Assembly: GCF_014323725.1 (NCBI RefSeq)
Contig: NZ_JABVED010000010.1
Coordinates: 124,001 to 188,000, forward strand
Direction of reading: 5' to 3'
DNA length: 64,000 nucleotides
Source: Actinokineospora xionganensis
GTDB taxonomy: Bacteria > Actinomycetota > Actinomycetes > Mycobacteriales > Pseudonocardiaceae
Of the stretch, positions 1 to 64,000 are shown piece after piece. The position numbers and the translations under genes are program-made. The notes beneath the pieces are model-generated. The model was not told the DNA's origin, ran no database searches, and saw nothing but the letters and a program-made list of their open reading frames with translations. Numbering within the stretch: position 1 is the first letter of the stretch; each line of letters starts with the position of its first letter.

Positions 1-286
1 TCATTACGAGGTTATGGTCATCCTCGACCCCACACTCGACGAGCGCACTGTCGCTCCGTCGCTCGACACGTTCCTCAACGTGATCCGCACGTCGGGCGGA
101 AACGTCGAGAAGGTCGAAATCTGGGGCAAGCGTCGCCTGTCCTTCGAGATCAAGAAGCACGCCGAAGGCATCTACGCCGTGCTCGACATCATCTCGGAGC
201 CGGCGGCTGTGAAGGAGCTGGACCGCCAGCTGTCCCTGCAGGAATCCGTGCTGCGGACCAAGGTCATGCGGCGCGAGAACGCCTGA
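1..286 (+). CDS. rpsF: 30S ribosomal protein S6, 5'-truncated by window edge
   Basis: S6 binds the 16S rRNA platform together with S18. The frame is already open at base 2 and reads His-Tyr-Glu-Val before the Met at base 14. The family starts Met-Arg-His-Tyr-Glu-Val, so only about two codons lie outside the window and the Met at 14 is internal. The visible part covers the RRM-like fold (VMVILDP at the N-terminus, [16 protein letters not shown] in the middle) and ends in the usual basic tail. It is first in the rpsF-ssb-rpsR-rplI operon, 19 bases ahead of ssb. Confidence 0.97.
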
Positions 287-305
287 CGGGACCAGGAGGC
301 AAACG

Positions 306-809
306 ATGGCTGGTGACACGACGATCACGGTGGTCGGAAATCTGACCGCCGATCCAGAATTGCGCTTCACCCCGTCGGGTGCTGCCGTGGCCAGCTTCAC
401 GGTCGCGTCCACGCCCCGCACGTTCGATAAAGCGAGCGGCGAGTGGAAAGACGGCGAAGCGCTCTTCCTGCGGTGCAACATCTGGCGACAGGCGGCCGAG
501 AACGTGGCCGAGTCGCTGACCCGCGGTTCGCGGGTGATCGTGAGCGGACGGCTCAAGCAGCGGTCTTACGAGACCCGCGAGGGCGAGAAGCGCACGGTCA
601 TCGAGCTTGAGGTCGACGAGGTCGGCCCCTCGCTCAAGTACGCGACCGCCAAGGTCAACAAGGTCAGCCGAGGCACCGGTGGTGGCGGCGGCGGTTACGG
701 CGGCGGTGGCTCCGGCCAGTCCGCTCCGCCCGCTGACGACCCGTGGGGCTCCGCACCTCCGTCAGGCGGCGGTGGCGGCGGCGGCTTCAACGACGAGCCT
801 CCTTTCTAA
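306..809 (+). CDS. ssb: single-stranded DNA-binding protein
   Basis: SSB coats single-stranded DNA during replication, recombination and repair and recruits partners through its C-terminal tip. The protein has 167 residues. An N-terminal OB fold spans about residues 1-115 ([21 protein letters not shown], then [14 protein letters not shown]). A flexible linker very rich in Gly with Pro, Ser and Tyr follows, and the acidic tip ends DEPPF as in actinobacterial SSBs. AGGAGG lies 6 bases before the ATG. Its place between rpsF and rpsR is the conserved bacterial arrangement. No paralogue is visible in the window. Confidence 0.97.
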
Positions 810-868
810 AGCGCACTGCACCGCGCTCACCCCAGACTCTTTCACTAGATAGAACCCAGGAGTAAGAC

Positions 869-1117
869 GTGGCCAAGCCACCGATTCGCAAGCCCAAGAA
901 GAAGGTCTGCGTGTTCTGCAAGGACGTGAAGAAGGACCGTCCGGTGAACATCGACTACAAGGACACCACGCTGCTGCGCAAGTACATCTCCGACCGCGGC
1001 AAGATCCGCGCGCGTCGCGTTACGGGCAACTGCAGCCAGCACCAGCGCGACGTCGCCATCGCGGTGAAGAACGCTCGCGAGGTCGCCCTGCTTCCCTACA
1101 CCTCGACCGCTCGCTGA
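869..1117 (+). CDS. rpsR: 30S ribosomal protein S18, cysteine-containing form
   Basis: S18 packs against S6 on the small-subunit platform. The 82-residue protein has the family core ([20 protein letters not shown]) and a basic N-terminus. It keeps CVFC near residue 15 and a later Cys in GNCSQHQRD, so this looks like the zinc-binding (C+) version rather than the cysteine-free, zinc-independent paralogue that actinobacteria often encode elsewhere. A ribosome binding site (AGGAG) precedes the ATG at a suitable distance. It sits 17 bases upstream of rplI. Confidence 0.96.
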
Positions 1118-1134
1118 TCAGGAGGAGACGCATC

Positions 1135-1590
1135 ATGAAGCTCATCCTCACCACTGACGTGAGTGGACTTGGTGGCCCCGGCGACGCCGTCGAGGTCAAG
1201 GACGGCTACGGCCGCAACTACCTGCTGCCCAAGGGCTACGCGATCCTCGCCACCAAGGGTGCCGAGAAGCAGGTCCAGGTCATCCGCCGGGCCCAGGAGG
1301 CCAGCCGGATCCGCGACCTCGACCACGCCAAGGAGGTCAAGGGAGCGCTGACCGCACTGGGCAGCGTGCCGCTGGCCGCCAAGGCCGCGTCGAACTCGGG
1401 CAAGCTGTTCGGCTCGATCACCACGGCCGACATCGTCGCCGCCGTCAAGGCGGCCGGTGGCCCGGTGCTCGACAAGCGTGCGATCGACCTCGCCGGCCAC
1501 ATCAAGACGGTCGGCAAGCACTCGGTCAACGTGCGGCTCCACCCGGACGTCACCGCCGCCTTCACCGTCGAGGTGAACGCGGCGGGCTGA
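1135..1590 (+). CDS. rplI: 50S ribosomal protein L9
   Basis: L9 binds 23S rRNA near the L1 stalk base and limits ribosome slippage. The 151-residue protein has the signature N-terminal domain ([17 protein letters not shown], then [15 protein letters not shown]), the long connecting helix rich in Lys, Glu and Ala, and the C-terminal RNA-binding domain (residues about 80-151). AGGAGGAG precedes the ATG. It is the last gene of the rpsF operon and is followed directly by a strong hairpin. Confidence 0.97.
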
Positions 1591-1601
1591 CCCCGTCCAA
1601 C

Positions 1602-1642
1602 CGAAACCGCCCCTTCCGCCGCGAGCGGGAGGGGCGGTTTCG
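1602..1642 (+). terminator. Hairpin terminator of the rpsF-rplI operon
   Basis: An inverted repeat with an uninterrupted stem of about 17 pairs: 1602-1618 pairs with 1626-1642 (one G-T pair), with a 7-base loop. It starts 11 bases after the rplI stop. There is no clear T-tract after it, as is common for terminators of high-GC actinobacteria. Confidence 0.8.
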
Positions 1643-1665
1643 TGTCCGTGTCCACTGTCCCCAAG

Positions 1666-1890
1666 TTGTCCACAGGTCGTGTTCACCCGCCGGGGTGACG
1701 CCGGCGGCGACACGCCGAAGCGGCGATTAATCGCGACACGCCGGGGGATCGTGGGAGAGTTTTCTCCACACCTTGTACACAGCCTCTGAACTGGGCGTTC
1801 TTGTAAGACTGCGGTAGTTGTCCCCAAGTTGTACACAGGTACGCGGGCAGCTGTACGCAGGTGTCCCAAACCATCCACAAGTTATCCACA
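1666..1890. promoter_or_regulatory. Cluster of DnaA-box-like sites upstream of dnaB
   Basis: The 420-base spacer between rplI and dnaB holds several nonamers of the DnaA-box type in the same orientation: TTGTCCACA at 1666-1674, TTGTACACA at 1773-1781, TTGTACACA at 1829-1837 and TTATCCACA at 1882-1890, with a weaker CCATCCACA at 1871-1879. TTGTCCACA and TTATCCACA match the known actinobacterial and general DnaA-box consensus. The TTGTACACA copies differ by one base. The sites lie 120-350 bases before the dnaB start. Whether they bind DnaA, and whether for regulation or titration, is inference. Confidence 0.65.
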
Positions 1891-2011
1891 GGTGTGTCCC
1901 CAAGGTCGTTTGCAAGCGGCCGATCGGGGGTTCTAGCGTCGGCCCGGCGGCACCGAAATGTCGCCGTGCCGACGTACCGTCGGACCGAACAGATGTACGA
2001 AGGAGGGCCGC

Positions 2012-4597
2012 GTGGCGCTGACCGATGACCGCTCTTTGCCGCCGATGCCGAGCGGCCCCGAGCACGGTCTCGACCGGCAGCCGCCGCAGGACCTCGCGGC
2101 CGAACAGAGCGTGCTCGGCGGCATGATGCTGTCCAAGGACGCCATCGCCGACGTGATCGAAGCCCTGCGCCCCGGCGACTTCTACCGCCCCGCGCACCAG
2201 ATGATCTACGACTGCGTCCTCGACCTCTACGGCCGCGGCGAACCGGCCGACCCGATCATGGTCTCCGCCGAACTCGAACGCCGCGGCGAACTCCGCCGAG
2301 TCGGCGGCGCGCCGTACCTGCACACCTTGATCGCCACGGTCCCGACCGCCGCCAACGCCGGCTACTACGCGGAGATCGTCGCGGAGAAGGCGATCCTGCG
2401 CAGGCTCGTCGAAGCGGGAACCCGCATCGTCCAACTCGGCTACCAGGGCGCCGAGGGCGCCGACGTCACCGAGATCGTCGACCGCGCGCAGGCCTCCATC
2501 TACGAGGTCACCGAACGCAGCATGAGCGAGGACTACGTCTCGCTCGAGGAACTGCTGCAGCCCACCATGGACGAGATCGACGCCATCGCCTCCCGCGGCG
2601 GCAACTCCCTGGGCATCCCCACCGGCTTCGCGGACCTGGACGAGGTCACCAACGGCCTGCACCCCGGCCAGATGATCATCGTCGCGGCACGACCTGGTGT
2701 CGGTAAGGCTCTGGCACTGGACACACCGCTGCCCACGCCTACCGGCTGGACCACGATGGGCGAGGTCAAGGTCGGTGACGAGCTGATCGACGCCGACGGC
2801 AAGGCCACCCGGGTCATCGGCGCGACCGACGTGATGATCGGGCGCCCGTGTTTCGAGGTCGAGTTCAGCGACGGCACCGTGATCGTCGCGGACGCCGAAC
2901 ACCAGTGGCTGACCAGCACCCGCGCCTCCCGCCGCGCCGCGGCAGGCCCGTCCGCCGCGATCCGCACGACGGCCGAACTCGCCGCATCCGTCCGGTGCGA
3001 GACCAGCGACCGGCGAGCGAACCACGCCGTCGCGCTGACAGCGCCGCTGTCCTTCGACGAAGTCGATCTTCCGGTTCCGCCCTACGTGCTCGGCGCCTGG
3101 CTGGGCGATGGCGATTCGGCCGGGGCTCGGTTCACCACGAATGATCCCGAGATCATCTGCCACATCGAGGCAACGGGGATCGAGGCCCACGAATACGGCG
3201 ACATGCGCTACCACCTACGGCTTCCGGCGGCGGAACCGGTGGCGGCGAAACTGTGTGTCGTCTGCGGCGAGTCGTTCGTGCCCCGAACGAGCGAGGTGAA
3301 GACATGTGGCCGAAGCTGCGGTGGCAAGTCGCGCTTCGTGTCCGCACCCGTCCCAGCTCCGCGGTGCCAAGACTGCGGCAAGCCATCGACCGGCGTTCGC
3401 CTTTGCCAGCCGTGCACCTGGGAACACGGTTCACTCCAGGTCATCCTGCGAACGATCGGTGTGCTGGGCGACAAGCACATCCCGATGCCCTACCTAAGGG
3501 CTTCTGAATCACAGCGGCGCGCGCTCCTCGCGGGTCTGCTCGACACCGACGGCACCGTCACGGCCACGGGTTCCGCACAGATCTCCGTCACTGACCGGCG
3601 GCTGGCATACGACATCCACGAGCTGATCATCGGCCTCGGCTACCGCTGCCGGATCCGGACCAAACGAGTCGCGGGCCGAAACGAAGATCGTTCCACCGCC
3701 TACATCATGACGTTCACTTCACAGGACCGTGTGTTCCAGCTCGAGCGGAAGCACATCCTGCACAAGGAACGCATGATGGGCCGTCTCACCCGTCCCGGCT
3801 TTCGACACATCGTGGACGTCCGGCCGATCACGAGCGTGCCGGTGCGGTGCGTCGAGGTGGACAACGCGGATCACCTGTACCTCGCGGGCCGATCGATGAT
3901 TCCGACGCACAATTCGACCTTGGGGTTGGACTTCGTGCGGTCCTGCTCGATCAAGCACGGCATGAGCAGCGTCATCTTCTCCCTGGAAATGAGCAAGACC
4001 GAGATCGTCATGCGCATGCTCTCCGCCGAGGCGCGCATCCGGCTCGGCGATATGCGCGGTGGCAAGATGAGCGATGACGACTGGACGCGGCTCGCGCGGC
4101 GGATGAGTGAGATCAGTGAGGCACCGGTCTTTGTCGACGACTCGCCCAACATGACGATGATGGAGATCCGGGCGAAGGCTCGGCGGCTCAAGCAGCGGCA
4201 CGACCTGAAGCTGGTCGTGGTCGACTACCTGCAGCTGATGACCTCCGGCAAGCGCGTCGAGTCGCGGCAGCAGGAGGTCTCGGAGTTCTCCCGGCAGCTC
4301 AAGCTGCTGGCCAAGGAGATCGAGGTTCCGGTGATCGCGATCAGTCAGCTCAACCGTGGTCCCGAGCAGCGAACCGACAAGCGCCCGATGCTGTCCGACC
4401 TGCGTGAATCCGGCTCGCTGGAGCAGGACGCGGACATCGTGCTGCTGATCAACCGACCGGACGCCTGGGAGCGCGACGACCCGCGTGCGGGTGAGGCCGA
4501 CCTGATCATCGCCAAGCATCGTGCCGGCCCGACGGCGACCGTGGTTGTCGCGCACCAGCTGCACTACAGCCGGTTCGCCGACCTCGCCCAGGGCTGA
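2012..4597 (+). CDS. dnaB: Replicative DNA helicase DnaB with inserted intein
   Basis: DnaB is the hexameric 5'-3' helicase of the replisome. The GTG at 2012 is chosen because AGGAGG lies 5 bases before it; the frame is open back to an ATG at 1958 that lacks such a site. The precursor has 861 residues. It contains an N-terminal domain (about 20-125, DLAAEQSVLGGMML), a linker, then the RecA-like domain beginning at ARPGVGK, interrupted after the P-loop lysine by an intein (residues 233-634). The domain resumes at STLGLDF with Walker B VVVDYLQLM and the DLRESGSLEQDADIV motif. The spliced helicase would be about 459 residues, the normal family length. Helicase activity needs splicing because the P-loop is split. 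Confidence 0.97.
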   Translation: MALTDDRSLPPMPSGPEHGLDRQPPQDLAAEQSVLGGMMLSKDAIADVIEALRPGDFYRPAHQMIYDCVLDLYGRGEPADPIMVSAELERRGELRRVGGAPYLHTLIATVPTAANAGYYAEIVAEKAILRRLVEAGTRIVQLGYQGAEGADVTEIVDRAQASIYEVTERSMSEDYVSLEELLQPTMDEIDAIASRGGNSLGIPTGFADLDEVTNGLHPGQMIIVAARPGVGKALALDTPLPTPTGWTTMGEVKVGDELIDADGKATRVIGATDVMIGRPCFEVEFSDGTVIVADAEHQWLTSTRASRRAAAGPSAAIRTTAELAASVRCETSDRRANHAVALTAPLSFDEVDLPVPPYVLGAWLGDGDSAGARFTTNDPEIICHIEATGIEAHEYGDMRYHLRLPAAEPVAAKLCVVCGESFVPRTSEVKTCGRSCGGKSRFVSAPVPAPRCQDCGKPSTGVRLCQPCTWEHGSLQVILRTIGVLGDKHIPMPYLRASESQRRALLAGLLDTDGTVTATGSAQISVTDRRLAYDIHELIIGLGYRCRIRTKRVAGRNEDRSTAYIMTFTSQDRVFQLERKHILHKERMMGRLTRPGFRHIVDVRPITSVPVRCVEVDNADHLYLAGRSMIPTHNSTLGLDFVRSCSIKHGMSSVIFSLEMSKTEIVMRMLSAEARIRLGDMRGGKMSDDDWTRLARRMSEISEAPVFVDDSPNMTMMEIRAKARRLKQRHDLKLVVVDYLQLMTSGKRVESRQQEVSEFSRQLKLLAKEIEVPVIAISQLNRGPEQRTDKRPMLSDLRESGSLEQDADIVLLINRPDAWERDDPRAGEADLIIAKHRAGPTATVVVAHQLHYSRFADLAQG
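2708..3913 (+). other. Class 3 DnaB intein with LAGLIDADG endonuclease and Cys-rich insert
   Basis: A 402-residue intein splits the Walker A motif between Lys (residue 232) and Ser (635). It begins Ala-Leu-Ala-Leu-Asp-Thr rather than with Cys or Ser, so the standard N-terminal nucleophile is missing. It has the three class 3 marker residues: Trp299 two after the block B His (EHQW), Cys613 in block F (VRCVEV), and Thr632 before the terminal His-Asn (PTHN). In class 3 inteins the block F Cys attacks the N-terminal junction. The homing endonuclease has two LAGLIDADG-type motifs with acidic residues kept (LGAWLGDG, about residues 360-367, and LAGLLDTDG, about 506-514). Between them lie eight cysteines (415-468) spaced as two zinc sites. 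It looks full and intact. Confidence 0.9.
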
Positions 4598-5100
4598 GCG
4601 CCGACCCAGCGCCGGACGTCGTCTGCGCTGGTGAAGCGGACGACGTCGACGTGTGGGTGTGCTTCGGCCAGCGCTCGGGTTTGGGCGCTGGTCGCGGCGT
4701 GCTGTGACCAGGCCCAGCGGATCGGGTGCTCGGGGTCGGTCCATTCGCGCCAGTTCTCGGTGTTGCCGTTGAAGAGTTCGCGGCCGGTGACCGCTCGGGC
4801 GACGCTGCGGCGGATCACCCGGTGCATGACGGTCCGGCGCGGCAGGTCGAGCCAGAGCAGGGTGTCGGCGCGTTCCCACAGCAGGTTGCCGAGGAACCGC
4901 TGGTACTGAGCTTCACAGACCCAGCGGTCGGTGGTGGCGAAGGCGGCGACCTCGGTCTCGAACTCGGGCCGCTTGACCCAGCCCGGACCGTGGTGCAGTT
5001 CGTCGAGTTCGTAACGGGGTAGCCCGAGCCCGGTCGCGACGCGTCGGGCGAGGGTGGTCTTGCCGGAACCGGACACACCGGCGATCAGGACGCGTCGCAC
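4564..5100 (-). CDS. P-loop kinase-like protein (adenylate kinase / FlaR-like family)
   Basis: A 178-residue P-loop NTPase of the small-molecule or nucleotide kinase type. Walker A is GVSGSGKTT at residues 8-16. ELDELHHGPGW at about 31-41 and RWVCEAQYQ at about 59-67 are typical of proteins annotated as topology modulation protein or AAA-family ATPase. An Arg-rich lid-like segment (RRTVMHRVIRRS) follows. The substrate is unknown and no function should be assumed. It converges with dnaB and the two coding ends overlap by 34 bases. There is no obvious operon partner. Confidence 0.8.
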   Translation of the reverse strand: MRRVLIAGVSGSGKTTLARRVATGLGLPRYELDELHHGPGWVKRPEFETEVAAFATTDRWVCEAQYQRFLGNLLWERADTLLWLDLPRRTVMHRVIRRSVARAVTGRELFNGNTENWREWTDPEHPIRWAWSQHAATSAQTRALAEAHPHVDVVRFTSADDVRRWVGAQPWARSANRL

Positions 5101-5171
5101 TCTGGCAACTTTACGACGGTGATCACGCGGCAGGTGAGCTGGGGAACCCAGTCCTGACCTGCGCGGAATAC

Positions 5172-5211
5172 TTCAGCCCTCGTCGGCGTCGTGGTATGTT
5201 GAACATTCAAC
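5172..5211 (+). promoter_or_regulatory. Putative promoter with palindromic operator for the dioxygenase gene
   Basis: A perfect inverted repeat, GTTGAA-CA-TTCAAC, lies at 5198-5211, 18 bases before the start codon. It overlaps a plausible -10 (TATGTT, 5195-5200), which is 17 bases from a weak -35 (TTCAGC, 5172-5177). A repressor of MarR size could occupy it, but no such gene is adjacent. The promoter and operator are inference from spacing and symmetry. Confidence 0.5.
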
Positions 5212-5229
5212 CTCCATGGGGATGGCGAC

Positions 5230-6018
5230 ATGACCACGTCGAGCAGGCAGCCGGTTCTCTACCTCAGCCATGGCGCGCCGCCGCTGGCCGATGACCAGCT
5301 GTGGACTCGCCAGCTCGCCGACTGGGCTTCGGCGATCGACAAGCCGACGGCGATCCTGATCGTGTCCGCGCACTGGGAGGCGGCGCCGTTGACCTTGGGC
5401 GCGACCGAGACCGTACCGCTGGTCTACGACTTCGGCGGTTTTCCCGAGCGGTACTACCAGGTGAAATACCCCGCGCCCGGCGCTGCGGAACTGGCCGCGA
5501 AGGTTCGACGTCTGCTGCGTACTCCGGAGACGCCGATCGCGGACGATCCGCGGCGCGGACTCGACCACGGCGCGTACGTGCCGCTGGTCGAGATGTACCC
5601 CGGCGCCGACGTACCGGTCCTGCAGATCTCCATGCCCACGCTCGAGCCCGCCGCGCTCGTCGACATCGGTCGCAGGCTGGCCCCACTGCGCGACGAGGGT
5701 GTGCTGATCGTCGGCAGCGGGTTCTTCACCCACAACCTGCACGCGATGACCCCGCACCTCGGCCCGGACCACGCGCCGCCGTCGTGGTCGAGTGAGTTCG
5801 ACGACTGGGGCGACCGGGCGATCGAGTCCGGCGACTTCGACTCGCTGATCGACTTCGAGCGCAAGGCGCCCGCGGCGCGGCTCGCGCATCCGCGTACCGA
5901 GCATTTCGCGCCGCTGTTCGTCGCGCTCGGCGCCGCTGTGGACACTCTTCGTGCTCGGCGTTCGGTTATCGACGGCTTCTGGTTCGGTTTGGCGAAGCGC
6001 TCATGGCAATTCGATTGA
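5230..6018 (+). CDS. Class III extradiol dioxygenase, DODA type (LigB superfamily)
   Basis: A 262-residue protein of the 4,5-DOPA-dioxygenase-like group, which uses non-haem iron to open catechol-type rings; bacterial members include YgiD. Expected metal and acid-base histidines are visible: SHGAPP near residue 14, VSAHWEA near 48, LDHGAYVPL near 112, FFTHNLHA near 167 and TEHFAPL near 223. Length is normal for the family. The true substrate cannot be read from sequence. The gene is monocistronic, behind a palindromic promoter site, and is followed about 100 bases later by the PAS/GGDEF gene. Confidence 0.88.
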   Translation: MTTSSRQPVLYLSHGAPPLADDQLWTRQLADWASAIDKPTAILIVSAHWEAAPLTLGATETVPLVYDFGGFPERYYQVKYPAPGAAELAAKVRRLLRTPETPIADDPRRGLDHGAYVPLVEMYPGADVPVLQISMPTLEPAALVDIGRRLAPLRDEGVLIVGSGFFTHNLHAMTPHLGPDHAPPSWSSEFDDWGDRAIESGDFDSLIDFERKAPAARLAHPRTEHFAPLFVALGAAVDTLRARRSVIDGFWFGLAKRSWQFD

Positions 6019-6116
6019 CCAAAGATCACCGGTACGGGTGGTATCCGGTGCTTGAATTGGCATAGGGGTACAAGGAAGGGTTCTGCGCAAGTCTCGGCGA
6101 CGGAAGGCGCGGGCCG

Positions 6117-6965
6117 ATGAGCGCGGTTCACCTAGCGGCACCTCTCGTGCCGGATTCCGGTTGGGACGACCTCGTCGCGGAACTCCCGTATGGGCTGGTT
6201 TTGCACGACGAGGATGGGTCCGTGGTCGTGGCGAACGCCAGCGCCGCGGAGTTGCTCGACCTGCCGCCGCACCAGCTGCGCGCGGGCACGAACCCGCCCG
6301 ACTGGCGGCTGTGCGACGACTCCGGTTCCCCGGTTCCGAGCATGCCGGAGCTGGCCCGCCAGATCGGGCGCGCGGGCTCGTCGACAACAGTGCCGTTCGT
6401 AGTCACCAGGGCGGACAAGCCGTACCGCAGGCTGTGGGCCGATATCCACCCGGTCACACACCGGGGACGCGGCATGACGCTGATGGTCATCCGCCCGGTG
6501 GAGTCCGAGCCCGCGCGATGCCTGCTCGACCCGACCACCGGGTTGCCCCACCGGGCGCTGCTGTTCGACCGGATCGAGCAGAGCCTGGTGCGAGCCAGGG
6601 TCCACGGCACGCGAACCACGCTGGTGCTCGCGGATCTGTGTGGCCTGGGGAAGATCAATCGCGAACTCGGCTTCGACCAGGGCGACGAGTTGTTGGCCCT
6701 GCTCGCCGATCGGCTGCGTTCGGGCTTGCGCGCCGATCAGACAGTGGCCCGGTACACCGGCGGAACGTTCGCCGTCGTGACCGACCATTCGTCGGGCACC
6801 GGCGAACACCTCGCCACGCGGATCCGTGAGGTCGCCTCGGGTGTCGCGCGGGTCGGCGACCGGGAGCTCCACCCGGATCTTCGGACCGGCTGGTCGACCA
6901 GCGGCGGAGACGGAACGGTCCTGCGCCTGGTGTCCCAAGCCGAGACGCGGTTGCTCGAGTACTGA
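6117..6965 (+). CDS. PAS domain protein with degenerate GGDEF domain
   Basis: A 282-residue soluble protein. Residues about 15-125 form a PAS-like sensor (ELPYGLVLHDEDGSVVVANAS). Residues about 135-282 are a GGDEF-type domain opening with DPTTGLPHRALLFDRIEQSL. The signature loop reads YTGGTFAVV instead of RxGGDEF, and the metal-binding DxD/DxxxxK segment reads ADLCGLGKIN. Diguanylate cyclase activity is therefore unlikely; a c-di-GMP or GTP-sensing or purely structural role is possible. GGAAGG lies upstream of the ATG. It ends at a perfect hairpin terminator. Confidence 0.8.
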   Translation: MSAVHLAAPLVPDSGWDDLVAELPYGLVLHDEDGSVVVANASAAELLDLPPHQLRAGTNPPDWRLCDDSGSPVPSMPELARQIGRAGSSTTVPFVVTRADKPYRRLWADIHPVTHRGRGMTLMVIRPVESEPARCLLDPTTGLPHRALLFDRIEQSLVRARVHGTRTTLVLADLCGLGKINRELGFDQGDELLALLADRLRSGLRADQTVARYTGGTFAVVTDHSSGTGEHLATRIREVASGVARVGDRELHPDLRTGWSTSGGDGTVLRLVSQAETRLLEY

Positions 6966-6974
6966 GCACGCAAA

Positions 6975-7006
6975 AGAATGGCCCCGCCTGGTGGCGGGGC
7001 CATTCT
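6975..7006 (+). terminator. Perfect hairpin terminator after the PAS/GGDEF gene
   Basis: A 14-base-pair perfect stem (6975-6988 with 6993-7006) and a 4-base loop, 9 bases after the stop, preceded by AAAA on the plus strand. It could work for both strands, as the minus-strand gene downstream also ends nearby. Confidence 0.85.
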
Positions 7007-7022
7007 CACTTTCCTAGCGGGG

Positions 7023-7062
7023 GATGGGCCCGGGGCGGGAGGTAGCAAACCCCGGGCCCATC
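7023..7062 (-). terminator. Hairpin terminator of the chaplin-like repeat gene
   Basis: A 13-base-pair perfect inverted repeat (7023-7035 with 7050-7062) with a 14-base loop, located 15 bases past the stop codon of the minus-strand repeat protein. Two strong hairpins therefore separate the two convergent genes. Confidence 0.75.
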
Positions 7063-7076
7063 GCACCGATCAGTGG

Positions 7077-10000
7077 TCAGCCGATCGGGAAGTGCCCGAA
7101 CACGCCGGCGAGCTTCGCCTTGGTGTCGTCCAGCGAGGGCAGAGCCGGCGCACCCGTGCGGGGGGCCGGGGTCGCGGGCAGGGCCACCGGAGCCTTCAGA
7201 CCCGCGAGGGCGGGGGTCTGAACCGGCAGCTTGTCCAGCTTCGGAGCCTGGAACAGGTCACCCGAGAACACGCCGCGCAGGTTGTCCAGGCCGGGCATGG
7301 CCGGAGCAGCGAAACGCGGGGCGGGCTTGGGGGCGGTCGGCGCGGGCAGGTTGACCTTCTTGCCGTTCAGCTGGCCGGTCACACCGGTCAGGCCGGACAG
7401 CGGGTCGCCGGTCACCGGCTCCTGGATCGACGGCGCGCCGCCGAGTCCACCGGTCATGCCCGAAAGCGAGTCGGGGCCGAAACCACCGGGCAGACCCGAG
7501 AGCGATCCGCCACCGGCTCCGCCGAGCAGGCCACCGAGCAGGCCGGAGAGCGGGTCGGCCGCACCGGTGCGGGCGTTGCCGGCCATGGGCAGCGAGCCCA
7601 GACGCGGCATCGAGGGCAGCGTGGTGGCCTCGAGGCCACCGGCCTGCGGCAGGTCCAGCTGCGGGGTGTCCTCGCCCACGGTGATGTTGCTTTCGTTGGT
7701 GGCGAAGGTCATCGCCTCGGCCAGAACCTCGACCGGCACGTCGTAGATCGGCGCGTTGACGCCGATCGGCAGGTCGCCGTCGATGCCCGACAGGCTGCCC
7801 ATGTCACCGGAGGTGGTGGAGGCGCCACCCACGGAACCGTTGGTGACGCTGTCCGAGGCGGCGATCGAGTCGCTGAACAGCGCGGCCACGGCGTCGCCGT
7901 GCGGCTGCACGACGGCGGCGGCGGGAACGTCGAGCAGGTTGCCCGAGAGGTTGGCGTTGTCGCCGCTGGTGGTGATGTCGCCACCGGACGTCGCGTTGGT
8001 GTCGTTGGTCGCGGCACCGGTGGCCATGCCACCGGCGGCCGAAGCGGCGTCGCCGAAGGCCTGCACGATCGGCAGCGCCTGCGCGGCGACGACGTTGCCC
8101 GCGAGCGAACCGTTGTCGCCGTTGGTGTCGACGGTGCCGCCCGCGTCCGACATGGTGACGTTGTGGGAAGCGGCGTCGTTGTGGCCGAGCACCGCGGCCG
8201 AGTCGCCGAAGGCCTGGACGGCCGAGGCGACCGGAACGGAGACGACGTTGCCCGTGCCCGTGCCGTCCTCGCCCGAGGTCTGCGCGTAGTCGCCCGCCTC
8301 GGAGTCGACGGTGTTGCGGCCTGCCTGGTCGCCGTCGCCGACGACGGTCGCGCCGCTGGACAGGACCTGCGTCGGGATCGCGACGGGAGCCTGGGCGATG
8401 TTGCCCGCCAGGGTGCCGCCGTTGCCCTTGGCCTTCGAGTAGCCGCCCGCGTCGACAGTGCTGTCGGTGTCGCTGTAGGCGAACGTGTCGGCGACGAGGC
8501 CGCCGCCGTTGCCCGCGACCTGGACCGGACCCGCGACGGGAACGTTCGCCAGGTTCGAGGCCAGGACGCCCGCGTCGTCGTTGGTGCTGCTGTCGCCGCC
8601 CGCGCTGGCCGTCTTGGTCTCGGTCACGGTGGAGTTGGTGCCACCGATGACAGCCGCGGTGTTCGCCAGGCCCTCGACCGGAACGGCGACCGGAACGGTC
8701 GCGGCGTCGCCGCCGACGACGCTGTCGTTGCCGGTGGTGCCGGTGAAGCCGCCCGACTCGGACGTGCTGGTCGCGATGCAGGTCGCGTCGGCCTGGCCGC
8801 CGCCCGCACCCGTGTTGCCGCAGGCGTCGATCGGGGCGGTGACCGCCGGGACGGCCGCGAGGCCGCCGCCGACGCTGTTGTCGCCACCGGTGTAGGAGCT
8901 GCCACCCGCTTCGGAGGTGACGTCGGTGGTGGTTTCGGTGACGGCGGTGCCGACCAGCGATCCGGCGTTGGCCGTGGCCTGGGTCGGGATGGCGACCGGC
9001 GCGTGGCCGATAGCGCCACCGATCACGGACTCTTCACCGTTGGTGAGGTTCGAGCCGCCCGCGACGGCGTCACCGCTGGTGGCGCACATCGTGGTGGCGA
9101 TGCCGACGACCGCGGCGGCGTTGCAGTCCACGGCGACCGGGCCCGCGAGGGCGGGCTGCAGGATGTTGCCGGAGCCGACAGCCTCGTCGCCGTCCGTCTT
9201 GATGTAGGCGGGCTCGTCGTAGGTGTCGCTCGACTGGGCGTCACCGGCCTGGGCGTAGGCGTCGCTGGCGGTGAGTGCGTCGGCGATGCCGATGACGGTG
9301 ACGGCGTTGCCGTTGCCCTGCACCGGGACGGCCACGGGAACCGCGCCCGCGTTGCCCGAGAGCACGCTCTCTTCGCCGTCGGTGACGATGGTGCCGCCGG
9401 AGGTGGCCTCGGAGTAGCTGGCCGAGTCGGTGGTCGCGATGCCCCCGCCGGAAACGGCGTTCCCGTTGAGCTGCACCGGGGTGGCGCCGTGGCCCGCGAG
9501 GACGTTGCCCGACAGCACGCCTCCTTCGCCGTCGGTGACAATGTCACCGTTGGCGGCCGCGGACTGCGACGACGTGTTGTACGAGTCGGCGGTGCCGCCC
9601 GCGGCGATCGCGTTGCCGGTGATCTGGATGGGCGCAGCCCACGCCAGGGCGACGACGTTGCCCGCGAGGGTGCTGTCCGACCCGTCGGTGACGACCGGGG
9701 TGCCGTGGTGGTCCGTCTGGTCCGAGGAGTTCTCGACCGAGGCGTCGCCGAGGATGGCGATCGCGTTGCCGGAGATGTCGATCGGGACGACCAGGTCGCC
9801 GACGATCTTGTTGCCGCGGAAGAGGTCGTCTTCGGTCCCGATGGACTTCGGCGAGACACCGGCGGTCGGGTCGAGGACACCGTTGACCGGCGCGAGGCCG
9901 CCCGTGGCGGGCAGGCCGGTGGGGAGCTCGGCGGGCAGCCCGGTGGTGGGCAGGCCCGTGGTGGGCAGGCCCGTGGTGGGCAGAGCCTCCGTCACGCCCT

Positions 10001-10430
10001 GGGTGCTCGGCAGTCCGCCAGTGGTGGGCAGTGCGCCGGTCAGCTTGTCCGTCGCGGGCAGCGCCTCGGTGGACAGCGGGGCAACACCGTTGGTGCTGGT
10101 CAGCGCCGAGGGCATGCCGCCCGCGGTGGGCAGCCCGGAGGTCAGGCCATCCGTGGCGGGCAGCGCCGGGGCGGCACCGCCGGTGGCGCCTGCCAGGTCA
10201 CGGGGCGTGATCGTGATGTCGTGGTTGACACCACCGAGGTTGTGCTGACCGAACGGGGTGCCCAGCGCGTTGTTGTCGATCTTGATCGGCACGCTGACCG
10301 AACCGTCCAGGGCGGACGGCGGGAGGTCGGGGTTGAAGCTCTCGTCAGCGGACGCGATGCCGGTACCGAGCATCAGCATTCCGCCTGTGACCAGCGCGGT
10401 CTGGAATCCGCGCTTCGCCCAGATATGCAT
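7077..10430 (-). CDS. Giant secreted chaplin-like repeat protein
   Basis: A 1117-residue exported protein. The start is the ATG at 10430, with GAAGGAGA 8 bases upstream; an in-frame ATG at 10457 would place that site inside the gene. A Sec signal peptide (about residues 1-29, ending GIASA) is followed by a short unique domain and a Pro/Thr/Leu/Gly-rich tract with repeated LPTTG-type pieces. Then come 14 consecutive units of about 51 residues, and a Gly/Leu-rich tail. Each unit has the pattern (S/A)GN-hydrophobic-P(V/I)-x-GNA-x-x-(V/I)G followed by an Asp/Thr/Ser-rich turn. That is the pattern of chaplins, the hydrophobic amyloid-forming coat proteins of aerial hyphae, but only two units keep a Cys pair. 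No LPXTG sorting signal or transmembrane anchor is visible. A surface-fibre role is inference. Confidence 0.75.
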   Translation of the reverse strand: MHIWAKRGFQTALVTGGMLMLGTGIASADESFNPDLPPSALDGSVSVPIKIDNNALGTPFGQHNLGGVNHDITITPRDLAGATGGAAPALPATDGLTSGLPTAGGMPSALTSTNGVAPLSTEALPATDKLTGALPTTGGLPSTQGVTEALPTTGLPTTGLPTTGLPAELPTGLPATGGLAPVNGVLDPTAGVSPKSIGTEDDLFRGNKIVGDLVVPIDISGNAIAILGDASVENSSDQTDHHGTPVVTDGSDSTLAGNVVALAWAAPIQITGNAIAAGGTADSYNTSSQSAAANGDIVTDGEGGVLSGNVLAGHGATPVQLNGNAVSGGGIATTDSASYSEATSGGTIVTDGEESVLSGNAGAVPVAVPVQGNGNAVTVIGIADALTASDAYAQAGDAQSSDTYDEPAYIKTDGDEAVGSGNILQPALAGPVAVDCNAAAVVGIATTMCATSGDAVAGGSNLTNGEESVIGGAIGHAPVAIPTQATANAGSLVGTAVTETTTDVTSEAGGSSYTGGDNSVGGGLAAVPAVTAPIDACGNTGAGGGQADATCIATSTSESGGFTGTTGNDSVVGGDAATVPVAVPVEGLANTAAVIGGTNSTVTETKTASAGGDSSTNDDAGVLASNLANVPVAGPVQVAGNGGGLVADTFAYSDTDSTVDAGGYSKAKGNGGTLAGNIAQAPVAIPTQVLSSGATVVGDGDQAGRNTVDSEAGDYAQTSGEDGTGTGNVVSVPVASAVQAFGDSAAVLGHNDAASHNVTMSDAGGTVDTNGDNGSLAGNVVAAQALPIVQAFGDAASAAGGMATGAATNDTNATSGGDITTSGDNANLSGNLLDVPAAAVVQPHGDAVAALFSDSIAASDSVTNGSVGGASTTSGDMGSLSGIDGDLPIGVNAPIYDVPVEVLAEAMTFATNESNITVGEDTPQLDLPQAGGLEATTLPSMPRLGSLPMAGNARTGAADPLSGLLGGLLGGAGGGSLSGLPGGFGPDSLSGMTGGLGGAPSIQEPVTGDPLSGLTGVTGQLNGKKVNLPAPTAPKPAPRFAAPAMPGLDNLRGVFSGDLFQAPKLDKLPVQTPALAGLKAPVALPATPAPRTGAPALPSLDDTKAKLAGVFGHFPIG
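7663..9825 (-). repeat. 14-unit tandem coding repeat (about 153 bp each) in the chaplin-like gene
   Basis: Degenerate tandem repeat at protein and DNA level. Units start with sequences such as FRGNKIVGD, LAGNVVALA, LSGNVLAGH, LSGNAGAVP, GSGNILQPA, LAGNIAQAP and GTGNVVSVP. Units 5 and 7 contain two Cys each (DCNAAAVVGIATTMC; ACGNTGAGGGQADATC). Spacing is close to 51 residues throughout, with one longer unit (unit 4) and a truncated final unit. Nucleotide identity between neighbours is modest, so recent slippage is not obvious. Confidence 0.75.
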
Positions 10431-10591
10431 CTGGTGTTCTCCTTCTCGGTTTCCCATTGCTGGGGCTACATGCGGGTGACCGGACGCGAAACCGCGTCGG
10501 GGCAGCGGCCACCTGCGTTAAGGGGTGCGGGAACTAACCCGCGGGGGGTGAAGGCACGACCTGGGCATGCCGATCTACGCGCATGAACCCA

Positions 10592-10613
10592 GCGAAGCGG
10601 CTAGTGGCTTCGC
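10592..10613 (-). terminator. Short hairpin after the second secreted-protein gene
   Basis: An inverted repeat GCGAAGC (10592-10598) / GCTTCGC (10607-10613) with an 8-base loop, 15 bases beyond the stop of the minus-strand gene at 10628. The rest of the 197-base spacer to the next gene holds no recognised motif. Confidence 0.45.
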
Positions 10614-10627
10614 GGTCGCGCGGGAAT

Positions 10628-11428
10628 TCAGTCGGGAGTGACGCCGGGCTGCTGGCCGACGGTGACGGGGACGTGAACCTGGGCCGAGCGCGAAGCATCG
10701 GCGGTGTTCAGGTCAGTGCCCGACGGAACCGAGGAGAGCAAGCCGAAACTCGGCGCGTCCACGGAGTTGGCTCCGGAGTGTCCGGTGCCAACGGGGGCGG
10801 GGATGCTCAGCGGCGCCAGCGGACTGGTGCCGCGGGGCATGACCGGAGCCTCGTCTGAGGTCTCCGGCGAACCTCGCCGGTTCATACCGTCGCTGAGAGC
10901 GCGGTCAACCGCGCTCGCGACGGCGTTCTGGTCGATCGCGCCAGGCCGCACCCCGACAAGAGTGGTGGCCTTGGCGATCGACGCACCGGCGACGGGCGCG
11001 GTGACGGCGGAGCCGTCAGGCGCGTCGACGCCGGGATCGGTCACTCCGGGGAACTCGACCTCGTCCACGTCGTCGATCGCGTCGACCGGGAGCGTTGCCG
11101 CGTTCTCGAAGTGCTCGGTGATCTTGTGGCCGAACGCGTCGAAAGCTTCCTTCGCGTGTTCGCCGAAGTTCGGGTCAGACTCGCCGATGATCCGGCCGAT
11201 GCTGCCGGTGAGTCCAGAGACCACCGGGAGATCCATGGGCGCGGGAGCGGTCTGAGTGCCTTCGGACGGGAACATCTGGAAGTCGAACGACGTGTCCGCC
11301 GTTGCGGAGGCCGACGAGATGGCCCAGGCCGCCGCGGTTGTGGCGACAGCGCCGCCGAGGACCATGAGCGAACGGGAAAGGGCACGCCGCAGTGCTGCGG
11401 TCGCCTTCTCCGTCTTCGCTCGGTCCAC
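10628..11428 (-). CDS. Secreted protein of unknown function
   Basis: A 266-residue exported protein without a recognisable family. The start is a GTG with no strong ribosome binding site. The N-terminus has basic residues, a hydrophobic core (LMVLGGAVATTAAAWAI) and an Ala-x-Ala cleavage region near residue 45. The mature part is rich in Pro, Ala, Asp and Ser, with no cysteine and no transmembrane helix. It is transcribed in the same direction as the chaplin-like gene, 197 bases upstream of it, so the two may act together at the cell surface; that link rests on position only. Confidence 0.6.
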   Translation of the reverse strand: MDRAKTEKATAALRRALSRSLMVLGGAVATTAAAWAISSASATADTSFDFQMFPSEGTQTAPAPMDLPVVSGLTGSIGRIIGESDPNFGEHAKEAFDAFGHKITEHFENAATLPVDAIDDVDEVEFPGVTDPGVDAPDGSAVTAPVAGASIAKATTLVGVRPGAIDQNAVASAVDRALSDGMNRRGSPETSDEAPVMPRGTSPLAPLSIPAPVGTGHSGANSVDAPSFGLLSSVPSGTDLNTADASRSAQVHVPVTVGQQPGVTPD

Positions 11429-11631
11429 GTGCGGGTACCTGTCACTTTCCGATCTTGGGCCGCACGGCGATCACCGTGCACCGCAGACATTGGCACCCTT
11501 GGGGCTCGTTATGCACGTGTGACACAGGAGGCCCACCTGATCGTGTGACGAACACAGAGTGTCTCCACAGATCACGATCAGTAGTGACGCAGGTCAGGGG
11601 CTCAGCCCGCCGAACTGTCCACACCTGTGGG

Positions 11632-13875
11632 TTAACCGCGTTTGAGCACGCGGGTCGCCCCAGCCGCCGCCGTGGTGGCCAGGATCCAGCCCACGGCGAT
11701 CAGCGCCCCCGCGATCCACTGCGACGCCCCGACCATCCGCCACTTGTTGTCCTGACCGAGGTCGACGATGGGCAGCAGCAGGTCGGTGGCCAGCAACGGC
11801 GGATTCCAGACCGGGTTGACGTCGGCGTCGAGCTTCTCCATCACATGGGTGTTGAACCAGAGCAGGCCCAGCAGCCAGAACAGCAGCAGCCACACCATCG
11901 CCAGCCACGGCCGGTAGCCGTAGCCGACCGTCCACTCCTGGAGCCTGCCCCACATCCGCCCGGCGACGTTGAGCTCGGCGTAGCGCCTGCGCTGGCGTTC
12001 GAGCTGGACCAGCTGGGCCCGCTCCTCGTCGCCCCCGCCCGCGTACACGGCGGCCAGCTGCTCATATGGCCCCGGAGCGAAGTCCGGCTGGACCGCGCGA
12101 AGCCAGGCGAGGCGGGTGCGGACCGACACCTCGGGATGCGAGGTGATGGCGGTGAAGCTGAAGTCCTCGAGATCGATCCCGCCGCGGGCGGCCCAGAGTC
12201 CTGGCCCGTCTATGACCGACACGACGGACGCGCGCGTGAGCACCACTTGCCCGCGCGGGGGTCGGCGCGGTGAGAAGGCGAGGACGAGTTCCTGCGCGGT
12301 CAGCCCGTAGGCCGACAGCGACTTGTCGGTGACCGGGTGCTTCGGGTGCGTGCGGCCACCGAGCCGGGCGCCGCCGAAGGTCGCCATCTTGCCGACCTCC
12401 ACCAGCCGGACCCGGACGCCGCCGATCGCCAGGAAGCCGTAGCTGCAGAGCAGGTCCTTGCCGATGGTGGCGACCCGGGCGTCCAGTGAGGGCTTGACCG
12501 TTCCGTTGGGGCGCAAGCGCGGCTTGATGAGCCGGGCACCGGAGCAGTCGAGGCTCGACCCGATGTGCGCGTTCTGCAGCCGCACCGATCCGCTGATCCG
12601 GACTTTGCGCAGGAACAAGGTGCCGCCGACGCGGAGCCGGTCCGCGAACAGCACGTCGATCGCGGGCCCGCACAGGCGCGCGCGGGACAGGCTGGCGCTG
12701 CCGTGCACATGGGCGTCGACCAGCCGGACCTGGCCGTAGGTGCGCAGGGCGGTTCGCCGGTCGCCGTCGGAGTCGATCTTGCCGTTGACCGCGCCGCGGC
12801 ATTCGACGTCGCCGAACACCTCGACGCCGTCGCCGACCAGGGCGACCGGCACCCGGTCCACGGCGGTGCCCGAGGCGAACGCGGCGGCCAGCCGGGCGAC
12901 GACATCGCGGCGGCCGATGGTCGCGCCCGATAAGAGGAGGTGCCCGCCGATGCGGGCGCCGCGCAGCCCGACCGCGCCCGCGGCGGTGAACCCGGCGTCG
13001 AGCTTGACGTCGCCGTCGACCCGCAGCCGGTCGGCGTCGAGGACGGTGTGGTCCTCGGCGGTGCCGTGCGGCAGGACCAGGACATGGTTCTCGGTGGCGG
13101 TGCCGTTGTGCAGGTGCGCGCCGGAGAACACGGCGTCGCCGCCGATGCGGGCGCCGGAGAGCAGGACGGTGCCGGTGGCGTCGAATCGGCCGCCGCCGGT
13201 GTCGCACATCAGGTTGCCTTCGACCGCCATGCCGGTGGCCTCGAGCACGGGCCCCGCCGGGTTGGCCATGCGGGCGCCGGTCAGGTGAACGCTGCCGCCG
13301 ATGTTCGCGCCGCGCAGCCGGACCTCGCCGAACGCGCGGGCGGCCACGCCCTGGATGGAGCCGGACACGCGCAGGCGGGCACCGAGCAGGGCGGCGCCGT
13401 TCGGGTTGCGCAGGACCGCGCCCGCGAGCCGCAGCGTGCCTTCGATCGTCGCGTCGGTGAGGTCGAGCACACCGGTGCAGGTGAAACCCGGTTCGAGGAC
13501 CAGGTCGCTGCCCACGCGCAGGTTGCGGGCCTTGACCCCGGGGACCCGGCAGCCGGGCATGGTCAGGCCGACCAGCCGGGCCATCCGCAGGATCGGCGGC
13601 AGTTCGAACGTGCAGCGGCGCAGTGCGATGACGTGGTCGATGGTCCGGCCCTCGATGTCGAAGGAGCCGGTCACGGTGGCGTTGTCCAGGCGCAGGGCGG
13701 GCATCGCGCCCGCTTCGAGCGGGTAGGCCCCGGTCAGCAGAGCCGCGAGCACCGGGCCGCGGACCGGCCTGCCGCCGAGGTCGAGCCTGCTGCCGGTGGT
13801 GAACGCCGAGCGGACCTCGCGCTCGGTTTCGGTCAGCGACGACAGCGACACGTACTGGGGCCCGGCTTCCGTCAC
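11632..13875 (-). CDS. Membrane protein with long beta-helix-like repeat domain
   Basis: A 747-residue protein. After about 55 N-terminal residues, roughly 500 residues consist of short repeats of the type (A/V)xLxGAx(I/V)xGxLxL. Examples are TDATIEGTLRLAGAVL, RGANIGGSVHLTGARM and LSGARIGGDAVFSGAHL. This resembles pentapeptide-repeat or bactofilin-like right-handed beta helices. A charged linker (EERAQLVQLERQRRRYAE) leads to two C-terminal membrane helices (about 640-660 and 720-742). Homologues in Streptomyces are often labelled membrane-associated oxidoreductase, but no cofactor motif is visible here and that label should not be trusted. GTG start; divergent from the AI-2E-type gene. Confidence 0.65.
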   Translation of the reverse strand: MTEAGPQYVSLSSLTETEREVRSAFTTGSRLDLGGRPVRGPVLAALLTGAYPLEAGAMPALRLDNATVTGSFDIEGRTIDHVIALRRCTFELPPILRMARLVGLTMPGCRVPGVKARNLRVGSDLVLEPGFTCTGVLDLTDATIEGTLRLAGAVLRNPNGAALLGARLRVSGSIQGVAARAFGEVRLRGANIGGSVHLTGARMANPAGPVLEATGMAVEGNLMCDTGGGRFDATGTVLLSGARIGGDAVFSGAHLHNGTATENHVLVLPHGTAEDHTVLDADRLRVDGDVKLDAGFTAAGAVGLRGARIGGHLLLSGATIGRRDVVARLAAAFASGTAVDRVPVALVGDGVEVFGDVECRGAVNGKIDSDGDRRTALRTYGQVRLVDAHVHGSASLSRARLCGPAIDVLFADRLRVGGTLFLRKVRISGSVRLQNAHIGSSLDCSGARLIKPRLRPNGTVKPSLDARVATIGKDLLCSYGFLAIGGVRVRLVEVGKMATFGGARLGGRTHPKHPVTDKSLSAYGLTAQELVLAFSPRRPPRGQVVLTRASVVSVIDGPGLWAARGGIDLEDFSFTAITSHPEVSVRTRLAWLRAVQPDFAPGPYEQLAAVYAGGGDEERAQLVQLERQRRRYAELNVAGRMWGRLQEWTVGYGYRPWLAMVWLLLFWLLGLLWFNTHVMEKLDADVNPVWNPPLLATDLLLPIVDLGQDNKWRMVGASQWIAGALIAVGWILATTAAAGATRVLKRG

Positions 13876-13936
13876 GGCGTCATCACATCAGACAGAGTGG
13901 TCGCCGAGGAGCGATTCGACGGATACGGTGATCGTG

Positions 13937-15097
13937 ATGACCAGAACCCGCGCCGCCGCGCCACAGGACGTCACCACGCTGGTACCGAAGGGCCTCCGGG
14001 TCAGCGCCGCGCTGGCTTGGCGCTTCCTCATGATCATCGGTGCGCTCTACGTGATCATCTGGCTGCTGGGCTACTTCGCCCACGTGGTCATCCCGACCGC
14101 GATCGCCCTGCTGCTCGCGGCGCTGATGGCGCCGGGCGTGGGCAAGCTCGTGCAGTGGCGGGTGCCCCGCGGGCTGGCCGCCGCCATCGCCATGGTCGGC
14201 GGGATCGCGGTCGTCGGCGGTGTGCTGACGTTCGTGATCATCCAGTTCAGCAACGGCCTGCCCCAGCTGCAGGCGCAGGTCGCCGACAGCCTCGACACGA
14301 TCCGCGACTGGCTGGCCAACGGCCCGTTGCACCTGCGTCAGGACCAGATCCAGACGTTCCTCGACAACGCGATCACCGCGATCAAGGACAACCAGTCGGC
14401 GATCACGTCGGGTGCGATCACCACCGCCGCCACGATCGGCGAGGTCCTCACCGGGCTGCTGCTGACCCTGTTCATCCTCATCTTCTTCTTGTACGACGGC
14501 GAAGGCATGTGGCGCTTCGTCACCCGGGCGGCACCCGCCCGGGTGCGCGCGCGGGTCGACGTCGCCGGGCGGCGCGGTTTCTCCTCGCTGGTCAGCTACG
14601 TGCGGGCCACCGCCGCGGTGGCGATCTTCGACGCCGTCGGCATCGGCGTGGGCCTGGCGATCATCGGTGTGCCGCTCGCGGTGCCGCTGGCCGCGCTGGT
14701 CTTCCTCACCGCGTTCATCCCGATCATCGGTGCCCTGATCGCGGGGACGGTGGCCGTCCTGGTCGCCCTGGTGGCGAACGGGTTCGTCGCGGCGCTGATC
14801 GTGCTGGCCGTGGTGGTGGCCGTCATGCAGATCGAGAGCCACATCTTGCAGCCGTGGCTGCTGGGCCGCGCGGTCAAGCTGCACCCGCTGGCCGTGGTCC
14901 TGGCGATCGCCGTCGGCTTGATCGCGGCGGGCATCGCGGGCGCGCTGCTGGCGGTGCCGCTGCTGGCGGTGCTCAACGCGGGCATCCGGTCCCTGGTGAG
15001 CGAGCAGGACCCGGAACCGGATGCGGTCGACGTGTTCGACGACACCGGTTCGGTGCCGAACCTCAAGGACGACGAACCGGAGCCCAGCCAGCCATGA
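13937..15097 (+). CDS. AI-2E family (PerM/YdiK) membrane protein
   Basis: A polytopic membrane protein of 386 residues with about eight hydrophobic segments and the family's central soluble region (residues about 90-150: NGLPQLQAQVADSLDTIRDWLANG). It ends in the typical ESHILQPWLLGRAVKLHPLAVVLAIAVG-type block (split here by family convention) and a cytoplasmic acidic tail. Family members export small molecules or ions, but the substrate is not predictable. The ATG is used; GTG codons at 13928 and 13934 are possible earlier starts, and GAGGAG at 13906-13911 is rather distant from all three. The stop overlaps the next start (ATGA), so it is co-transcribed with the sensor kinase. Confidence 0.85.
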   Translation: MTRTRAAAPQDVTTLVPKGLRVSAALAWRFLMIIGALYVIIWLLGYFAHVVIPTAIALLLAALMAPGVGKLVQWRVPRGLAAAIAMVGGIAVVGGVLTFVIIQFSNGLPQLQAQVADSLDTIRDWLANGPLHLRQDQIQTFLDNAITAIKDNQSAITSGAITTAATIGEVLTGLLLTLFILIFFLYDGEGMWRFVTRAAPARVRARVDVAGRRGFSSLVSYVRATAAVAIFDAVGIGVGLAIIGVPLAVPLAALVFLTAFIPIIGALIAGTVAVLVALVANGFVAALIVLAVVVAVMQIESHILQPWLLGRAVKLHPLAVVLAIAVGLIAAGIAGALLAVPLLAVLNAGIRSLVSEQDPEPDAVDVFDDTGSVPNLKDDEPEPSQP

Positions 15098-16266
15098 CGC
15101 GCAGGGTGCGGCTGCCCGGCGACCGGTACCGCGGACCCGTCACGAAGGACCCCGCGGCGCCACTGTGGCTCTCCGCGGTGTTGCTGCGGATCATCACGCT
15201 GATCTTCGCGATCGGTGTCGTGGTCAATCACCAAGGTGAGTACGCGCATACCGGGCTGGCCTATGCCACGGTCGGCGGGATGGCGGTCTGGACGGTCGTC
15301 ACCTCGGTCTATTACCTGCGCGACACCGGCAAGGCCGTCTGGTTCATCTTTGTCGACCTCCTGGTCTGTGTGATCGCGATGGCGATGTCGCGGCTCGTGC
15401 TGACCCACGAGCAGCTGACCGTTTTGGCCGTGCCGTTGGTGCCGACGGTGTGGGTCACGGCGGTCGTCGCGGTCGGCGCGGTCCGCGCGGGCCTCTCCGG
15501 CGGGACGCTGTTCGGGATGGTCGTGGCGGTGGCGAACTACGCGGTGCGCGGCTACGTCGACACGGATCTGACCCGCGACATGGTCTTGCTGGTGGCGATC
15601 GGCGCCGTGCTCGGCCTGGCGGCGACCACGTCGCGGCAGTCGGCCGAGCGGCTGGCGAAGGCGCTGCGGGTCGAAGCCGCGACCGCCGAGCGCGAGCGGC
15701 TGGCCCGCACGATCCACGACAGTGTGCTGCAGGTGCTGGCCCGGGTCCGCAAGCGTGGGCGCGAGGTAGGCGGCGAGGCGGCCGAGTTGGCGGAGGAGGC
15801 CGGCAGGCAGGAAGTGGCGCTGCGGGCCCTGGTCTCGGCCGCGCCGCTGGAGTCCGCCGAGGACGGCACCGCGGATCTGCGGCCCCGCCTGCAGGTGTTG
15901 GCCACGGACCGGTTCCAGGTGTCGGTCCCGCCGACCGCGGTGACCATGCCCGCGTCGGCCGCGGGCGAACTCGCCTACCTGGTCCGCGAGGCGCTGGAGA
16001 ACGTCGACCGGCACGCGGGCCTGGGTGCGCGGGCCTGGGTGCTGCTCGAAGACCTCGGCGACGAGGTGGTCCTGAGCATCCGCGACGATGGGGTGGGCAT
16101 CCCGGCGGGGCGGATCTCGGCGGCCGAACACGAGGGGCGAATGGGTATCGCCCGGTCGATTCGCGGTCGGGTCAGCGACCTCGGTGGCACCATCACCCTG
16201 GAGACCGCGCCCGACCTGGGCACGGAGTGGGAGATCCGGGTCCCGGCGAGAAGGGCGGCACGGTGA
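15094..16266 (+). CDS. MacS/DesK-like sensor histidine kinase
   Basis: A 390-residue membrane sensor kinase. Five or six membrane helices fill residues about 25-175. A HisKA_3-type dimerisation segment follows (RLARTIHDSVLQVLARV, with the phosphoacceptor His in TIHDSV), then a HATPase_c domain (N-box EALENVDRHAG, G1 RDDGVGIP, G2 GRMGIARS). The topology and the LuxR-type partner resemble the MacS kinases described in Streptomyces, though the assignment is by general similarity. ATGA overlap with the upstream transporter-like gene and GTGA overlap with the response regulator place all three in one operon. Confidence 0.85.
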   Translation: MTRRVRLPGDRYRGPVTKDPAAPLWLSAVLLRIITLIFAIGVVVNHQGEYAHTGLAYATVGGMAVWTVVTSVYYLRDTGKAVWFIFVDLLVCVIAMAMSRLVLTHEQLTVLAVPLVPTVWVTAVVAVGAVRAGLSGGTLFGMVVAVANYAVRGYVDTDLTRDMVLLVAIGAVLGLAATTSRQSAERLAKALRVEAATAERERLARTIHDSVLQVLARVRKRGREVGGEAAELAEEAGRQEVALRALVSAAPLESAEDGTADLRPRLQVLATDRFQVSVPPTAVTMPASAAGELAYLVREALENVDRHAGLGARAWVLLEDLGDEVVLSIRDDGVGIPAGRISAAEHEGRMGIARSIRGRVSDLGGTITLETAPDLGTEWEIRVPARRAAR

Positions 16267-16922
16267 CGGAACAGCCGATCTCGATCATGGTGGTCGACGA
16301 CCACCCCATCTGGCGGGACGGTGTGGCGCGCGACCTGGCCGAACGCGGGTTCGAAGTCCGCGCGACCGCGGGTGACGCCGCCTCAGCTGTCCGGATCGCG
16401 CGAACCGTGCGCCCGGACGTGGTGCTGATGGACCTCAACCTCGGCGAGGAGTCCGGGGTGGAGGCGACCCGCAAGATCACCGGGGAGCTGACCGACACCC
16501 GGGTGCTGGTCCTGTCGGCCAGCGGCGAGCACAACGACGTGCTGGAGGCGGTCAAGGCGGGCGCGTCGGGCTACCTGGTGAAATCGGCTTCGGCTGAGGA
16601 ACTGGTGGCGGCGGTCCGGCGGACGTGGGCCGGTGACGCGGTCTTCAACGCGGGACTCGCGGGCCTGGTGCTCGGCGAGTACCGGCGGATGGCGTCGGGC
16701 CCGGAGGAGAGCGGGGCGCCGAAGCTGACCGATCGGGAGACCGAGGTGCTGCGGCTGGTCGCCAAGGGATTGACCGCCCGGCAGATCGCCGACCGGCTGG
16801 TCCTGTCGCACCGGACGGTGGAGAACCACGTGCAGTCGACGCTGCGGAAACTGCAGTTGCACAACCGGGTCGAGCTGGCCCGGTACGCGATCGAGCACGG
16901 GCTTGACGGAGAGCCGGACTAG
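16263..16922 (+). CDS. LuxR/NarL-type response regulator
   Basis: A 219-residue regulator. The receiver domain (residues about 7-120) has the acidic pair VVDDH, the phosphoacceptor Asp in VVLMDLNLGE, the Thr/Ser position LVLSASG and the Lys in YLVKSASAEE. The C-terminal LuxR-type helix-turn-helix (about 150-212) contains LTDRETEVLRLVAKGLTARQ and LVLSHRTVENHV. It starts with GTG in a GTGA overlap with the kinase, so the two form one two-component system. Targets are unknown. Confidence 0.92.
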   Translation: MTEQPISIMVVDDHPIWRDGVARDLAERGFEVRATAGDAASAVRIARTVRPDVVLMDLNLGEESGVEATRKITGELTDTRVLVLSASGEHNDVLEAVKAGASGYLVKSASAEELVAAVRRTWAGDAVFNAGLAGLVLGEYRRMASGPEESGAPKLTDRETEVLRLVAKGLTARQIADRLVLSHRTVENHVQSTLRKLQLHNRVELARYAIEHGLDGEPD

Positions 16923-17259
16923 ATCACACCAGCGGCAGGGGCCAGCGGTGGTCGCCGTCGGGGGAGTCCAGCCAGTTCGTCACCTGCTCGCACTTCTCCG
17001 CAGCCATCGCGATCTCACGATTCGGGTGCTGCGCAACGACGTCGCGGGCAATCCTTCGCGGGGGCGAGGCTTCTGGATCTTCGGCTTCGGTGACCGGGCA
17101 ACTCCGGTCGGATTCACGGAGTCCCCGCCCGGCCCGTCCACCTACTACGATGAAGACGCTGTCACCGCTGCGATGCGTCGGACCTTCTACCGGATCTGGG
17201 AACTCGCGCTGAGCAGGCAGGAGTCACGGCGGTTGATGGAAAGCATCCTTAAGGAGTAA
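16903..17259 (+). pseudogene. Remnant of a DUF5753 (Scr1-type) regulator lacking its HTH domain
   Basis: The open frame from a TTG at 16903 overlaps the response-regulator end. From about 16960 it encodes only the C-terminal third of a DUF5753/Scr1-family regulator: LLALLRSHRDLTIRVLRNDV, then FWIFGFGD, then a helical end with ALSRQESRRLMESI. Complete relatives are about 270-290 residues and begin with an Xre helix-turn-helix. Here that region is missing, because the response-regulator stop lies at 16922. The DUF397 partner follows 6 bases later and is intact. A short protein could still be made by read-through, but it could not bind DNA by itself. Confidence 0.6.
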
Positions 17260-17265
17260 GTCAGC

Positions 17266-17454
17266 ATGGCCTCCCCGACTCGGGACACCGGATGGTTCAA
17301 GAGCTCCCGCAGCTCCCCGAATGGTGAGGCGTGCGTCGAGGTGCGGTTGACAGACACCAGCATCGGAGTCAGGGACTCCAAGAACGTTGAAGGACCGGCG
17401 CTGGCGTTGCCCCCGACCTCCTGGGCCGGGTTCCTGGCAATCACATCCCGGTAG
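17266..17454 (+). CDS. DUF397 family protein (Scr2-like)
   Basis: A 62-residue protein with the full DUF397 pattern: WFKSSRSSPNGEACVEV, GVRDSKN, GPALALPPTSW and AGF. These small proteins are almost always encoded next to an Xre-DUF5753 regulator and act with it in development or antibiotic control in actinomycetes. Here the neighbour is a truncated remnant, so this gene may be orphaned. AAGGAG lies upstream at a good distance from the ATG. Confidence 0.85.
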   Translation: MASPTRDTGWFKSSRSSPNGEACVEVRLTDTSIGVRDSKNVEGPALALPPTSWAGFLAITSR

Positions 17455-17480
17455 GGCGTTTCGCGCCTATCTTGGGTGGT

Positions 17481-18095
17481 GTGACCACCCCGATCAGTCC
17501 CCGCGAACTTCGAGTCTCCGACGCCGAGCGCTCCCACGTGGTCGGCGTGCTGCAGAAGGCCATCGGACGCGGCCTGCTCAGCCTCGACGAGTTCACCGCC
17601 CGAACCGATGTCGCGCTGGCCGCGCGCACCCGTGCGGAGCTCAACACCGTCCTGGTCGACCTGCCCGGCCTGGTCCACCCGGAGTCCGGTGTCGCGCCGG
17701 TCAAGCCGGTGGAGTTCCGGGCGACGATGTCGTCGCTCAAGCGCGAGGGCGAGTGGGTCGTGCCGCGCGACATCGTCATCCGCAGCCAGATGGGCTCGAC
17801 CGTGCTGGACTTCTCCGACGCGGTCATCTCCTTCCCCGAGATCCGCATCGAGGTCGATGTGGCCGCGGGGTCGGTGGAGCTGCTGATGCCCGAGCGCTCG
17901 TCGGTCGACGCCTCGGCGGTCACCGTGGAGCTGGGCAGCAAGACCGACAAGGCCAGTGGCTCGCGCACGGGCGGGCCACACTTCGTGGTGACCGGGTCCG
18001 TACGCGCGGGATCGCTGACCATCCGGCGGCCCACCTACGTGCGGATCGGGTCGCTGACCCTCCGGCGACCGTGGAGGATCAGCTGGGACGCGTAG
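17481..18095 (+). CDS. DUF1707 domain protein with LiaF-like C-terminus
   Basis: A 204-residue soluble protein. The N-terminal DUF1707 segment (about residues 8-60) reads [20 protein letters not shown], then [24 protein letters not shown] and a LPGL end. The C-terminal half (about 75-204) is a beta-rich region with [17 protein letters not shown] and repeated IRRP/LRRP strands, resembling the cell-wall-active antibiotic response (LiaF-type) fold. No membrane helix is visible. The GTG at 17481 is chosen because a TATCTT element lies about 12 bases upstream, suggesting a leaderless transcript. The function is unknown. Confidence 0.75.
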
Positions 18096-18207
18096 GCTCT
18101 GCTGTGAAGCTCTGCTGACAAAGCAGTTCAGAAAGTCCCGATGGACTTCACAGCGGCACGGCAGCAGACTCCGCGCGGGGAGCACAACCCGCACTATCGG
18201 AGGAATC

Positions 18208-19235
18208 TTGAAGGCTCTGGTCAAAGTCGCCCCGGGCCCCGGTCTGGAGCTCGTCGACGTCCCGGATCCCAAACCCGGCCCGGGCGACATCCTGCTGCGT
18301 GTGCTGCGCACCGGCATCTGCGGCACGGACCTGCACATCGACGCCTGGGACGACTGGGCAGCCAAGACGATCAAGGCGCCGCTGACGCTCGGCCACGAGT
18401 TCGTCGGCGAGGTCGTCGAGATCGGCGCCGCGGTCACCAAGGTCAAGGTCGGCGACCTGGTCAGCGGCGAGGGACACCTGGTCTGCGGCACCTGCCGCAA
18501 CTGCCGGGCGGGCCGCCGCCACCTGTGCGCCAACACCATCGGCCTCGGCGTGCACACCAACGGCGCGTTCGCCGAGTACGCGGTGCTGCCCGAGTCGAAC
18601 GCCTGGGTGCACAACCACCAGATCGACCTCGACGTCGCCGCGATCTTCGACCCGTTCGGCAACGCCGTGCACACCGCGCTGTCGTTCCCGGTCCTGAACG
18701 AGGACGTGCTGATCACCGGCGCGGGCCCGATCGGGCTGATGGCCGCCGCGGTCGCCAAGCACGCGGGCGCCCGGCACGTGGTGATCACCGACATCAGCGA
18801 GGCCCGGCTGGAGTTGGCCCGCAAGCTCGGCGTCAACGTCGCGCTCGACGTCAGCTCGACCCCGGTGTCGGCGGTCTACGGCGAGCTGAAGATGACCGAG
18901 GGCTTCGACGTGGGCATGGAGATGTCCGGCCAGCCCTCGGCGCTGCGCGAGATGATCGGGAACATGACCCACGGCGGTCGGATCGCGATGCTGGGTCTGC
19001 CCGCGAAGGAGATCGCGATCGACTGGAGCGCGGTCGTGCTCAAGATGCTGACGATCAAGGGCATCTACGGCCGGGAGATGTTCGAGACCTGGTACGCGAT
19101 GTCGGTTCTGCTGCAGGCCGGTCTCGACCTGAGCCCGGTGATCACCCACCGGTTCCACCACACCGAACACAAGGCCGCGTTCGACACCGCCCGCGGCGGC
19201 AAGTGCGGCAAGGTCATCATGGATTGGGAGAGCTG

Positions 19236-19236
<1 letters not shown>
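18208..19236 (+). CDS. tdh: L-threonine 3-dehydrogenase
   Basis: It oxidises threonine to 2-amino-3-ketobutyrate with NAD, the first step of threonine breakdown to glycine and acetyl-CoA. The 342-residue protein is a zinc medium-chain dehydrogenase. The catalytic Cys is in GICGTDLHI and the zinc-site His-Glu is in TLGHEFVG. The structural zinc cysteines are [15 protein letters not shown], and the nucleotide-binding motif is GAGPIGLM. It starts with TTG at 18208, 4 bases after CGGAGGA. The stop overlaps the kbl ATG by one base (TGATG), giving a tdh-kbl operon. Confidence 0.93.
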
Positions 19237-20420
<1,184 letters not shown>

Positions 20421-20443
20421 AGCCTGATGGCGGACGACCCCTG

Positions 20444-20456
20444 GTTGTTCTAAAAT
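20444..20456 (+). promoter_or_regulatory. Putative -10 region for the Xre-ImmA/PIN operon
   Basis: TAAAAT at 20451-20456 lies 7 bases before the ATG of the Xre-ImmA gene in an unusually A/T-rich stretch. Spacing fits a leaderless transcript. No convincing -35 is seen. Confidence 0.45.
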
Positions 20457-20463
20457 CGCACAC

Positions 20464-21576
20464 ATGCGCCTACTGGACAGTGCGGCCATTGGCAACCGAA
20501 TCGCGGAGGCCCGCAAGCGTGAGGGGTTGACCCAGGAGCAGCTTGCCACAGCGATCGAAATCGACCGTTCCGCTCTGGCGAAGATGGAGAGCGGGACGCG
20601 TCGGGTCTCTGCCTTGGAACTCTCCGCAATCGCGATCGTCCTAGGCGAGCGCGTCGAGTGGTTCGTGCGCGAACCCCCCAAGGCCGTTGTCTCCCACCGG
20701 AACACGCAAGCCCCGGGCACGCCAAGTGCGATCATCGACCGCAAGCTTGAACGAGCAGCGTGGAACGTCGAGTTCGTGGCCAGGCAAGACTCAGGGTTGT
20801 CTCTGTCGAGCGTCGAGCCACGTAGCCGCCCCCGGTCGAACGACGAGGTGGAGAGCCACGCCGACGCTGTCCGCGCTCTTCTGGGTTTGAATCGGGCAGA
20901 GCCATTCGCTGACATGTCACGTCGGGTAAGCGAGGTTGGACTGCTTGCGTTTGTCTTTGACCTTGGCCCAGATGCCGCGGATGCGGCGTCCCTGCTCTTG
21001 GCTCAGGGCGGGGTTGCTGTCATCAACGGTCATCTACAGGTTGGCCGCAGGCGACTTGCGCTAGCCCACGAATTGGGGCATTACGTCTTCGCAGACGAGT
21101 ACTCGATTGACTGGCGCATCGATGATCGCGACAACGAAGCATGGGAGGCCCGCATCGACCGGTTCGCTCGGGCGTTACTCCTGCCATCCGATGGACTGAC
21201 ACGGAGGTGGCTGCAACTCGTCGAACGCGACGATGTGCGCACAGCGGCGGTGAAGATCGCGAGCGAATTCCAGGTGGACATGTCAACTTTGTCGCGACGG
21301 TTGACCGAACTGGGTGCGATCAGCGGTGAAGATGATCGTTTTATTCGGTCGGTGCGGACAACGAGAGCGGACATTGTCGACTTTAATCTCGTCCCACGTG
21401 ACGAACTTCGACCGATCTGTCTGGCCAAGAGTTATGAAGCAGCGATACTCCGCTTGTTTCGAAGCGAGATAATTTCTCCAGCACGAGCAGTGGATCTTTT
21501 GTTCGAAAGTTGGGATGAAAGCGAGCTTCCAACGCTTCCGACGCTTCCGGAAAACGCGATCTGGGACTTCGTTTGA
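20464..21576 (+). CDS. Xre HTH - ImmA/IrrE metallopeptidase fusion
   Basis: A 370-residue protein. The Xre-type helix-turn-helix occupies about residues 8-62 (RIAEARKREGLTQEQLATAI). A middle helical region leads to an ImmA/IrrE (COG2856) zinc protease domain with LAHELGHYVFAD around residue 202 and the downstream Glu/Asp region DRFARALLLPS. About 90 C-terminal residues are specific to this protein. Such fusions act as self-cleaving or target-cleaving regulators of mobile and toxin-antitoxin loci. It overlaps the PIN gene by 4 bases (TTGA), which supports a two-gene module with this protein as the controller. The role is inferred from family and context. Confidence 0.85.
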   Translation: MRLLDSAAIGNRIAEARKREGLTQEQLATAIEIDRSALAKMESGTRRVSALELSAIAIVLGERVEWFVREPPKAVVSHRNTQAPGTPSAIIDRKLERAAWNVEFVARQDSGLSLSSVEPRSRPRSNDEVESHADAVRALLGLNRAEPFADMSRRVSEVGLLAFVFDLGPDAADAASLLLAQGGVAVINGHLQVGRRRLALAHELGHYVFADEYSIDWRIDDRDNEAWEARIDRFARALLLPSDGLTRRWLQLVERDDVRTAAVKIASEFQVDMSTLSRRLTELGAISGEDDRFIRSVRTTRADIVDFNLVPRDELRPICLAKSYEAAILRLFRSEIISPARAVDLLFESWDESELPTLPTLPENAIWDFV

Positions 21577-22115
21577 CCACATCGGAACCGATCGTCTTTG
21601 ACACTGGACCGTTGACCCATTTCGCACGGGCGCATTGGCTCGGGCCACTCAAAGCTGTGGTCGAGGGCCATCCTGTGCTGATTCCAGACGTTGTGGTCGA
21701 AGAATTGAAGGAAGGCGCTCGTCGAGACAGCCGCATCCAGGCGGTCTTGGACGCCGATTGGATCGAGCATCGAGAACTGCGCACTGCCGAGGAAGTCGCC
21801 GCATATCAGCAGTTTGAAGAACTTCTGGTATATCGCAATCGAAATCGAGGTGAAGCGGGCGCGCTGGCTCTCGCGAGCACAGCTGGCGGAATCACCGTGA
21901 TCGACGACGGCGCAGGCCGCCGGGCAGCAAAGAAGCATGGCATCGAAAACAAGCCAACGCTGCGGCTGCTGTGCGAGGCCATCCGCTCGGGCCTGCTCAC
22001 CGTGCCATTGGTGTCAGCTCTTGCCGACGACCTCATCATCAGCAACTACCGCCTCCCTTTTGTGCTCGGTGGATTCGAGAGTTGGGCGCAAGAGAACGGG
22101 CTGATGGACGCGTGA
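21573..22115 (+). CDS. PIN-domain putative RNase (toxin-like)
   Basis: A 180-residue PIN-like protein, related to the DUF3368 type. The acidic active-site residues are placed as expected: Asp in VFDTGPLTH, Glu in VVVEELKEG, Glu in NRGEAGALAL, and Asp in VIDDGAGRRAA. PIN domains are Mg-dependent RNases, often toxins of type II systems. It starts with TTG overlapping the Xre-ImmA stop. The final Met-Asp-Ala-stop is encoded by the right copy of the 13-bp repeat, so its C-terminus was created or restored by the insertion event. The stop overlaps the lysR GTG. Confidence 0.82.
   Translation: MTTSEPIVFDTGPLTHFARAHWLGPLKAVVEGHPVLIPDVVVEELKEGARRDSRIQAVLDADWIEHRELRTAEEVAAYQQFEELLVYRNRNRGEAGALALASTAGGITVIDDGAGRRAAKKHGIENKPTLRLLCEAIRSGLLTVPLVSALADDLIISNYRLPFVLGGFESWAQENGLMDA
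22103..22115 (+). repeat. Right 13-bp direct repeat flanking the Xre-ImmA/PIN module
   Basis: GATGGACGCGTGA, identical to 20408-20420. It forms the last codons of the PIN gene and contains the GTG start of the lysR gene (22112). Confidence 0.85.
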
Positions 22116-23008
22116 TCGATCCCCGGCGGCTGCGGGTGCTGCGCGCACTGGCCGACCACGGCACCGTCACCGCCGCGGGCCAGGCGCTGCACCTGACGCC
22201 GTCGGCGGTCTCGCAGCAACTCGTCGCGCTGGAGTCCGAGGTCGGCCAGGACCTGCTGCACCGCAAGGGGCGGCGGGTCTGGCTGACCGCCGCCGGGGAA
22301 CTGCTGGTCGAGCACGCCACCGCGGTGATCGCCGAGTTGGACCGGGCCGAGGCGCGCTTGGCCGCGTACGCGGCCGGGGAGACCGGGCGGGTCCGGGTGG
22401 CGGCGTTCGCCTCCGCGATCACCCAGGTCGTCGCCCCGGCGATCGTCGCGCTGCGGGCCTCGGCGCCGGGGGTGAGTGTGGTCGTGCACGACGCCGAACG
22501 CAGCCTGCCGATGCTGCTCGACGGCGAGATCGACATCGCGGTCACCGTCGAGTACTGGGCCAGCGCGGGCGACGACGACCAGCGGGTCGTCCGCACCCCG
22601 CTCTACGCGGAGCCGTTCGACGCGGTGCTGCCGCCGGGACACCGGCTGACCGACCAGAACGAGGTCAACCTGTCCGATCTGGCCTCCGACGACTGGGTCG
22701 CGCCGCTGCCGGGCAATCCCTGCCGTGACGTGCTGGTCGTGGCCTGCGAGGGCGTCGGCTTCACCCCGCGGATCACCCACACCTCGGACGACTTCCGCGC
22801 CGAAGCCGCCTTGGTCGCCGCCGGCGGCGGGGTCGCGCTGATCCCTCGCACGGCGTTGACGGGGGTGGAGCCCGCGCGGGTCCGGCCGATCGCCGTGGAC
22901 CCGCCGACTCGGCGGGTCTTCGCCGCGGTGCGCCGCGGACGGGAGGACCACCCGCTGATCCTGGCGGTGCAGTCGGCCCTGCGAAAAGCGGTTACTCAAT
23001 CATGTTAA
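22112..23008 (+). CDS. LysR-family transcriptional regulator
   Basis: A 298-residue regulator. The winged helix-turn-helix is at about residues 3-62 (RLRVLRALADHGTVTAAGQA, then LTPSAVSQQLVALE). A LysR substrate-binding domain follows (VAAFASAITQVVAPAIVAL, then DGEIDIAVT). It starts with GTG in a GTGA overlap with the PIN gene, and before the inferred insertion with kbl. It therefore probably belonged to the tdh-kbl operon, though its effector is unknown. The stop TAA at 23006-23008 is only 9 bases from the next start. Confidence 0.88.
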   Translation: MIDPRRLRVLRALADHGTVTAAGQALHLTPSAVSQQLVALESEVGQDLLHRKGRRVWLTAAGELLVEHATAVIAELDRAEARLAAYAAGETGRVRVAAFASAITQVVAPAIVALRASAPGVSVVVHDAERSLPMLLDGEIDIAVTVEYWASAGDDDQRVVRTPLYAEPFDAVLPPGHRLTDQNEVNLSDLASDDWVAPLPGNPCRDVLVVACEGVGFTPRITHTSDDFRAEAALVAAGGGVALIPRTALTGVEPARVRPIAVDPPTRRVFAAVRRGREDHPLILAVQSALRKAVTQSC

Positions 23009-23018
23009 TATTTACTCA
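22992..23018 (+). promoter_or_regulatory. Possible operator: direct TTACTCA repeats before the tetR start
   Basis: TTACTCA occurs twice, at about 22992-22998 and 23012-23018, 20 bases apart (two helical turns). The stretch is A/T-rich and spans the lysR end and the tetR start. It may be a promoter/operator for the TetR gene. This is seen by eye only. Confidence 0.35.
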
Positions 23019-23605
23019 TGCAGGTAACGATCACGGAAGCCGCACGTCGCAAGCAGATCATCGACGCGGCGGTCGAGGTCATCGCCGACCTCGGCTACGC
23101 GAAAACGTCCTTCGCACGAATCGTGGAGCGGGCTGAGCTGAGCAGCACGCGGCTGATCTCGTACCACTTCGCCGACAAGAACGACCTGATGATGGCCGTC
23201 CTGATCAGCTCGGTCGGCACTCTGGACGAGCTCCTCAATGCCCGCCTTGAGGGGCTCACCGGCCGCGCGGAGATGCTGCGGGCCTACATCGAGGTCCGAG
23301 TCGAACTGCTGCGCACGCACCCGAAGCAGTTGCGGGCGATCACCGAGGTCGCCGACAACCACCGCGCCGCCGACGGCTCGCCGATGTTCGCCCCGCTGCT
23401 GACCGACTTCCGCGTCGGCCGGATGGAACGCCAGCTGCGCCAAGGACAGCGGGAAGGCGTGTTCGCCGAGTTCGACCCGGCGGTCATGGCGAACACCATC
23501 TCGTCGGCGATCGAGGGGGTGGCCCGGTCCGGCCTTCCCCTCGACGGGTACGGCCGGGAACTGGCCGACCTGTTCGACCGCGCGACCCGCGCCGCCGCTC
23601 AGTAG
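23018..23605 (+). CDS. TetR-family transcriptional regulator
   Basis: A 195-residue regulator with the N-terminal helix-turn-helix (about 10-56: RKQIIDAAVEVIADLGYAK, then RLISYHFADKNDLMMAVL) and an all-helical ligand domain. The ATG is the only sensible start. The coding end overlaps the convergent minus-strand membrane protein gene by 7 bases. No efflux or enzyme gene is directly adjacent on the same strand, so its target is not indicated, other than possibly itself or the Q/P-rich protein. Confidence 0.87.
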   Translation: MQVTITEAARRKQIIDAAVEVIADLGYAKTSFARIVERAELSSTRLISYHFADKNDLMMAVLISSVGTLDELLNARLEGLTGRAEMLRAYIEVRVELLRTHPKQLRAITEVADNHRAADGSPMFAPLLTDFRVGRMERQLRQGQREGVFAEFDPAVMANTISSAIEGVARSGLPLDGYGRELADLFDRATRAAAQ

Positions 23606-24555
23606 CGCGGCGGGAACTGCTGCTGCTGCGGGTAAGCCTGCGGCGGGTACTGCTGCTGCCCCATCGGATATCCCTGCTGGGGCTGGGCGTACCCGCCGGA
23701 GGGCTGCCCGGCATACGGCGGCTGGGGCGCGAACTGCTGCTGGGCGACCTGGGGCTGCGGCGCGAACTGCTGCTGCGGGAATTGGGGCTGCTGCGGGAAT
23801 TGCGGCATCGCCTGCTGCTGCGCCGACAGCAGCGGCGGCATCGGCGGCGCCTGCGTTCCGTACTTCTCCCACACGTGCTGCGGGACGACGCTGACGAGGT
23901 ACTTCAACGCCTCCAGCTTCTGCATGATCTCCTGCGGGGTGTTGCGGGTGAGCTTGTTGTCCTCGTAGTAGACGAGGTCGGCGCCGATGATCGTCCAGCC
24001 CTCGAGCTTCGCGTCGATGATCAGGTCGACCGCCTGCGGCGTCAGCAGCTCGGTCACCAACTGCGGGTTCTGCCCCTGCACGAGGTACTGCCGGTTGAAG
24101 TCGCGGTGGGGGATGGGGATCTGCCCCTGGTCGGTGTTGTTGAAGAACCCGCGCTTGGCCACCTCGACATAGGGCAGCGAAACGGGTAGCCGCACCGCCC
24201 AGATGGTCACGACGGTGTTGTCCTCGGAGAAGATGATCGCGTTGTGGCTTCTGGTCAGCGTCCGGCGCTGGTAGTCGAACGCGGTGAACTCCAGCCCGTT
24301 GAGCGAGCCGCGGATGACGCCGAACGCCACCCGGCGGTCGCCGCGCTGGTTGAACGGCGAGATGTTGCCCCACTGGTTGAGCAGTTCCGGCGCGTACGGC
24401 GCGAACTGCCAGCCCTGGCTCATCGCCAGTTGACCGCGCTCACCGTTCTTGAACTTCTGCCGCTGCACCAGAAACTGCCGCGGCAGCAGCAGCGTGAAGA
24501 TGTTCAGCCCGCCGAAGAGGGCGACCACCATGACGAAAATCCAGAAGACGATCAC
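23599..24555 (-). CDS. Membrane-anchored protein with Gln/Pro-rich tail
   Basis: A 318-residue protein of unknown function. One N-terminal membrane helix (about 2-25: VFWIFVMVVALFGGLNIFTL) is followed by a soluble domain of about 200 residues (ISPFNQRGDRRVAFGVIRG, then FTAFDYQRRTLTRSHNAI). The C-terminal 75 residues are low-complexity and rich in Gln, Pro, Tyr and Ala (repeats of FPQQ and FAPQPQ). GTG start. It converges on the TetR gene. The soluble domain resembles conserved actinobacterial hypothetical proteins; no catalytic motif was seen. Confidence 0.65.
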   Translation of the reverse strand: MIVFWIFVMVVALFGGLNIFTLLLPRQFLVQRQKFKNGERGQLAMSQGWQFAPYAPELLNQWGNISPFNQRGDRRVAFGVIRGSLNGLEFTAFDYQRRTLTRSHNAIIFSEDNTVVTIWAVRLPVSLPYVEVAKRGFFNNTDQGQIPIPHRDFNRQYLVQGQNPQLVTELLTPQAVDLIIDAKLEGWTIIGADLVYYEDNKLTRNTPQEIMQKLEALKYLVSVVPQHVWEKYGTQAPPMPPLLSAQQQAMPQFPQQPQFPQQQFAPQPQVAQQQFAPQPPYAGQPSGGYAQPQQGYPMGQQQYPPQAYPQQQQFPPRY

Positions 24556-24625
24556 GATACGAACCTTCGTGTAGACCCCAGACGGCCACTCGGCCGGATG
24601 ATCTGGACGCTATCGCAATCGGGAC

Positions 24626-24656
24626 TTGCACCTGACGCGACGTGAGGTCTTAGCGT
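24626..24656 (+). promoter_or_regulatory. MerR-type promoter with 19-bp spacer and dyad operator
   Basis: A -35 TTGCAC (24626-24631) and -10 TAGCGT (24651-24656) are separated by 19 bases, the over-long spacing typical of MerR-controlled promoters. An imperfect dyad, ACCTnACGnnnCGTnAGGT (24630-24648), fills the spacer. The start codon is 8 bases past the -10, so the transcript would be nearly leaderless. This points to autoregulation by the gene that follows. Confidence 0.6.
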
Positions 24657-24663
24657 CGTTCCC

Positions 24664-25410
24664 ATGAGCGAGAAGCGCTGGGGAGTCGGGGAGTTGGCCG
24701 CGGCGACCGGACTGACGGTTCGCACGCTGCACCACTACGACGAGATCGGACTGGTGTCGCCGAGCGAGCGCACGCACGCCGGGCACCGCCGCTACACCGA
24801 GGCGGATATCCGCAGGCTCTACCGGGTGCGGGCGCTGCGATCGATTGGGCTGAGCCTGTACACGATCGCGGCGACCCTGGCCGAGGGCGACCGGGAGGCG
24901 CTGCGGTCGGTGCTCGTCGACCAACTCGCGCACCTCGACGCCCAGGCCCGGCGGATGAACGACCTGCGGGCCCAGGTCCAGCACTTGCTCGAGCGGATGA
25001 ACACCGTCGCCGATCCCGGCGAGGTGCTGACGATTCTGGAGACGATGCAGATGATCGAGAGCTACTACACCCCTGAGCAGCTCGAGTACCTGGCCAAGCG
25101 CCGGGAAGAGCTGGGGGAGGACGCCATCAAGGAGGTCGAGCAGGCCTGGCCGCAGCTCATCTCGGCGATGAAGGAGCACCAGGCCGCGGGCACACCCGTG
25201 GACGACCCGGACGTGCAGGCGTTGACGGCGCGCTGGTTCGAGCTGGTCGAGGCCTTCACCGGCGGCGACAGCGGGGTCCACGAGTCGCTGGGGAAGGTTT
25301 GGGAGGAGCAGGGGGACAAGCTCAACCAGCAGTTCGACACGGGTCTGTCGCCAGAGCTGATGGCCTACGTCGGCCGCGCCAATGAAGTCCGGACCCAGGC
25401 GGGTGGCTGA
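24664..25410 (+). CDS. MerR-family regulator with TipAS-like effector domain
   Basis: A 248-residue regulator. The MerR helix-turn-helix and wing occupy residues about 5-75 (WGVGELAAATGLTVRTLHHY, then RRYTEADIRRLYRVRALRSIG). A coiled-coil dimerisation helix (about 80-118) leads to a TipAS-type C-terminal domain (about 130-245; SYYTPEQLEYLAKRREELGE). TipA proteins bind thiopeptide-like and other antibiotics; the ligand here is unknown. A MerR-type promoter with 19-base spacing lies directly upstream. It ends in a hairpin shared with the convergent kinase gene. Confidence 0.87.
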   Translation: MSEKRWGVGELAAATGLTVRTLHHYDEIGLVSPSERTHAGHRRYTEADIRRLYRVRALRSIGLSLYTIAATLAEGDREALRSVLVDQLAHLDAQARRMNDLRAQVQHLLERMNTVADPGEVLTILETMQMIESYYTPEQLEYLAKRREELGEDAIKEVEQAWPQLISAMKEHQAAGTPVDDPDVQALTARWFELVEAFTGGDSGVHESLGKVWEEQGDKLNQQFDTGLSPELMAYVGRANEVRTQAGG

Positions 25411-25432
25411 GCCGTCCGGGGGGTCGGCTCAG
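25407..25432. terminator. Bidirectional hairpin between merR-like and rbsK-like genes
   Basis: An inverted repeat CTGAGCCG (25407-25414) / CGGCTCAG (25425-25432) with a 10-base G-rich loop. It overlaps both stop codons of the two convergent genes. Confidence 0.6.
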
Positions 25433-26238
25433 TCAGTCGTTCCCTGGGCACCGGGCTGGATGACCGAGCGCGCGGCGTAGGCGATGGCGTGTTCGGTCGC
25501 GGCGACCAGGTCGGCGCCGCGGGCGAGGTGGGCGGCGAGTGCGCCGGTGAAGGCGTCGCCCGCGCCGGTCGTGTCCACGGCGTCGACCTTGGGCGCGGGG
25601 ATCCGACGTGTGCCCCGGGGGGTGATCACGTCGGCTCCCCGCGCGCCGAGGGTCACCACGACGGAGCGGGAGCAGTCGAGGCCGGGCAGTGCGCTGGCCT
25701 CGTGCTCGTTGACGATCAGCGGGTCGAGCACGGCGAGGGTGTCCGCGGACAGCTCCGCCACCGGCGACAGGTTGACCACGGCTCGCACCCCGGATCGGAC
25801 CGCGAGCGCGACGGCGTGCTCCACCACGGTGATCGGCACTTCCAGCGAAGCCACGAGAACCCGGGCATCGAGCAGGTCGACCTCGGCCTCGGTGACGGCG
25901 GAATTGGCGCCCGGCGACACGATGATCGAGTTCTCACCGTCGGGAGTGACCGTGATGAACGCGAGTCCAGTGGGTGTTGTCACCTTTCCGACCCGTGTGG
26001 TGTCCACGCCCGCCGAACTCAGTGATTCCAGCAGGAACTCGCCATAGGGGTCGTCGCCGACAGCCCCAATCAGCGACACCTCCGCGCCGTTGCGCGCGGC
26101 CGCGACGGCCGTGTTCGCACCCTTGCCACCAGGCAGAACCCGGGTGTCGGACCCCAGGACCGTCTCGCCCGCCGACGGTCGGCGGGATACCGACACCACG
26201 AGGTCCGCGTTGGCCGAACCCACCACGACGACGTCCAC
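25429..26238 (-). CDS. rbsK: PfkB-family carbohydrate kinase, ribokinase-like
   Basis: A 269-residue kinase of the ribokinase family, which phosphorylates sugars with ATP in the cytoplasm. The N-terminal pattern VVVGSANADLVVSV and sugar-binding LPGGKGANTAVAAAR are present. The C-terminal signature DTTGAGDAFTGAL carries the anion-hole Gly-Ala-Gly and catalytic Asp. It is slightly shorter than the roughly 300-residue family norm. The GTG at 26238 starts the conserved beta strand directly. No transporter or rbsD gene adjoins it, so the substrate is probable but not proven. Confidence 0.82.
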   Translation of the reverse strand: MDVVVVGSANADLVVSVSRRPSAGETVLGSDTRVLPGGKGANTAVAAARNGAEVSLIGAVGDDPYGEFLLESLSSAGVDTTRVGKVTTPTGLAFITVTPDGENSIIVSPGANSAVTEAEVDLLDARVLVASLEVPITVVEHAVALAVRSGVRAVVNLSPVAELSADTLAVLDPLIVNEHEASALPGLDCSRSVVVTLGARGADVITPRGTRRIPAPKVDAVDTTGAGDAFTGALAAHLARGADLVAATEHAIAYAARSVIQPGAQGTTD

Positions 26239-26370
26239 CGGATCAAGGGTAGTCGGTACCGACCATGCGCATGTGTGAACGATTCCGTAGTGGAATCGAT
26301 CTCCGGTGCCACAATGTGTCAGCTGATTTGCGTACTCCTCGGGCGATCCGGCGGGTGCGTGGCGGTGAAT

Positions 26371-26388
26371 CCCGGGGCTCGCCCCGGG
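26371..26388 (-). terminator. GC hairpin after the MMPL gene
   Basis: CCCGGGGC / GCCCCGGG inverted repeat at 26371-26388, about 90 bases past the stop of the minus-strand transporter gene. The remaining spacer (26239-26476) contains nothing else recognised. Confidence 0.4.
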
Positions 26389-26476
26389 TGCCGGTCAGGG
26401 CCAGGGGGCCAAGGCCGGCTCAGCGTCACCGGTGCCGGTCGTGTGGCCCCCCGAGCGATCGTCACCGGTGACGCGT

Positions 26477-28606
26477 CTACCAGACCCGATCCATCTGCAG
26501 CGTCGGCGCGTCCAGCTCCACCTCGGACAGCCCGGCCTTCTCCTGCAGCCTGCGCAGCGGCGCGGGCGCCCACCAGGCGGCGTCGCCCAGCAGCCGCATG
26601 ACCGCGGGCACCAGGAGCATCCGCACGACGGTCGCGTCGAGCACCAGGGCAATGATCATGCCGACGCCGAGGAACCGCATGCTGGCCAGCGCGGACAGGC
26701 CGAACGCGCCGGTCACGACCACGAGCAGCAGGGCGGCGGCGGTGATCATGCGCCCGGTGCGCAGCAGACCCGCGTGCACGGCGGCGTGGGTCGAGAGCCC
26801 GGTGTGCCTGGCTTCCACCATGCGCGACAGCAAGAACGTCTCGTAGTCGGTCGACAAACCGAACACCATCGCGACGATCAGCACCATCAGCCCGGCCTGC
26901 ACCGGCTGCGGGGTCACCCCGAACAGTTCGGCGCCGTGGCCGTCCTGGAAGACGAACACCAGGATCCCGAACGTCGCCGACAGGCTCAGCGCGCTCATCA
27001 GCACCGCCTTGACCGGCAGCAGCACCGAGCCGAACGCGAGGAACATCAGGACCAGGGTGGCCGCGACGAGAATGGCGATCATCCAGGGGATCCGGTCGGA
27101 GATCGCCTCGATGGTGTCGGCGACCTCGGCGGGATAGCCGCCGACCAGGACCTCGGCGTCGGTGGGCACCTCGCGCAGCGCGTCGATGACCGAGGCGGTC
27201 GCGCCGGAGTTGGCTTCGCCCGCCAGCGGCACGGTGAGCAGGGCGATGCCGTCCTTGGCCGCGGTCGGCACGGCGTCGAGCACGCCGGGCACGCGCTTCA
27301 AGTCGTCCACGAGCAGCGCGACGGACCCCGGATTGGCGGCGCGCACGACAAGGGTGGCCTGGTTGGTGCTCGCCGCCGGGAAGTTCGCCGCGATGGTCTC
27401 CACGGTGATCCGGCTCGGGTCGTCCGGCGGGAGTTGCTTCTCGTCCGCGCCGCCGAAGGTCAGGCCGCCCAGCGGCAGGGCGAGCGCGACCAGGACAGCG
27501 GTGATCGGCAGGGCGAAGAGCACCGGGCGGCGCATGACCGCGTCGGCGACCCGGGCGAGGAACTCACGCTCGATCCGCCGGTGCCTGCCGCCGAGCGGGG
27601 TGCGCAGCCGGTGCCCGGCGACGGCGAGCAGCGCGGGCAGCAGGGTCAGCGAGATGACCGCCGCGATCGCCACCGCCGACATGCCGCCGTAGGCCATCGA
27701 CCGCAGGTAGTCCATCGGGAACACGACCAGCCCCGAGAGCGCGATGACCAGCAGGGTCGCCGAGAACGCGACAGTGCGGCCCGCGGTGGCCACGGTCCGG
27801 CTCACCGCGTCGGCGATTGTGGCGCCCGCGCCCAGCTCTTCGCGGAACCGGCCGACCATGAACAGGCCGTAGTCGATCGCCATGCCCAGGCCCAGCAGGA
27901 TCGCCACGTTGAGCGCGAACGAGTTGACCTCCAGCCCGTAGCTCAGCGCCCGCAACACGCCCAGCGATCCGAAGATCGACAGGCAGCCGACCAGCACCGG
28001 CATGGACGCGGCGAGGACGCTGCCGAAGATCACCACGAGCAGGATCAACGTGACCGGCAGTGACACCGCCTCGGCGACGGTCAGGTCGTCCGCGGACCGC
28101 TCGTTCATCGCCTGCTCGGTCGGCACCGTGCCGCCGACCTGGGTGCGCACCCCCGGGACCGCGAGCAGGTCGCGGACGGACTGGTAGGCGGTGCGCCGGT
28201 CTTCCTTGTCGGCGCCCGCGAGGGTGATTGTCGCCATCGCCATGGTCTTGTCGGCACCCGCGAGCGCGGGCAGACCGGTGCTCCAGTAGTCGGCGACCTG
28301 GACGACCTTGTCCCCGGGCAGGCCCCGCAGAGCGGCGGTGACCTGCGCGGCGAGGGCGGGGTCGTCGACGGTCTTGCCGTCCGGTGCCGTGTAGACCACC
28401 ACGACGTCCGGCGGGCGCTGCCCGAAGGTCCCGGTGACGATCTCCTTGACCCGCATGGACTCGCTGGCCGGGTCCTCATAGCCGCCCTGGGTCAGCTTGT
28501 CGAAGACACCAAGGCCCCACGCGCCCGCGCCGATCGTCACCAGCAGGGTGACGACGAGGACCGCCCACCGTCTGCGGTGCGTGAACGAACCCCACGATGC
28601 GAGCAA
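26477..28606 (-). CDS. MMPL/RND-family exporter
   Basis: A 709-residue inner-membrane transporter of the MmpL type, which in actinomycetes exports lipids or drugs using the proton gradient. There are about 12 membrane helices in two halves, each with a large extracytoplasmic loop. Helix 4-5 regions carry GLGMAIDYGLFMVGRFREE in the first half and MVFGLSTDYETFLLSRMVE in the second, with the conserved Asp-Tyr pairs. The TTG at 28606 is chosen because AGGGGA lies 6 bases before it; an in-frame TTG at 28621 has no such site. It is divergent from a TetR gene with a palindrome between, a common drug- or lipid-export arrangement. Confidence 0.88.
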   Translation of the reverse strand: MLASWGSFTHRRRWAVLVVTLLVTIGAGAWGLGVFDKLTQGGYEDPASESMRVKEIVTGTFGQRPPDVVVVYTAPDGKTVDDPALAAQVTAALRGLPGDKVVQVADYWSTGLPALAGADKTMAMATITLAGADKEDRRTAYQSVRDLLAVPGVRTQVGGTVPTEQAMNERSADDLTVAEAVSLPVTLILLVVIFGSVLAASMPVLVGCLSIFGSLGVLRALSYGLEVNSFALNVAILLGLGMAIDYGLFMVGRFREELGAGATIADAVSRTVATAGRTVAFSATLLVIALSGLVVFPMDYLRSMAYGGMSAVAIAAVISLTLLPALLAVAGHRLRTPLGGRHRRIEREFLARVADAVMRRPVLFALPITAVLVALALPLGGLTFGGADEKQLPPDDPSRITVETIAANFPAASTNQATLVVRAANPGSVALLVDDLKRVPGVLDAVPTAAKDGIALLTVPLAGEANSGATASVIDALREVPTDAEVLVGGYPAEVADTIEAISDRIPWMIAILVAATLVLMFLAFGSVLLPVKAVLMSALSLSATFGILVFVFQDGHGAELFGVTPQPVQAGLMVLIVAMVFGLSTDYETFLLSRMVEARHTGLSTHAAVHAGLLRTGRMITAAALLLVVVTGAFGLSALASMRFLGVGMIIALVLDATVVRMLLVPAVMRLLGDAAWWAPAPLRRLQEKAGLSEVELDAPTLQMDRVW

Positions 28607-28642
28607 ATCCTGTCCCCTCAACGGAGCAGGACGCTACAGTCC

Positions 28643-28657
28643 GTAAACGCTGTTCAC
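28643..28657. promoter_or_regulatory. Putative TetR operator between MMPL and tetR genes
   Basis: An imperfect 15-base palindrome, GTAAACGCTGTTCAC, with half-sites GTnAAC/GTTnAC around a 3-base centre. It lies in the 68-base divergent spacer, so one site could control both genes. Binding is inference. Confidence 0.5.
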
Positions 28658-28674
28658 AACATCGCGGAGACCAC

Positions 28675-29394
28675 ATGACGCAGGGGACTCGTCGGGACCG
28701 GGCCCGCGCCGACACGGACCGCGACATCCGCAGGCAGGCCCGCGCGCTGCTGATCAGCGACGGTCCTCAGGCGGTGACTCTGCGGGCGATCGCCCGGGAG
28801 CTGGGGATCACCGCGCCCGCCCTCTACCGGTACTACGCCTCCCGCGAAGACCTGATCGAACACCTCCGCGCCGACGTCTGCGCGGACCTCGGCGGCGACT
28901 TGGACCAAGACCTGGCGGACGTCGCCGAGTCGGACCACCTCGCCCAGGTGCTCGCGGTGTGCCGCGGCTTCCGGCGGTGGGCCCTGGCACACCCGCAGGA
29001 GTTCACCCTCGTGTTCGCAACGCCGCCGCACGACCCCAGGAAGGACCCGGCGCGGGACTCGTTCGGCCGGATCTTCCTCGGCGTGGCGGGCCGGATCCTC
29101 GCAGCCGGGGGACTGGTCACCCCACCGGAACAGGACATCCCGGCGACACTGGTCAAGGACCTGACGGTGTTCCGGTCGGACCTGCTGGACACCATGGCCG
29201 CCGCAGGCGTGTCCATTGCGGACAGTCGGCTCGGGCTCGCCACGGCGTACGTGATGCTGCGGTTCTGGGTGCGGCTCTACGGGCAGGTCGCGCTGGAAGT
29301 GTTCGGGCAGTTCCCGTTCCCGGTCACCGACGCCGAACCCATCTTCGAGTCGATGCTCGCCGACCTGGTTCGCGAGGTGGGGCTGTCCGACTGA
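28675..29394 (+). CDS. TetR-family regulator with TetR_C_13-like domain
   Basis: A 239-residue regulator. The helix-turn-helix is near residues 18-62 (RQARALLISDGPQAVTLRAI, then ALYRYYASREDLIEHL). The ligand domain begins around residue 85 (CRGFRRWALAHPQEFTLVFA), the pattern of TetR proteins with a WHG-type C-terminal domain. The ATG at 28675 has GGAGA 4 bases upstream; open frame further upstream has no start signal. It likely represses the divergent MMPL exporter and itself. Confidence 0.87.
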   Translation: MTQGTRRDRARADTDRDIRRQARALLISDGPQAVTLRAIARELGITAPALYRYYASREDLIEHLRADVCADLGGDLDQDLADVAESDHLAQVLAVCRGFRRWALAHPQEFTLVFATPPHDPRKDPARDSFGRIFLGVAGRILAAGGLVTPPEQDIPATLVKDLTVFRSDLLDTMAAAGVSIADSRLGLATAYVMLRFWVRLYGQVALEVFGQFPFPVTDAEPIFESMLADLVREVGLSD

Positions 29395-29420
29395 TTCGCC
29401 GGCCAGCCCCGAGATCCTCA

Positions 29421-32204
29421 CTACAGAACGATGTTGACCAGACGCCCCGGCACGACGATGACCTTGCGCGGGGTTCCGCCCGCGACCAGGGCCGCGACCT
29501 TCTCCTCGGCCAGCGCCGCCGCCTTCACCTCGTCCTGGCTCGCGCCCGCGGCCACCGTGATCCGGCCGCGCACCTTGCCGTTGACCTGGATCGGGTATTC
29601 GACGGTGTCCTCGACCAGGTAGCGCTCGTCGGCGGTCGGGAACGGCCCGTGCGCCAGCGACTCGGTGGCGCCCAGCTTCGACCACAGCTCCTCGGCCACG
29701 TGCGGGCACAGCGGCGCCAGCATCTGGACCATCGCCTCGGCCACCACACGCGGGCAGCCTTCGGTGAAGTTCTTGGTGAGGTGGTTGTTCAGCTCGATCA
29801 GCTTCGCGCCCGCGGTGTTGTAGCGCAGGTTCGAGTAGTCCTCGTGCACACCCGCGATCGCCTTGTGCAGCGCGCGCAGGGTGGCCTCGTCGGGCTCGGC
29901 GTCGGTGACCCGGACCTCGCCCGTCTCCTCGTCGACGATGTTGCGCCACAGCCGCTGCAGGAACCGCTGCGCGCCGACGACGTCCTTGGTCGCCCACGGG
30001 CGGGAGACGTCCATCGGGCCCATCGACATCTCGTACATGCGGAAGGTGTCCGCGCCGTAGGTCTCGCACATCTCGTCCGGCGTGACCACGTTGCGCAGGC
30101 TCTTGCCCATCTTCCCGTACTCCTGCTTGACCTCCTGGTCACCGAAGAAGTACTTGCCGTCGCGCTCGACGACCTTGGAAGCGTCGACGTACACACCGCG
30201 CTCGTCGACATAGGCGTAGGCCTGGATCATGCCCTGGTTGAACAGGCGCCGGTACGGCTCCTCGGCGCTGACGTGGCCCAGGTCGAACAGGACCTTCTGC
30301 CAGAAGCGCGAGTACAGCAGGTGCAGCACCGCGTGCTCGACGCCGCCGATGTACAGATCGACACCGCCCGGGTCCCCGTCGCTCCGCGGGCCCAGCCAGT
30401 ACTGCTCGTTCTCCGGCTCGCAGAACCGCTCGGTGTCGGTCGGGTCGACGTAGCGCAGCTGGTACCAGCACGAACCCGCCCAGTTGGGCATGGTGTTGGC
30501 GTCGCGGCGGTACTTCTTCTTCCCCTCGCCCAGGTCCAGCTCGACCTCGACCCACTCGGCGGCCCGCGACAGCGGCGGCGACGGCTCGGTGTCGGCGTCC
30601 ATCGGGTCGAACGTCCTCGGCGAGTAGTCCTCGACCTCGGGCAGCTCGACCGGCAGCATCGACTCGGGCAGGGCGATCGGCTGGCTGTCCTCGTCGTAGA
30701 CGATCGGGAACGGCTCGCCCCAGTAGCGCTGCCGCGAGAACAGCCAGTCGCGCAGCTTGTACTGGATGGTGCCGCGGCCGTGGCCGTGCTCCTCCAGCCA
30801 GGCGATGATCGTCGACTTGGCCTCGTCGATCTCCAGCCCGTCCAGGAAACCGCTGTTGATCGCGGGACCCTCACCGGTGAACGCCTCGCCGTCGAAGCCC
30901 TCGGTCGGCTGGACGGTGCGGATGATCGGCAGGTCGAACTTGGTGGCGAAGTCCCAGTCGCGCTGGTCCTGGCCGGGGACGGCCATGATCGCGCCGGTGC
31001 CGTAGCCCATCAGCACGTAGTCGGCGACGTAAACCGGGATTTCCTTGCCGTCGACCGGGTTCACCGCGTGCGCGCCGGTGAAGACGCCGGTCTTCTGCTT
31101 GTTCTCCTGGCGGTCCAGGTCGGACTTGTTCGCCGCGACCCGGCGGTATTCGGCGACCGCGTCGACGTGCTCGGCGGTGGTGATCACGTCGACCAGCGGG
31201 TGCTCCGGCGCCAGGACCATGTAGGTCGCGCCGAACAGCGTGTCCGGGCGGGTGGTGAACACCTCGATCACGTGCTCGCCGACCGGGAAGCTCACCCGGG
31301 CGCCGTGGGACCGGCCGATCCAGTTGCGCTGCATCGCCTTGACCTTGTCCGGCCAGTCCAGCCGGTCCAGGTCGTCGATCAGGCGGTCGGCGTAGGCGGT
31401 GATCCGCATCATCCACTGGCGCAGGTTCTTGCGGAACACGGGGAAGTTGCCGCGCTCACTGCGACCGTCGGCGGTGACCTCTTCGTTGGCCACGACCGTG
31501 CCCAGGCCCGGGACCCAGTTGACCGGGGCGTCGGACAGATAGACCAGGCGGTACTCGTTCAGCACGGCGTACTGCTCGGCGCGGGTCAGCTCGCACCAGC
31601 CGCGCCCGTCCGGGGTGTTCCGCTTGCCCAGGGCGAACTCGGCTTCCAGCTCGGCGATCGGCCGCGCCCTGCCCGCGTCGGCGTCGTACCAGGAGTTGAA
31701 GATCTGCAGGAAGATCCACTGCGTCCAGCGGTAGTAGTTCGGGTCGATCGTGGAGATCCGGCGCCGCTCGTCGTGGCCCAGGCCCAGGCGGCGGATCTGC
31801 CGCAGGTAGGTCTGGATGTTGTCCTCGGTGGTCTTGCGCGGGTGCTGCCCGGTCTGCACGGCGTACTGCTCGGCGGGCAGGCCGAAGGCGTCGAAGCCCA
31901 TGGTGTGCAGGACGTTTCGGCCGTTCATCCGGTGGTACCGGGCGAAGACGTCGGTGCCGATGAAGCCCAGCGGGTGGCCCACGTGCAGGCCCGCGCCCGA
32001 GGGGTACGGGAACATGTCCTGGACGAACAGCTTGTCGGCGGGGACCTCGCCCTTGAGCGGTCCGACCGGGTTCGGCGCGTGGTAGGTCCCGCGTTCCTCC
32101 CAGTGGTCCTGCCAGCGCTTCTCGATCCGACCGGCCAGCTCGGCCGTGTACCGGTGGCTCGGCACGGCATCGGCGGCGCTGGGTGTCTGGGGATCGGGGC
32201 TCAT
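29421..32204 (-). CDS. leuS: Leucyl-tRNA synthetase
   Basis: It charges tRNA-Leu with leucine. The 927-residue class I synthetase has the HIGH-type motif in [15 protein letters not shown] (about residues 72-86), an inserted CP1 editing domain in the middle, the KMSKS-type motif as KMGKSLRN and a C-terminal anticodon-binding domain. Length is normal for actinobacterial LeuRS. GGAAGGAAA precedes the ATG. Upstream on the same strand are a complete leucine leader peptide and an intrinsic terminator, showing that expression is controlled by leucine-dependent attenuation. Confidence 0.97.
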
Positions 32205-32236
32205 CAGTTTCCTTCCGGGGGTGCGTGCTCCTGAGG

Positions 32237-32275
32237 AAAAACGAAAACCCCCCAGCCCGCTTGGGCATGAGGGGT
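32237..32275 (-). terminator. Attenuator terminator in the leuS leader
   Basis: Read on the minus strand, an outer stem (32271-32275 with 32247-32251) and an inner stem GCCC/GGGC (32263-32266 with 32255-32258) are followed by the T-rich run TTTTCGTTTTT. This is the most canonical intrinsic terminator in the window. It lies between the leader peptide and leuS, 33 bases before the leuS start. Confidence 0.8.
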
Positions 32276-32295
32276 CGCCGCGCGTGACCGGTCGG

Positions 32296-32334
32296 TCAGC
32301 GCGGCCAACTAAGGAGCAGGCGGGCCGTACTCAT
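32296..32334 (-). CDS. leuS leader peptide with three consecutive leucines
   Basis: A 12-codon frame reads [12 protein letters not shown]-stop. The Leu codons are CTG CTC CTT, the last being rare in a genome this GC-rich. A TATTCT -10 lies 6 bases before the ATG, so the leader mRNA seems leaderless. The stop codon lies in the 5' arm of an inverted repeat (about 32277-32303) that precedes the terminator. Ribosome stalling at the Leu codons when charged tRNA-Leu is scarce would favour read-through into leuS. The mechanism is inferred from this classical layout. Confidence 0.75.
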
Positions 32335-32439
32335 GCCCAGAGAATAGCGCACGGGCTCGAACGGCTTTCGGAGATGACCGGGAACACACAGGTCAGGTGC
32401 CCGGCGAGGGCGCCGCGGGCAATCTCCTACCATCGAGTG

Positions 32440-32847
32440 GTGAACCTCGTGCCGCTCGTGCCGCTCATCGCCGGTCTGCCGCTGCTCGCCGTCGGCTTCC
32501 TCGGCCTGACCGAGCGGCTGCCGCGCAACCGCTTCGGCGGTGTCCGCACCCCGGCCTCGCTGCGCGACGACGAGACCTTCCGCCTCGCCAACAAGGTCGC
32601 GGGCCTGCCCACCATCGTCGCCGGGCTCATCGGCGTGGTCGGCGGCACGGTCGGCCTGCTCATGCCAAGCCCGGCGGGCGCGCTCACCGTGGCGATCATC
32701 GCCACTGTCGGCCTGCTGGCGATCACCGTCGCCGCGGGCGTCCTGGGCCATCGCGCCGCCGCCGCCATGCCGGAACCCGCTCCCGAGGTCCCCGCGGGCT
32801 GCGCGGGCTGCCAGTGCGGTGGCTGCGGAGTCCTCGGCAAGGCGTAG
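32440..32847 (+). CDS. SdpI-like small membrane protein
   Basis: A 135-residue membrane protein with three hydrophobic helices. It begins with a helix (LVPLIAGLPLLAVGFLGL) followed by the SdpI-family motif LPRNRFGGVRTPASLRDDETF and NKVAGLPTIVAGLIGV. SdpI proteins include the immunity/signalling protein for the Bacillus SdpC toxin, but most actinobacterial members are uncharacterised. The C-terminus is unusual in carrying a Cys cluster (CAGCQCGGCG). Two adjacent GTG codons (32437 and 32440) could start it. A TACCAT element just upstream suggests leaderless transcription. Confidence 0.75.
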   Translation: MNLVPLVPLIAGLPLLAVGFLGLTERLPRNRFGGVRTPASLRDDETFRLANKVAGLPTIVAGLIGVVGGTVGLLMPSPAGALTVAIIATVGLLAITVAAGVLGHRAAAAMPEPAPEVPAGCAGCQCGGCGVLGKA

Positions 32848-32872
32848 CCATCCGCCCGGTCGCGGTGGCGTG

Positions 32873-33068
32873 TCACATTCCGACTTCGTCGACTACCGCG
32901 GTCCGCTCCACGGAGGCATCGCCTGTGCCGAGGTGCGCATAGGTCTTCTCGTCGAACACCACCATCGGCGAGATAGCGGTGGATGTGCGGGCCGTGCCGG
33001 TCGAAGATCTCGGCTAACCCGTCGGGTTCGCGCCATGATCGCCGGATGATCTCGGCATCCGTGCTCAT
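32873..33068 (-). pseudogene. Fused remnant of an ECF sigma gene and its CU044_5270-type partner
   Basis: From the ATG at 33068 the first 33 or so codons are a normal ECF sigma factor N-terminus (AEIIRRSWREPDGLAEIFDR, then HGPHIHRYLA). The sigma similarity then stops abruptly. In another frame the next 30 codons read VVFDEKTYAHLG, then VERTAVVDEVGM and a stop at 32873. That resembles the C-terminus of CU044_5270-family proteins, which are often encoded just downstream of such sigma genes. The simplest reading is a deletion of about 1.5 kb that joined the two ends out of frame. The frame from the ATG runs on past this region into the SdpI gene and makes no sense there. Confidence 0.55.
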
Positions 33069-33158
33069 AGGTGCCTTTCGGCTTGGGTGAACGTGTCACC
33101 CGTTATCAGCGAAAGCGGCGAACCGAGTTCACGCTAGTGGCCCGTCCAGGACGAGCCA

Positions 33159-33734
33159 CTAGTTCGCCTTGACGTCACCCGGGTGCGTGGCCAGCAACGC
33201 CAGCGGCATGCCTTGGCGGCGGAGGACGCGACCCCAGAGGTCTTCCTCAGCCGGGGCGAACACGTCGTTGGGCAGGGCGGGGACGACGATCCAGTCGCCG
33301 CGGTCGATCTCGCCCGCCAACTGGCCGACGTCCCAACCCGCGTAGCCCGCGAACACGCGCATCCCGCGGAACTTGGGGACAAGCATGTCCGGGTCGGCGT
33401 CGAGGTCGACCAGCGCCACCGGCCCGCGCACGCCGATCAGGCCCGTCACCCCGTCGACCAGTTCGCCGGTGTGCATCGCGGCCAGACACAGCGCGGTCTT
33501 CTGCTCGACCGGGCCGCCGACGAACACCGAGTTGGGCTCCGACACGTGCCTGCCCCAGGTGGGCAGCACGTCGTCGACCGGGACGTCGCTGGGCCGATTG
33601 AGGACGACTCCGAGCGTGCCTTCACTCCGGTGGTCGATGATGTAGACCACCGTGCGACGGAAGTTGTCGTCGAGCAGGCTGGGCGCGGCTACCAGCAGCG
33701 TCCCTGGCTCGACGGAGGCGTCGGACGACACCAC
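33159..33734 (-). CDS. YqgE/AlgH family protein (UPF0301)
   Basis: A 191-residue protein of the widespread DUF179 family, whose biochemical role is not established. Family markers are GTLLVAAPSLLDDNFRRTV, LGVVLNRPSD, VFVGGPVEQ and VFAGYAGWDVGQLAGEI. The start is a GTG at 33734. It is a single gene; the 273-base spacer to the divergent MFS gene holds one hairpin. The fold suggests a small-molecule or protein-binding role, which is not testable from sequence. Confidence 0.88.
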   Translation of the reverse strand: MVSSDASVEPGTLLVAAPSLLDDNFRRTVVYIIDHRSEGTLGVVLNRPSDVPVDDVLPTWGRHVSEPNSVFVGGPVEQKTALCLAAMHTGELVDGVTGLIGVRGPVALVDLDADPDMLVPKFRGMRVFAGYAGWDVGQLAGEIDRGDWIVVPALPNDVFAPAEEDLWGRVLRRQGMPLALLATHPGDVKAN

Positions 33735-33937
33735 GCCATGATCCCATCCGGGCGGCGAGTGTGAACGGCCCGACCCTCCTTCGCGGTCGACGGGAACGAA
33801 AGCGGGGGGTCCGTCGTTGATGATGAGGTCGGCACTGTGTGTCCCCCGGGCTCAACTAGAACCGCCTTCGTGGAATACCGCTCGGCTGGAGCCACGTCGT
33901 GCAACTCGCCGTGAGGCGACCCGGTGCCGGTGTCGGG

Positions 33938-33963
33938 TGGGCGGTCCCTTTCGGGGCCGCCCA
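33938..33963. repeat. Hairpin in the spacer between yqgE-like and MFS genes
   Basis: An 11-base-pair inverted repeat (33938-33948 with 33953-33963, one G-T pair) with a 4-base loop, lying about 45 bases before the MFS start. It sits between two divergent genes, where a terminator has no obvious use; it may mark a lost gene or a regulatory RNA. Nothing else is seen in 33735-34007. Confidence 0.45.
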
Positions 33964-34007
33964 TTCCGGCGTTCGGGGGCTTCCGCGGAGACGTAGGCTG
34001 AGCCGTC

Positions 34008-35303
34008 GTGAGTACGCGAGCCGAGACCAGCCACCCCACCGATCACGAGGCACACCACCTCCGGATCGGCGTGCGGAGGCTGCTGGCCATCTCCGGCTTC
34101 CGTCGCCTGCTCTACAGCCGCTTCGCCGCCCAGTGGGGCGACGGCATGCTCCAGGCGGGCCTCGCGGGCGCGGTCCTGTTCAACCCCGAACGCGAAGCCG
34201 ACCCCCTCGCCATCGCCGCCGGATTCACCGCGCTGCTGCTGCCGTACTCGCTCATCGGACCGTTCGCGGGAGCCCTGCTCGACCGCTGGGACCGGCGCAA
34301 CGTGCTGGTCGTGGCCAACGCGCTTCGGGGGCTGCTGATCCTGCTGGCCGCGGCGACGGTGGCGATGGGCGCCGACGAGCCGGTGCTCTTCACGCTGGCG
34401 CTGATCGTGGTCGGGATCAGCCGGTTCGTCGGGTCGGGGCTCTCGGCGTCGCTGCCGCACGTGGTGCCGGTGCGCAACCTGATCGAGGCGAACGCGCTGG
34501 CCACGACCCTCGGCGCGGTCGTCGCCGTGACCGGCGCGGGCTGCGCGGTCGGACTACGGGCGCTGGTCGGCTCCGACGACCTCGGCTCCGGGATCACCAC
34601 GGCCGCCGCGACGCTCGGCTCGGTCGCCGCCGCGCTGTTCGCCGCCCGGTTCACGAAGGGCGCGCTGGGGCCTGACGAGGTCGACGAGCCGCCGCAGACG
34701 CTCGTCGCCATCGCACGGGGGCTGTTCGACGGCGCCCGGGCCGCGGTGCGCACACCGACCGTGCTCGCCGGGTTCGTGGCGCTGCTCGCGCACCGGGCCG
34801 CGTTCGGGATCCTGCTGCTGCTCACCGTGCTGCTGGTCCGGTTCAAGCTCGAGACCGGCATGACCGGACTCGGCGAGGTCGCGGGGATGGTCGGGCTCGG
34901 CATCCTGCTCGCCGGGCTCACGACCGCCCGGATCGTCGCCAAGTTCTACCGGCGCCGCACGGTGGTCGCGGCGCTGGTCGTCGGCGGCGTGTCGGTCGTC
35001 GCGCTCGGCCTGCCGATGCTGATGATCACGACCCTGGCCGCCGCCCTGGTCGTGTCCTACGCGGGCCAGATCGTGAAGCTCTGCGTCGACGCCGCCGTGC
35101 AGCGCGACATCGGCGACGAGGTCCGCGGTCGGGTGTTCGCCCTCTACGACACGCTTTTCAACGTCGCCCAGGTCGTCTCGGTGTCGCTCGCGGCCCTGGT
35201 CGTCGCGCCGGACGGAACCTCACCGGGCCTGTTCGCCGCCGCCGGCATCTGCTACCTGATCGGCATCGCCGGCTTCGTCAGCGTCTCCCGAAGGCATCCC
35301 TAG
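34008..35303 (+). CDS. MFS transporter
   Basis: A 431-residue integral membrane protein with about 11-12 helices in the major facilitator pattern. It includes the loop 2-3 motif as GALLDRWDRRNVLVVANALR and a matching region in the second half. It resembles actinobacterial MFS_3-type proteins often found at this site; no substrate is implied. The GTG at 34008 sits 8 bases after a TAGGCT -10 element, so the mRNA is probably leaderless. Its last 84 bases overlap the convergent pcnA gene. Confidence 0.83.
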   Translation: MSTRAETSHPTDHEAHHLRIGVRRLLAISGFRRLLYSRFAAQWGDGMLQAGLAGAVLFNPEREADPLAIAAGFTALLLPYSLIGPFAGALLDRWDRRNVLVVANALRGLLILLAAATVAMGADEPVLFTLALIVVGISRFVGSGLSASLPHVVPVRNLIEANALATTLGAVVAVTGAGCAVGLRALVGSDDLGSGITTAAATLGSVAAALFAARFTKGALGPDEVDEPPQTLVAIARGLFDGARAAVRTPTVLAGFVALLAHRAAFGILLLLTVLLVRFKLETGMTGLGEVAGMVGLGILLAGLTTARIVAKFYRRRTVVAALVVGGVSVVALGLPMLMITTLAAALVVSYAGQIVKLCVDAAVQRDIGDEVRGRVFALYDTLFNVAQVVSVSLAALVVAPDGTSPGLFAAAGICYLIGIAGFVSVSRRHP

Positions 35304-36746
35304 GCCCTGCTCGGCCGCCCACTCGCGCAGAGCGGCGACGGCGTCGTCGTACTCCAGCGGGCCGCGGTCGAGGCGCAGCTCCTTGAGGAACGTCCACGCC
35401 TTGCCGACCATCGGGCCCGGCGGCAGCCCGAGCACCCGCATGATCTCGTTGCCGTCGAGGTCCGGCCGCACCTTGGCCAGATCCTCCTCGGCGGCGATTC
35501 GCGCGATGCGCTCCTCAAGGCCGTCGTACGTGCGCTGGAGCATGTTCGCCTTGCGCCGGTTGCGGGTGGTGCAGTCGGCACGCACGAGCTTGTGGAGGCG
35601 GGGGAGCATCTCGCCCGCGTCGGTGACGTAGCGGCGGACGGCCGAGTCGGTCCACTCACCGTTGCCGTAGCCGTGGAACCGCAGGTGCAGGAACACCAGC
35701 TTCGCGACCGACTCGGTGATGTCCTTGGAGTACCGCAGCGCCTTCAAACGCTTGCGCACCATCTTGGCGCCGACGACCTCGTGGTGATGGAAGCTGACAC
35801 CGCCGCCGGGGATGAGCCGCCGGGTGTCGGGCTTGCCGATGTCGTGCAGCAGCGCGGCCAGCCGCAGCACCAGGTCCGGTTCTGCGTCCTTGTCCTCGAG
35901 GTCGATCGCCTGGTCGAGCACGACCAGCGAGTGCTCGTAGACGTCCTTGTGCTGATGGTGCTCGTCGATCTCAAGCCGCATCGCGGGCAGTTCCGGCAGG
36001 ACGTGGTCGGCCAGGCCGCTGTCCACGAGCAGCGCGATGCCTTCGCGCGGGTGCGTGCCGCAGAGCAGCTTGGACAGCTCGGTCTGAATCCGCTCGGGGG
36101 TGATCCGTGCGATCTCGCCGCTCATCGACGACAGCGCCTCGACCACCCGCGGCGCGGGGGTGAAGCCGAGCTGGCTGACGAACCGGGCGGCGCGCATCAT
36201 CCGCAGCGGGTCGTCGGCGAAGGACTCCTGCGGGGTCGCGGGGGTGTCCAGCCTGCGCTCGGCCAGCGCGGCCATGCCGTCGTGCGGGTCGATGAAGCGC
36301 TTTGTCGACAAGTCGATGGCCATCGCGTTGACCGTGAAGTCGCGGCGGACCAGGTCGGCCTCGATCGAGTCGCCGAACTGGACCTCGGGATTGCGGCTCA
36401 CCCGGTCGTAGGCGTCGGCCCGGAAGGTGGTGATCTCGCAGGTGGTGCCCTGCCTGGTCGCGCCGACGGTGCCGAAGGCGATGCCCGTGTCCCAGATCGC
36501 GTCCGCCCAGCCGCTCACGATCTTCATGATCTGCTCGGGCCGGGCGTCGGTGGTGAAGTCGAGGTCGTTGCCCATCCGGCCCAACATCGCGTCGCGGACG
36601 GGGCCGCCGACGAGATAGAGGCGGTGGCCCGCCTGGGTGAACCGGGTGGCGAGATCATCCGCGATCGGCGAAACCCGCATGAGTTCCACAACCGCGTTCT
36701 GGGCGGCCTGCGCTGAGGAGACAGGCCGCGACACTGGGGCAGACAC
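35220..36746 (-). CDS. pcnA: CCA tRNA nucleotidyltransferase (PcnA type, with HD domain)
   Basis: It adds or repairs the CCA end of tRNAs. The class II nucleotidyltransferase head has LYLVGGPVRDAMLGR and the metal-binding Asp pair NDLDFTTDARP, then RRDFTVNAMAID. An HD-type domain follows (ALLHDIGKPDTR). The GTG at 36746 gives 508 residues and a TACGCT -10 just upstream (leaderless); a GTG at 36773 is an alternative. It is divergent from the Nudix gene exactly as in mycobacteria. The C-terminal Gly/Asp/Ala-rich tail is encoded opposite the MFS gene end. Confidence 0.92.
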   Translation of the reverse strand: MSAPVSRPVSSAQAAQNAVVELMRVSPIADDLATRFTQAGHRLYLVGGPVRDAMLGRMGNDLDFTTDARPEQIMKIVSGWADAIWDTGIAFGTVGATRQGTTCEITTFRADAYDRVSRNPEVQFGDSIEADLVRRDFTVNAMAIDLSTKRFIDPHDGMAALAERRLDTPATPQESFADDPLRMMRAARFVSQLGFTPAPRVVEALSSMSGEIARITPERIQTELSKLLCGTHPREGIALLVDSGLADHVLPELPAMRLEIDEHHQHKDVYEHSLVVLDQAIDLEDKDAEPDLVLRLAALLHDIGKPDTRRLIPGGGVSFHHHEVVGAKMVRKRLKALRYSKDITESVAKLVFLHLRFHGYGNGEWTDSAVRRYVTDAGEMLPRLHKLVRADCTTRNRRKANMLQRTYDGLEERIARIAAEEDLAKVRPDLDGNEIMRVLGLPPGPMVGKAWTFLKELRLDRGPLEYDDAVAALREWAAEQGLGMPSGDADEAGDADQVADAGGGEQAR

Positions 36747-36826
36747 AATGAACGAGCGTAACCGGTTATCCACAGGGTCGAGCGACGCCCGTCCCCGAGG
36801 TCGCCGATCGCATTACCATCGCGAAT

Positions 36827-37369
36827 ATGCCCCCGTCGTCCGGAAGGTCCCGAGGCGCCCGGAGCGGGCGTCGCTTCCGCAAGCGCGGGCCGAAGCTGGC
36901 GACGGTCGACGAGACCTCGGCGGGCGGGCTGGTGCTCGACGCGGCCACCGACCGGGTGGCCCTGATCGGCCGCCTCGACCGGCGGGGCAGGCTGCTGTGG
37001 TCGCTGCCCAAGGGCCACATCGAGCCGGGGGAGACCCCGGAGCAGACGGCGGTCCGCGAGGTCGCCGAGGAGACGGGGATCGACGGCGAGGTCGTCCGGC
37101 CGCTGGGCACCATCGACTACTGGTTCATCGCCGACGGAGCCAAGCGCATCCACAAGACGGTGCACCATTTCCTGCTGGTCGCCCACACCTATGAGCTCTC
37201 CGACGAAGACCTGGAAGTGACCGAGGTCGCGTGGGTGGACTTCGACGAGCTGGAGGCGAGACTCGCCTATGCGGACGAGCGCCGTCTGGTCCGCAAAGCG
37301 AGGCAACTACTCTCCGAGCATCCACTCTCACCCGGTCCGGTCGAACGCGACGAAGTCGGCCGAGGCTGA
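36827..37369 (+). CDS. Nudix hydrolase (MutT4-like)
   Basis: A 180-residue Nudix protein with a basic N-terminus ([17 protein letters not shown]). The Nudix box is complete: [20 protein letters not shown] followed by TGI. It is the positional counterpart of mycobacterial mutT4, between pcnA and the large secreted protein gene. The substrate is not known; RNA or dinucleoside polyphosphate hydrolysis is typical for this group. Start ATG with a TACCAT element about 8-13 bases upstream, probably leaderless. Confidence 0.9.
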
Positions 37370-37390
37370 CCCCATGGCTGGAGAGACTTC

Positions 37391-39541
37391 GTGATCACTC
37401 GACTGCGTCGCGCCGGGCTGGCGACGCTGGCCGCGGTGCTGGTCGTGCTCGGTGCGCCACTCGGCGAGGCGACCGCCCAGACCACCGAACGCATCCGAGT
37501 CGACTTGGACCAGCTCACCCCGAGAGTCGCCGACGCGACCACCCAGACGGTCACCGTCACCGGAACGATCACCAATACGGGTGATCGCCGAATCGACGAC
37601 ATCCAGGTGCGCCTGGAGCGGGGCGACCTGCTCGGCGACGAGTCGGCGCTGCGCCGGGCCCTCGACGAGCCACAGAAGTCGACCGCGCTGACCAAGCCGA
37701 CGGCCAGCGTCTTCAAAGACGTCGTCCGCAAGCTGGAGCGGGGGCAGTCGACGCGCTTCGAGCTGACCGTGGGCCTCGGGCCGGAGCGTGGCTCCCTCAA
37801 GATCGACAAACCCGGCATCTACCAGTTGCTGCTGAACTTCAACGGCGTTCCCGACTTCGGCACGGCCGAGCGGATCGGCGCCATGACCGCGCTACTGCCG
37901 GTCCTGTCGGTGCCCGGCGGCGACGCGATCGCCCGGCCCGCGGACCCATCCAGGGTCGGGATGTTGTGGCCGCTGGTCGACGAGCAGCCGCGGCCGGTGG
38001 AGATTCCGATCGGCGGCGGGAAGCCGGTCTTCGCCGACGAGGGGCTGGCCGACTCGCTGAGCGGCGGCAGGCTCTTCAGCCTCCTCAACGCCGTGCAGCA
38101 GGCGGCCGTGGCGGACAACACGCTGCTGCGCTCGCTGTGCTTCGCGATCGATCCCGACCTGGTCCACCAGGTCGACCTCATGTCGAAGGGCTACCTCGTC
38201 GGGCGCGACGGCATGGTCAGCGAAGGCAGGGGCACGGAGACGGCCGCCCTGTGGCTGTCGGTGCTCCGCGACCTCACCAAGGGCCAGTGTGTGGTGTCGC
38301 TTCCGTTCGCCGACGCCGACCTGGTCGCGCTCTCCCGGTCCGACACCGTCGACCTGCAGACCGTCGCGATCTCGGCGTCGGACATCATCGAGACGACGCT
38401 GCAGGTGAAACCGCAGCCCGGTGTCGTGTGGCCCGACGGCGGCACGCTCGACCAGCGCACCCTCGCCGACCTGTCGAGCGCCCGGCGCACGACCGTGCTG
38501 GCCGACTCCGCCAAGCTGCAGCAGGTCGTCGGCAAGGCGCCGCTGAGTCTGAACGGCGACTCGGTGCGGGCCATCCCATACGACACCCTGGTGGCCTCCT
38601 CCCTGGCCCCGCGCGGCGGCGAGTCGACGGTAAAGACGTCCTCGGTGCAGAACGGGCTCGCGACGCTGGTCTTCCGCGGCGCGTTCACCGCCGGACAGAA
38701 CGTGCTGGTAGCGCCCCCACGCCGGTGGTCGGCGTCCGTCGGCGAGTTGCGGGTGTTCCTGCAGACCCTGCAGTCGCTGCAATCCCAGGGCTACACCCTG
38801 CCGCTGCCCCTGCCCTCGCTCATCGACCTCCCCGACCAGGGCAAGGCGGCAGGCCTGGACTACTCGGCGCAGGACAGCGGCGCCGAGGTCACCGCGCCGG
38901 TCGCGGCCGAGATCGCCCGGATCAACACCGTCCAGCGTGAGCTGATCAAGAACGTCTTCACCAAGGACGCCACCGTCCTGCTCGACCCGAGCGATCTGCT
39001 CGCCCCCATCCGCGACGACCTGATCCGCGCGTCCTCGACGGCGTGGCGCTCGCGGCCCGCCGAGGCGTCGAACGCCACGAGACACGCGGGCCGACAACTC
39101 AAGGCGTTGTTGTCCCGGGTGACGCTCAACGACTCCGGTGTGCCGCTGTCCCTGGCGTCGTCGGACAGCCCGATCCCGGCGTACATCACCAACGGCCTGC
39201 CGGTCGCCGTGCGCGCCAGGGTCAACGTGGGGGACACCCCCGGTCTGCGTTCCGACCAGGCGGTCTATGTCCGCATCCCCGCTGGGCACTCGACGACACA
39301 GTTTCTGCCCGTCGAGGTGACCCGCGCGGGCCGCTTCACTGTGGACGTCTGGCTGACCACGGAGAGCGGCACCACCCTCGGAGCCACCTCCCAGGTGAAG
39401 CTGAACTCCACCTCCTACGGCAGCATCACCCTGGCGGTCACCGGCACGGCGGCGGGCGCGCTGGTGCTGCTGGTCAGCCTGCGGCTGTTCCGCCGGATTC
39501 GCGCGAAGCGGATGGCCGCGGCCGCCGAGAACGATCTATAG
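37391..39541 (+). CDS. Exported membrane-anchored DUF6049 protein
   Basis: A 716-residue counterpart, by position and layout, of mycobacterial Rv3909. It has an N-terminal signal sequence (LATLAAVLVVLGAPLGEATA), a long extracytoplasmic part beginning with an Ig-like strand region (TVTVTGTITNTGDRRI), and a single C-terminal membrane helix (about 685-705, LAVTGTAAGALVLLVSLRLF) followed by a basic tail. No catalytic motif was seen. It lies between the Nudix gene and murJ in a same-strand run. A role in envelope assembly is inferred from that fixed neighbourhood. Confidence 0.8.
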   Translation: MITRLRRAGLATLAAVLVVLGAPLGEATAQTTERIRVDLDQLTPRVADATTQTVTVTGTITNTGDRRIDDIQVRLERGDLLGDESALRRALDEPQKSTALTKPTASVFKDVVRKLERGQSTRFELTVGLGPERGSLKIDKPGIYQLLLNFNGVPDFGTAERIGAMTALLPVLSVPGGDAIARPADPSRVGMLWPLVDEQPRPVEIPIGGGKPVFADEGLADSLSGGRLFSLLNAVQQAAVADNTLLRSLCFAIDPDLVHQVDLMSKGYLVGRDGMVSEGRGTETAALWLSVLRDLTKGQCVVSLPFADADLVALSRSDTVDLQTVAISASDIIETTLQVKPQPGVVWPDGGTLDQRTLADLSSARRTTVLADSAKLQQVVGKAPLSLNGDSVRAIPYDTLVASSLAPRGGESTVKTSSVQNGLATLVFRGAFTAGQNVLVAPPRRWSASVGELRVFLQTLQSLQSQGYTLPLPLPSLIDLPDQGKAAGLDYSAQDSGAEVTAPVAAEIARINTVQRELIKNVFTKDATVLLDPSDLLAPIRDDLIRASSTAWRSRPAEASNATRHAGRQLKALLSRVTLNDSGVPLSLASSDSPIPAYITNGLPVAVRARVNVGDTPGLRSDQAVYVRIPAGHSTTQFLPVEVTRAGRFTVDVWLTTESGTTLGATSQVKLNSTSYGSITLAVTGTAAGALVLLVSLRLFRRIRAKRMAAAAENDL

Positions 39542-39566
39542 GCGCGAAAGAGCGAGGAAAACGACG

Positions 39567-41186
39567 GTGGAGCAGGGCGCACAGAAGAAGGCGGTGCCCT
39601 CACTGGCCCGCGCGACCGGGTCGATGGCCATCGCCACGATGGTCAGCCGACTCACGGGCTTCTTCTGGAAGCTGATGCTCGGCTGGATCGTCGGATTCGG
39701 GGTGATCCAAGACTCCTTCACCATCGCCAACACACTCCCCAACATCATCTTCGAGCTGCTGCTCGGCGGTGTGCTCGCGAGCATCGTGGTGCCGCTGCTG
39801 GTGCGTTCCCACGACGACCCCGACGGTGGCCAGACCTACATCAACCGCCTGTTGACCGTCGGCATGACCGGTCTGGCGATCGCCACGGTGATCGCCGTGG
39901 CGCTGGCCCCGGTGTTCACCCGGATCTACATGGACGGCTCGACCGGCAAGGCGAACCCCGAACTCGCCACGGCATTCGCCTACCTGTTGCTGCCCGAAAT
40001 CCTCTTCTACGGACTGTTCGCGCTGTTGTCGGCCATCCTTCAGGCCAAGCATGTGTTCGGTCCGACCGCGTGGGCGCCGGTGGTCAACAACCTGGTCGTG
40101 ATGGCCACTCTGTTGGCATACACGATCGTGCCCGGCGAGCTCTCGCTGAACCCGGTGCGGATGGGCGACGCGAAGCTGCTGGTCCTGGGCATCGGCGTCA
40201 CGCTCGGCATTGTCGTGCAGGCCGTCATCCTGCTGCCCGCGCTCAAGCGGATCGGCTTCAAGTACAAGTGGACATGGGGATTCGACGCCCGGCTCAAGGA
40301 GTTCGGCGGGCTCGCCCTCTGGATCCTCGGGTACGTCCTGATCAGCCAGGTCGGCATGGTGGTCACCCAGCGGGTGCTCTCCAGGGGAGACGCGGGCGGA
40401 GTCAGCATCTACGCCCAGGCATGGCTGCTGTTCCAGTTGCCCTATGGCGTCATCGGCGTGTCACTGCTGACCGCGATTCTGCCGAGAATGAGTCGCGCCG
40501 CCGCCGACGGCGACACGCAGAAGGTGGTCGACGATCTCTCCACCGGCAGCAGGCTGTCCGCGGTCATGCTGGTCCCGATCAGCGCGATCCTCACCGTGTC
40601 CGGTGTCGCCGTCGGAATCGCCTTGTTCCGAGCCGGGGCCACTGATCTCAGCCAAGCCACACGGCTCGGCACGGCGCTCGCGTTCTCCGCGTTCGGGCTG
40701 CTGCCGTACGCGTTGGTGATGTTGCAGCTGCGGGTGTTCTACGCCATGAAGGACGCGCGCACCCCAACCCTGATCATGCTCGTGATGACGGTGGTCAAGA
40801 TCCCGCTGCTCTACATGTGCGACGCGGTGGTCGAGCCCGGCCAGGTCGTGATCGGCGTGCTGCTGGTCAACTCGCTGACGTTCGTCGTGGGCGCCGTGCT
40901 CGGTCAGATGTGGCTTTGGGTGCGCTTGGGCAACCTGCACAGCAAGAAGATCATCACTGTGATCGCGAAGAGTGTGCTGGCGGGTCTCGCGGGTATCGGT
41001 GCCGCGTGGCTGGCCACCCGGCTCCTGATGCCCGGCCAGATCGACTCGATGCTGCGTGCCTGGATCGTTCTGATCGTGCAATCCCTGATTGGCGGTGTCG
41101 TCATGGTGGGTGTTCTGATGGCGTTGAAGGTGCCCGAACTCAAGCCCGCTACGAGCAGGATCACCCGACTCGTGCGCCGTGGGTAA
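39567..41186 (+). CDS. murJ: Lipid II flippase MurJ (MviN)
   Basis: MurJ moves lipid II across the membrane for peptidoglycan synthesis. The 539-residue protein has about 14 membrane helices and family motifs: ATMVSRLTGFFWKLMLGW, then SFTIANTLPNIIFELLLGGV, and a later RVFYAMKDARTP. It ends after the membrane part with only a short basic tail. In mycobacteria the same gene continues into a cytoplasmic pseudokinase and an external domain; here those are encoded by the next gene. GTG start with AGCGAGGAAA upstream. Confidence 0.93.
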   Translation: MEQGAQKKAVPSLARATGSMAIATMVSRLTGFFWKLMLGWIVGFGVIQDSFTIANTLPNIIFELLLGGVLASIVVPLLVRSHDDPDGGQTYINRLLTVGMTGLAIATVIAVALAPVFTRIYMDGSTGKANPELATAFAYLLLPEILFYGLFALLSAILQAKHVFGPTAWAPVVNNLVVMATLLAYTIVPGELSLNPVRMGDAKLLVLGIGVTLGIVVQAVILLPALKRIGFKYKWTWGFDARLKEFGGLALWILGYVLISQVGMVVTQRVLSRGDAGGVSIYAQAWLLFQLPYGVIGVSLLTAILPRMSRAAADGDTQKVVDDLSTGSRLSAVMLVPISAILTVSGVAVGIALFRAGATDLSQATRLGTALAFSAFGLLPYALVMLQLRVFYAMKDARTPTLIMLVMTVVKIPLLYMCDAVVEPGQVVIGVLLVNSLTFVVGAVLGQMWLWVRLGNLHSKKIITVIAKSVLAGLAGIGAAWLATRLLMPGQIDSMLRAWIVLIVQSLIGGVVMVGVLMALKVPELKPATSRITRLVRRG

Positions 41187-41253
41187 CGAGATGAACGCCG
41201 GTCTCGGCGCGGTTTCACGTACCCTCGGCACGACCGGCGTGCTGGAGACATAG

Positions 41254-42816
41254 GTGACCACGAGGCGAACCGAGTACCCGACGGGCGAGGATGCGGCAGG
41301 CCGCGGTGCCGGCCCGGGCTTCCTCGTCCCCGGCGGCGTGATCGGCGACGGCCGATACCGGCTGGTCGCCCAGTTCGGCGTCGACCAGCGGATGAACGCC
41401 CACTTCTGGCGAGCCCAGGACAGCTACCTGCGCCGCGATGTCGCGCTGACCCTGCTAGCGGGCGACCCGGGCGACGCCGCCGCGGTGGCCGCCGCCCGGC
41501 GAACGCTGGAGCGGGCCGCGCACGCCACCACGCTGAACCACCCCGGCAAGGCCCGGGTGCTCGACGTGCTCAGCCAGGGCAGCGGGATCGGCGCCGGTGA
41601 GGGACTCATCGGCATCATCGTGGCCGACTGGGTCCGCGGCACCGACCTGATCGACCTGGTCGCCGAGTACCCGGTGCCGTCGGCCATCGCGGCCAGCCTG
41701 CTCGAACCGCTCGCCGCCGCGGCCGAGGCCGCCCACCACACCGGCCTGGTCCTCGGCCTCGACCACCCGCAGCGCATCCGGGTCACCCCGCAGGGCACCC
41801 TCTTCCTCGCGTTCCTCGGCGCGCCCGCCGAGGCGAGCCTGCACGACGACGTGAGCGGCCTCGGCGCGATCCTCTACCTGCTGCTCACCGGCCGGTGGCC
41901 GCTGCCGGGTGGGCCGGAAGGCGTCCCGGCCGCGCCGTTGGGCCCGGACGGCCACGTCGTCGCGCCCCGCGCGCTGTACTCGTACATCCCGCAGGAGCTG
42001 TCCGAGGTCGCGCTGCGCTGCCTGTCCGGCGACTCCATCGGCGGGATCCGCACCAGCGCCGGACTGATCCGGGTTCTGGAGCGGGCGAAGTACATCGACG
42101 ACGAGACCCACCAGCTCCAGGCCATCTCCGACGACGATGACTACGAGGACGACGGCACGGTCTGGACGACGCGACGGCCCAGCAACGACCGCGCCACCCG
42201 GCGCAAGCTCGCGGTCGGTGTGACCGCTCTGGCCGTGGCGACGGTCGGCGTGCTGGCCTGGCTGGGCATGCAGCTCATCAGCTTCTTCGGCGACACGGAG
42301 CCCGGCGCGGGGGGCCCGACGATCGTGGCGACCGCCCCCGGCGGCAACCCGCAGAACGGCCCGCCACCACCTCAGCCGGGCGAGCCGATCCAGGCCGCGG
42401 GCGTGCGGGTCTACAACGTCAAGGGCACCGCCGACAATCCGCGGCGAGCCACGTTCGCGGTCGACGGCGACCTGAAGACCGCGTGGAAGACCGACGCCTA
42501 CGCGCAGCCGTTCCCCGCGCTCAAGCCCGGAATCGGGATCATGGCGTCGTTCGCCGAGCCGGTCCCGTTCGCCGAGGTCATCATCGACTCGCCGAGCGAC
42601 GGCACGGTCATCGAGATCCGCACCGCGCCCACCGAGCGCCCGAAGCTCGACGAGACAAAGGTCATCGGCCGCGCGACGCTGCAGGCCGGGCAGACAAAAC
42701 TGCAACTCGACAGCGCCGAACCCACCCAGCACGTGCTCATCTGGATCACCACCCTCGCCGAGGGCAACGTCTCGGAACTAACCGAAATCCGCTTCCTCCG
42801 CGCCAGTGACAATTAG
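41254..42816 (+). CDS. Membrane pseudokinase with external carbohydrate-binding-like domain
   Basis: A 520-residue protein corresponding to the C-terminal part of mycobacterial MviN. Residues about 28-275 have a Ser/Thr-kinase-like fold but lack key residues: the VAxK lysine is replaced (VALTLL), the HRD loop reads GLDHPQRI and DFG is absent. One membrane helix (about 320-340) is followed by a Pro-rich linker and an extracytoplasmic beta domain with ATFAVDGDLKTAWKTD, as in discoidin-like domains. In mycobacteria the pseudokinase is phosphorylated by PknB and binds FhaA to restrain MurJ; the same role here is inference. GTG start with GGAG about 7 bases upstream. Confidence 0.82.
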   Translation: MTTRRTEYPTGEDAAGRGAGPGFLVPGGVIGDGRYRLVAQFGVDQRMNAHFWRAQDSYLRRDVALTLLAGDPGDAAAVAAARRTLERAAHATTLNHPGKARVLDVLSQGSGIGAGEGLIGIIVADWVRGTDLIDLVAEYPVPSAIAASLLEPLAAAAEAAHHTGLVLGLDHPQRIRVTPQGTLFLAFLGAPAEASLHDDVSGLGAILYLLLTGRWPLPGGPEGVPAAPLGPDGHVVAPRALYSYIPQELSEVALRCLSGDSIGGIRTSAGLIRVLERAKYIDDETHQLQAISDDDDYEDDGTVWTTRRPSNDRATRRKLAVGVTALAVATVGVLAWLGMQLISFFGDTEPGAGGPTIVATAPGGNPQNGPPPPQPGEPIQAAGVRVYNVKGTADNPRRATFAVDGDLKTAWKTDAYAQPFPALKPGIGIMASFAEPVPFAEVIIDSPSDGTVIEIRTAPTERPKLDETKVIGRATLQAGQTKLQLDSAEPTQHVLIWITTLAEGNVSELTEIRFLRASDN

Positions 42817-42964
42817 CGCCGACGTGGCTGATCAGACACCCGCCCTGCTCAACGGTTCACTCTCTCGGTCGCGGTGACGTTTCGAGGACCCGCAGAACAC
42901 GGCTGTCCACCACGCTCGGCAGAGCCGGCGCCATGCCACAGTCACCTCCCGATACGCTAGCCGC

Positions 42965-43591
42965 GTGACCGCCGCCGCCAGTTCGGACGCCGACCTCATC
43001 GCGGCCCATGCCGCCGGGGATCCGCGCGCCTTCTCCGAGCTAGTCCACCGGCACCGCGACAGACTTTGGGCCGTCGCCCTGCGCACGCTGCGCGACCCCG
43101 AGGAAGCGGCCGACGCCCTGCAAGAGGCGTTCATCTCCGCGTTCCGCGCCGCCGGCTCATTCCGGGCCGAGTCCCAGGTCACCACCTGGCTGCACCGGAT
43201 CGTCGTCAACGCCTGCCTGGACCGCGTCCGCAGACGCCAGGCCCGGCCCACGGTGCCACTGCCCGAGACCGGGCCGGGTGAGCCGGTCAGCCCGCGCGAC
43301 GCCATGTCCGACCGGGAGACCAGCCTGGTCGTGCGTACCGCGCTGGCCGAGCTGTCCGAGGAGCAGCGGGTGCCGATCGTGCTCGTCGACGTCGAGGGCT
43401 ATTCCGTAGCCGAGACGGCGAAGATGCTGGGTATCGCCGAGGGCACGGTGAAGAGCCGCTGCGCCCGTGGCCGTGCCAAGTTGGCGAAAGTTCTCGGCCA
43501 TCTGCGGAACCCGAGTGCAGATGCGAACGTCCCAGGTGACGCTATCGAACGGCGAGACGCGCCGACTCGGCGCCACTTGGAGGGACGATGA
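42965..43591 (+). CDS. sigM: ECF RNA polymerase sigma factor SigM
   Basis: A 208-residue ECF sigma factor. Region 2 has DPRAFSELVHRHRDRLWAVA and DALQEAFISAFRAAGSF. Region 4 has LSEEQRVPIVLVDVEGYSVA and GIAEGTVKSRCARGRAKL. Its place between the pseudokinase and trxBA genes and its direct overlap (ATGA) with an anti-sigma gene match mycobacterial sigM (Rv3911). GTG start close behind a TACGCT element, suggesting a leaderless mRNA. Confidence 0.93.
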   Translation: MTAAASSDADLIAAHAAGDPRAFSELVHRHRDRLWAVALRTLRDPEEAADALQEAFISAFRAAGSFRAESQVTTWLHRIVVNACLDRVRRRQARPTVPLPETGPGEPVSPRDAMSDRETSLVVRTALAELSEEQRVPIVLVDVEGYSVAETAKMLGIAEGTVKSRCARGRAKLAKVLGHLRNPSADANVPGDAIERRDAPTRRHLEGR

Positions 43592-44349
43592 CGGACGGGA
43601 CTCGGGGCACTGGCATCCCCGACAGGTCGCCGTGGTCTGTCGACTTGCTCGCCGACCTGCACGCGGGCGTGCTGGATCCGCGCGAGAGCGCCCAGCTGTG
43701 GGCCCAGGTCAACACCGACCCGCAGGCCCGAGCGATCATCGACGCGCTCGACTCGGTCAAGGACGACCTGGAGCAACTGCGCGACGCCCCGGCACCGCCG
43801 ATGCCCGCGCACTTCGCCGCCCGGCTCGACGCGGCACTCGACGCTGAGGCCCGGCGTGCGTTCAGTGGTCAGCAGGCGGGCGCCCCGGTCATCGACCTGG
43901 CTGAGGCTCGGCGCAAGCGCTCCCGCCGGATGGCGTGGGGTGTCGGCGCTCTGACCGCGGCCGCGGCCGCCGTCGCGGTGACGGTCGCGGTGCTGCCCGG
44001 CGCGAAGCAGACCACCGATGGCGTCGCCGCCCCGGTGCCGTCCGCGGCGGAGGGCACGGGCGTGGAGCCGCCACTCGCGGTGAAGACCGAGGACATCGGC
44101 ACCGTCGCGGGGCAGTTGGGCGGCAAGAAGGACTACGGCCCGCTCAAGGACCAGGCCGGTCTCGACAAGTGCCTTGAGCGCAGTGGGCTCGACCCGGCGA
44201 AGGCGCAGACCATCGGCGTCCGGCCGGTCACACTCGACGGAAAGCCGGGCGTGATGGCGATGCTCACCACCGGCGAGGCCACCAAGTTCCGCATCCTCGT
44301 CGTCCAGGCTGACTGCACCGAGCTGTTCAACGGCACGATCGGCCGCTGA
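43588..44349 (+). CDS. rsmA: Anti-sigma-M factor
   Basis: A 253-residue single-pass membrane protein. The cytoplasmic N-terminal 110 residues (VDLLADLHAGVLDPRESAQL, a helical anti-sigma-like region) are followed by a basic stop, one membrane helix (about 118-140) and an external domain of about 110 residues with two Cys (about residues 194 and 243) that could form a disulfide. Translational coupling to sigM and the mycobacterial order support its role in holding SigM at the membrane. No zinc-binding HxxxCxxC motif is present. Confidence 0.82.
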   Translation: MTDGTRGTGIPDRSPWSVDLLADLHAGVLDPRESAQLWAQVNTDPQARAIIDALDSVKDDLEQLRDAPAPPMPAHFAARLDAALDAEARRAFSGQQAGAPVIDLAEARRKRSRRMAWGVGALTAAAAAVAVTVAVLPGAKQTTDGVAAPVPSAAEGTGVEPPLAVKTEDIGTVAGQLGGKKDYGPLKDQAGLDKCLERSGLDPAKAQTIGVRPVTLDGKPGVMAMLTTGEATKFRILVVQADCTELFNGTIGR

Positions 44350-44360
44350 ACCACCTGATC

Positions 44361-44398
44361 GCAAACGTTTGCGGGGGATCTCTGCCGAGGTCCCCCGC
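44361..44398 (+). terminator. Terminator hairpin and palindrome after the anti-sigma gene
   Basis: GCGGGGGA (44371-44378) pairs with TCCCCCGC (44391-44398). Directly before it lies a perfect 12-base palindrome, GCAAACGTTTGC (44361-44372). The hairpin separates rsmA from trxB. The palindrome may be part of it or a separate protein site. Confidence 0.6.
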
Positions 44399-44426
44399 AC
44401 TCGTGTGCCCTGTCACCGACGGCGGC

Positions 44427-44453
44427 GGAACAACCGGCCCCTACGATCGCGTT
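44427..44453 (+). promoter_or_regulatory. SigR/SigH-like oxidative-stress promoter of trxB
   Basis: GGAAC at 44427-44431 and GTT at 44451-44453 (preceded by C) are 19 bases apart, matching the GGAAC/T-N18-19-GTT pattern used by actinobacterial SigR/SigH for thioredoxin genes. It lies about 50 bases before the trxB start. Confidence 0.6.
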
Positions 44454-44503
44454 GACATCCAATGCGACCGGGCAAGACGTCCGGCGGAGTCGATGGAGGG
44501 CAA

Positions 44504-45499
44504 ATGCCTGCGGACGTGGACCAGATCCGGAACCTGATCATCATCGGTTCCGGGCCAGCCGGGTACACAGCGGCCGTGTACGCGGCGCGCGCCCAGCTCG
44601 AACCGCTGGTCTTCGAGGGGTCCCAGTTCGGCGGCGCCCTGATGACCACCACCGAGGTCGAGAACTTTCCCGGCTTCCGCGACGGCATCATGGGCCCGGA
44701 CCTGATGGAGCAGATGCGCGCGCAGGCCGAGCGGTTCGGCGCCGAACTCCGTCCCGAGGACGTCGAGGAAGTCGACCTCACCGGCGAGATCAAGTACGTG
44801 ACCGCCAACGGGACGCGCTACGCGGCGAAGGCCGTCGTGCTCGCCATGGGCGCGGCCGCCCGCTACCTCAACGTGCCCGGTGAGCAGGAACTGCTCGGCC
44901 GCGGCGTCTCCGCGTGCGCCACCTGCGACGGGTTCTTCTTCCGCGACCAGGACATCGCCGTCCTCGGCGGCGGCGACTCGGCGATGGAGGAGGCCACCTT
45001 CCTCACCCGCTTCGCCAAGTCGGTCACGATCATCCACCGGCGCGAGGAGTTCCGGGCGTCGAAGATCATGCTGGAGCGCGCCAAGGCCAACGAGAAGATC
45101 CGCTGGCAGCTCAACACCGCGGTCACCGAGGTCCTCGGCGACACCAGCGTGACCGGCCTCAAGATCGCCGACACGATCACCGGCGAGGTCTCCGAACTGC
45201 CGGTCACCGGCTTCTTCGTCGCGATCGGCCACGACCCGCGCAGCGCGCTGGTCAAGGGCCAGGTCGACCTCGACGACGCGGGCTACGTGCTGGTCAAGGG
45301 CCAGAGCACCTACACCAACCTCGACGGCGTGTTCGCCGCCGGTGACCTCGTGGACCACGAGTACCGCCAGGCCATCACCGCCGCGGGCTCCGGCTGCGCG
45401 GCCGCGATCGACGCGGAGCGCTGGCTCGCCGAGCACGGCGAGGCCAAGGCCGAGATCGCCTCCGAGTTCGTCGGTGGCGGCTACGCCTCCGCCAACTGA
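44504..45499 (+). CDS. trxB: Thioredoxin reductase
   Basis: An NADPH-dependent flavoenzyme that reduces TrxA. The 331-residue protein has the FAD motif [15 protein letters not shown], the redox-active CATC in [11 protein letters not shown], the NADPH motif [10 protein letters not shown] and the C-terminal FAD motif [10 protein letters not shown]. The ATG at 44504 has GGAGGG 3 bases upstream; an in-frame ATG at 44462 lacks a site. It carries a SigR/SigH-like promoter and is followed 28 bases later by trxA. Confidence 0.96.
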
Positions 45500-45527
45500 C
45501 CATTCACACACACCACAGGGAGAGAAG

Positions 45528-45857
45528 ATGGCAGGCAACACCGTCCTCGTGACCGACAACTCGTTCGCGGACGAGGTGCTGATGAGCGACAAGCCCGTTC
45601 TCGTGGACTTCTGGGCCACCTGGTGCGGCCCGTGCAAGATGGTCGCCCCGGTGTTGGAGGAGATCGCCCGCGACAACCCCGAGAAGATCACCGTCGCGAA
45701 GCTCGACATCGACCAGAACCCCGGCATCGCCCGTGACTACAAGATCATGTCCGTGCCGACCATGATCCTGTTCGAGAAGGGCCAGCCGGTGAAGACCATC
45801 GTCGGCGCCAAGCCCAAGGCGGCCATCCTCAAGGACCTCGAGGACTATCTCGCCTGA
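45528..45857 (+). CDS. trxA: Thioredoxin
   Basis: A 109-residue cytoplasmic thioredoxin with the classic active site FWATWCGPCKM and the cis-proline region KIMSVPTMILF. AGGGAGAG lies upstream of the ATG. It is co-transcribed with trxB, its reductase. A long inverted repeat follows. Confidence 0.97.
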   Translation: MAGNTVLVTDNSFADEVLMSDKPVLVDFWATWCGPCKMVAPVLEEIARDNPEKITVAKLDIDQNPGIARDYKIMSVPTMILFEKGQPVKTIVGAKPKAAILKDLEDYLA

Positions 45858-45880
45858 TAAAAGCGGTCGGCGAAGCAACC

Positions 45881-45929
45881 CGAACCCGGGGTACGCGCGT
45901 CTCGTTAAGGACGCGGGGCCCCGGGTTCG
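45881..45929 (+). terminator. Terminator of trxB-trxA
   Basis: An 11-base-pair perfect stem (45881-45891 with 45919-45929) enclosing a 27-base loop that can fold further (GCGTC/GACGC), followed by GCGTTTCTC. It lies about 23 bases after the trxA stop. Confidence 0.7.
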
Positions 45930-46046
45930 GCGTTTCTCTGACCCACCCACGCCCCTTCCGCGAAGTGGCCAGGCTGACAGGGCACAATGATGAGCTGTCA
46001 GGAACCGCTCCGGCTCCGCCGGAGCCCAACCGGAGAGCGAGGGTGC

Positions 46047-47195
46047 ATGCGGGTACTCCGCCGCGGCGATGGGGGTCCTGCTGTAACCGAGGTCCGGTCC
46101 ACGCTTCTTGCGCTGGGCCTGCTGCCTTCGGTCACCGGCATGACTGAACCTGGGTTGTTCGACCAGGCCATGGAACACGCCGTTCGCGCCTTCCAGCAGC
46201 AGCGTGGACTGATCACCGACGGGCTCGTCGGCCCGGCCACCTACCGCGCCCTGCGCGACGCGACCCACCAGCTCGGTGGCCGTCCGCTCGCGTTCATGGT
46301 CTCCGCCCCGATCACCGGCGACGACGTGCTCACCCTGCAGGAACGCCTGCTCGAGCTCGGCTACGACGCGGGTAGGCCCAACGGCGTCTTCGGCGCCCAG
46401 ACCGAGTCGGCCCTGCGCAACTTCCAGCGCGACTACGGCCTGACCGTCGACGGCATCTGCGGCCCGGAGACGGTCCGCGCCCTGCGCCAGCTGTCCCCGC
46501 GCGCCCGCGGCGGCCGCCCGGTCCTGCTGCGCGAGCAGGAGCGGGTCCGCAAGGCCGGTCCGCGCCTGCGCGGCAAGCGGATCGTCATCGACCCGGGCCA
46601 CGGCGGCGCCGACACCGGGCTGTCGGTCGGCGGGGTCAACGAATCCGACCTGATGTGGGATCTGGCCAGCAGGCTCGAAGGCCGGATGGTCGCCACCGGC
46701 ATGGAGGCCCTGCTTTCCCGCGGCCGCGAGCAGTGCCCGCCGGACGAGGCCCGCGCCGCGTTCGCCAACGAGGCGGGCGCCGACCTGTTCCTCTCGCTGC
46801 ACACCGACTCGAACGCCTCGCCGCGCGCCCAGGGCGTCGCGAGCTTCCACTTCGGCAGTGGCAACGGCACGACGTCGACCCTCGGCGAGGCCATGGCCGG
46901 GCTGATCCAGCGCGAGTTGGCCATGCGCACGGGCCTGCGGGACTGCGGGACACACCCGAAGACATGGGACATCCTGCGGCTCACCCGCTGCCCGGCGGTC
47001 CGCATCGAGATCGGCTACCTCACCAACGTCGACGACCGGGCCCGGCTGTCCGACCCGGCGTTCCGCGATGTCGTCGCCGAGGGAATCCTCGTCGCGGTGA
47101 AGCGGCTCTACCTGCTCGGGGAGAACGACCAGCCGACCGGCAGCTTCACCTTCGCCGACGTGCTGGCCCACGAACTCCTGGCCAAAGCCGAGTAG
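46047..47195 (+). CDS. cwlM: CwlM-type N-acetylmuramoyl-L-alanine amidase homologue
   Basis: A 382-residue protein with two peptidoglycan-binding repeats (residues about 10-65 and 88-145; AVRAFQQQRGL and ALRNFQRDYGLTVDG). An amidase_3 domain follows (about 172-365) with zinc-site residues IDPGHGG, the Glu in GVNESDL and SLHTDSN, plus the catalytic Glu in RIEIGYL. There is no signal peptide, as in mycobacterial CwlM, which works in the cytoplasm as a PknB-phosphorylated regulator of MurA and MurJ. The Thr-rich C-terminus (PTGSFTFADVLAHE) is the region where that phosphosite lies. The start is the ATG at 46047. Confidence 0.9.
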   Translation: MRVLRRGDGGPAVTEVRSTLLALGLLPSVTGMTEPGLFDQAMEHAVRAFQQQRGLITDGLVGPATYRALRDATHQLGGRPLAFMVSAPITGDDVLTLQERLLELGYDAGRPNGVFGAQTESALRNFQRDYGLTVDGICGPETVRALRQLSPRARGGRPVLLREQERVRKAGPRLRGKRIVIDPGHGGADTGLSVGGVNESDLMWDLASRLEGRMVATGMEALLSRGREQCPPDEARAAFANEAGADLFLSLHTDSNASPRAQGVASFHFGSGNGTTSTLGEAMAGLIQRELAMRTGLRDCGTHPKTWDILRLTRCPAVRIEIGYLTNVDDRARLSDPAFRDVVAEGILVAVKRLYLLGENDQPTGSFTFADVLAHELLAKAE

Positions 47196-47220
47196 TTAGG
47201 TCCTGTCCGCAGGACCTAAC
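47195..47220. terminator. Bidirectional terminator between cwlM and the GNAT gene
   Basis: A perfect 11-base-pair stem (47195-47205 with 47210-47220) and 4-base loop that overlaps both convergent stop codons. Confidence 0.85.
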
Positions 47221-47842
47221 GCTGGAGCACCGGGCTCGCGGTGCTCACCGAGACCGTCCCCAGCAGCCGCTCGAGCGCCGCCTCGACGTCTTCCTTCCAG
47301 GTGATGGCCGAGCGCAGTTCAAGGCGCAGGCGGGGCCACCGGGGGTGCGGGCGCACGGTCTTGAAGCCGACGCTCGTCAGGAAGTCGGCGGGCACGACGC
47401 AGGACCGCTCCTCGTCGGGCTGGGCGTCGCCGAAGGCCTCGATCGCCTTCACACCGCGCCTGGTCAGGTCTTTCGCGACGGCCTGGACCAACATTCGGCC
47501 GAGTCCGCCACCACGGAACTCCGGCACGACGTGGAAGCCGGTCAGGACGACCGAGTCGGCGCTCACCGGCGACGTCGGGAAGGCCGAAGCCCGCGGGACC
47601 GCGTTCGGCGGCGCGTAGAGGACGAACCCGACGGGCAGTTTGTCGCTGTAGACGACGCGCCCGCAGGAACCCCACTCCAAAAGGACGCTCGAAACCCAGG
47701 CCTCTTTCTCGAGTTCGCAGGTGCCGAACTCCTCAGCCTGCTCTTTGAGGTGTGGCGCTAGTTCCCAGTACACGCATCCGCGACAGTGCTTCGGAAGGTG
47801 CTCCAGGTTGTCCAACGTGACGCCTACAACGCGTCGCGACAC
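47216..47842 (-). CDS. GNAT-family N-acetyltransferase
   Basis: A 208-residue protein with a GNAT core. It contains LPVGFVLYAPPN, then the acetyl-CoA-binding segment VVPEFRGGGLGRMLVQAV (the Arg/Gly-x-x-Gly-x-Gly/Ala type) and a C-terminal SVGFKTVRPHP. An N-terminal Cys pair (HCRGC) and other Cys (GTCELE) may bind a metal. It corresponds in position to mycobacterial Rv3916c. The GTG at 47842 follows GGGAGG; an ATG at 47860 is possible. The substrate is unknown. Confidence 0.78.
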   Translation of the reverse strand: MSRRVVGVTLDNLEHLPKHCRGCVYWELAPHLKEQAEEFGTCELEKEAWVSSVLLEWGSCGRVVYSDKLPVGFVLYAPPNAVPRASAFPTSPVSADSVVLTGFHVVPEFRGGGLGRMLVQAVAKDLTRRGVKAIEAFGDAQPDEERSCVVPADFLTSVGFKTVRPHPRWPRLRLELRSAITWKEDVEAALERLLGTVSVSTASPVLQR

Positions 47843-48018
47843 CCAACCTCCCGCACACATGCGATGCCTCGCGGAACGACCGTCCGCAGGAGGACGGCGT
47901 GATACCCAACCCAGAATAGGACCATGTGCCCTGCGCGGGAACCGTTGAAGCGATAATCAGGGCTAAGTCACCTGTCCGGTTACACTCGATTGATCTACCT
48001 GCACCGACGGAGCGCCCG

Positions 48019-49335
48019 ATGACGCCTGGACAGCCGCCGGAGAGACTCGGCGCGCGCAGCCTCGACCCGCACCTGCAGCGCTACGCCGCGCGAGCTGCGG
48101 GGATGACGGCATCCGAGGTCCGTGCGCTGTTCGCGGTGGCGAGCCGTCCGGAGGTCGTCTCGCTCGCGGGCGGGATGCCGAACCTGGCCGCGCTGCCGCT
48201 GGACTTCCTGTCCGAGCAGGTCGCTTCGATCATCACCGACGAGGGTCTGACCGCGCTGCAGTACGGCTCGGCGCACGGTGTCCCACTGCTGCGTGAGCAG
48301 ATCTGCGAGGTGATGGCTCTGGAGGGCGTCACCGGCCACCCCGACGACTTGGTCGTCACCGTCGGCTCGCAGATGGCACTGGACCTGGTGACCCGCATCT
48401 TCTGCGATCCAGGCGACATCGTCCTGGCCGAGGGGCCGTCGTACGTGGGCGCCCTGGGCACCTTCGCGTCGTACCAGGCCGACGTCCGGCATGTCGCCAT
48501 GGACGAGCACGGGCTGGTCCCCGAAGCGCTGCGGGCCGCCCTGGGCGCCGCCCAGCAGGCCGGTCGGCGGGTCAAGTTCCTCTACACGATCCCGAACTTT
48601 CAGAACCCCGCAGGCGTGACGATGGCGGTCAACCGCCGGGCCGAGGTGCTCGACATCTGCGCGCGCCACGACGTGCTCGTCATCGAGGACAACCCGTACG
48701 GCCTGCTCGGCTTCGACGGACAGATCTACCCGGCGCTGCGCTCGATGGACGCCGACAACGTGATCTACCTCGGCTCGTTCTCCAAGACCTTCGCCTCCGG
48801 CCTGCGCGTCGGCTGGGCGCTGGCGCCGCACGCCGTGCGCGAGAAGCTGGTGCTGGCGGCCGAATCCGCGTCGCTGTGCCCGCCGACGCTCAACCAGCTG
48901 ATCGTCTCGCGCTACCTCGCCACGCACGACTGGAAGGGCCAGATCAAGTCCTTCCAATCGATGTACCGCGAACGGCGCGACGCGCTGCTGTCCGGCCTGG
49001 AACAGCACATGCCGCCCGGCTGCACGTGGACGCGGCCCGACGGCGGCTTCTTCGTCTGGATGACCGTGCCGGAAGGTGTGGACACCAAAGCGATGCAGCC
49101 GCGCGCGGTCACCGCCCGGGTCGCCTACGTTCCCGGAACCGGCTTCTACGCCGACGGTTTCGGCAGCAGGCAGATGCGGCTGTCGTTCTGCTACCCACCG
49201 CCCGAGCGGATCTCCGAGGGCGTGCGCAGGCTCGCGAGCGTGCTCACCGAGGAGATCGAACTGCTCAACACCTTCGGTCCGTCGACGAGTCGTTCGCTCT
49301 CGGGACCGCAGACCCCCACGCCCGACACCGCGTGA
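48019..49335 (+). CDS. PLP-dependent aminotransferase (class I/II, MocR/2-aminoadipate type)
   Basis: A 438-residue fold-type I aminotransferase without a DNA-binding domain. Motifs are VSLAGGMPNLAALP, LQYGSAHGVPLLREQI, TIPNFQNPAGVTM, EDNPYGLL and the PLP-lysine motif LGSFSKTFASGLRVGWALAP. This pattern is close to 2-aminoadipate or aromatic aminotransferases. It is not in the mycobacterial version of this region. The ATG at 48019 begins the conserved N-terminus. The gene is followed 26 bases later by a D-Ala-D-Ala-ligase-like gene, so a role in amino-acid supply for the wall is possible but unproven. Confidence 0.85.
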   Translation: MTPGQPPERLGARSLDPHLQRYAARAAGMTASEVRALFAVASRPEVVSLAGGMPNLAALPLDFLSEQVASIITDEGLTALQYGSAHGVPLLREQICEVMALEGVTGHPDDLVVTVGSQMALDLVTRIFCDPGDIVLAEGPSYVGALGTFASYQADVRHVAMDEHGLVPEALRAALGAAQQAGRRVKFLYTIPNFQNPAGVTMAVNRRAEVLDICARHDVLVIEDNPYGLLGFDGQIYPALRSMDADNVIYLGSFSKTFASGLRVGWALAPHAVREKLVLAAESASLCPPTLNQLIVSRYLATHDWKGQIKSFQSMYRERRDALLSGLEQHMPPGCTWTRPDGGFFVWMTVPEGVDTKAMQPRAVTARVAYVPGTGFYADGFGSRQMRLSFCYPPPERISEGVRRLASVLTEEIELLNTFGPSTSRSLSGPQTPTPDTA

Positions 49336-49361
49336 TCAATCGGATAGTCAAGGAGTTCGCA

Positions 49362-50312
49362 GTGACCGATCGCTTCGTGGCCGTACTCGCCGGAGGCCTG
49401 TCCCACGAGCGCGATGTGTCGTTGCGGTCCGGCAGGCGGATCTCCGCCGCCCTGCGGACGGTCGGGGTCACGGTGCAGGAGTGGGACGCCGACGCGAACC
49501 TGCTGCACCGGCTGCGCGAACACCGGCCCGACGCGGTCGTCGTCGCGCTGCACGGCGGCGAGGGTGAGAACGGCTCGATCCAGACGATCTTGGACCTCCT
49601 GTCGATCCCGTACGTGGGCACCGATCCGGACGCGTGCAGGCGGTCGTGGGACAAGCCGACCGCCAAGGCGGAGCTGGCGCGCGCGGGAGTGCTGACGCCG
49701 GACTGGGTCGTGCTGCCGCACAGCACGTTCCGCGAACTGGGCGCGGCGCCCGTCCTGGAGTCGATGGTGCAGCGGCTGGGTCTGCCGCTGATGCTCAAGC
49801 CCGACAAGGGCGGCTCGGCGCTCGGCGCCCAGGTGGTGCGCGACGCGGCGAACCTGCCGACCGCGATGGTCGGCTGCCTCGCCTACAGCGACGCCGTCCT
49901 CGCCGAGAAGTTCGTCGACGGAGTCGAGGTCGCGGTCACGGTGATCGACGGGCCGGATGGCCCCGAGGCGCTTCCCGCGGTCGAGATCGTCCCGGAGAGC
50001 GGCGTCTACGACTACACCGCCCGGTACACCGCCGGACTCACGACTTTCCACACCCCGGCCCGGCTCGACCCGAAGACCGCCGACGCTGTCGCCGAACTCG
50101 CGGTGACAGCGCACAAGCTCCTCGGGCTCCGCGACATCTCGCGGACCGACGCCGTCATCGATCCGTCGGGCGCCGTCCACTTCCTCGAAGTGAACCTGTC
50201 GCCGGGACTGACCGAGACCTCGCTGGTGCCGATGGCGGTCGAGGCGGCCGGTCGGTCGCTCGGCGCGATCTATGCCGGGCTGATCGACCGAGCCATCGCC
50301 CGCTCACGCTGA
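49362..50312 (+). CDS. D-alanine-D-alanine ligase-like ATP-grasp protein
   Basis: A 316-residue ATP-grasp enzyme with Ddl features. It has the N-terminal VAVLAGGLSHERDVSLRSG, VVALHGGEGENGSIQ, the ATP-grasp segment MLKPDKGGSALGAQVV and FLEVNLSPGLTETSLVP with the metal-binding Glu/Asn. It is shorter than the main Ddl of actinobacteria (about 360-370), so it may be a second, origin-linked paralogue. The substrate could be D-Ala or another amino acid. The GTG at 49362 has AAGGAG 6 bases upstream. It is downstream of the aminotransferase. Confidence 0.8.
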   Translation: MTDRFVAVLAGGLSHERDVSLRSGRRISAALRTVGVTVQEWDADANLLHRLREHRPDAVVVALHGGEGENGSIQTILDLLSIPYVGTDPDACRRSWDKPTAKAELARAGVLTPDWVVLPHSTFRELGAAPVLESMVQRLGLPLMLKPDKGGSALGAQVVRDAANLPTAMVGCLAYSDAVLAEKFVDGVEVAVTVIDGPDGPEALPAVEIVPESGVYDYTARYTAGLTTFHTPARLDPKTADAVAELAVTAHKLLGLRDISRTDAVIDPSGAVHFLEVNLSPGLTETSLVPMAVEAAGRSLGAIYAGLIDRAIARSR

Positions 50313-50333
50313 GTGAAATTCACCCACTCAGCG
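50307..50333. terminator. Hairpin between ddl-like gene and parB
   Basis: A perfect 9-base-pair inverted repeat, CGCTGAGTG / CACTCAGCG (50307-50315 with 50325-50333). It overlaps the stop of the plus-strand ligase and lies downstream of the convergent parB. Confidence 0.7.
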
Positions 50334-50381
50334 CCATCGTCACCGTGACGTAAGTACCTGGTGTGATCCCTTGCGGGATTT

Positions 50382-51371
50382 CTATGTCTGAATTGTCCTA
50401 TTTTCCGCCATCATGCCGACGATGCGTTCGAGGTCGTCAACCGACCCGAATTCGACGACAATCCGGCCTTTTCGCTTCCCGAGTTCGACTCGGACGCGGG
50501 TGTCGAACTTGTCCGACAGCCGCTCGGCGACGTCTTGGAGGCCAGGGGCGACCATCGGCTTGCGCGGCGCGGCCTTCGGCTTGGCGGCGGGAGCGCTCTT
50601 CGCGAGCGTGACCGCTTCCTCGGTCGCGCGGACCGACAACCCCTCGGCGACGATGCGGGTCGCCAGCTCCTCCTGCTCGCCCGGCTCCTCAAGTCCCAGC
50701 AGAGCACGCGCGTGCCCGGCGGACAGCACGCCCGCGGCGACTCGGCGCTGCACGGGGAGGGGGAGTTTGAGCAGTCGGATGGTGTTGGTGATGACCGGCC
50801 TGCTGCGCCCGATGCGGACCGCCAGGTCCTCGTGCGTCACCTCGAACTCTTCGAGCAGCTGCTGGTACGCGGCCGCCTCTTCGAGCGGGTTGAGCTGGAC
50901 CCGGTGGATGTTCTCCAGCAGCGCGTCGCGCAGCATGGCGTCGTCGGCCGTCTGCCGGACGATCGCGGGGATGCGCTTGAGCCCGGCTCGCTGCGACGCG
51001 CGCAGCCTGCGCTCGCCCATGACGAGCTCAAACTTGTCGTCACCCAGCTCACGAACCACGATCGGCTGCATGAGCCCGAACTCGCGGATCGAGTGCTCCA
51101 ACTCGGCGAGCGCGTCCTCGTCGAACACCTGCCGCGGCTGCTTCGGGTTCGCCATGATCGACGCCGTGTCGATCTCCCGGTAGACCGCGCCCGCGACGCT
51201 GCCGGTGTGGCCGGGCGCCCGGTGGTTGTTGTGGTGGTTATTGGTCAGCCCCTCGATCCGCACCTCCGTTCGCGGCGTCGTCACGTCGACGGGAGGCGGC
51301 GGCGGGCCCTGGGGGATGAGTGCGGCGAGGCCACGGCCCAGGCCGCCCTTGCGTCCGGCTGGTCCGGTCAT
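50382..51371 (-). CDS. parB: Chromosome partitioning protein ParB
   Basis: ParB binds parS sites near the origin, spreads as a CTP-dependent clamp and is moved by ParA. The 329-residue protein has the N-terminal ParA-interacting segment ([15 protein letters not shown]), the CTP/box region [20 protein letters not shown] with [12 protein letters not shown], the helix-turn-helix ([20 protein letters not shown]) and a C-terminal dimerisation domain. The ATG overlaps the parA stop (ATGA). Four parS sites lie within 3.5 kb upstream. Confidence 0.96.
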
Positions 51372-52264
51372 TGCTGTACCTCTGCTCCTCGGAAGGCGAC
51401 TTCACGCGCGGCGTCCAGGTACGACATGGCGCCGCGGGAACCTGGGTCGTAGGCGAGCACGGTCTGGCCGTAGCCGGGGGCTTCGGAGACCTTCACGCTG
51501 CGCGGGATGACGGTCTTGAGGACCGTGTCGCCGAAGTGGTGGCGGACCTCCGAGGTCACCTGGTCGGCGAGCTTGGTGCGGCCGTCGTACATCGTCAGCA
51601 GGATCGTCGAGACGGTCAGCGCGCGGTTCAGGTGACTCTGCACAAGCTCGATGTTGCGCAGCAGCTGGCTGAGTCCTTCGAGCGCGTAATACTCGCACTG
51701 GATGGGGATCAGGACTTCCTGGGCGGCGACCATCGCGTTGACGGTCAGCAGACCGAGTGACGGCGGGCAGTCGATGAAGACATAGTCCGGGTTGAGCTGG
51801 TCGAGCGCCTCGTCGGAGAGCGCCTCCTTGAGCCGGGACTCACGGCCGGCCATCGAGACCAACTCGATCTCGGCTCCCGCCAGGTCGATCGTGGCGGGCA
51901 CGCAGAAGAGGAGATCGGACTGGTCGCTGGTCTGCGCGGCGTCGGCGAGGGTCACCTCGCCGAGAAGCACCTCGTAGACCGACGGCGTGCCGGACCGGTG
52001 GTCGACCCCGAGCGCGGTGCTGGCGTTGCCCTGCGGGTCGAGGTCGATGACCAGGACACGTAGCCCGTGCATGGCGAGCGCGGCGGCCAGGTTGACGGTG
52101 CTGGTCGTCTTGCCGACCCCACCCTTCTGGTTCGCCACGGTCATCACGCGCCGGTGAGTGGGGCGCGGGAACGGTGCTTCCGGGTGCTTCATCCGGGTGG
52201 CCCTGGCGGCCTCTTCAGCTATGGGCGTCCAACCTGCGACGGATGCGGGAGACGGCTGAGTCAC
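51368..52264 (-). CDS. parA: Chromosome partitioning ATPase ParA
   Basis: A 298-residue deviant-Walker ATPase. It has the P-loop [17 protein letters not shown] (about residues 44-60), Walker A' [11 protein letters not shown] and Walker [13 protein letters not shown]. About 40 N-terminal residues precede the fold, as in other actinobacterial ParA proteins. GTG start; a parS-like site lies 25-40 bases upstream, between parA and rsmG, so ParB could bind at the parAB promoter region. It is coupled to parB by a 4-base overlap. Confidence 0.96.
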
Positions 52265-52288
52265 TGGTTTTTCCCCCTCGAAAGCCGT

Positions 52289-52304
52289 TGTTTCACGTGG
52301 AACA
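52289..52304. promoter_or_regulatory. parS site 1 (one mismatch)
   Basis: TGTTTCACGTGGAACA, 15 of 16 matches to the parS consensus TGTTTCACGTGAAACA, in the rsmG-parA spacer. Confidence 0.85.
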
Positions 52305-52318
52305 TCCTCGCTCCGTTC

Positions 52319-53008
52319 TCAGGCACGGTATGCACCCTGATCCTTCCTTGTCCGCCTGCGCGTCATCGCCACCCGGTCGACGACCACGACCGTCGTCGGC
52401 ACCTCGAGGACATCAGCCCCGCAGGTCTCGACCCGCGGATCGGCGCCACCCAGTCTGGCCACGGCCTGCCGGTCCCGTGCGATCTCCTCGACGGCGCTGG
52501 TGCCCTTGAGTGCCACCAGTCGGCCACCGACTCGGAGCAACGGCAGACACCACCCACACAACTTGGCAAGTGGGGCGACGGCCCGGGCGGTGACCACATC
52601 GGCACCGGCGACGTCGTCCTTGATGCTCGGTTCCTCGGCTCGGCCGCGGAGAACGATGACCGACGTCAGTCCGAGAGTCTCCACGACCTCGTCCAGCCAC
52701 GCCACCCGTCGGGCCATAGGTTCCACCAGAACTATCTGAAGATCCGGCCGGGCGATGGCGAGCGGGATCCCCGGCAGCCCGGCCCCGGAGCCGACGTCGA
52801 CCACCCGGGACTCGACAGGCATCTGCTCGGCGACCACGGCGGAGTTGAGGACATGCCGATCCCAGAGCCGCTCGACCTCACGCGGCCCGATAAGTCCCCG
52901 CTCCACCCCATGCTCGGTCAGCAACCCGACGAACCGCTCCGCGAGCTCCAGCCGATCTCCGAACACAGCGGCAGCAGTGGCCGCGACGGTCCGGTCAACG
53001 TTGGTCAT
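52319..53008 (-). CDS. rsmG: 16S rRNA (guanine-527-N7) methyltransferase
   Basis: It methylates G527 of 16S rRNA with S-adenosylmethionine. The 229-residue protein has the SAM-binding motif [17 protein letters not shown], the upstream [15 protein letters not shown] and the downstream [11 protein letters not shown]. The ATG at 53008 begins the normal N-terminus; the frame is open further upstream through a parS site, which is not expected to be translated. It is first in the rsmG-parA-parB run. Confidence 0.95.
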
Positions 53009-53029
53009 ACCGAATAAGTCCCATCCCGA

Positions 53030-53045
53030 TGTTTCACGTGAAACC
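53030..53045. promoter_or_regulatory. parS site 2 (one mismatch)
   Basis: TGTTTCACGTGAAACC, 15 of 16 matches, just upstream of rsmG. Confidence 0.88.
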
Positions 53046-53097
53046 GTGCACTCCGATTGTCGCTGATGCCTCCGGACGACTCCGCAGGCGCTCCGCA

Positions 53098-53113
53098 CGT
53101 TTCACGTGAAACA
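53098..53113. promoter_or_regulatory. parS site 3 (one mismatch)
   Basis: CGTTTCACGTGAAACA, 15 of 16 matches, 68 bases from site 2 (start to start). Confidence 0.88.
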
Positions 53114-53349
53114 TCGAGATTCGGCAGGGGAGTGGGCCCAACGCCACCAAGCCCGCCGACAACCCGGGTCCAACTCCACCACCAGACATACCTCGACAGC
53201 CCGACAGTCAACAACGGCCAACCCGACCTGCGGGCTCGTCGCGCCCGACCACAACCCCACTCGCACACTGACTCGCCGGGCAGGCCCGGCGGGACGAACA
53301 CGAAGGGGATGGCTGGCAGGCAACTCCGACTGCCCGTCGTCGGTGAGAA

Positions 53350-54420
53350 ATTCCCTTGGCTCGACTACCCACCCCGCACGCCCGCTCCACCCCGCCACGC
53401 CCGCTACCGCTGCCGGCACCGGCACGGGGCTGGCACGGGGCCGGGCACGGGGCCGGCGACCCAGCGACCACATCCCAGCACTCGGCGCCCGGCTGCCATG
53501 TCCGACGTGCGGCCGTCAAGGGTCGACTGTCAGTCCACGCCCTCCGACTCCCGCGCCCGACGCTCAGCCCCAACCCCCAGCTCTCATCCCGCCCCAGCGC
53601 CCAGCGTCCGACTCTCGGCGCTCGGCGCCGCGCCCCACTCTCCGCGTTCAGGCACCCGGTGCCCAGCCCGGTGCGACTCTCGGCCCAGCGCTGGACTGTC
53701 CGAGATCTCGCGGCCAGCAGTCGCCCACTCCATGGTGGCTACGTGAGATCGCCGCCGATCGCAGCTCCCAGCACCGGCACCCGGCCCGCTGTACCGGCTC
53801 CCTGCGCCCGCCACCCGGCCACAGCGCCCGACGCCTGCCCGCACCTAGTATCCGAGCCCGCACCCGGCCGCCAGCTATCGGCGCTCAGCCGCCAACGCCC
53901 CAGCTCCACGCCCAGCACCCGGCTGCCGGCATCCGGCTGTCCGCACCCGCCTTCTGACTTCCAACGCGCAGCACCAATCACCCCACCCAGCACCCAGTGG
54001 TCGCAGCAGCCAACGCCCGGCCCCGCACCGAACGCCCTGCGATGCGCGCCCCGCACCCGGCACCCAACGACCCAGTACCCGACGCCCCGCACCCAGCACC
54101 CAGCACCGGGCACCGGGCACCCGGTGCCCGGTGCCCGACACCAGGGCCCAGGGCTCAGCGCCCCGCGTCCGCGTCCGCGCCCGCGCCCAGCATCCGGCGC
54201 CCAGCATGCGGGTGTTCGGTGTCCGGGTGTCCGGTGTCCGACACCCAGCATCCGGCGCCCCCGGGTGCCACGGCCTAGCACCGATCACCGCGCTGGCTGT
54301 CTGCGTCCAAGTCCCGACCACAACTCCCGACCACAGCACGCGACACTTAGCACGCGAGGCCCAACGCCGAGAGCATGCATCTGGGGCCGCCGCCCGGGAG
54401 TAGCACCGGGGGGCTAAGAG
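53350..54420. repeat. C-rich low-complexity spacer between rsmG and jag
   Basis: The 1.7 kb between rsmG and jag contains no supportable gene. About 1.1 kb of it is built from degenerate short units on the plus strand such as CCCAGCACCCGG, CGCCCAGC and GGCACCCGG. One local heptamer run (GGTGTCC type) lies around 54210-54245. The plus strand is strongly C over G, and open frames through it encode only Pro/Arg/Ala- or Gly/Arg-rich nonsense. It lies between parS sites 3 and 4. The flanks (53114-53349, 54421-54721) are less repetitive and show nothing else. Confidence 0.75.
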
Positions 54421-54721
54421 GCAGCCTCGGCCCCTGGCTGCTGGGGCCCGCTCTCCGCTCTCGACTTCCGCCCCCGCCCCAACTCCGTCGCCTCCCCGTC
54501 TCCCTTGGGTCGCGACAACACACCTCCCGCACCGGTGCCCTCACCCAAGCCGCCACCCCGTGTGGCCCCCGGCCGGATCCCGCGCAACCGCTCGACCATG
54601 TCATCGCCTGGCCGCGCCCCGGCTCGCTCCCACTGACATCCCAGCCCACGCTGCTCGACAACGCCCGCACGCGCCCAAGCGCACAACCCCAGAAAGCCCC
54701 CGCCCGGCCCACCACCGGCAA

Positions 54722-54737
54722 TGTTTCACGTGAAACA
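54722..54737. promoter_or_regulatory. parS site 4 (perfect)
   Basis: TGTTTCACGTGAAACA, an exact match to the parS consensus, next to the terminator of the jag operon. Confidence 0.95.
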
Positions 54738-54738
54738 C

Positions 54739-54773
54739 AAAGGCGCGGCCCGTCATCGACGGGCCGCGCCTTT
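54739..54773 (-). terminator. Strong terminator after jag
   Basis: A 16-base-pair perfect inverted repeat (54739-54754 with 54758-54773) with a 3-base loop, 13 bases past the jag stop. It ends the rpmH-rnpA-yidD-yidC-jag run. Confidence 0.88.
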
Positions 54774-54786
54774 CAAGCCAAACGAA

Positions 54787-55350
54787 CTACTGCGGGAAGA
54801 CCACCACACGCCGACGGGGATCTTCGCCCTCGCTTTCGCTGTGGACGCCCTTCACCGACGCCACCGCGTCGTGGACGACCTTGCGTTCGAACGGGGTCAT
54901 CGGCTGCAGCCGGACCCGCTCGCCGCTCTCCAGCACCTTCTGAGCGGTCGCCCGGCCGAGGTCGCGGAGTTCCTCGCGGCGGTCGGAGCGCCAGCCGGCG
55001 ACGTCGAGCATCAGCCTGCTGCGGGTGCCGGTCTCCTGCTGCACCGCCAGCCGCGTCAGTTCCTGCAGTGACTCGAGCACAGTGCCGCGGGGACCCACCA
55101 GCTTCTCCAGGTCCTCACCGCCGTCGATGCTCACGACCGCACGACTGGCCTCAACGTCGAGATCGATGTCGCCGTCGTAGTCGAGGATGTCGAGCAGCCG
55201 CTCCAGGTAGTCCCCGGCGATGTCGCCTTCCTGGACCAACAGCTCCTCTGTCGACCCACGCCCGCTGTTCTCGGTCGTACCCTCGGCCGGGGCCTCCCCG
55301 CCCTCAACCTCGACAACGGTCTTCTCGGACTCCTGCACCGTCTCCGGCAC
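54787..55350 (-). CDS. jag: Jag/KhpB RNA-binding protein
   Basis: A 187-residue RNA-binding protein with a KH-like domain (about residues 85-120; GGEDLEKLVGPRGTVLESLQ) and an R3H domain (about 125-187; RREELRDLGRATAQKV, then PMTPFERKVVHDAVAS). The N-terminus is acidic and lacks the Jag-N domain seen in firmicutes. It forms RNA-binding complexes with KhpA and affects cell elongation in other species. It follows yidC by 29 bases, the fixed order. Confidence 0.93.
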   Translation of the reverse strand: MPETVQESEKTVVEVEGGEAPAEGTTENSGRGSTEELLVQEGDIAGDYLERLLDILDYDGDIDLDVEASRAVVSIDGGEDLEKLVGPRGTVLESLQELTRLAVQQETGTRSRLMLDVAGWRSDRREELRDLGRATAQKVLESGERVRLQPMTPFERKVVHDAVASVKGVHSESEGEDPRRRVVVFPQ

Positions 55351-55379
55351 GGTTTCTCCTCTCCAGGTCCAGCAACGCC

Positions 55380-56411
55380 TCAGCGGTTCTTGCGACCTGA
55401 CTTCTTGCTACGGGATCGGTCTGAGATCAGACCGGGAATCTCGGTGCCGTTGTCGGCGGGCGGTTCCGGCGTGGCGGCCGGCTTGTCGGCGGCAGGCTTC
55501 GCGGTCGACGCGCTCGAAGCAGTCGAAGCGCTCGAAGCGGTCGGGGACGACGCGGCCGGACGCTTCTTGGCCGCGGGCTTCTGGCCGGGCTTCGGCGCGA
55601 GAGCGTTGCGCTTCTCGATGACCGCGGCCTTCTTCTCCTCTTCCTCCGCGTCGATCTTGCGGTACACGAAGTGCTGCTGCGCCAGCGTCCAACCGTTGTT
55701 GCTCAGCCAGTACATGAGCAGACCGATCGGGAAGAAGAAGCCACCGACGAGCACGCCCAGCGGGAACATGTACAGCGTCAGCTTGTTCATCATCGCGGTT
55801 TGCGGGGTGGCCGACTCCGGGTTCTGCCGGGCCACCGAGTGCCGCGCGGTGAGGTGGGTAAGGATGCTCGCCGCGATCATCAGCGGGACAGCGACGAGGA
55901 TGACCGAACCCCGGGAGACCTCGAACCTCGCGAGCTCCGCGGCGGGCTCAGTGATCCAGTTGCCCAGCCGCGCGCCGAAGAGGTCGGCGGCAAGGTAGGA
56001 GCTGACGCCGCGCTCGTCGAAGAAGTAGTTCTCCGTCGGGCTGTTGCCGAACGAGCGGAGCACGTGGAACAGGCCGAGGAAGACGGGGATCTGCAGCAGC
56101 ATCGGCAGACAGCCGCCCAGCGGGTTGACGCCGTGCTGCTGCTGCAGCTTCTGCATCTCCTGCTGCATCTTCGGCTTGTCGTTCTTGTACTTCGTCTGGA
56201 GCTTCTTGATCTCCGGCGCGAACTCCTGCATCTTCCGCATGGAGCGCACTTGCTTGACCGTGGGCTTGTACATGATCGCCCGCAGCGTGAAGACCAGGAA
56301 CACGATGCCCAGCGCCCAGGAGACGGCGCTCGCCTCGCCGAACACGTGGCCGAAGACCCAGTGCCAACACCAGAGGATGAAGGACACCGGGTAGTAGATG
56401 AAATCGAGCAC
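55380..56411 (-). CDS. yidC: Membrane protein insertase YidC (Oxa1 family)
   Basis: YidC inserts and folds membrane proteins with or without SecYEG. The 343-residue protein has the five-helix Oxa1 core without the large periplasmic domain of proteobacteria. Residues include KMQEFAPEIKKLQTKYK, QQHGVNPLGGCLPMLLQIPVF and a C-terminal membrane pair before LAQQHFVYRKI. The last 85 residues are a Lys/Ala/Pro-rich cytoplasmic tail. The GTG has GAGGAG 6 bases upstream and starts 3 bases after the yidD stop. Confidence 0.95.
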   Translation of the reverse strand: MLDFIYYPVSFILWCWHWVFGHVFGEASAVSWALGIVFLVFTLRAIMYKPTVKQVRSMRKMQEFAPEIKKLQTKYKNDKPKMQQEMQKLQQQHGVNPLGGCLPMLLQIPVFLGLFHVLRSFGNSPTENYFFDERGVSSYLAADLFGARLGNWITEPAAELARFEVSRGSVILVAVPLMIAASILTHLTARHSVARQNPESATPQTAMMNKLTLYMFPLGVLVGGFFFPIGLLMYWLSNNGWTLAQQHFVYRKIDAEEEEKKAAVIEKRNALAPKPGQKPAAKKRPAASSPTASSASTASSASTAKPAADKPAATPEPPADNGTEIPGLISDRSRSKKSGRKNR

Positions 56412-56414
56412 GGA

Positions 56415-56741
56415 CTACTCCTCGGCAACATTCGGTTCGGCCGGGTTGGTGGACCCGGACTCGTTCTTCGGCTTTCGGGGCGGCACGGGGTCGAGGCCAC
56501 CTGGGTGCCACGGACCACACCGCAACAGTCTGCGTAACGCGAGCCACAAGCCGCGCACAGCACCATGGACGGTCAGCGCCTCGACGGCGTACGCGCTGCA
56601 GCTCGGATAGAAGCGGCATGCGGGCGGGAGCACCGGCGAGATCCACCGCCGGTAGACGTGCACGGGAACCAGCAGCACGCGCGCGACCGGGCCCGGACGA
56701 TCGGTCGCGACGTCGCCGCGTACCGCCGTTGCCTGTTTCAC
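56415..56741 (-). CDS. yidD: Membrane protein insertion efficiency factor YidD
   Basis: A 108-residue protein of the YidD family (DUF37) with [36 protein letters not shown] and [16 protein letters not shown]. YidD aids YidC-dependent insertion at the membrane surface. It starts with GTG in a GTGA overlap with rnpA and ends 3 bases before yidC, so translation of all three is likely coupled. Confidence 0.95.
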
Positions 56742-57139
56742 CGGTCACCACCACTGTCATCCGCGACCAGTCGCAGCTTGCGGATCGCGGCGTCGAAGTC
56801 CTGGCCGAGTTCGGCGCTCGTCGCGCCTGCTGCCGGAGGAAGAGCTCTAACAACCAACGCGGTACCGAGCGGGAGAGTTCCGAGCCGGGCGCCCACGAGG
56901 TGCCGAAGCCTGCGTGCGACGCGGTGGCGGACCACCGCGTTTCCGACCGCCTTGCTCACGACAAAACCGACCCTCGGCGGCACGGTGTTCCGCTCCGCAC
57001 AAGGGTCGGCTTCGGTAGTCGCTTGCATCCGCTCCGTCATGGCATGCACCACGAGGCGGGGACGTCCAGCACGGCGACCTTTCCGGGTCACCCGTTGGAA
57101 GTCCGCGCTGCTGGTCAGCCGAGCGGCCGCAGGGAGCAC
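56738..57139 (-). CDS. rnpA: Ribonuclease P protein component
   Basis: The protein subunit of RNase P, which processes tRNA 5' ends with the RNA subunit. The 133 residues are rich in Arg. The N-terminal [20 protein letters not shown] and the RNR-type signature [20 protein letters not shown] are clear. GTG start 12 bases after rpmH. It overlaps yidD by 4 bases. Confidence 0.94.
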
Positions 57140-57151
57140 GGCGGCCTGGAA

Positions 57152-57289
57152 TCAGGCCGACAGCTCTTTGCGGCCCTGCCGACGACGGGACGCGATGATC
57201 GCGCGGCCCGCGCGGGTCCGCATACGCAGACGGAAGCCGTGGGTCTTGGCCCGACGACGGTTGTTCGGCTGGAAGGTGCGCTTGCTCAC
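57152..57289 (-). CDS. rpmH: 50S ribosomal protein L34
   Basis: A 45-residue, highly basic ribosomal protein: [20 protein letters not shown], then [20 protein letters not shown]. The start is the GTG at 57289. The open frame continues far upstream through the dnaA gene on the opposite strand, but that extension is not coding. It is first in the rpmH-rnpA-yidD-yidC-jag operon and divergent from dnaA. Confidence 0.96.
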
Positions 57290-57433
57290 GGCTCGTTCTC
57301 CCGATACTTGCTGGCCAGGTGGTTCCGGCTGAGTTCTTGTCTCGCGCCCCCTGCCGGGCACGGCTGGACGAACTCGCGCGACAACCAGTGACGGGCACGC
57401 AGAACTCGCCCGCCGCAAGCGGGAGACCTTATG

Positions 57434-57462
57434 AGGGTACGCATTGGTTCCCGCCGGGCCAA
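57434..57462 (-). promoter_or_regulatory. rpmH promoter
   Basis: On the minus strand, -35 TTGGCC (57457-57462) and -10 TACCCT (57434-57439) are separated by exactly 17 bases. The leader to the rpmH GTG is about 140 bases. Confidence 0.6.
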
Positions 57463-57693
57463 ACCCGGGGCCTGTCGTCGACGCGGGGCGACCGCTCGGC
57501 GACACGCCGATGTCGTCCACATTGTTGCCTGCGACCTCGTCTTGTGGCATCGGGCCCGCCTTGTTAGCGTGCGTTCCCTTGGCTGGACGGACGGGGAATG
57601 GGAGCCCTGCTGAGCCGTCGTCGCCGAGCCACTGAGTACCGTGAACCCCCCACCGGGGTTTCCTCTGCGGTTCGCCGTACCTTCGTGCACAGT

Positions 57694-57713
57694 TGTGGAC
57701 AACCCTGTGGATG
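57694..57713. promoter_or_regulatory. DnaA boxes in the dnaA promoter region
   Basis: TGTGGACAA (57694-57702, exact reverse complement of TTGTCCACA) and the weaker TGTGGATGC (57705-57713), 70-90 bases before the dnaA start. They suggest autoregulation by DnaA. The rest of the 495-base rpmH-dnaA spacer shows only the rpmH promoter. Confidence 0.7.
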
Positions 57714-57784
57714 CACGTTTGACGGCACCCGCGGACGGGACCAGCCTTGGACCACAAGCCGACGAGGGGAGGGGAGCGGCACCG

Positions 57785-59341
57785 ATGTCCGACAATCAGC
57801 TGAATCTGGCTGTGGTCTGGGAACAAGTAGTTCGAGAGCTGTCCGCGGGCACACTGTCCCCGTCGCAGCGCGCCTGGATGCGCATGACCCGGCCGATCGG
57901 ACTTCTCGACGGGACCGCTCTGCTGTCGGCGCCCAGCGACTTCGCCAAGGAAGCCATCGAGCGCGCCCTGCGCGAGCCGATCACCGAGGCCCTGTCCCGC
58001 CGACTTGGCCGTGCCGTGTCGCTGGCCGTCAAGGTCGACGTCGCGCTGGCGCCGCCGAAGCCCGCCCCGCCGGTGCCGCACAACCCCGCTCTCGACCAGA
58101 CCGTCGACGGCCAGGACGCCCCGATGGCCGTGGCCGTCGAAGCGCCGCCCGCCTCGCAGTACGCGGGCGAGGCCGAGGACGACGGTGAGGAGGTCGACGA
58201 GGAAGGCGACGCGCTCGCCACGGTCCACGAGATCTGGCCCACCTTCACCGGCCAGCCCACGACCAGCGGCCAGCCCTTCACCGCCCCCGCGCAACCACAG
58301 ACTTCGAAGACCAGACTGAACGAGAAGTACACGTTCGACACCTTCGTCATCGGCGCGTCCAACCGCTTCGCGCACGCGGCCTCGGTCGCCGTCGCCGAGG
58401 CGCCCGCCCGCGCGTACAACCCGCTGTTCATCTGGGGCGAGTCCGGTCTTGGCAAGACCCACCTGCTCCACGCGGTCGGCCACTACGCGCAACGCCTGTT
58501 CCCCGGGATGCGCGTGCGCTACGTGTCGACCGAGGAATTCACCAACGACTTCATCAACTCGCTGCGCGACGACCGCAAGGTGGCTTTTCAGCGCCGCTAC
58601 CGCGACATCGACGTGCTGCTGGTCGACGACATCCAGTTCCTCGAGGGCAAGGAAGGTACTCAGGAAGAGTTCTTCCACACCTTCAACACCCTGCATAACG
58701 CGAACAAGCAGATCGTCGTCTCCTCCGACCGTCCCCCCAAGCGCCTCGAGACGCTGGAGGACCGGCTTCGGACGAGGTTCGAGTGGGGCCTGATCACCGA
58801 CATCCAGCCCCCCGAGCTCGAGACCCGCATCGCCATCCTGAGGAAGAAAGCCGCGCAGGACCGCTTAGCCGCACCCGCCGAGGTCCTGGAATTCATCGCC
58901 GCGCGCGTCGAGGCGAACATCCGCGAACTAGAAGGCGCACTCATCCGGGTGACGGCGTTCGCCTCGCTCAACCGCCAGCCGGTCGACGTCACCCTGGCCG
59001 AAATCGTCCTACGCGACCTCATCCCGGACTCGCAGGCCCCGGAGATCACCGCGCCCACGATCATGGCCGTGACCGCGGAGTACTTCGGTGTCTCCATCGA
59101 CGACCTCTGCGGCCCAGGCAAGACGAAAGCGCTTGCGCAAGCCCGCCAGATCTCCATGTACCTGTGCCGGGAGCTCACGGACCTGTCGCTGCCGAAGATC
59201 GGACAGACTTTCGGCGGCCGCGACCACACCACGGTCATGCACGCGGACAAGAAGATCCGCAAGGAGATGGCCGAGCGACGGCGCATCTACGACCAGGTCC
59301 AGGAACTGACCTCCCGCATCAAACAGCGCGCTCGCGCCTGA
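57785..59341 (+). CDS. dnaA: Chromosomal replication initiator DnaA
   Basis: DnaA binds oriC boxes, melts the origin and loads DnaB. The 518-residue protein has domain I (about 5-90), an acidic/Pro-rich linker domain II (about 100-175), an AAA+ domain III (Walker [18 protein letters not shown], Walker [12 protein letters not shown], sensor region [20 protein letters not shown]) and a DNA-binding domain IV with the signature [15 protein letters not shown]. The ATG at 57785 is used; the frame is open further upstream through the DnaA boxes, which are probably not translated. Confidence 0.97.
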
Positions 59342-59823
59342 AGCCGCTGAACGCCCGCCTGCAAACCCGCGGCGTGGCTGACGGCCGCGCCCGCCCCTGC
59401 GGGCACCGATACCTGTCCCTGTTCACCGGAGATGGGCGGTCGAGGCGATAGAACGCACCTAAACACAAGGCTGGCAACACCCGGCCCTTCGACGATCACT
59501 GATCGCGAAGGGCTTAAGTGCTTTGCCCAGACCACAACCGACGGCGCACACCCGGCAAGACCGCGCGACCAGCCGGCACAAGCGAGCAACCAGCAAGCCT
59601 GAGTTCCGCATGCCCGAGCGATCGGGACACGGGGTTTGAGCACGCCCGTTCTCGGCACGCCCGGCTTCGGAGACCCGATTCGTGCTGCCCGAGTTCACGT
59701 CGACACGTTCGGCATGCCGAAGTCCGGCAACGGACCCCGGCGAACACGAGCAGTTCGGCACGCGCAGCGCGCACGGGTCACCACGGGCAATCCGGATCGG
59801 GACCAGCGAGCGAATCGGCGGCG

Positions 59824-59862
59824 ATCAGGTTCGGCGATCAGGTTCGGCGACAAGGTTCGCTG
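59824..59862 (+). repeat. Tandem 13-mers in the dnaA-dnaN spacer
   Basis: ATCAGGTTCGGCG occurs twice in tandem (59824-59836, 59837-59849), with a diverged third copy to 59862. Many further TTCGGC/GCCGAA cores lie within 59640-59940. The function is unknown. The part of the spacer from 59342 to about 60640 holds no gene that I can support. Confidence 0.65.
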
Positions 59863-60659
59863 GCCGGCTCGGGTTCGGCGACCAAGTTCGGCAGTCGGGT
59901 CGGCAGTTCGGCATCGCGAACGAGCGCGGTCGTCGAGATTCGACAGTCGAGCGCGGAGATGGGTTGGCCGCAGCTGCCTGATCGAGACGGCCTGTTCCGA
60001 TCGGCGGCCTACGACAACCGGTAGTCGGCGGGCTTGAACCGAGTCGGACCGCGGCCGCCGTGCAGCGAGTTGGTTCGGCGCACGTTCGTGGGTTCGCGAC
60101 ACGTGCTGTCGAGCCGATGCCCGCAGCGGGCGGCGACTCGCGTGCCACTGCTGTCCGCGGCCGTCGGCAACGTGTCCGCGTCGTGCGTGGTTCGGTCGGC
60201 GGCCGCGGTGTCACGCCGCGCCCGCCGGCGGAGGTACGGGTCGAAGCAGCAGTGGGCGAGGCCGAACGGGGGCGCCCGCGGTGGCAGCCGGATCGTCGGC
60301 AAACGAGATGGCACTCCAGTGAGGAGGGAGGTGGACATGCGCCGAGAGGTCGGCATCCCTCGACCCCGCCGAGCGAGCCGCGGCGGCGCCGGTACTTCCA
60401 CCCTCCCCGCGCGCACCCATTCACAACTTTATTGCCGCCGTGGACGCCCGCCCACATCCCCAGAAAACTTCGCCCGATCCGCTCGCCCGCGACCCCATCA
60501 CCCGCACCGGCCGAGTCGCTCGGCGCAGGCGTCGCCACCCGTTCAGACCTCCGAATCCGCCCGTTCGCATCTTTTCTGGGGCGGTGGAGCGTCCATCCCC
60601 ACCCCCAGAAACCCCGCGCGGGTCGAAAATGACGTGGTCTGCGTCACCGAAACGGGGGA

Positions 60660-60960
60660 TTTGCCTGTGTACAACCCTGTGGGTGGCGGAACGCCTGCCT
60701 GGGCACAACTCGACCAACATCTGGGGACGGATCTGTGGACAACTTGGGCCCCCTGTGGACGAAACTGGGGGTCGCCGAAACCATCCACCGATGGCCCGAT
60801 CTGTCCACCGGTCCAACCCCAGGCTTGCCCACAGGCCGGCACGGCCCCGGACCTGCGTCAACGGGGGTTGTCCACACAATCCACAGCACCTATTACTACT
60901 GCTGTCTTTGTTCTCCCTAGAGGAAAAGAAAAAGCTAGAAACAGGGGGCGGCGAAATCTG
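60660..60960. other. Chromosomal replication origin oriC
   Basis: This lies between dnaA and dnaN, the standard actinobacterial position. DnaA boxes and close variants are clustered: TGTGTACAA 60666-60674, TGTGGACAA 60734-60742 (consensus), TGTGGACGA 60754-60762, CTGTCCACC 60801-60809, TTGCCCACA 60825-60833 and TTGTCCACA 60868-60876 (consensus), in both orientations. They abut the most A/T-rich stretch of the spacer (about 60876-60950), a likely unwinding element. Confidence 0.8.
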
Positions 60961-61115
60961 GGGACAGCTCGCTCCACGGCCTCCCGCCGCCACACCGCCC
61001 CGGATGACGCGGACGCGGATCACGCTCTACGGTTGGGCCCTACAGCGTGGACAGCTCGACGGACCCGCCTCGCAGGATCGGTGAGGGGGACCGGTCGGGC
61101 CTGGAAAGGACTCCC

Positions 61116-62249
61116 ATGAAGATCCGCGTCGAGCGCGACGGCCTGGCCGACGCCGTCGCCTGGGTCGCGCGCAGCCTCCCGTCCCGGCCTCCCGTTCCCG
61201 TCCTTGGCGGGGTTCTTCTCGATGCCGGTTCAGCCGACGGCTCCGAAGGACTCACCGTCTCCGGTTTCGACTACGAGGTGTCGGCCACGGTCGGCATCCC
61301 CGCGACGGTCGCCGACGGTGGACGGACTCTCGTGTCCGGCAGGCTGCTCGCCGACATCACCAAATCCCTCCCCGCCCAGCCCGTCGAGATCTCGGTCGAC
61401 GGCTCGCGGGTCGCCATCGCGTGCGGCAACGCGAAGTTCAGCCTGCCGACCATGCCGGTGGAGGACTACCCGCAGTTGCCCGCGATGCCACAGCACGCGG
61501 GTGAACTCGCGGGTGAGGTCTTCGGCCAGGCGGTCAGCCAGGTCGCGGTCGCGGCGGGCAAGGACGACACCCTCCCGATGCTGACCGGCGTCCGGGTGGA
61601 GATCGCCGGCGACAAGCTAACCCTCGTGGCGACCGACCGCTTCCGGCTCGCGATGCGTGAGTTCGAGTGGAAGCCGTCCGGCGACGTCGAGGACGCCGCG
61701 GTGCTCGTGCCCGCGCGCACCCTGGCCGAGGCGGCAAAGGCGCTCGGCAGTTCAGGACGCACGGTCGAGCTCGCGCTCTCGCCCGGTGACGGCCTGCTCG
61801 GCCTGTCCGGTTCCGGCCGCCGCGCGACGACCCGGCTGCTCGACGCCGAGTTCCCGCGGTACCGCCAGCTCCTTCCGTCCGAGCAGACGTCCGCGGCGAT
61901 CATCTCGGTCGCTCCGCTCGTCGAGGCGATCAAGCGCGTGTCGCTCGTCGCCGAGCGCGGGACGCAGGTGCGGCTCGAGTTCTCCGACGGCGGCCTGCGC
62001 CTGTCAGCCGGTGGCGACGACGAGGGCAGCGCCGAGGAAGAGCTGCCCGTGGACTTCACCGGCGACCCGGTCACCATCGCGTTCAACCCGGGCTACCTGC
62101 AGGACGGCCTGGCCGCGCTGCACTGCGACCGCGCCGAGCTGTCGTTCACCACGCCCAACCGCCCCGCGCTGATCAAGCCGGTCGGCGAGGACGGCGAGGT
62201 CACCCCCGGCTACCTCTACCTGCTCATGCCGGTCCGCCTCCCGGGCTGA
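61116..62249 (+). CDS. dnaN: DNA polymerase III beta subunit (sliding clamp)
   Basis: The ring-shaped processivity clamp for the replicative polymerase. The 377-residue protein shows the three-domain beta fold: N-terminal [20 protein letters not shown], central [15 protein letters not shown] and [11 protein letters not shown], and C-terminal [10 protein letters not shown]. The ATG at 61116 has GAAAGGA 5 bases upstream. It is followed 25 bases later by gnd and then recF. Confidence 0.97.
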
Positions 62250-62274
62250 CCCGCGACCGGAGGAGATTCCACAC

Positions 62275-63186
62275 ATGCAGCTCGGACTGGTCGGCCTGGG
62301 CAAGATGGGCTTCAACATGCGCGAGCGTCTTCGCGCAGCGGGCCACGATGTCATCGGGTACGACCGCAACCCCGAGATCAGCGACACCGAGTCGCTCGCC
62401 GACCTCGCGGCGAAGCTCGACGCGCCGCGAGTCGTGTGGGTCATGGTCCCGGCGGGCGAGCCGACCCGGCAGACGGTCGCCGAACTGGGTGAACTGCTCA
62501 GCGACGGCGACCTGGTGATCGACGGCGGCAACTCGCGTTTCACCGACGACACGGTCAACGCCGATCTCCTCGCCAAGAACGGGATCGGCTACCTCGACTG
62601 CGGGGTGTCCGGTGGCGTCTGGGGCAAGGACAACGGCTACGGCCTGATGGTCGGCGGCGCCGAAGCCGATGTCGAGCGGGCGATGCCGATCTTCGACGCG
62701 CTGCGTCCGGAGGGTCCGCGTGAGGAAGGCTTCGCGCACGCGGGCGCCGTCGGCGCGGGCCACTTCGCGAAGATGGTCCACAACGGCATCGAGTACGGCC
62801 TGATGCAGGCCTATGCCGAGGGCTACGAGCTGCTGACCGCCGCGGAAGCCGTCACCGACGTCCCCGCGGTGCTCAAGGCGTGGACCCGGGGCACCGTCGT
62901 GCGGTCCTGGCTGCTCGACCTGCTGGTCAAGGCCCTGGATGAAGACCCGGGCCTGTCCGAGCTGACTGGCTACGTCGAGGACTCCGGCGAGGGCCGGTGG
63001 ACCGTCGAGGAGGCGATCAACCACGCGGTTCCCGCGCCGGTGATCTCCGCCGCGCTGTTCGCCCGGTTCGCGTCCCGGCAGGCCGACTCGCCCGCGATGA
63101 AGGCTGTCTCGGCGCTGCGGAACCAGTTTGGCGGGCACGCGGTGCACAAGGCCGGACCGACGTCCGGGGCAGGCGAAGTGAAGTAG
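62275..63186 (+). CDS. gnd: 6-phosphogluconate dehydrogenase, decarboxylating (short type)
   Basis: It oxidises 6-phosphogluconate to ribulose 5-phosphate in the pentose phosphate pathway. The 303-residue protein is of the shorter, YqeC/GntZ-like group. It has the nucleotide-binding [16 protein letters not shown], the catalytic [10 protein letters not shown] and [12 protein letters not shown], and the substrate-binding [20 protein letters not shown] precedes the ATG. Its place between dnaN and recF is typical of Streptomyces and Pseudonocardiaceae but not of mycobacterial species such as M. tuberculosis. The stop shares one base with the recF start. Confidence 0.93.
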
Positions 63187-64000
63187 TGCACGTCCGGCAC
63201 TTACAGGTCGTCGACTTCCGCTCGTGGGAGCTCGCCGACCTGGAACTGGAGCCGGGACCAGCGGTGTTGGTCGGCGCCAACGGCCAGGGCAAGACGAACC
63301 TGGTCGAGGCGATCGGCTACGTGGCGACCCTGTCCTCACACCGGGTCGCGTCCGACGCGCCGCTGGTCCGGCACGGTGCTCAGCGCGCCATCATCCGCAC
63401 GGCCGTGGTCAACGACGGCCGTGAGCTGACGGTGGAACTCGAGGTCACGCCCGGCAAGGCGAACCGCGCCCGGGTCAACCGCGGGCCGGTCCCGCGGACC
63501 CGCGATGTCCTGGGCATCCTGCGCACGGTGTTGTTCGCGCCCGAGGATCTTTCGCTCGTGCGCGGAGACCCGGGTGAGCGCCGCCGGTTTCTCGACGACC
63601 TCTTAGTACTGCGCGCGCCGCGCTACGCCGGTGTCCGCGCGGACTACGACAAGGTGCTGCGGCAGCGGAACGCGCTGCTCAAGAGCGCGGCGACCAGCAG
63701 GCGCGCGCGCCGCGCCGACCCGGACGCGCTGTCGACGCTCGACGTCTGGGACGGTCACCTCGCCACGCACGGTGCCCAACTGCTCGCCGCCCGGCTCGAC
63801 CTGGTGGCCGACATCGGGCCGCTGGTCTCGGCGGCGTACGCGGGGGTCGCTCCCGAGTCGCGGCCCGCGCAGATCGCGTACCGCGCGGGTATCGCGAACA
63901 GCCTCCCCGAGGGGTATGGCAAGGCCGAGGGTGAGCGCGCGGATGTCGAGGTGGTCGCCGACGCACTGCTCGCGGAGCTGGTCGTCCGCCGTGAGGCGGA
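63186..64000 (+). CDS. recF: DNA replication/repair protein RecF, 3'-truncated by window edge
   Basis: RecF is an SMC-like ATPase that helps load RecA at gaps. The GTG at 63186 overlaps the gnd TAG by one base. About 271 codons are visible and the frame is open to the end of the window. The N-terminus reads [14 protein letters not shown], then Walker [18 protein letters not shown], followed by [20 protein letters not shown] and QRNALLKS, all RecF family marks. The Walker B and signature C-terminal part lie outside the window. Confidence 0.95.

Follow-up and report, generated by a model that had tools for sequence, protein, structure and literature searches.

A 14-unit, chaplin-related array protein of Actinokineospora and its upstream partner gene

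What could an exported protein do in which fourteen chaplin-like units are joined in one chain? The question arises from a window of 64,000 nucleotides (the whole stretch analysed; contig NZ_JABVED010000010.1, positions 124,001 to 188,000) of Actinokineospora xionganensis, a soil actinomycete. A gene at 7077..10430, on the minus strand like all features given below, encodes an exported protein of 1,117 aa. On balance we favour the view that its fourteen chaplin-related units, covalently joined in a preformed solenoid, would serve as a partner-assisted coat or fibre element of the outer surface.

Layout of the array protein and its units

The open frame spans 7077-10457, and its probable start is the ATG at 10430, which is preceded by an AAGGAG ribosome site and gives a length close to the roughly 1,100 residues proposed from the sequence alone. 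The signal peptide (residues 1-28; 10347..10430) is near-invariant across the family. It is followed by an ordered N-terminal beta element (residues 41-82; 10185..10310), a possible cap or mobile rung, for which the full-length AlphaFold2 (AF2) model places strands within residues 41-74 and a helix at 76-82, with pLDDT means per ten residues of 84-97 over residues 41-80. A Pro/Thr/Leu-rich linker (residues 86-199; 9834..10175), predicted to be disordered (pLDDT <50), leads to the 14-unit core (residues 200-924; 7659..9833), a predicted beta-solenoid, and to a Gly/Leu/Pro-rich C-terminal tail (residues 925-1117; 7080..7658), mostly disordered in the full-length model with a short helix at 1100-1111. 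As had been claimed, reading of the sequence revealed neither a membrane segment nor a sortase tail at the C-terminus: LPTTG occurs three times, all within the linker, and the C-terminus lacks the LPxTG-like motif, hydrophobic stretch and basic end of the sortase-anchored type. Four sortase-family matches are found in the same genome. The array protein matched no NCBIfam family and no Pfam family besides ChpA-C at E<=1.

Units start at core positions (0-based) 1, 52, 103, 154, 216, 267, 318, 369, 420, 471, 522, 573, 625 and 677, a spacing of 51 residues except for 62 once and 52 twice. Units 1 to 4 lie at 9678-9830, 9525-9677, 9372-9524 and 9186-9371; units 5 to 9 at 9033-9185, 8880-9032, 8727-8879, 8574-8726 and 8421-8573; and units 10 to 14 at 8268-8420, 8115-8267, 7959-8114, 7803-7958 and 7659-7802. 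The claimed period of about 51 residues is confirmed by a self-identity of 31.0% at shift 51, compared with a shuffle maximum of 15.0% (shifts 20 to 119, 1,000 shuffles). Identity between the units of the window protein averages just 28.7% (highest 46.4%), indicating that the array is old, and unit k was nearest to a homologue's unit k in 602 of 784 comparisons (random expectation, 56). A recent repeat expansion is ruled out by this divergence and by unit positions that are kept across genera.

The array is widespread: of 150 Pseudonocardiaceae genomes sampled, 82 contain it. Its size is nearly fixed; among the 78 named loci (from the best 80 of 177), 68 have a core of 717-736 residues. Its cysteines mostly come as pairs. 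In the window protein they are confined, as first read, to unit 5 (core positions 237 and 250) and unit 7 (338 and 352). In A3, an alignment of 57 rows (the window and 56 of the 78 named loci, omitting, among others, the four long arrays of Kibdelosporangium), at least two Cys occur in units 1, 5, 6 and 7 in 22, 11, 12 and 33 rows, respectively, and exactly one in none; a lone Cys was seen in units 3, 4, 8 and 9 in 2, 1, 1 and 2 rows. A further alignment, A4, comprises 41 rows (the window and 40 of the 78).

Relationship to chaplins

Profile matches in both directions support a relationship between the array protein and chaplins. The Pfam ChpA-C profile (PF03777; curated cut-off 21 bits) matched the longer frame at 53.5 bits (2.2e-14) and the protein from the ATG at 10430 at 49.7 bits. 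Searched singly, units 4, 10 and 11 (3/14) exceed the cut-off, units 1, 2, 3, 8 and 9 (5/14) match below it, and units 5, 6, 7, 12, 13 and 14 (6/14) gave no match. ChpA-C also matched 20 of 23 homologues at E<=0.01. Conversely, a model of 688 family units (the window's own included, unit 14 omitted) found 15 of 307 frames at 21.6-42.5 bits, covering ten of ten chaplin loci; the highest score among 614 decoys, either reversed or shuffled, was 4.5 bits. These ten loci are the best ChpA-C matches among those listed from 148 sampled genomes and are all of one family, and calling them 'Streptomyces type' is our interpretation. When the units were set against one chaplin in an HMM-HMM comparison, the probability was only 20%, but this is a poor test because the chaplin side was one sequence. 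The chaplin likeness put forward by the sequence-only reading is thus upheld: in place of the missing profile similarity and disordered prediction that would speak against it, we found these matches and a predicted solenoid. Outside the array protein, the window's genome has no other ChpA-C match at E<=0.001.

The array protein nevertheless differs from chaplins, the coat proteins of Streptomyces, which typically self-assemble into amyloid on aerial hyphae. Those of Streptomyces coelicolor have one or two domains, and chaplins are either short, with one domain, or long, with two domains and a sortase signal (available part of PMC5618241); the array has 14 units in 1,117 aa, no C-terminal sorting signal, and its own signal peptide and partner gene. 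The chaplin domain is described with three GN motifs and two Cys (available part of PMC13251363), a composition that the array units do not show: Cys occur in 2 of 14 units, and the second unit half differs where the third GN motif would be, which by reading is unrecognisable. The first two GN motifs are both found, again by reading, in units 1-4 (4/14), one of the two in 7/14, and neither in units 6, 8 and 14, so that the GN-containing pattern first given for the units holds for some and is a simplification for the rest. What the two share is export, a 27-residue stretch (GVLSGN..PV..PV..GN...G), a Cys pair in some units and, as read in both, a distance of 15 residues between the first two GN motifs.

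It had also been stated that known chaplins hold one to three short units, and the array was not recognised as a described form. This needs correcting: the 14-unit protein is itself common in its family, and chaplin-like proteins with 4-10 units (units >5 bits; seven frames examined, among the matches listed from 148 sampled genomes) exist in other actinobacterial families. Like the array, they consist of tandem chaplin-like units, and 4 of 7 have signal starts (MRTWAK or MRTWVK) resembling its MQTWAKRG. In contrast to the array, they have fewer units and more Cys, and their C-terminus reads as a hydrophobic stretch with a basic end in 7/7, preceded in 3/7 by LPxTG or LAxTG. The 14-unit array is therefore a long, unanchored variant. 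Chaplin-like proteins outside Streptomyces are named in the available part of PMC4255298. We found no description of such proteins of Pseudonocardiaceae among the open-licence papers listed. None of the organisms that the former paper names is known to us to belong to Pseudonocardiaceae.

Predicted fold of the core and its alternatives

AF2 modelled the core as a continuous beta-solenoid (mean pLDDT 92.2, pTM 0.88; pLDDT 82.6-92.2 over five models), with a strand pattern nearly alike in all units; a point against the model is that Asp/Glu account for 9.9% of predicted strand residues. The core is predicted to be a stiff beta-solenoid rod, which supports the solenoid part of the earlier proposal of a built-in solenoid or amyloid fibre; amyloid or fibre formation and a coating of hyphae or spores, also proposed there, are hypothetical. 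It is quite unlikely that the solenoid is an artefact and the array a disordered or loosely ordered chain. The fold does rest on one predictor, and confident yet unrealistic solenoids are a bias reported for AF2 with perfect repeats (available part of PMC11795689). The array units, however, are imperfect, with the 28.7% identity given above, the AF2 alignment was built from natural sequences (57 rows), the near-fixed core length and mostly paired cysteines argue for a defined structure, and the full-length run left linker and tail disordered.

The closest solved fold among Foldseek's candidates was CsgA of Pontibacter korlensis (PDB 8c50), the major subunit of the bacterial fibre curli, which aligned with the core model (1..725) at Z 15.7 (rmsd 8.2, 321 aligned; following row 10.8) and with the full-length model at Z 14.2 (rmsd 8.0, 316 aligned; following row 10.4), with the caveat that middling Z values for repeat proteins may carry little meaning. 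Foldseek gave 31 matches in the PDB, none at E<=0.001, and sequence searches for solved relatives gave none at E<=1 with the family profile and none at E<=10 with one chaplin domain. P. korlensis CsgA has 15.5 repeats and a pI of 2.98 and binds thioflavin T poorly (available part of PMC10192328). This repeat number, together with an alignment along the whole 14-unit core, suggests about one rung per 51-residue unit, as judged from the aligned ranges. Both proteins would thus have stacked rungs in similar number, and both are acidic (core pI 4.05, with 80 Asp/Glu against 7 Lys/Arg in 725 residues). They differ in that CsgA repeats measure about 23 residues (355 over 15.5) and no sequence relationship is reported; ChpA-C being the sole Pfam family at E<=1, the Curlin repeat was not found in the array.

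Other fold matches include adhesin stalks (Vag8, Z 10.8; Ag43, Z 8.7), and a possible though rather unlikely alternative is a wall-bound adhesin or spacer, with the solenoid as a passive rigid stalk and binding by linker, tail or partner. Residues 41-82 may then cap one end, since 14 of 50 full-length-model rows start at model residues 31-67 and continue into the core, and the divergent unit 14 (mean score 83 against other copies of unit 14, <=29 against other units) is as expected of a C-cap. However, the top row, CsgA, starts at model residue 238, beyond the N-terminal element, and CsgA outranks the adhesins in both the core and full-length tables; moreover, chaplin ancestry suggests assembly, and no anchor was seen.

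We consider it quite improbable that the core is an RTX-like or S-layer-like beta-roll, stabilised by calcium and folding only once it meets this ion outside the cell. Its acidity would fit, loops such as TGNDSVVGG resemble RTX loops by eye, and S-layer RsaA is among the fold matches (Z 7.3 and 8.7). Yet RsaA scores no higher than unrelated solenoids, and the Pfam search at E<=1 that returned ChpA-C found no RTX or hemolysin-type calcium-binding repeats.

Signal peptide, partner gene and a proposed surface role

The signal peptide is under constraint: its mean pairwise identity is 0.90, compared with 0.44 for the core, in A1 (23 sequences). This alignment was used because the 78 named loci had been located via signal-peptide patterns and are thus unfit to gauge signal conservation. 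A1 members came from a whole-protein search and comprise the window and 22 of 28 listed homologue frames (L013, L016, L019, L028, L031 and L037 omitted; fragments L032 and L033 outside the list), with frame starts set by a regular expression around the motif. A DNA- or RNA-level constraint is unsupported, as across 12 Actinokineospora sequences identical residues share their codon at a rate of 0.72 in the signal peptide and 0.81 in the core. Five further signal-peptide matches in the genome (E 0.28-1.6) were taken as chance.

Directly upstream of the array gene lies a partner gene (10628..11428; 266 aa, signal-peptide-like start) that ends in the heptapeptide QPGVTPD (10631..10651). Wherever a named locus includes upstream flank (77 of 77; loci from the best 80 of 177), a protein carrying such a tail is encoded ahead of the array; it ends in QPGxxPD-stop in 76 loci and RPGVTPD in the remaining one. 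Partner homologues occur in 16 of 16 searched genomes of the genus. The QPGxxPD DNA pattern has a single match in the window's genome, the partner itself. Across 150 genomes it occurs in 100 and the reversed pattern, a composition control, in 25, so some of the 100 may be chance. Array and pattern are non-adjacent in 4 of 74 genomes with both, and in eight genomes the array occurs without an exact copy of the pattern. In some genomes the partner is retained while the array is absent, indicating that the array is dispensable there for the role of the locus. The partner has no Pfam or NCBIfam family at E<=1.

Between the two genes lies a hairpin (10471..10520; -25.8 kcal/mol over 50 nt, a value given without a shuffled control), and comparable hairpins were seen by eye in some, not all, sequences viewed. 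Rfam gave no riboswitch or other match in the window at gathering thresholds. A pentapeptide-repeat protein (11632..13875; 747 aa; Pfam Pentapeptide_3, 8.4e-11), with a C-terminal part that reads as hydrophobic, is a frequent upstream neighbour, matched in 50 of 92 loci, several of these loci being the same place counted twice.

Returning to the coat or fibre element, we propose that the 14 units would form one preformed beta-solenoid, with about one rung per 51-residue unit, exported by a dedicated, near-unchanging Sec-type signal peptide to act lastingly on the exterior of hyphae or spores. Since reading of the sequence gave no sortase-type tail, the array probably stays in place because solenoid ends stack or rods pack side to side, with the disordered linker, the tail and the upstream-encoded partner probably also helping; the partner's fixed QPGxxPD tail would be a likely docking or processing signal. 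A more specific version, which we regard as unlikely, is a two-protein surface system, different from that of Streptomyces, in which a prebuilt 14-rung chaplin fibre has a private signal peptide, the partner tail anchors, caps or licenses it, and the ordered N-terminal strands on the flexible 114-residue linker could dock the next rod head to tail. If this were true, the array would reveal how chaplins stack in amyloid, one domain per rung.

The locus also exposes two unexplained signals, the near-frozen signal peptide and the C-terminal QPGxxPD tail, which resemble components of an export or assembly pathway; we found no description of such a pathway in the open-licence literature. For chaplins, a naturally occurring chain of 14 covalently linked, imperfect units whose fold is predicted with confidence offers a tractable stand-in, through which the stacking of chaplin units becomes directly testable. 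The array further suggests a way in which filamentous actinomycetes that lack ordinary chaplins may coat themselves.

Architecture of the array protein and its relation to chaplins

The array gene lies on the minus strand within an open reading frame at 7077-10457, and the ATG at 10430, 3' of AAGGAG, is its likeliest start, giving an array protein of 1,117 residues (7077-10430). It comprises a signal peptide (residues 1-28), an N-terminal stretch, a Pro/Thr/Leu-rich linker (residues 86-199; 9834-10175), a core of 14 units (residues 200-924) and a Gly/Leu/Pro-rich C-terminal tail. Self-comparison of the core gave 31.0% identity at a shift of 51 residues and 23.1% at 102, against a maximum of 15.0% at any shift of 20-119 in 1,000 shuffled cores. 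The 14 units at about 51-residue spacing seen in the sequence-only reading stand, as does its observation that only two units of this protein hold Cys pairs. Three LPTTG motifs sit inside the linker, predicted to be disordered, and the A. xionganensis genome contains four sortase-family matches.

ChpA-C (PF03777), the chaplin domain of Streptomyces, was the sole Pfam family matching the array protein at E<=1 (E 2.2e-14, 53.5 bits, cut-off 21), and it matched 20 of 23 homologues at E<=0.01. The proposal that the units follow the chaplin pattern held in part when each was searched with this profile: eight of 14 gave some match, with units 4, 10 and 11 singly above the cut-off (23.0, 26.1 and 24.8 bits) and units 1, 2, 3, 8 and 9 below it (12.7-20 bits), whereas units 5, 6, 7, 12, 13 and 14, like the N-terminal stretch, gave no ChpA-C match when searched alone. 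The reverse test is cleaner than matching ChpA-C to single units. A model of 688 family units found frames at all 10 chaplin loci tried (15 of 307 frames, 21.6-42.5 bits), while the best score among 614 reversed or shuffled decoy frames was 4.5. What chaplins and array units have in common is the opening part of the unit, where two GN motifs show an equal 15-residue spacing; the chaplin second half, which carries a third GN motif, gives way in array units to a stretch ending AGG...TxG. Because two defining features of chaplins were tested and found lacking, the array protein is not classed here as a chaplin proper. All three ChpA-C matches in the A. xionganensis genome at E<=0.001 fall inside the array protein, and thus no ordinary chaplin was found there.

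Chaplins are a known kind of protein, and the claim that a tandem chaplin-like chain is an undescribed form survives only in part: we found no description of the 14-unit protein in the open-licence literature searched, but among the matches listed, proteins of other families carry 4-10 chaplin-like units. By reading, these relatives have a hydrophobic and basic C-terminal tail that the array protein lacks, and the latter is further set apart by its array length, near-fixed unit number, mostly Cys-free units, frozen signal peptide and the tail of its partner. Four such proteins from another actinobacterial family (f31; loci L176, L177, L178 and L181) have 6-8 units, many with Cys pairs; their signals start MRTWAK or MRTWVK, and the C-terminal segment is similar, a hydrophobic stretch with a basic end. 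A 719-aa frame from another family of the order (L180, G040:C4) has 10 units and an LPVTG-type C-terminal tail.

Distribution, age and signal peptide

A whole-protein search matched 37 of 61 genomes, namely 16/16 in Actinokineospora (own genome included), 19/21 in other genera of Pseudonocardiaceae (NCBI) and 2/24 in the rest of the order; in five genomes (G016, G020, G025, G027 and G028) the N-terminus alone matched. The distribution in Pseudonocardiaceae, a check suggested by the sequence-only reading, was surveyed with a core profile, which found the array in 82 of 150 genomes and 27 of 46 genera. The 78 named loci, kept from the best 80 of 177 matches to signal-peptide patterns, come from Actinokineospora, Actinophytocola, Labedaea, Herbihabitans, Amycolatopsis, Prauserella, Tamaricihabitans, Lentzea, Haloechinothrix, Kibdelosporangium, Qaidamihabitans, Actinosynnema, Umezawaea, Saccharothrix, Thermocrispum, Solihabitans and metagenome assemblies. 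Among them, 68 cores are 717-736 residues long, one has 748, five are about one unit longer (776-786) and four, all from Kibdelosporangium (L083, L093, L096 and L098), are about four units, or about 200 residues, longer (923-927). In 602 of 784 comparisons, unit k of the window protein had the homologue's unit k as its nearest match. Given this correspondence and the near-fixed core length, the array probably arose before these genera diverged and has kept a near-constant length since. Within Actinokineospora, G008 is a natural loss: at this locus (L169, G008:C74) the array protein is reduced to an open frame of 732 aa, in which the signal peptide persists and only remnants of the last units are left.

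The signal peptide (consensus MQTWAKRGxQTALVTGGLLMLGTGIASA) showed a mean identity of 90% across 23 sequences versus 44% for the core, in which none of 100 28-residue windows exceeded 58%. Its codons are not specially conserved (same codon for the same residue, 0.72 versus 0.81 in the core; 12 Actinokineospora sequences), which indicates from sequence comparison that the constraint acts at the protein level.

The partner gene and its locus

The gene directly upstream (10628-11428, minus strand) encodes a 266-aa partner that diverges widely apart from its signal-like start and last seven residues. QPGxxPD-stop ends the partner in 76 of the 77 named loci having this flank (from the best 80 of 177), the other being RPGVTPD in L082. 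The DNA pattern for this type of tail occurs once in the A. xionganensis genome, and 100 of the 150 genomes sampled from the family have it; since a backwards-read control pattern occurred in 25 of 150, part of these may be chance. It was present in 74 of the 82 array genomes: in 70 it shares the strand of the array and lies no more than 2 kb upstream, and in G239, G289, G305 and G320 it lies elsewhere. The exact pattern is missing from G004, G021, G031, G213, G242, G267, G304 and G326. A further 26 genomes have the pattern without a detected array. In all eight of these examined (loci L164-L168, L170, L172 and L175), a partner-like frame ending in QPGxxPD precedes a shorter exported protein of other make-up, whose signal peptide is of the same kind in G020, G027, G028, G206 and G292, a variant in G016 and G025, and altered in G280. 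It therefore seems that the locus is more general than the array, which would be its chaplin-bearing version.

Upstream of the partner gene is a pentapeptide-repeat protein of 747 aa (11632-13875), matched in 50 of the 92 loci examined, several of which are one place counted twice, with 52-97% identity in the 45 rows listed of these 50. A GGDEF protein (38/92) and a LigB-type protein (45/92) are encoded on the other side of the array gene, on the opposite strand. A hairpin between partner and array gene (GGGTG..GACGC-loop-GCGTC..CACCC, 10471-10520) recurs in several, though not all, of the sequences inspected and may serve in transcript stability or regulation.

Predicted fold and proposed surface role

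The proposed beta-solenoid was reproduced as a prediction: AlphaFold2 with 57 natural rows modelled the core as a continuous all-beta fold (mean pLDDT 92.2, pTM 0.88) with a strand pattern much alike in every unit. The warning in PMC11795689 about solenoids invented by AlphaFold2 is for perfect repeats, imperfect ones being left open by its authors. In the full-length run (41 rows; mean pLDDT 75.8, pTM 0.72), residues 86-199 and 930-1098 fell below pLDDT 50, so AlphaFold2 was able to call disorder here. Independent hints for the fold come from a nearly fixed unit length, from where the window protein's one large insert falls, a loop of low confidence (core 202-206, unit 4), and from the pairing of Cys. 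Units 1, 5, 6 and 7 have two or more Cys or none, never one (present in 22, 11, 12 and 33 of 57 rows), as expected for in-unit disulfides. Units 3, 4, 8 and 9 carry a single Cys in 2, 1, 1 and 2 rows.

Foldseek found no match at E<=0.001 among solved structures. Pontibacter CsgA ranked first among its candidates in both VIA runs, on the core model (Z 15.7, rmsd 8.2, 321 aligned; next row 10.8) and the full-length model (Z 14.2, rmsd 8.0, 316 aligned; next row 10.4). Since this CsgA has 15.5 repeats, according to PMC10192328, and the alignment spans the 725-residue core end to end, each 51-residue unit probably forms one rung; with rungs assumed to be 4.8 A apart, the rod would be ~7 nm long.

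The strongest rival to a surface element is a stalk with capped ends that does not polymerise at all. Such caps would fit the N-terminal strands (residues 41-82, ordered in the full-length run) and the divergent last unit. Contact with a neighbouring molecule would be equally possible for those strands, given their 114-residue linker. A surface element is the best-supported reading of the array protein, although we infer each step after export. The protein would be exported by its dedicated signal peptide, its core would fold as a rigid acidic rod, and it would stay at the surface with no sortase tail, the partner serving as a putative organiser.
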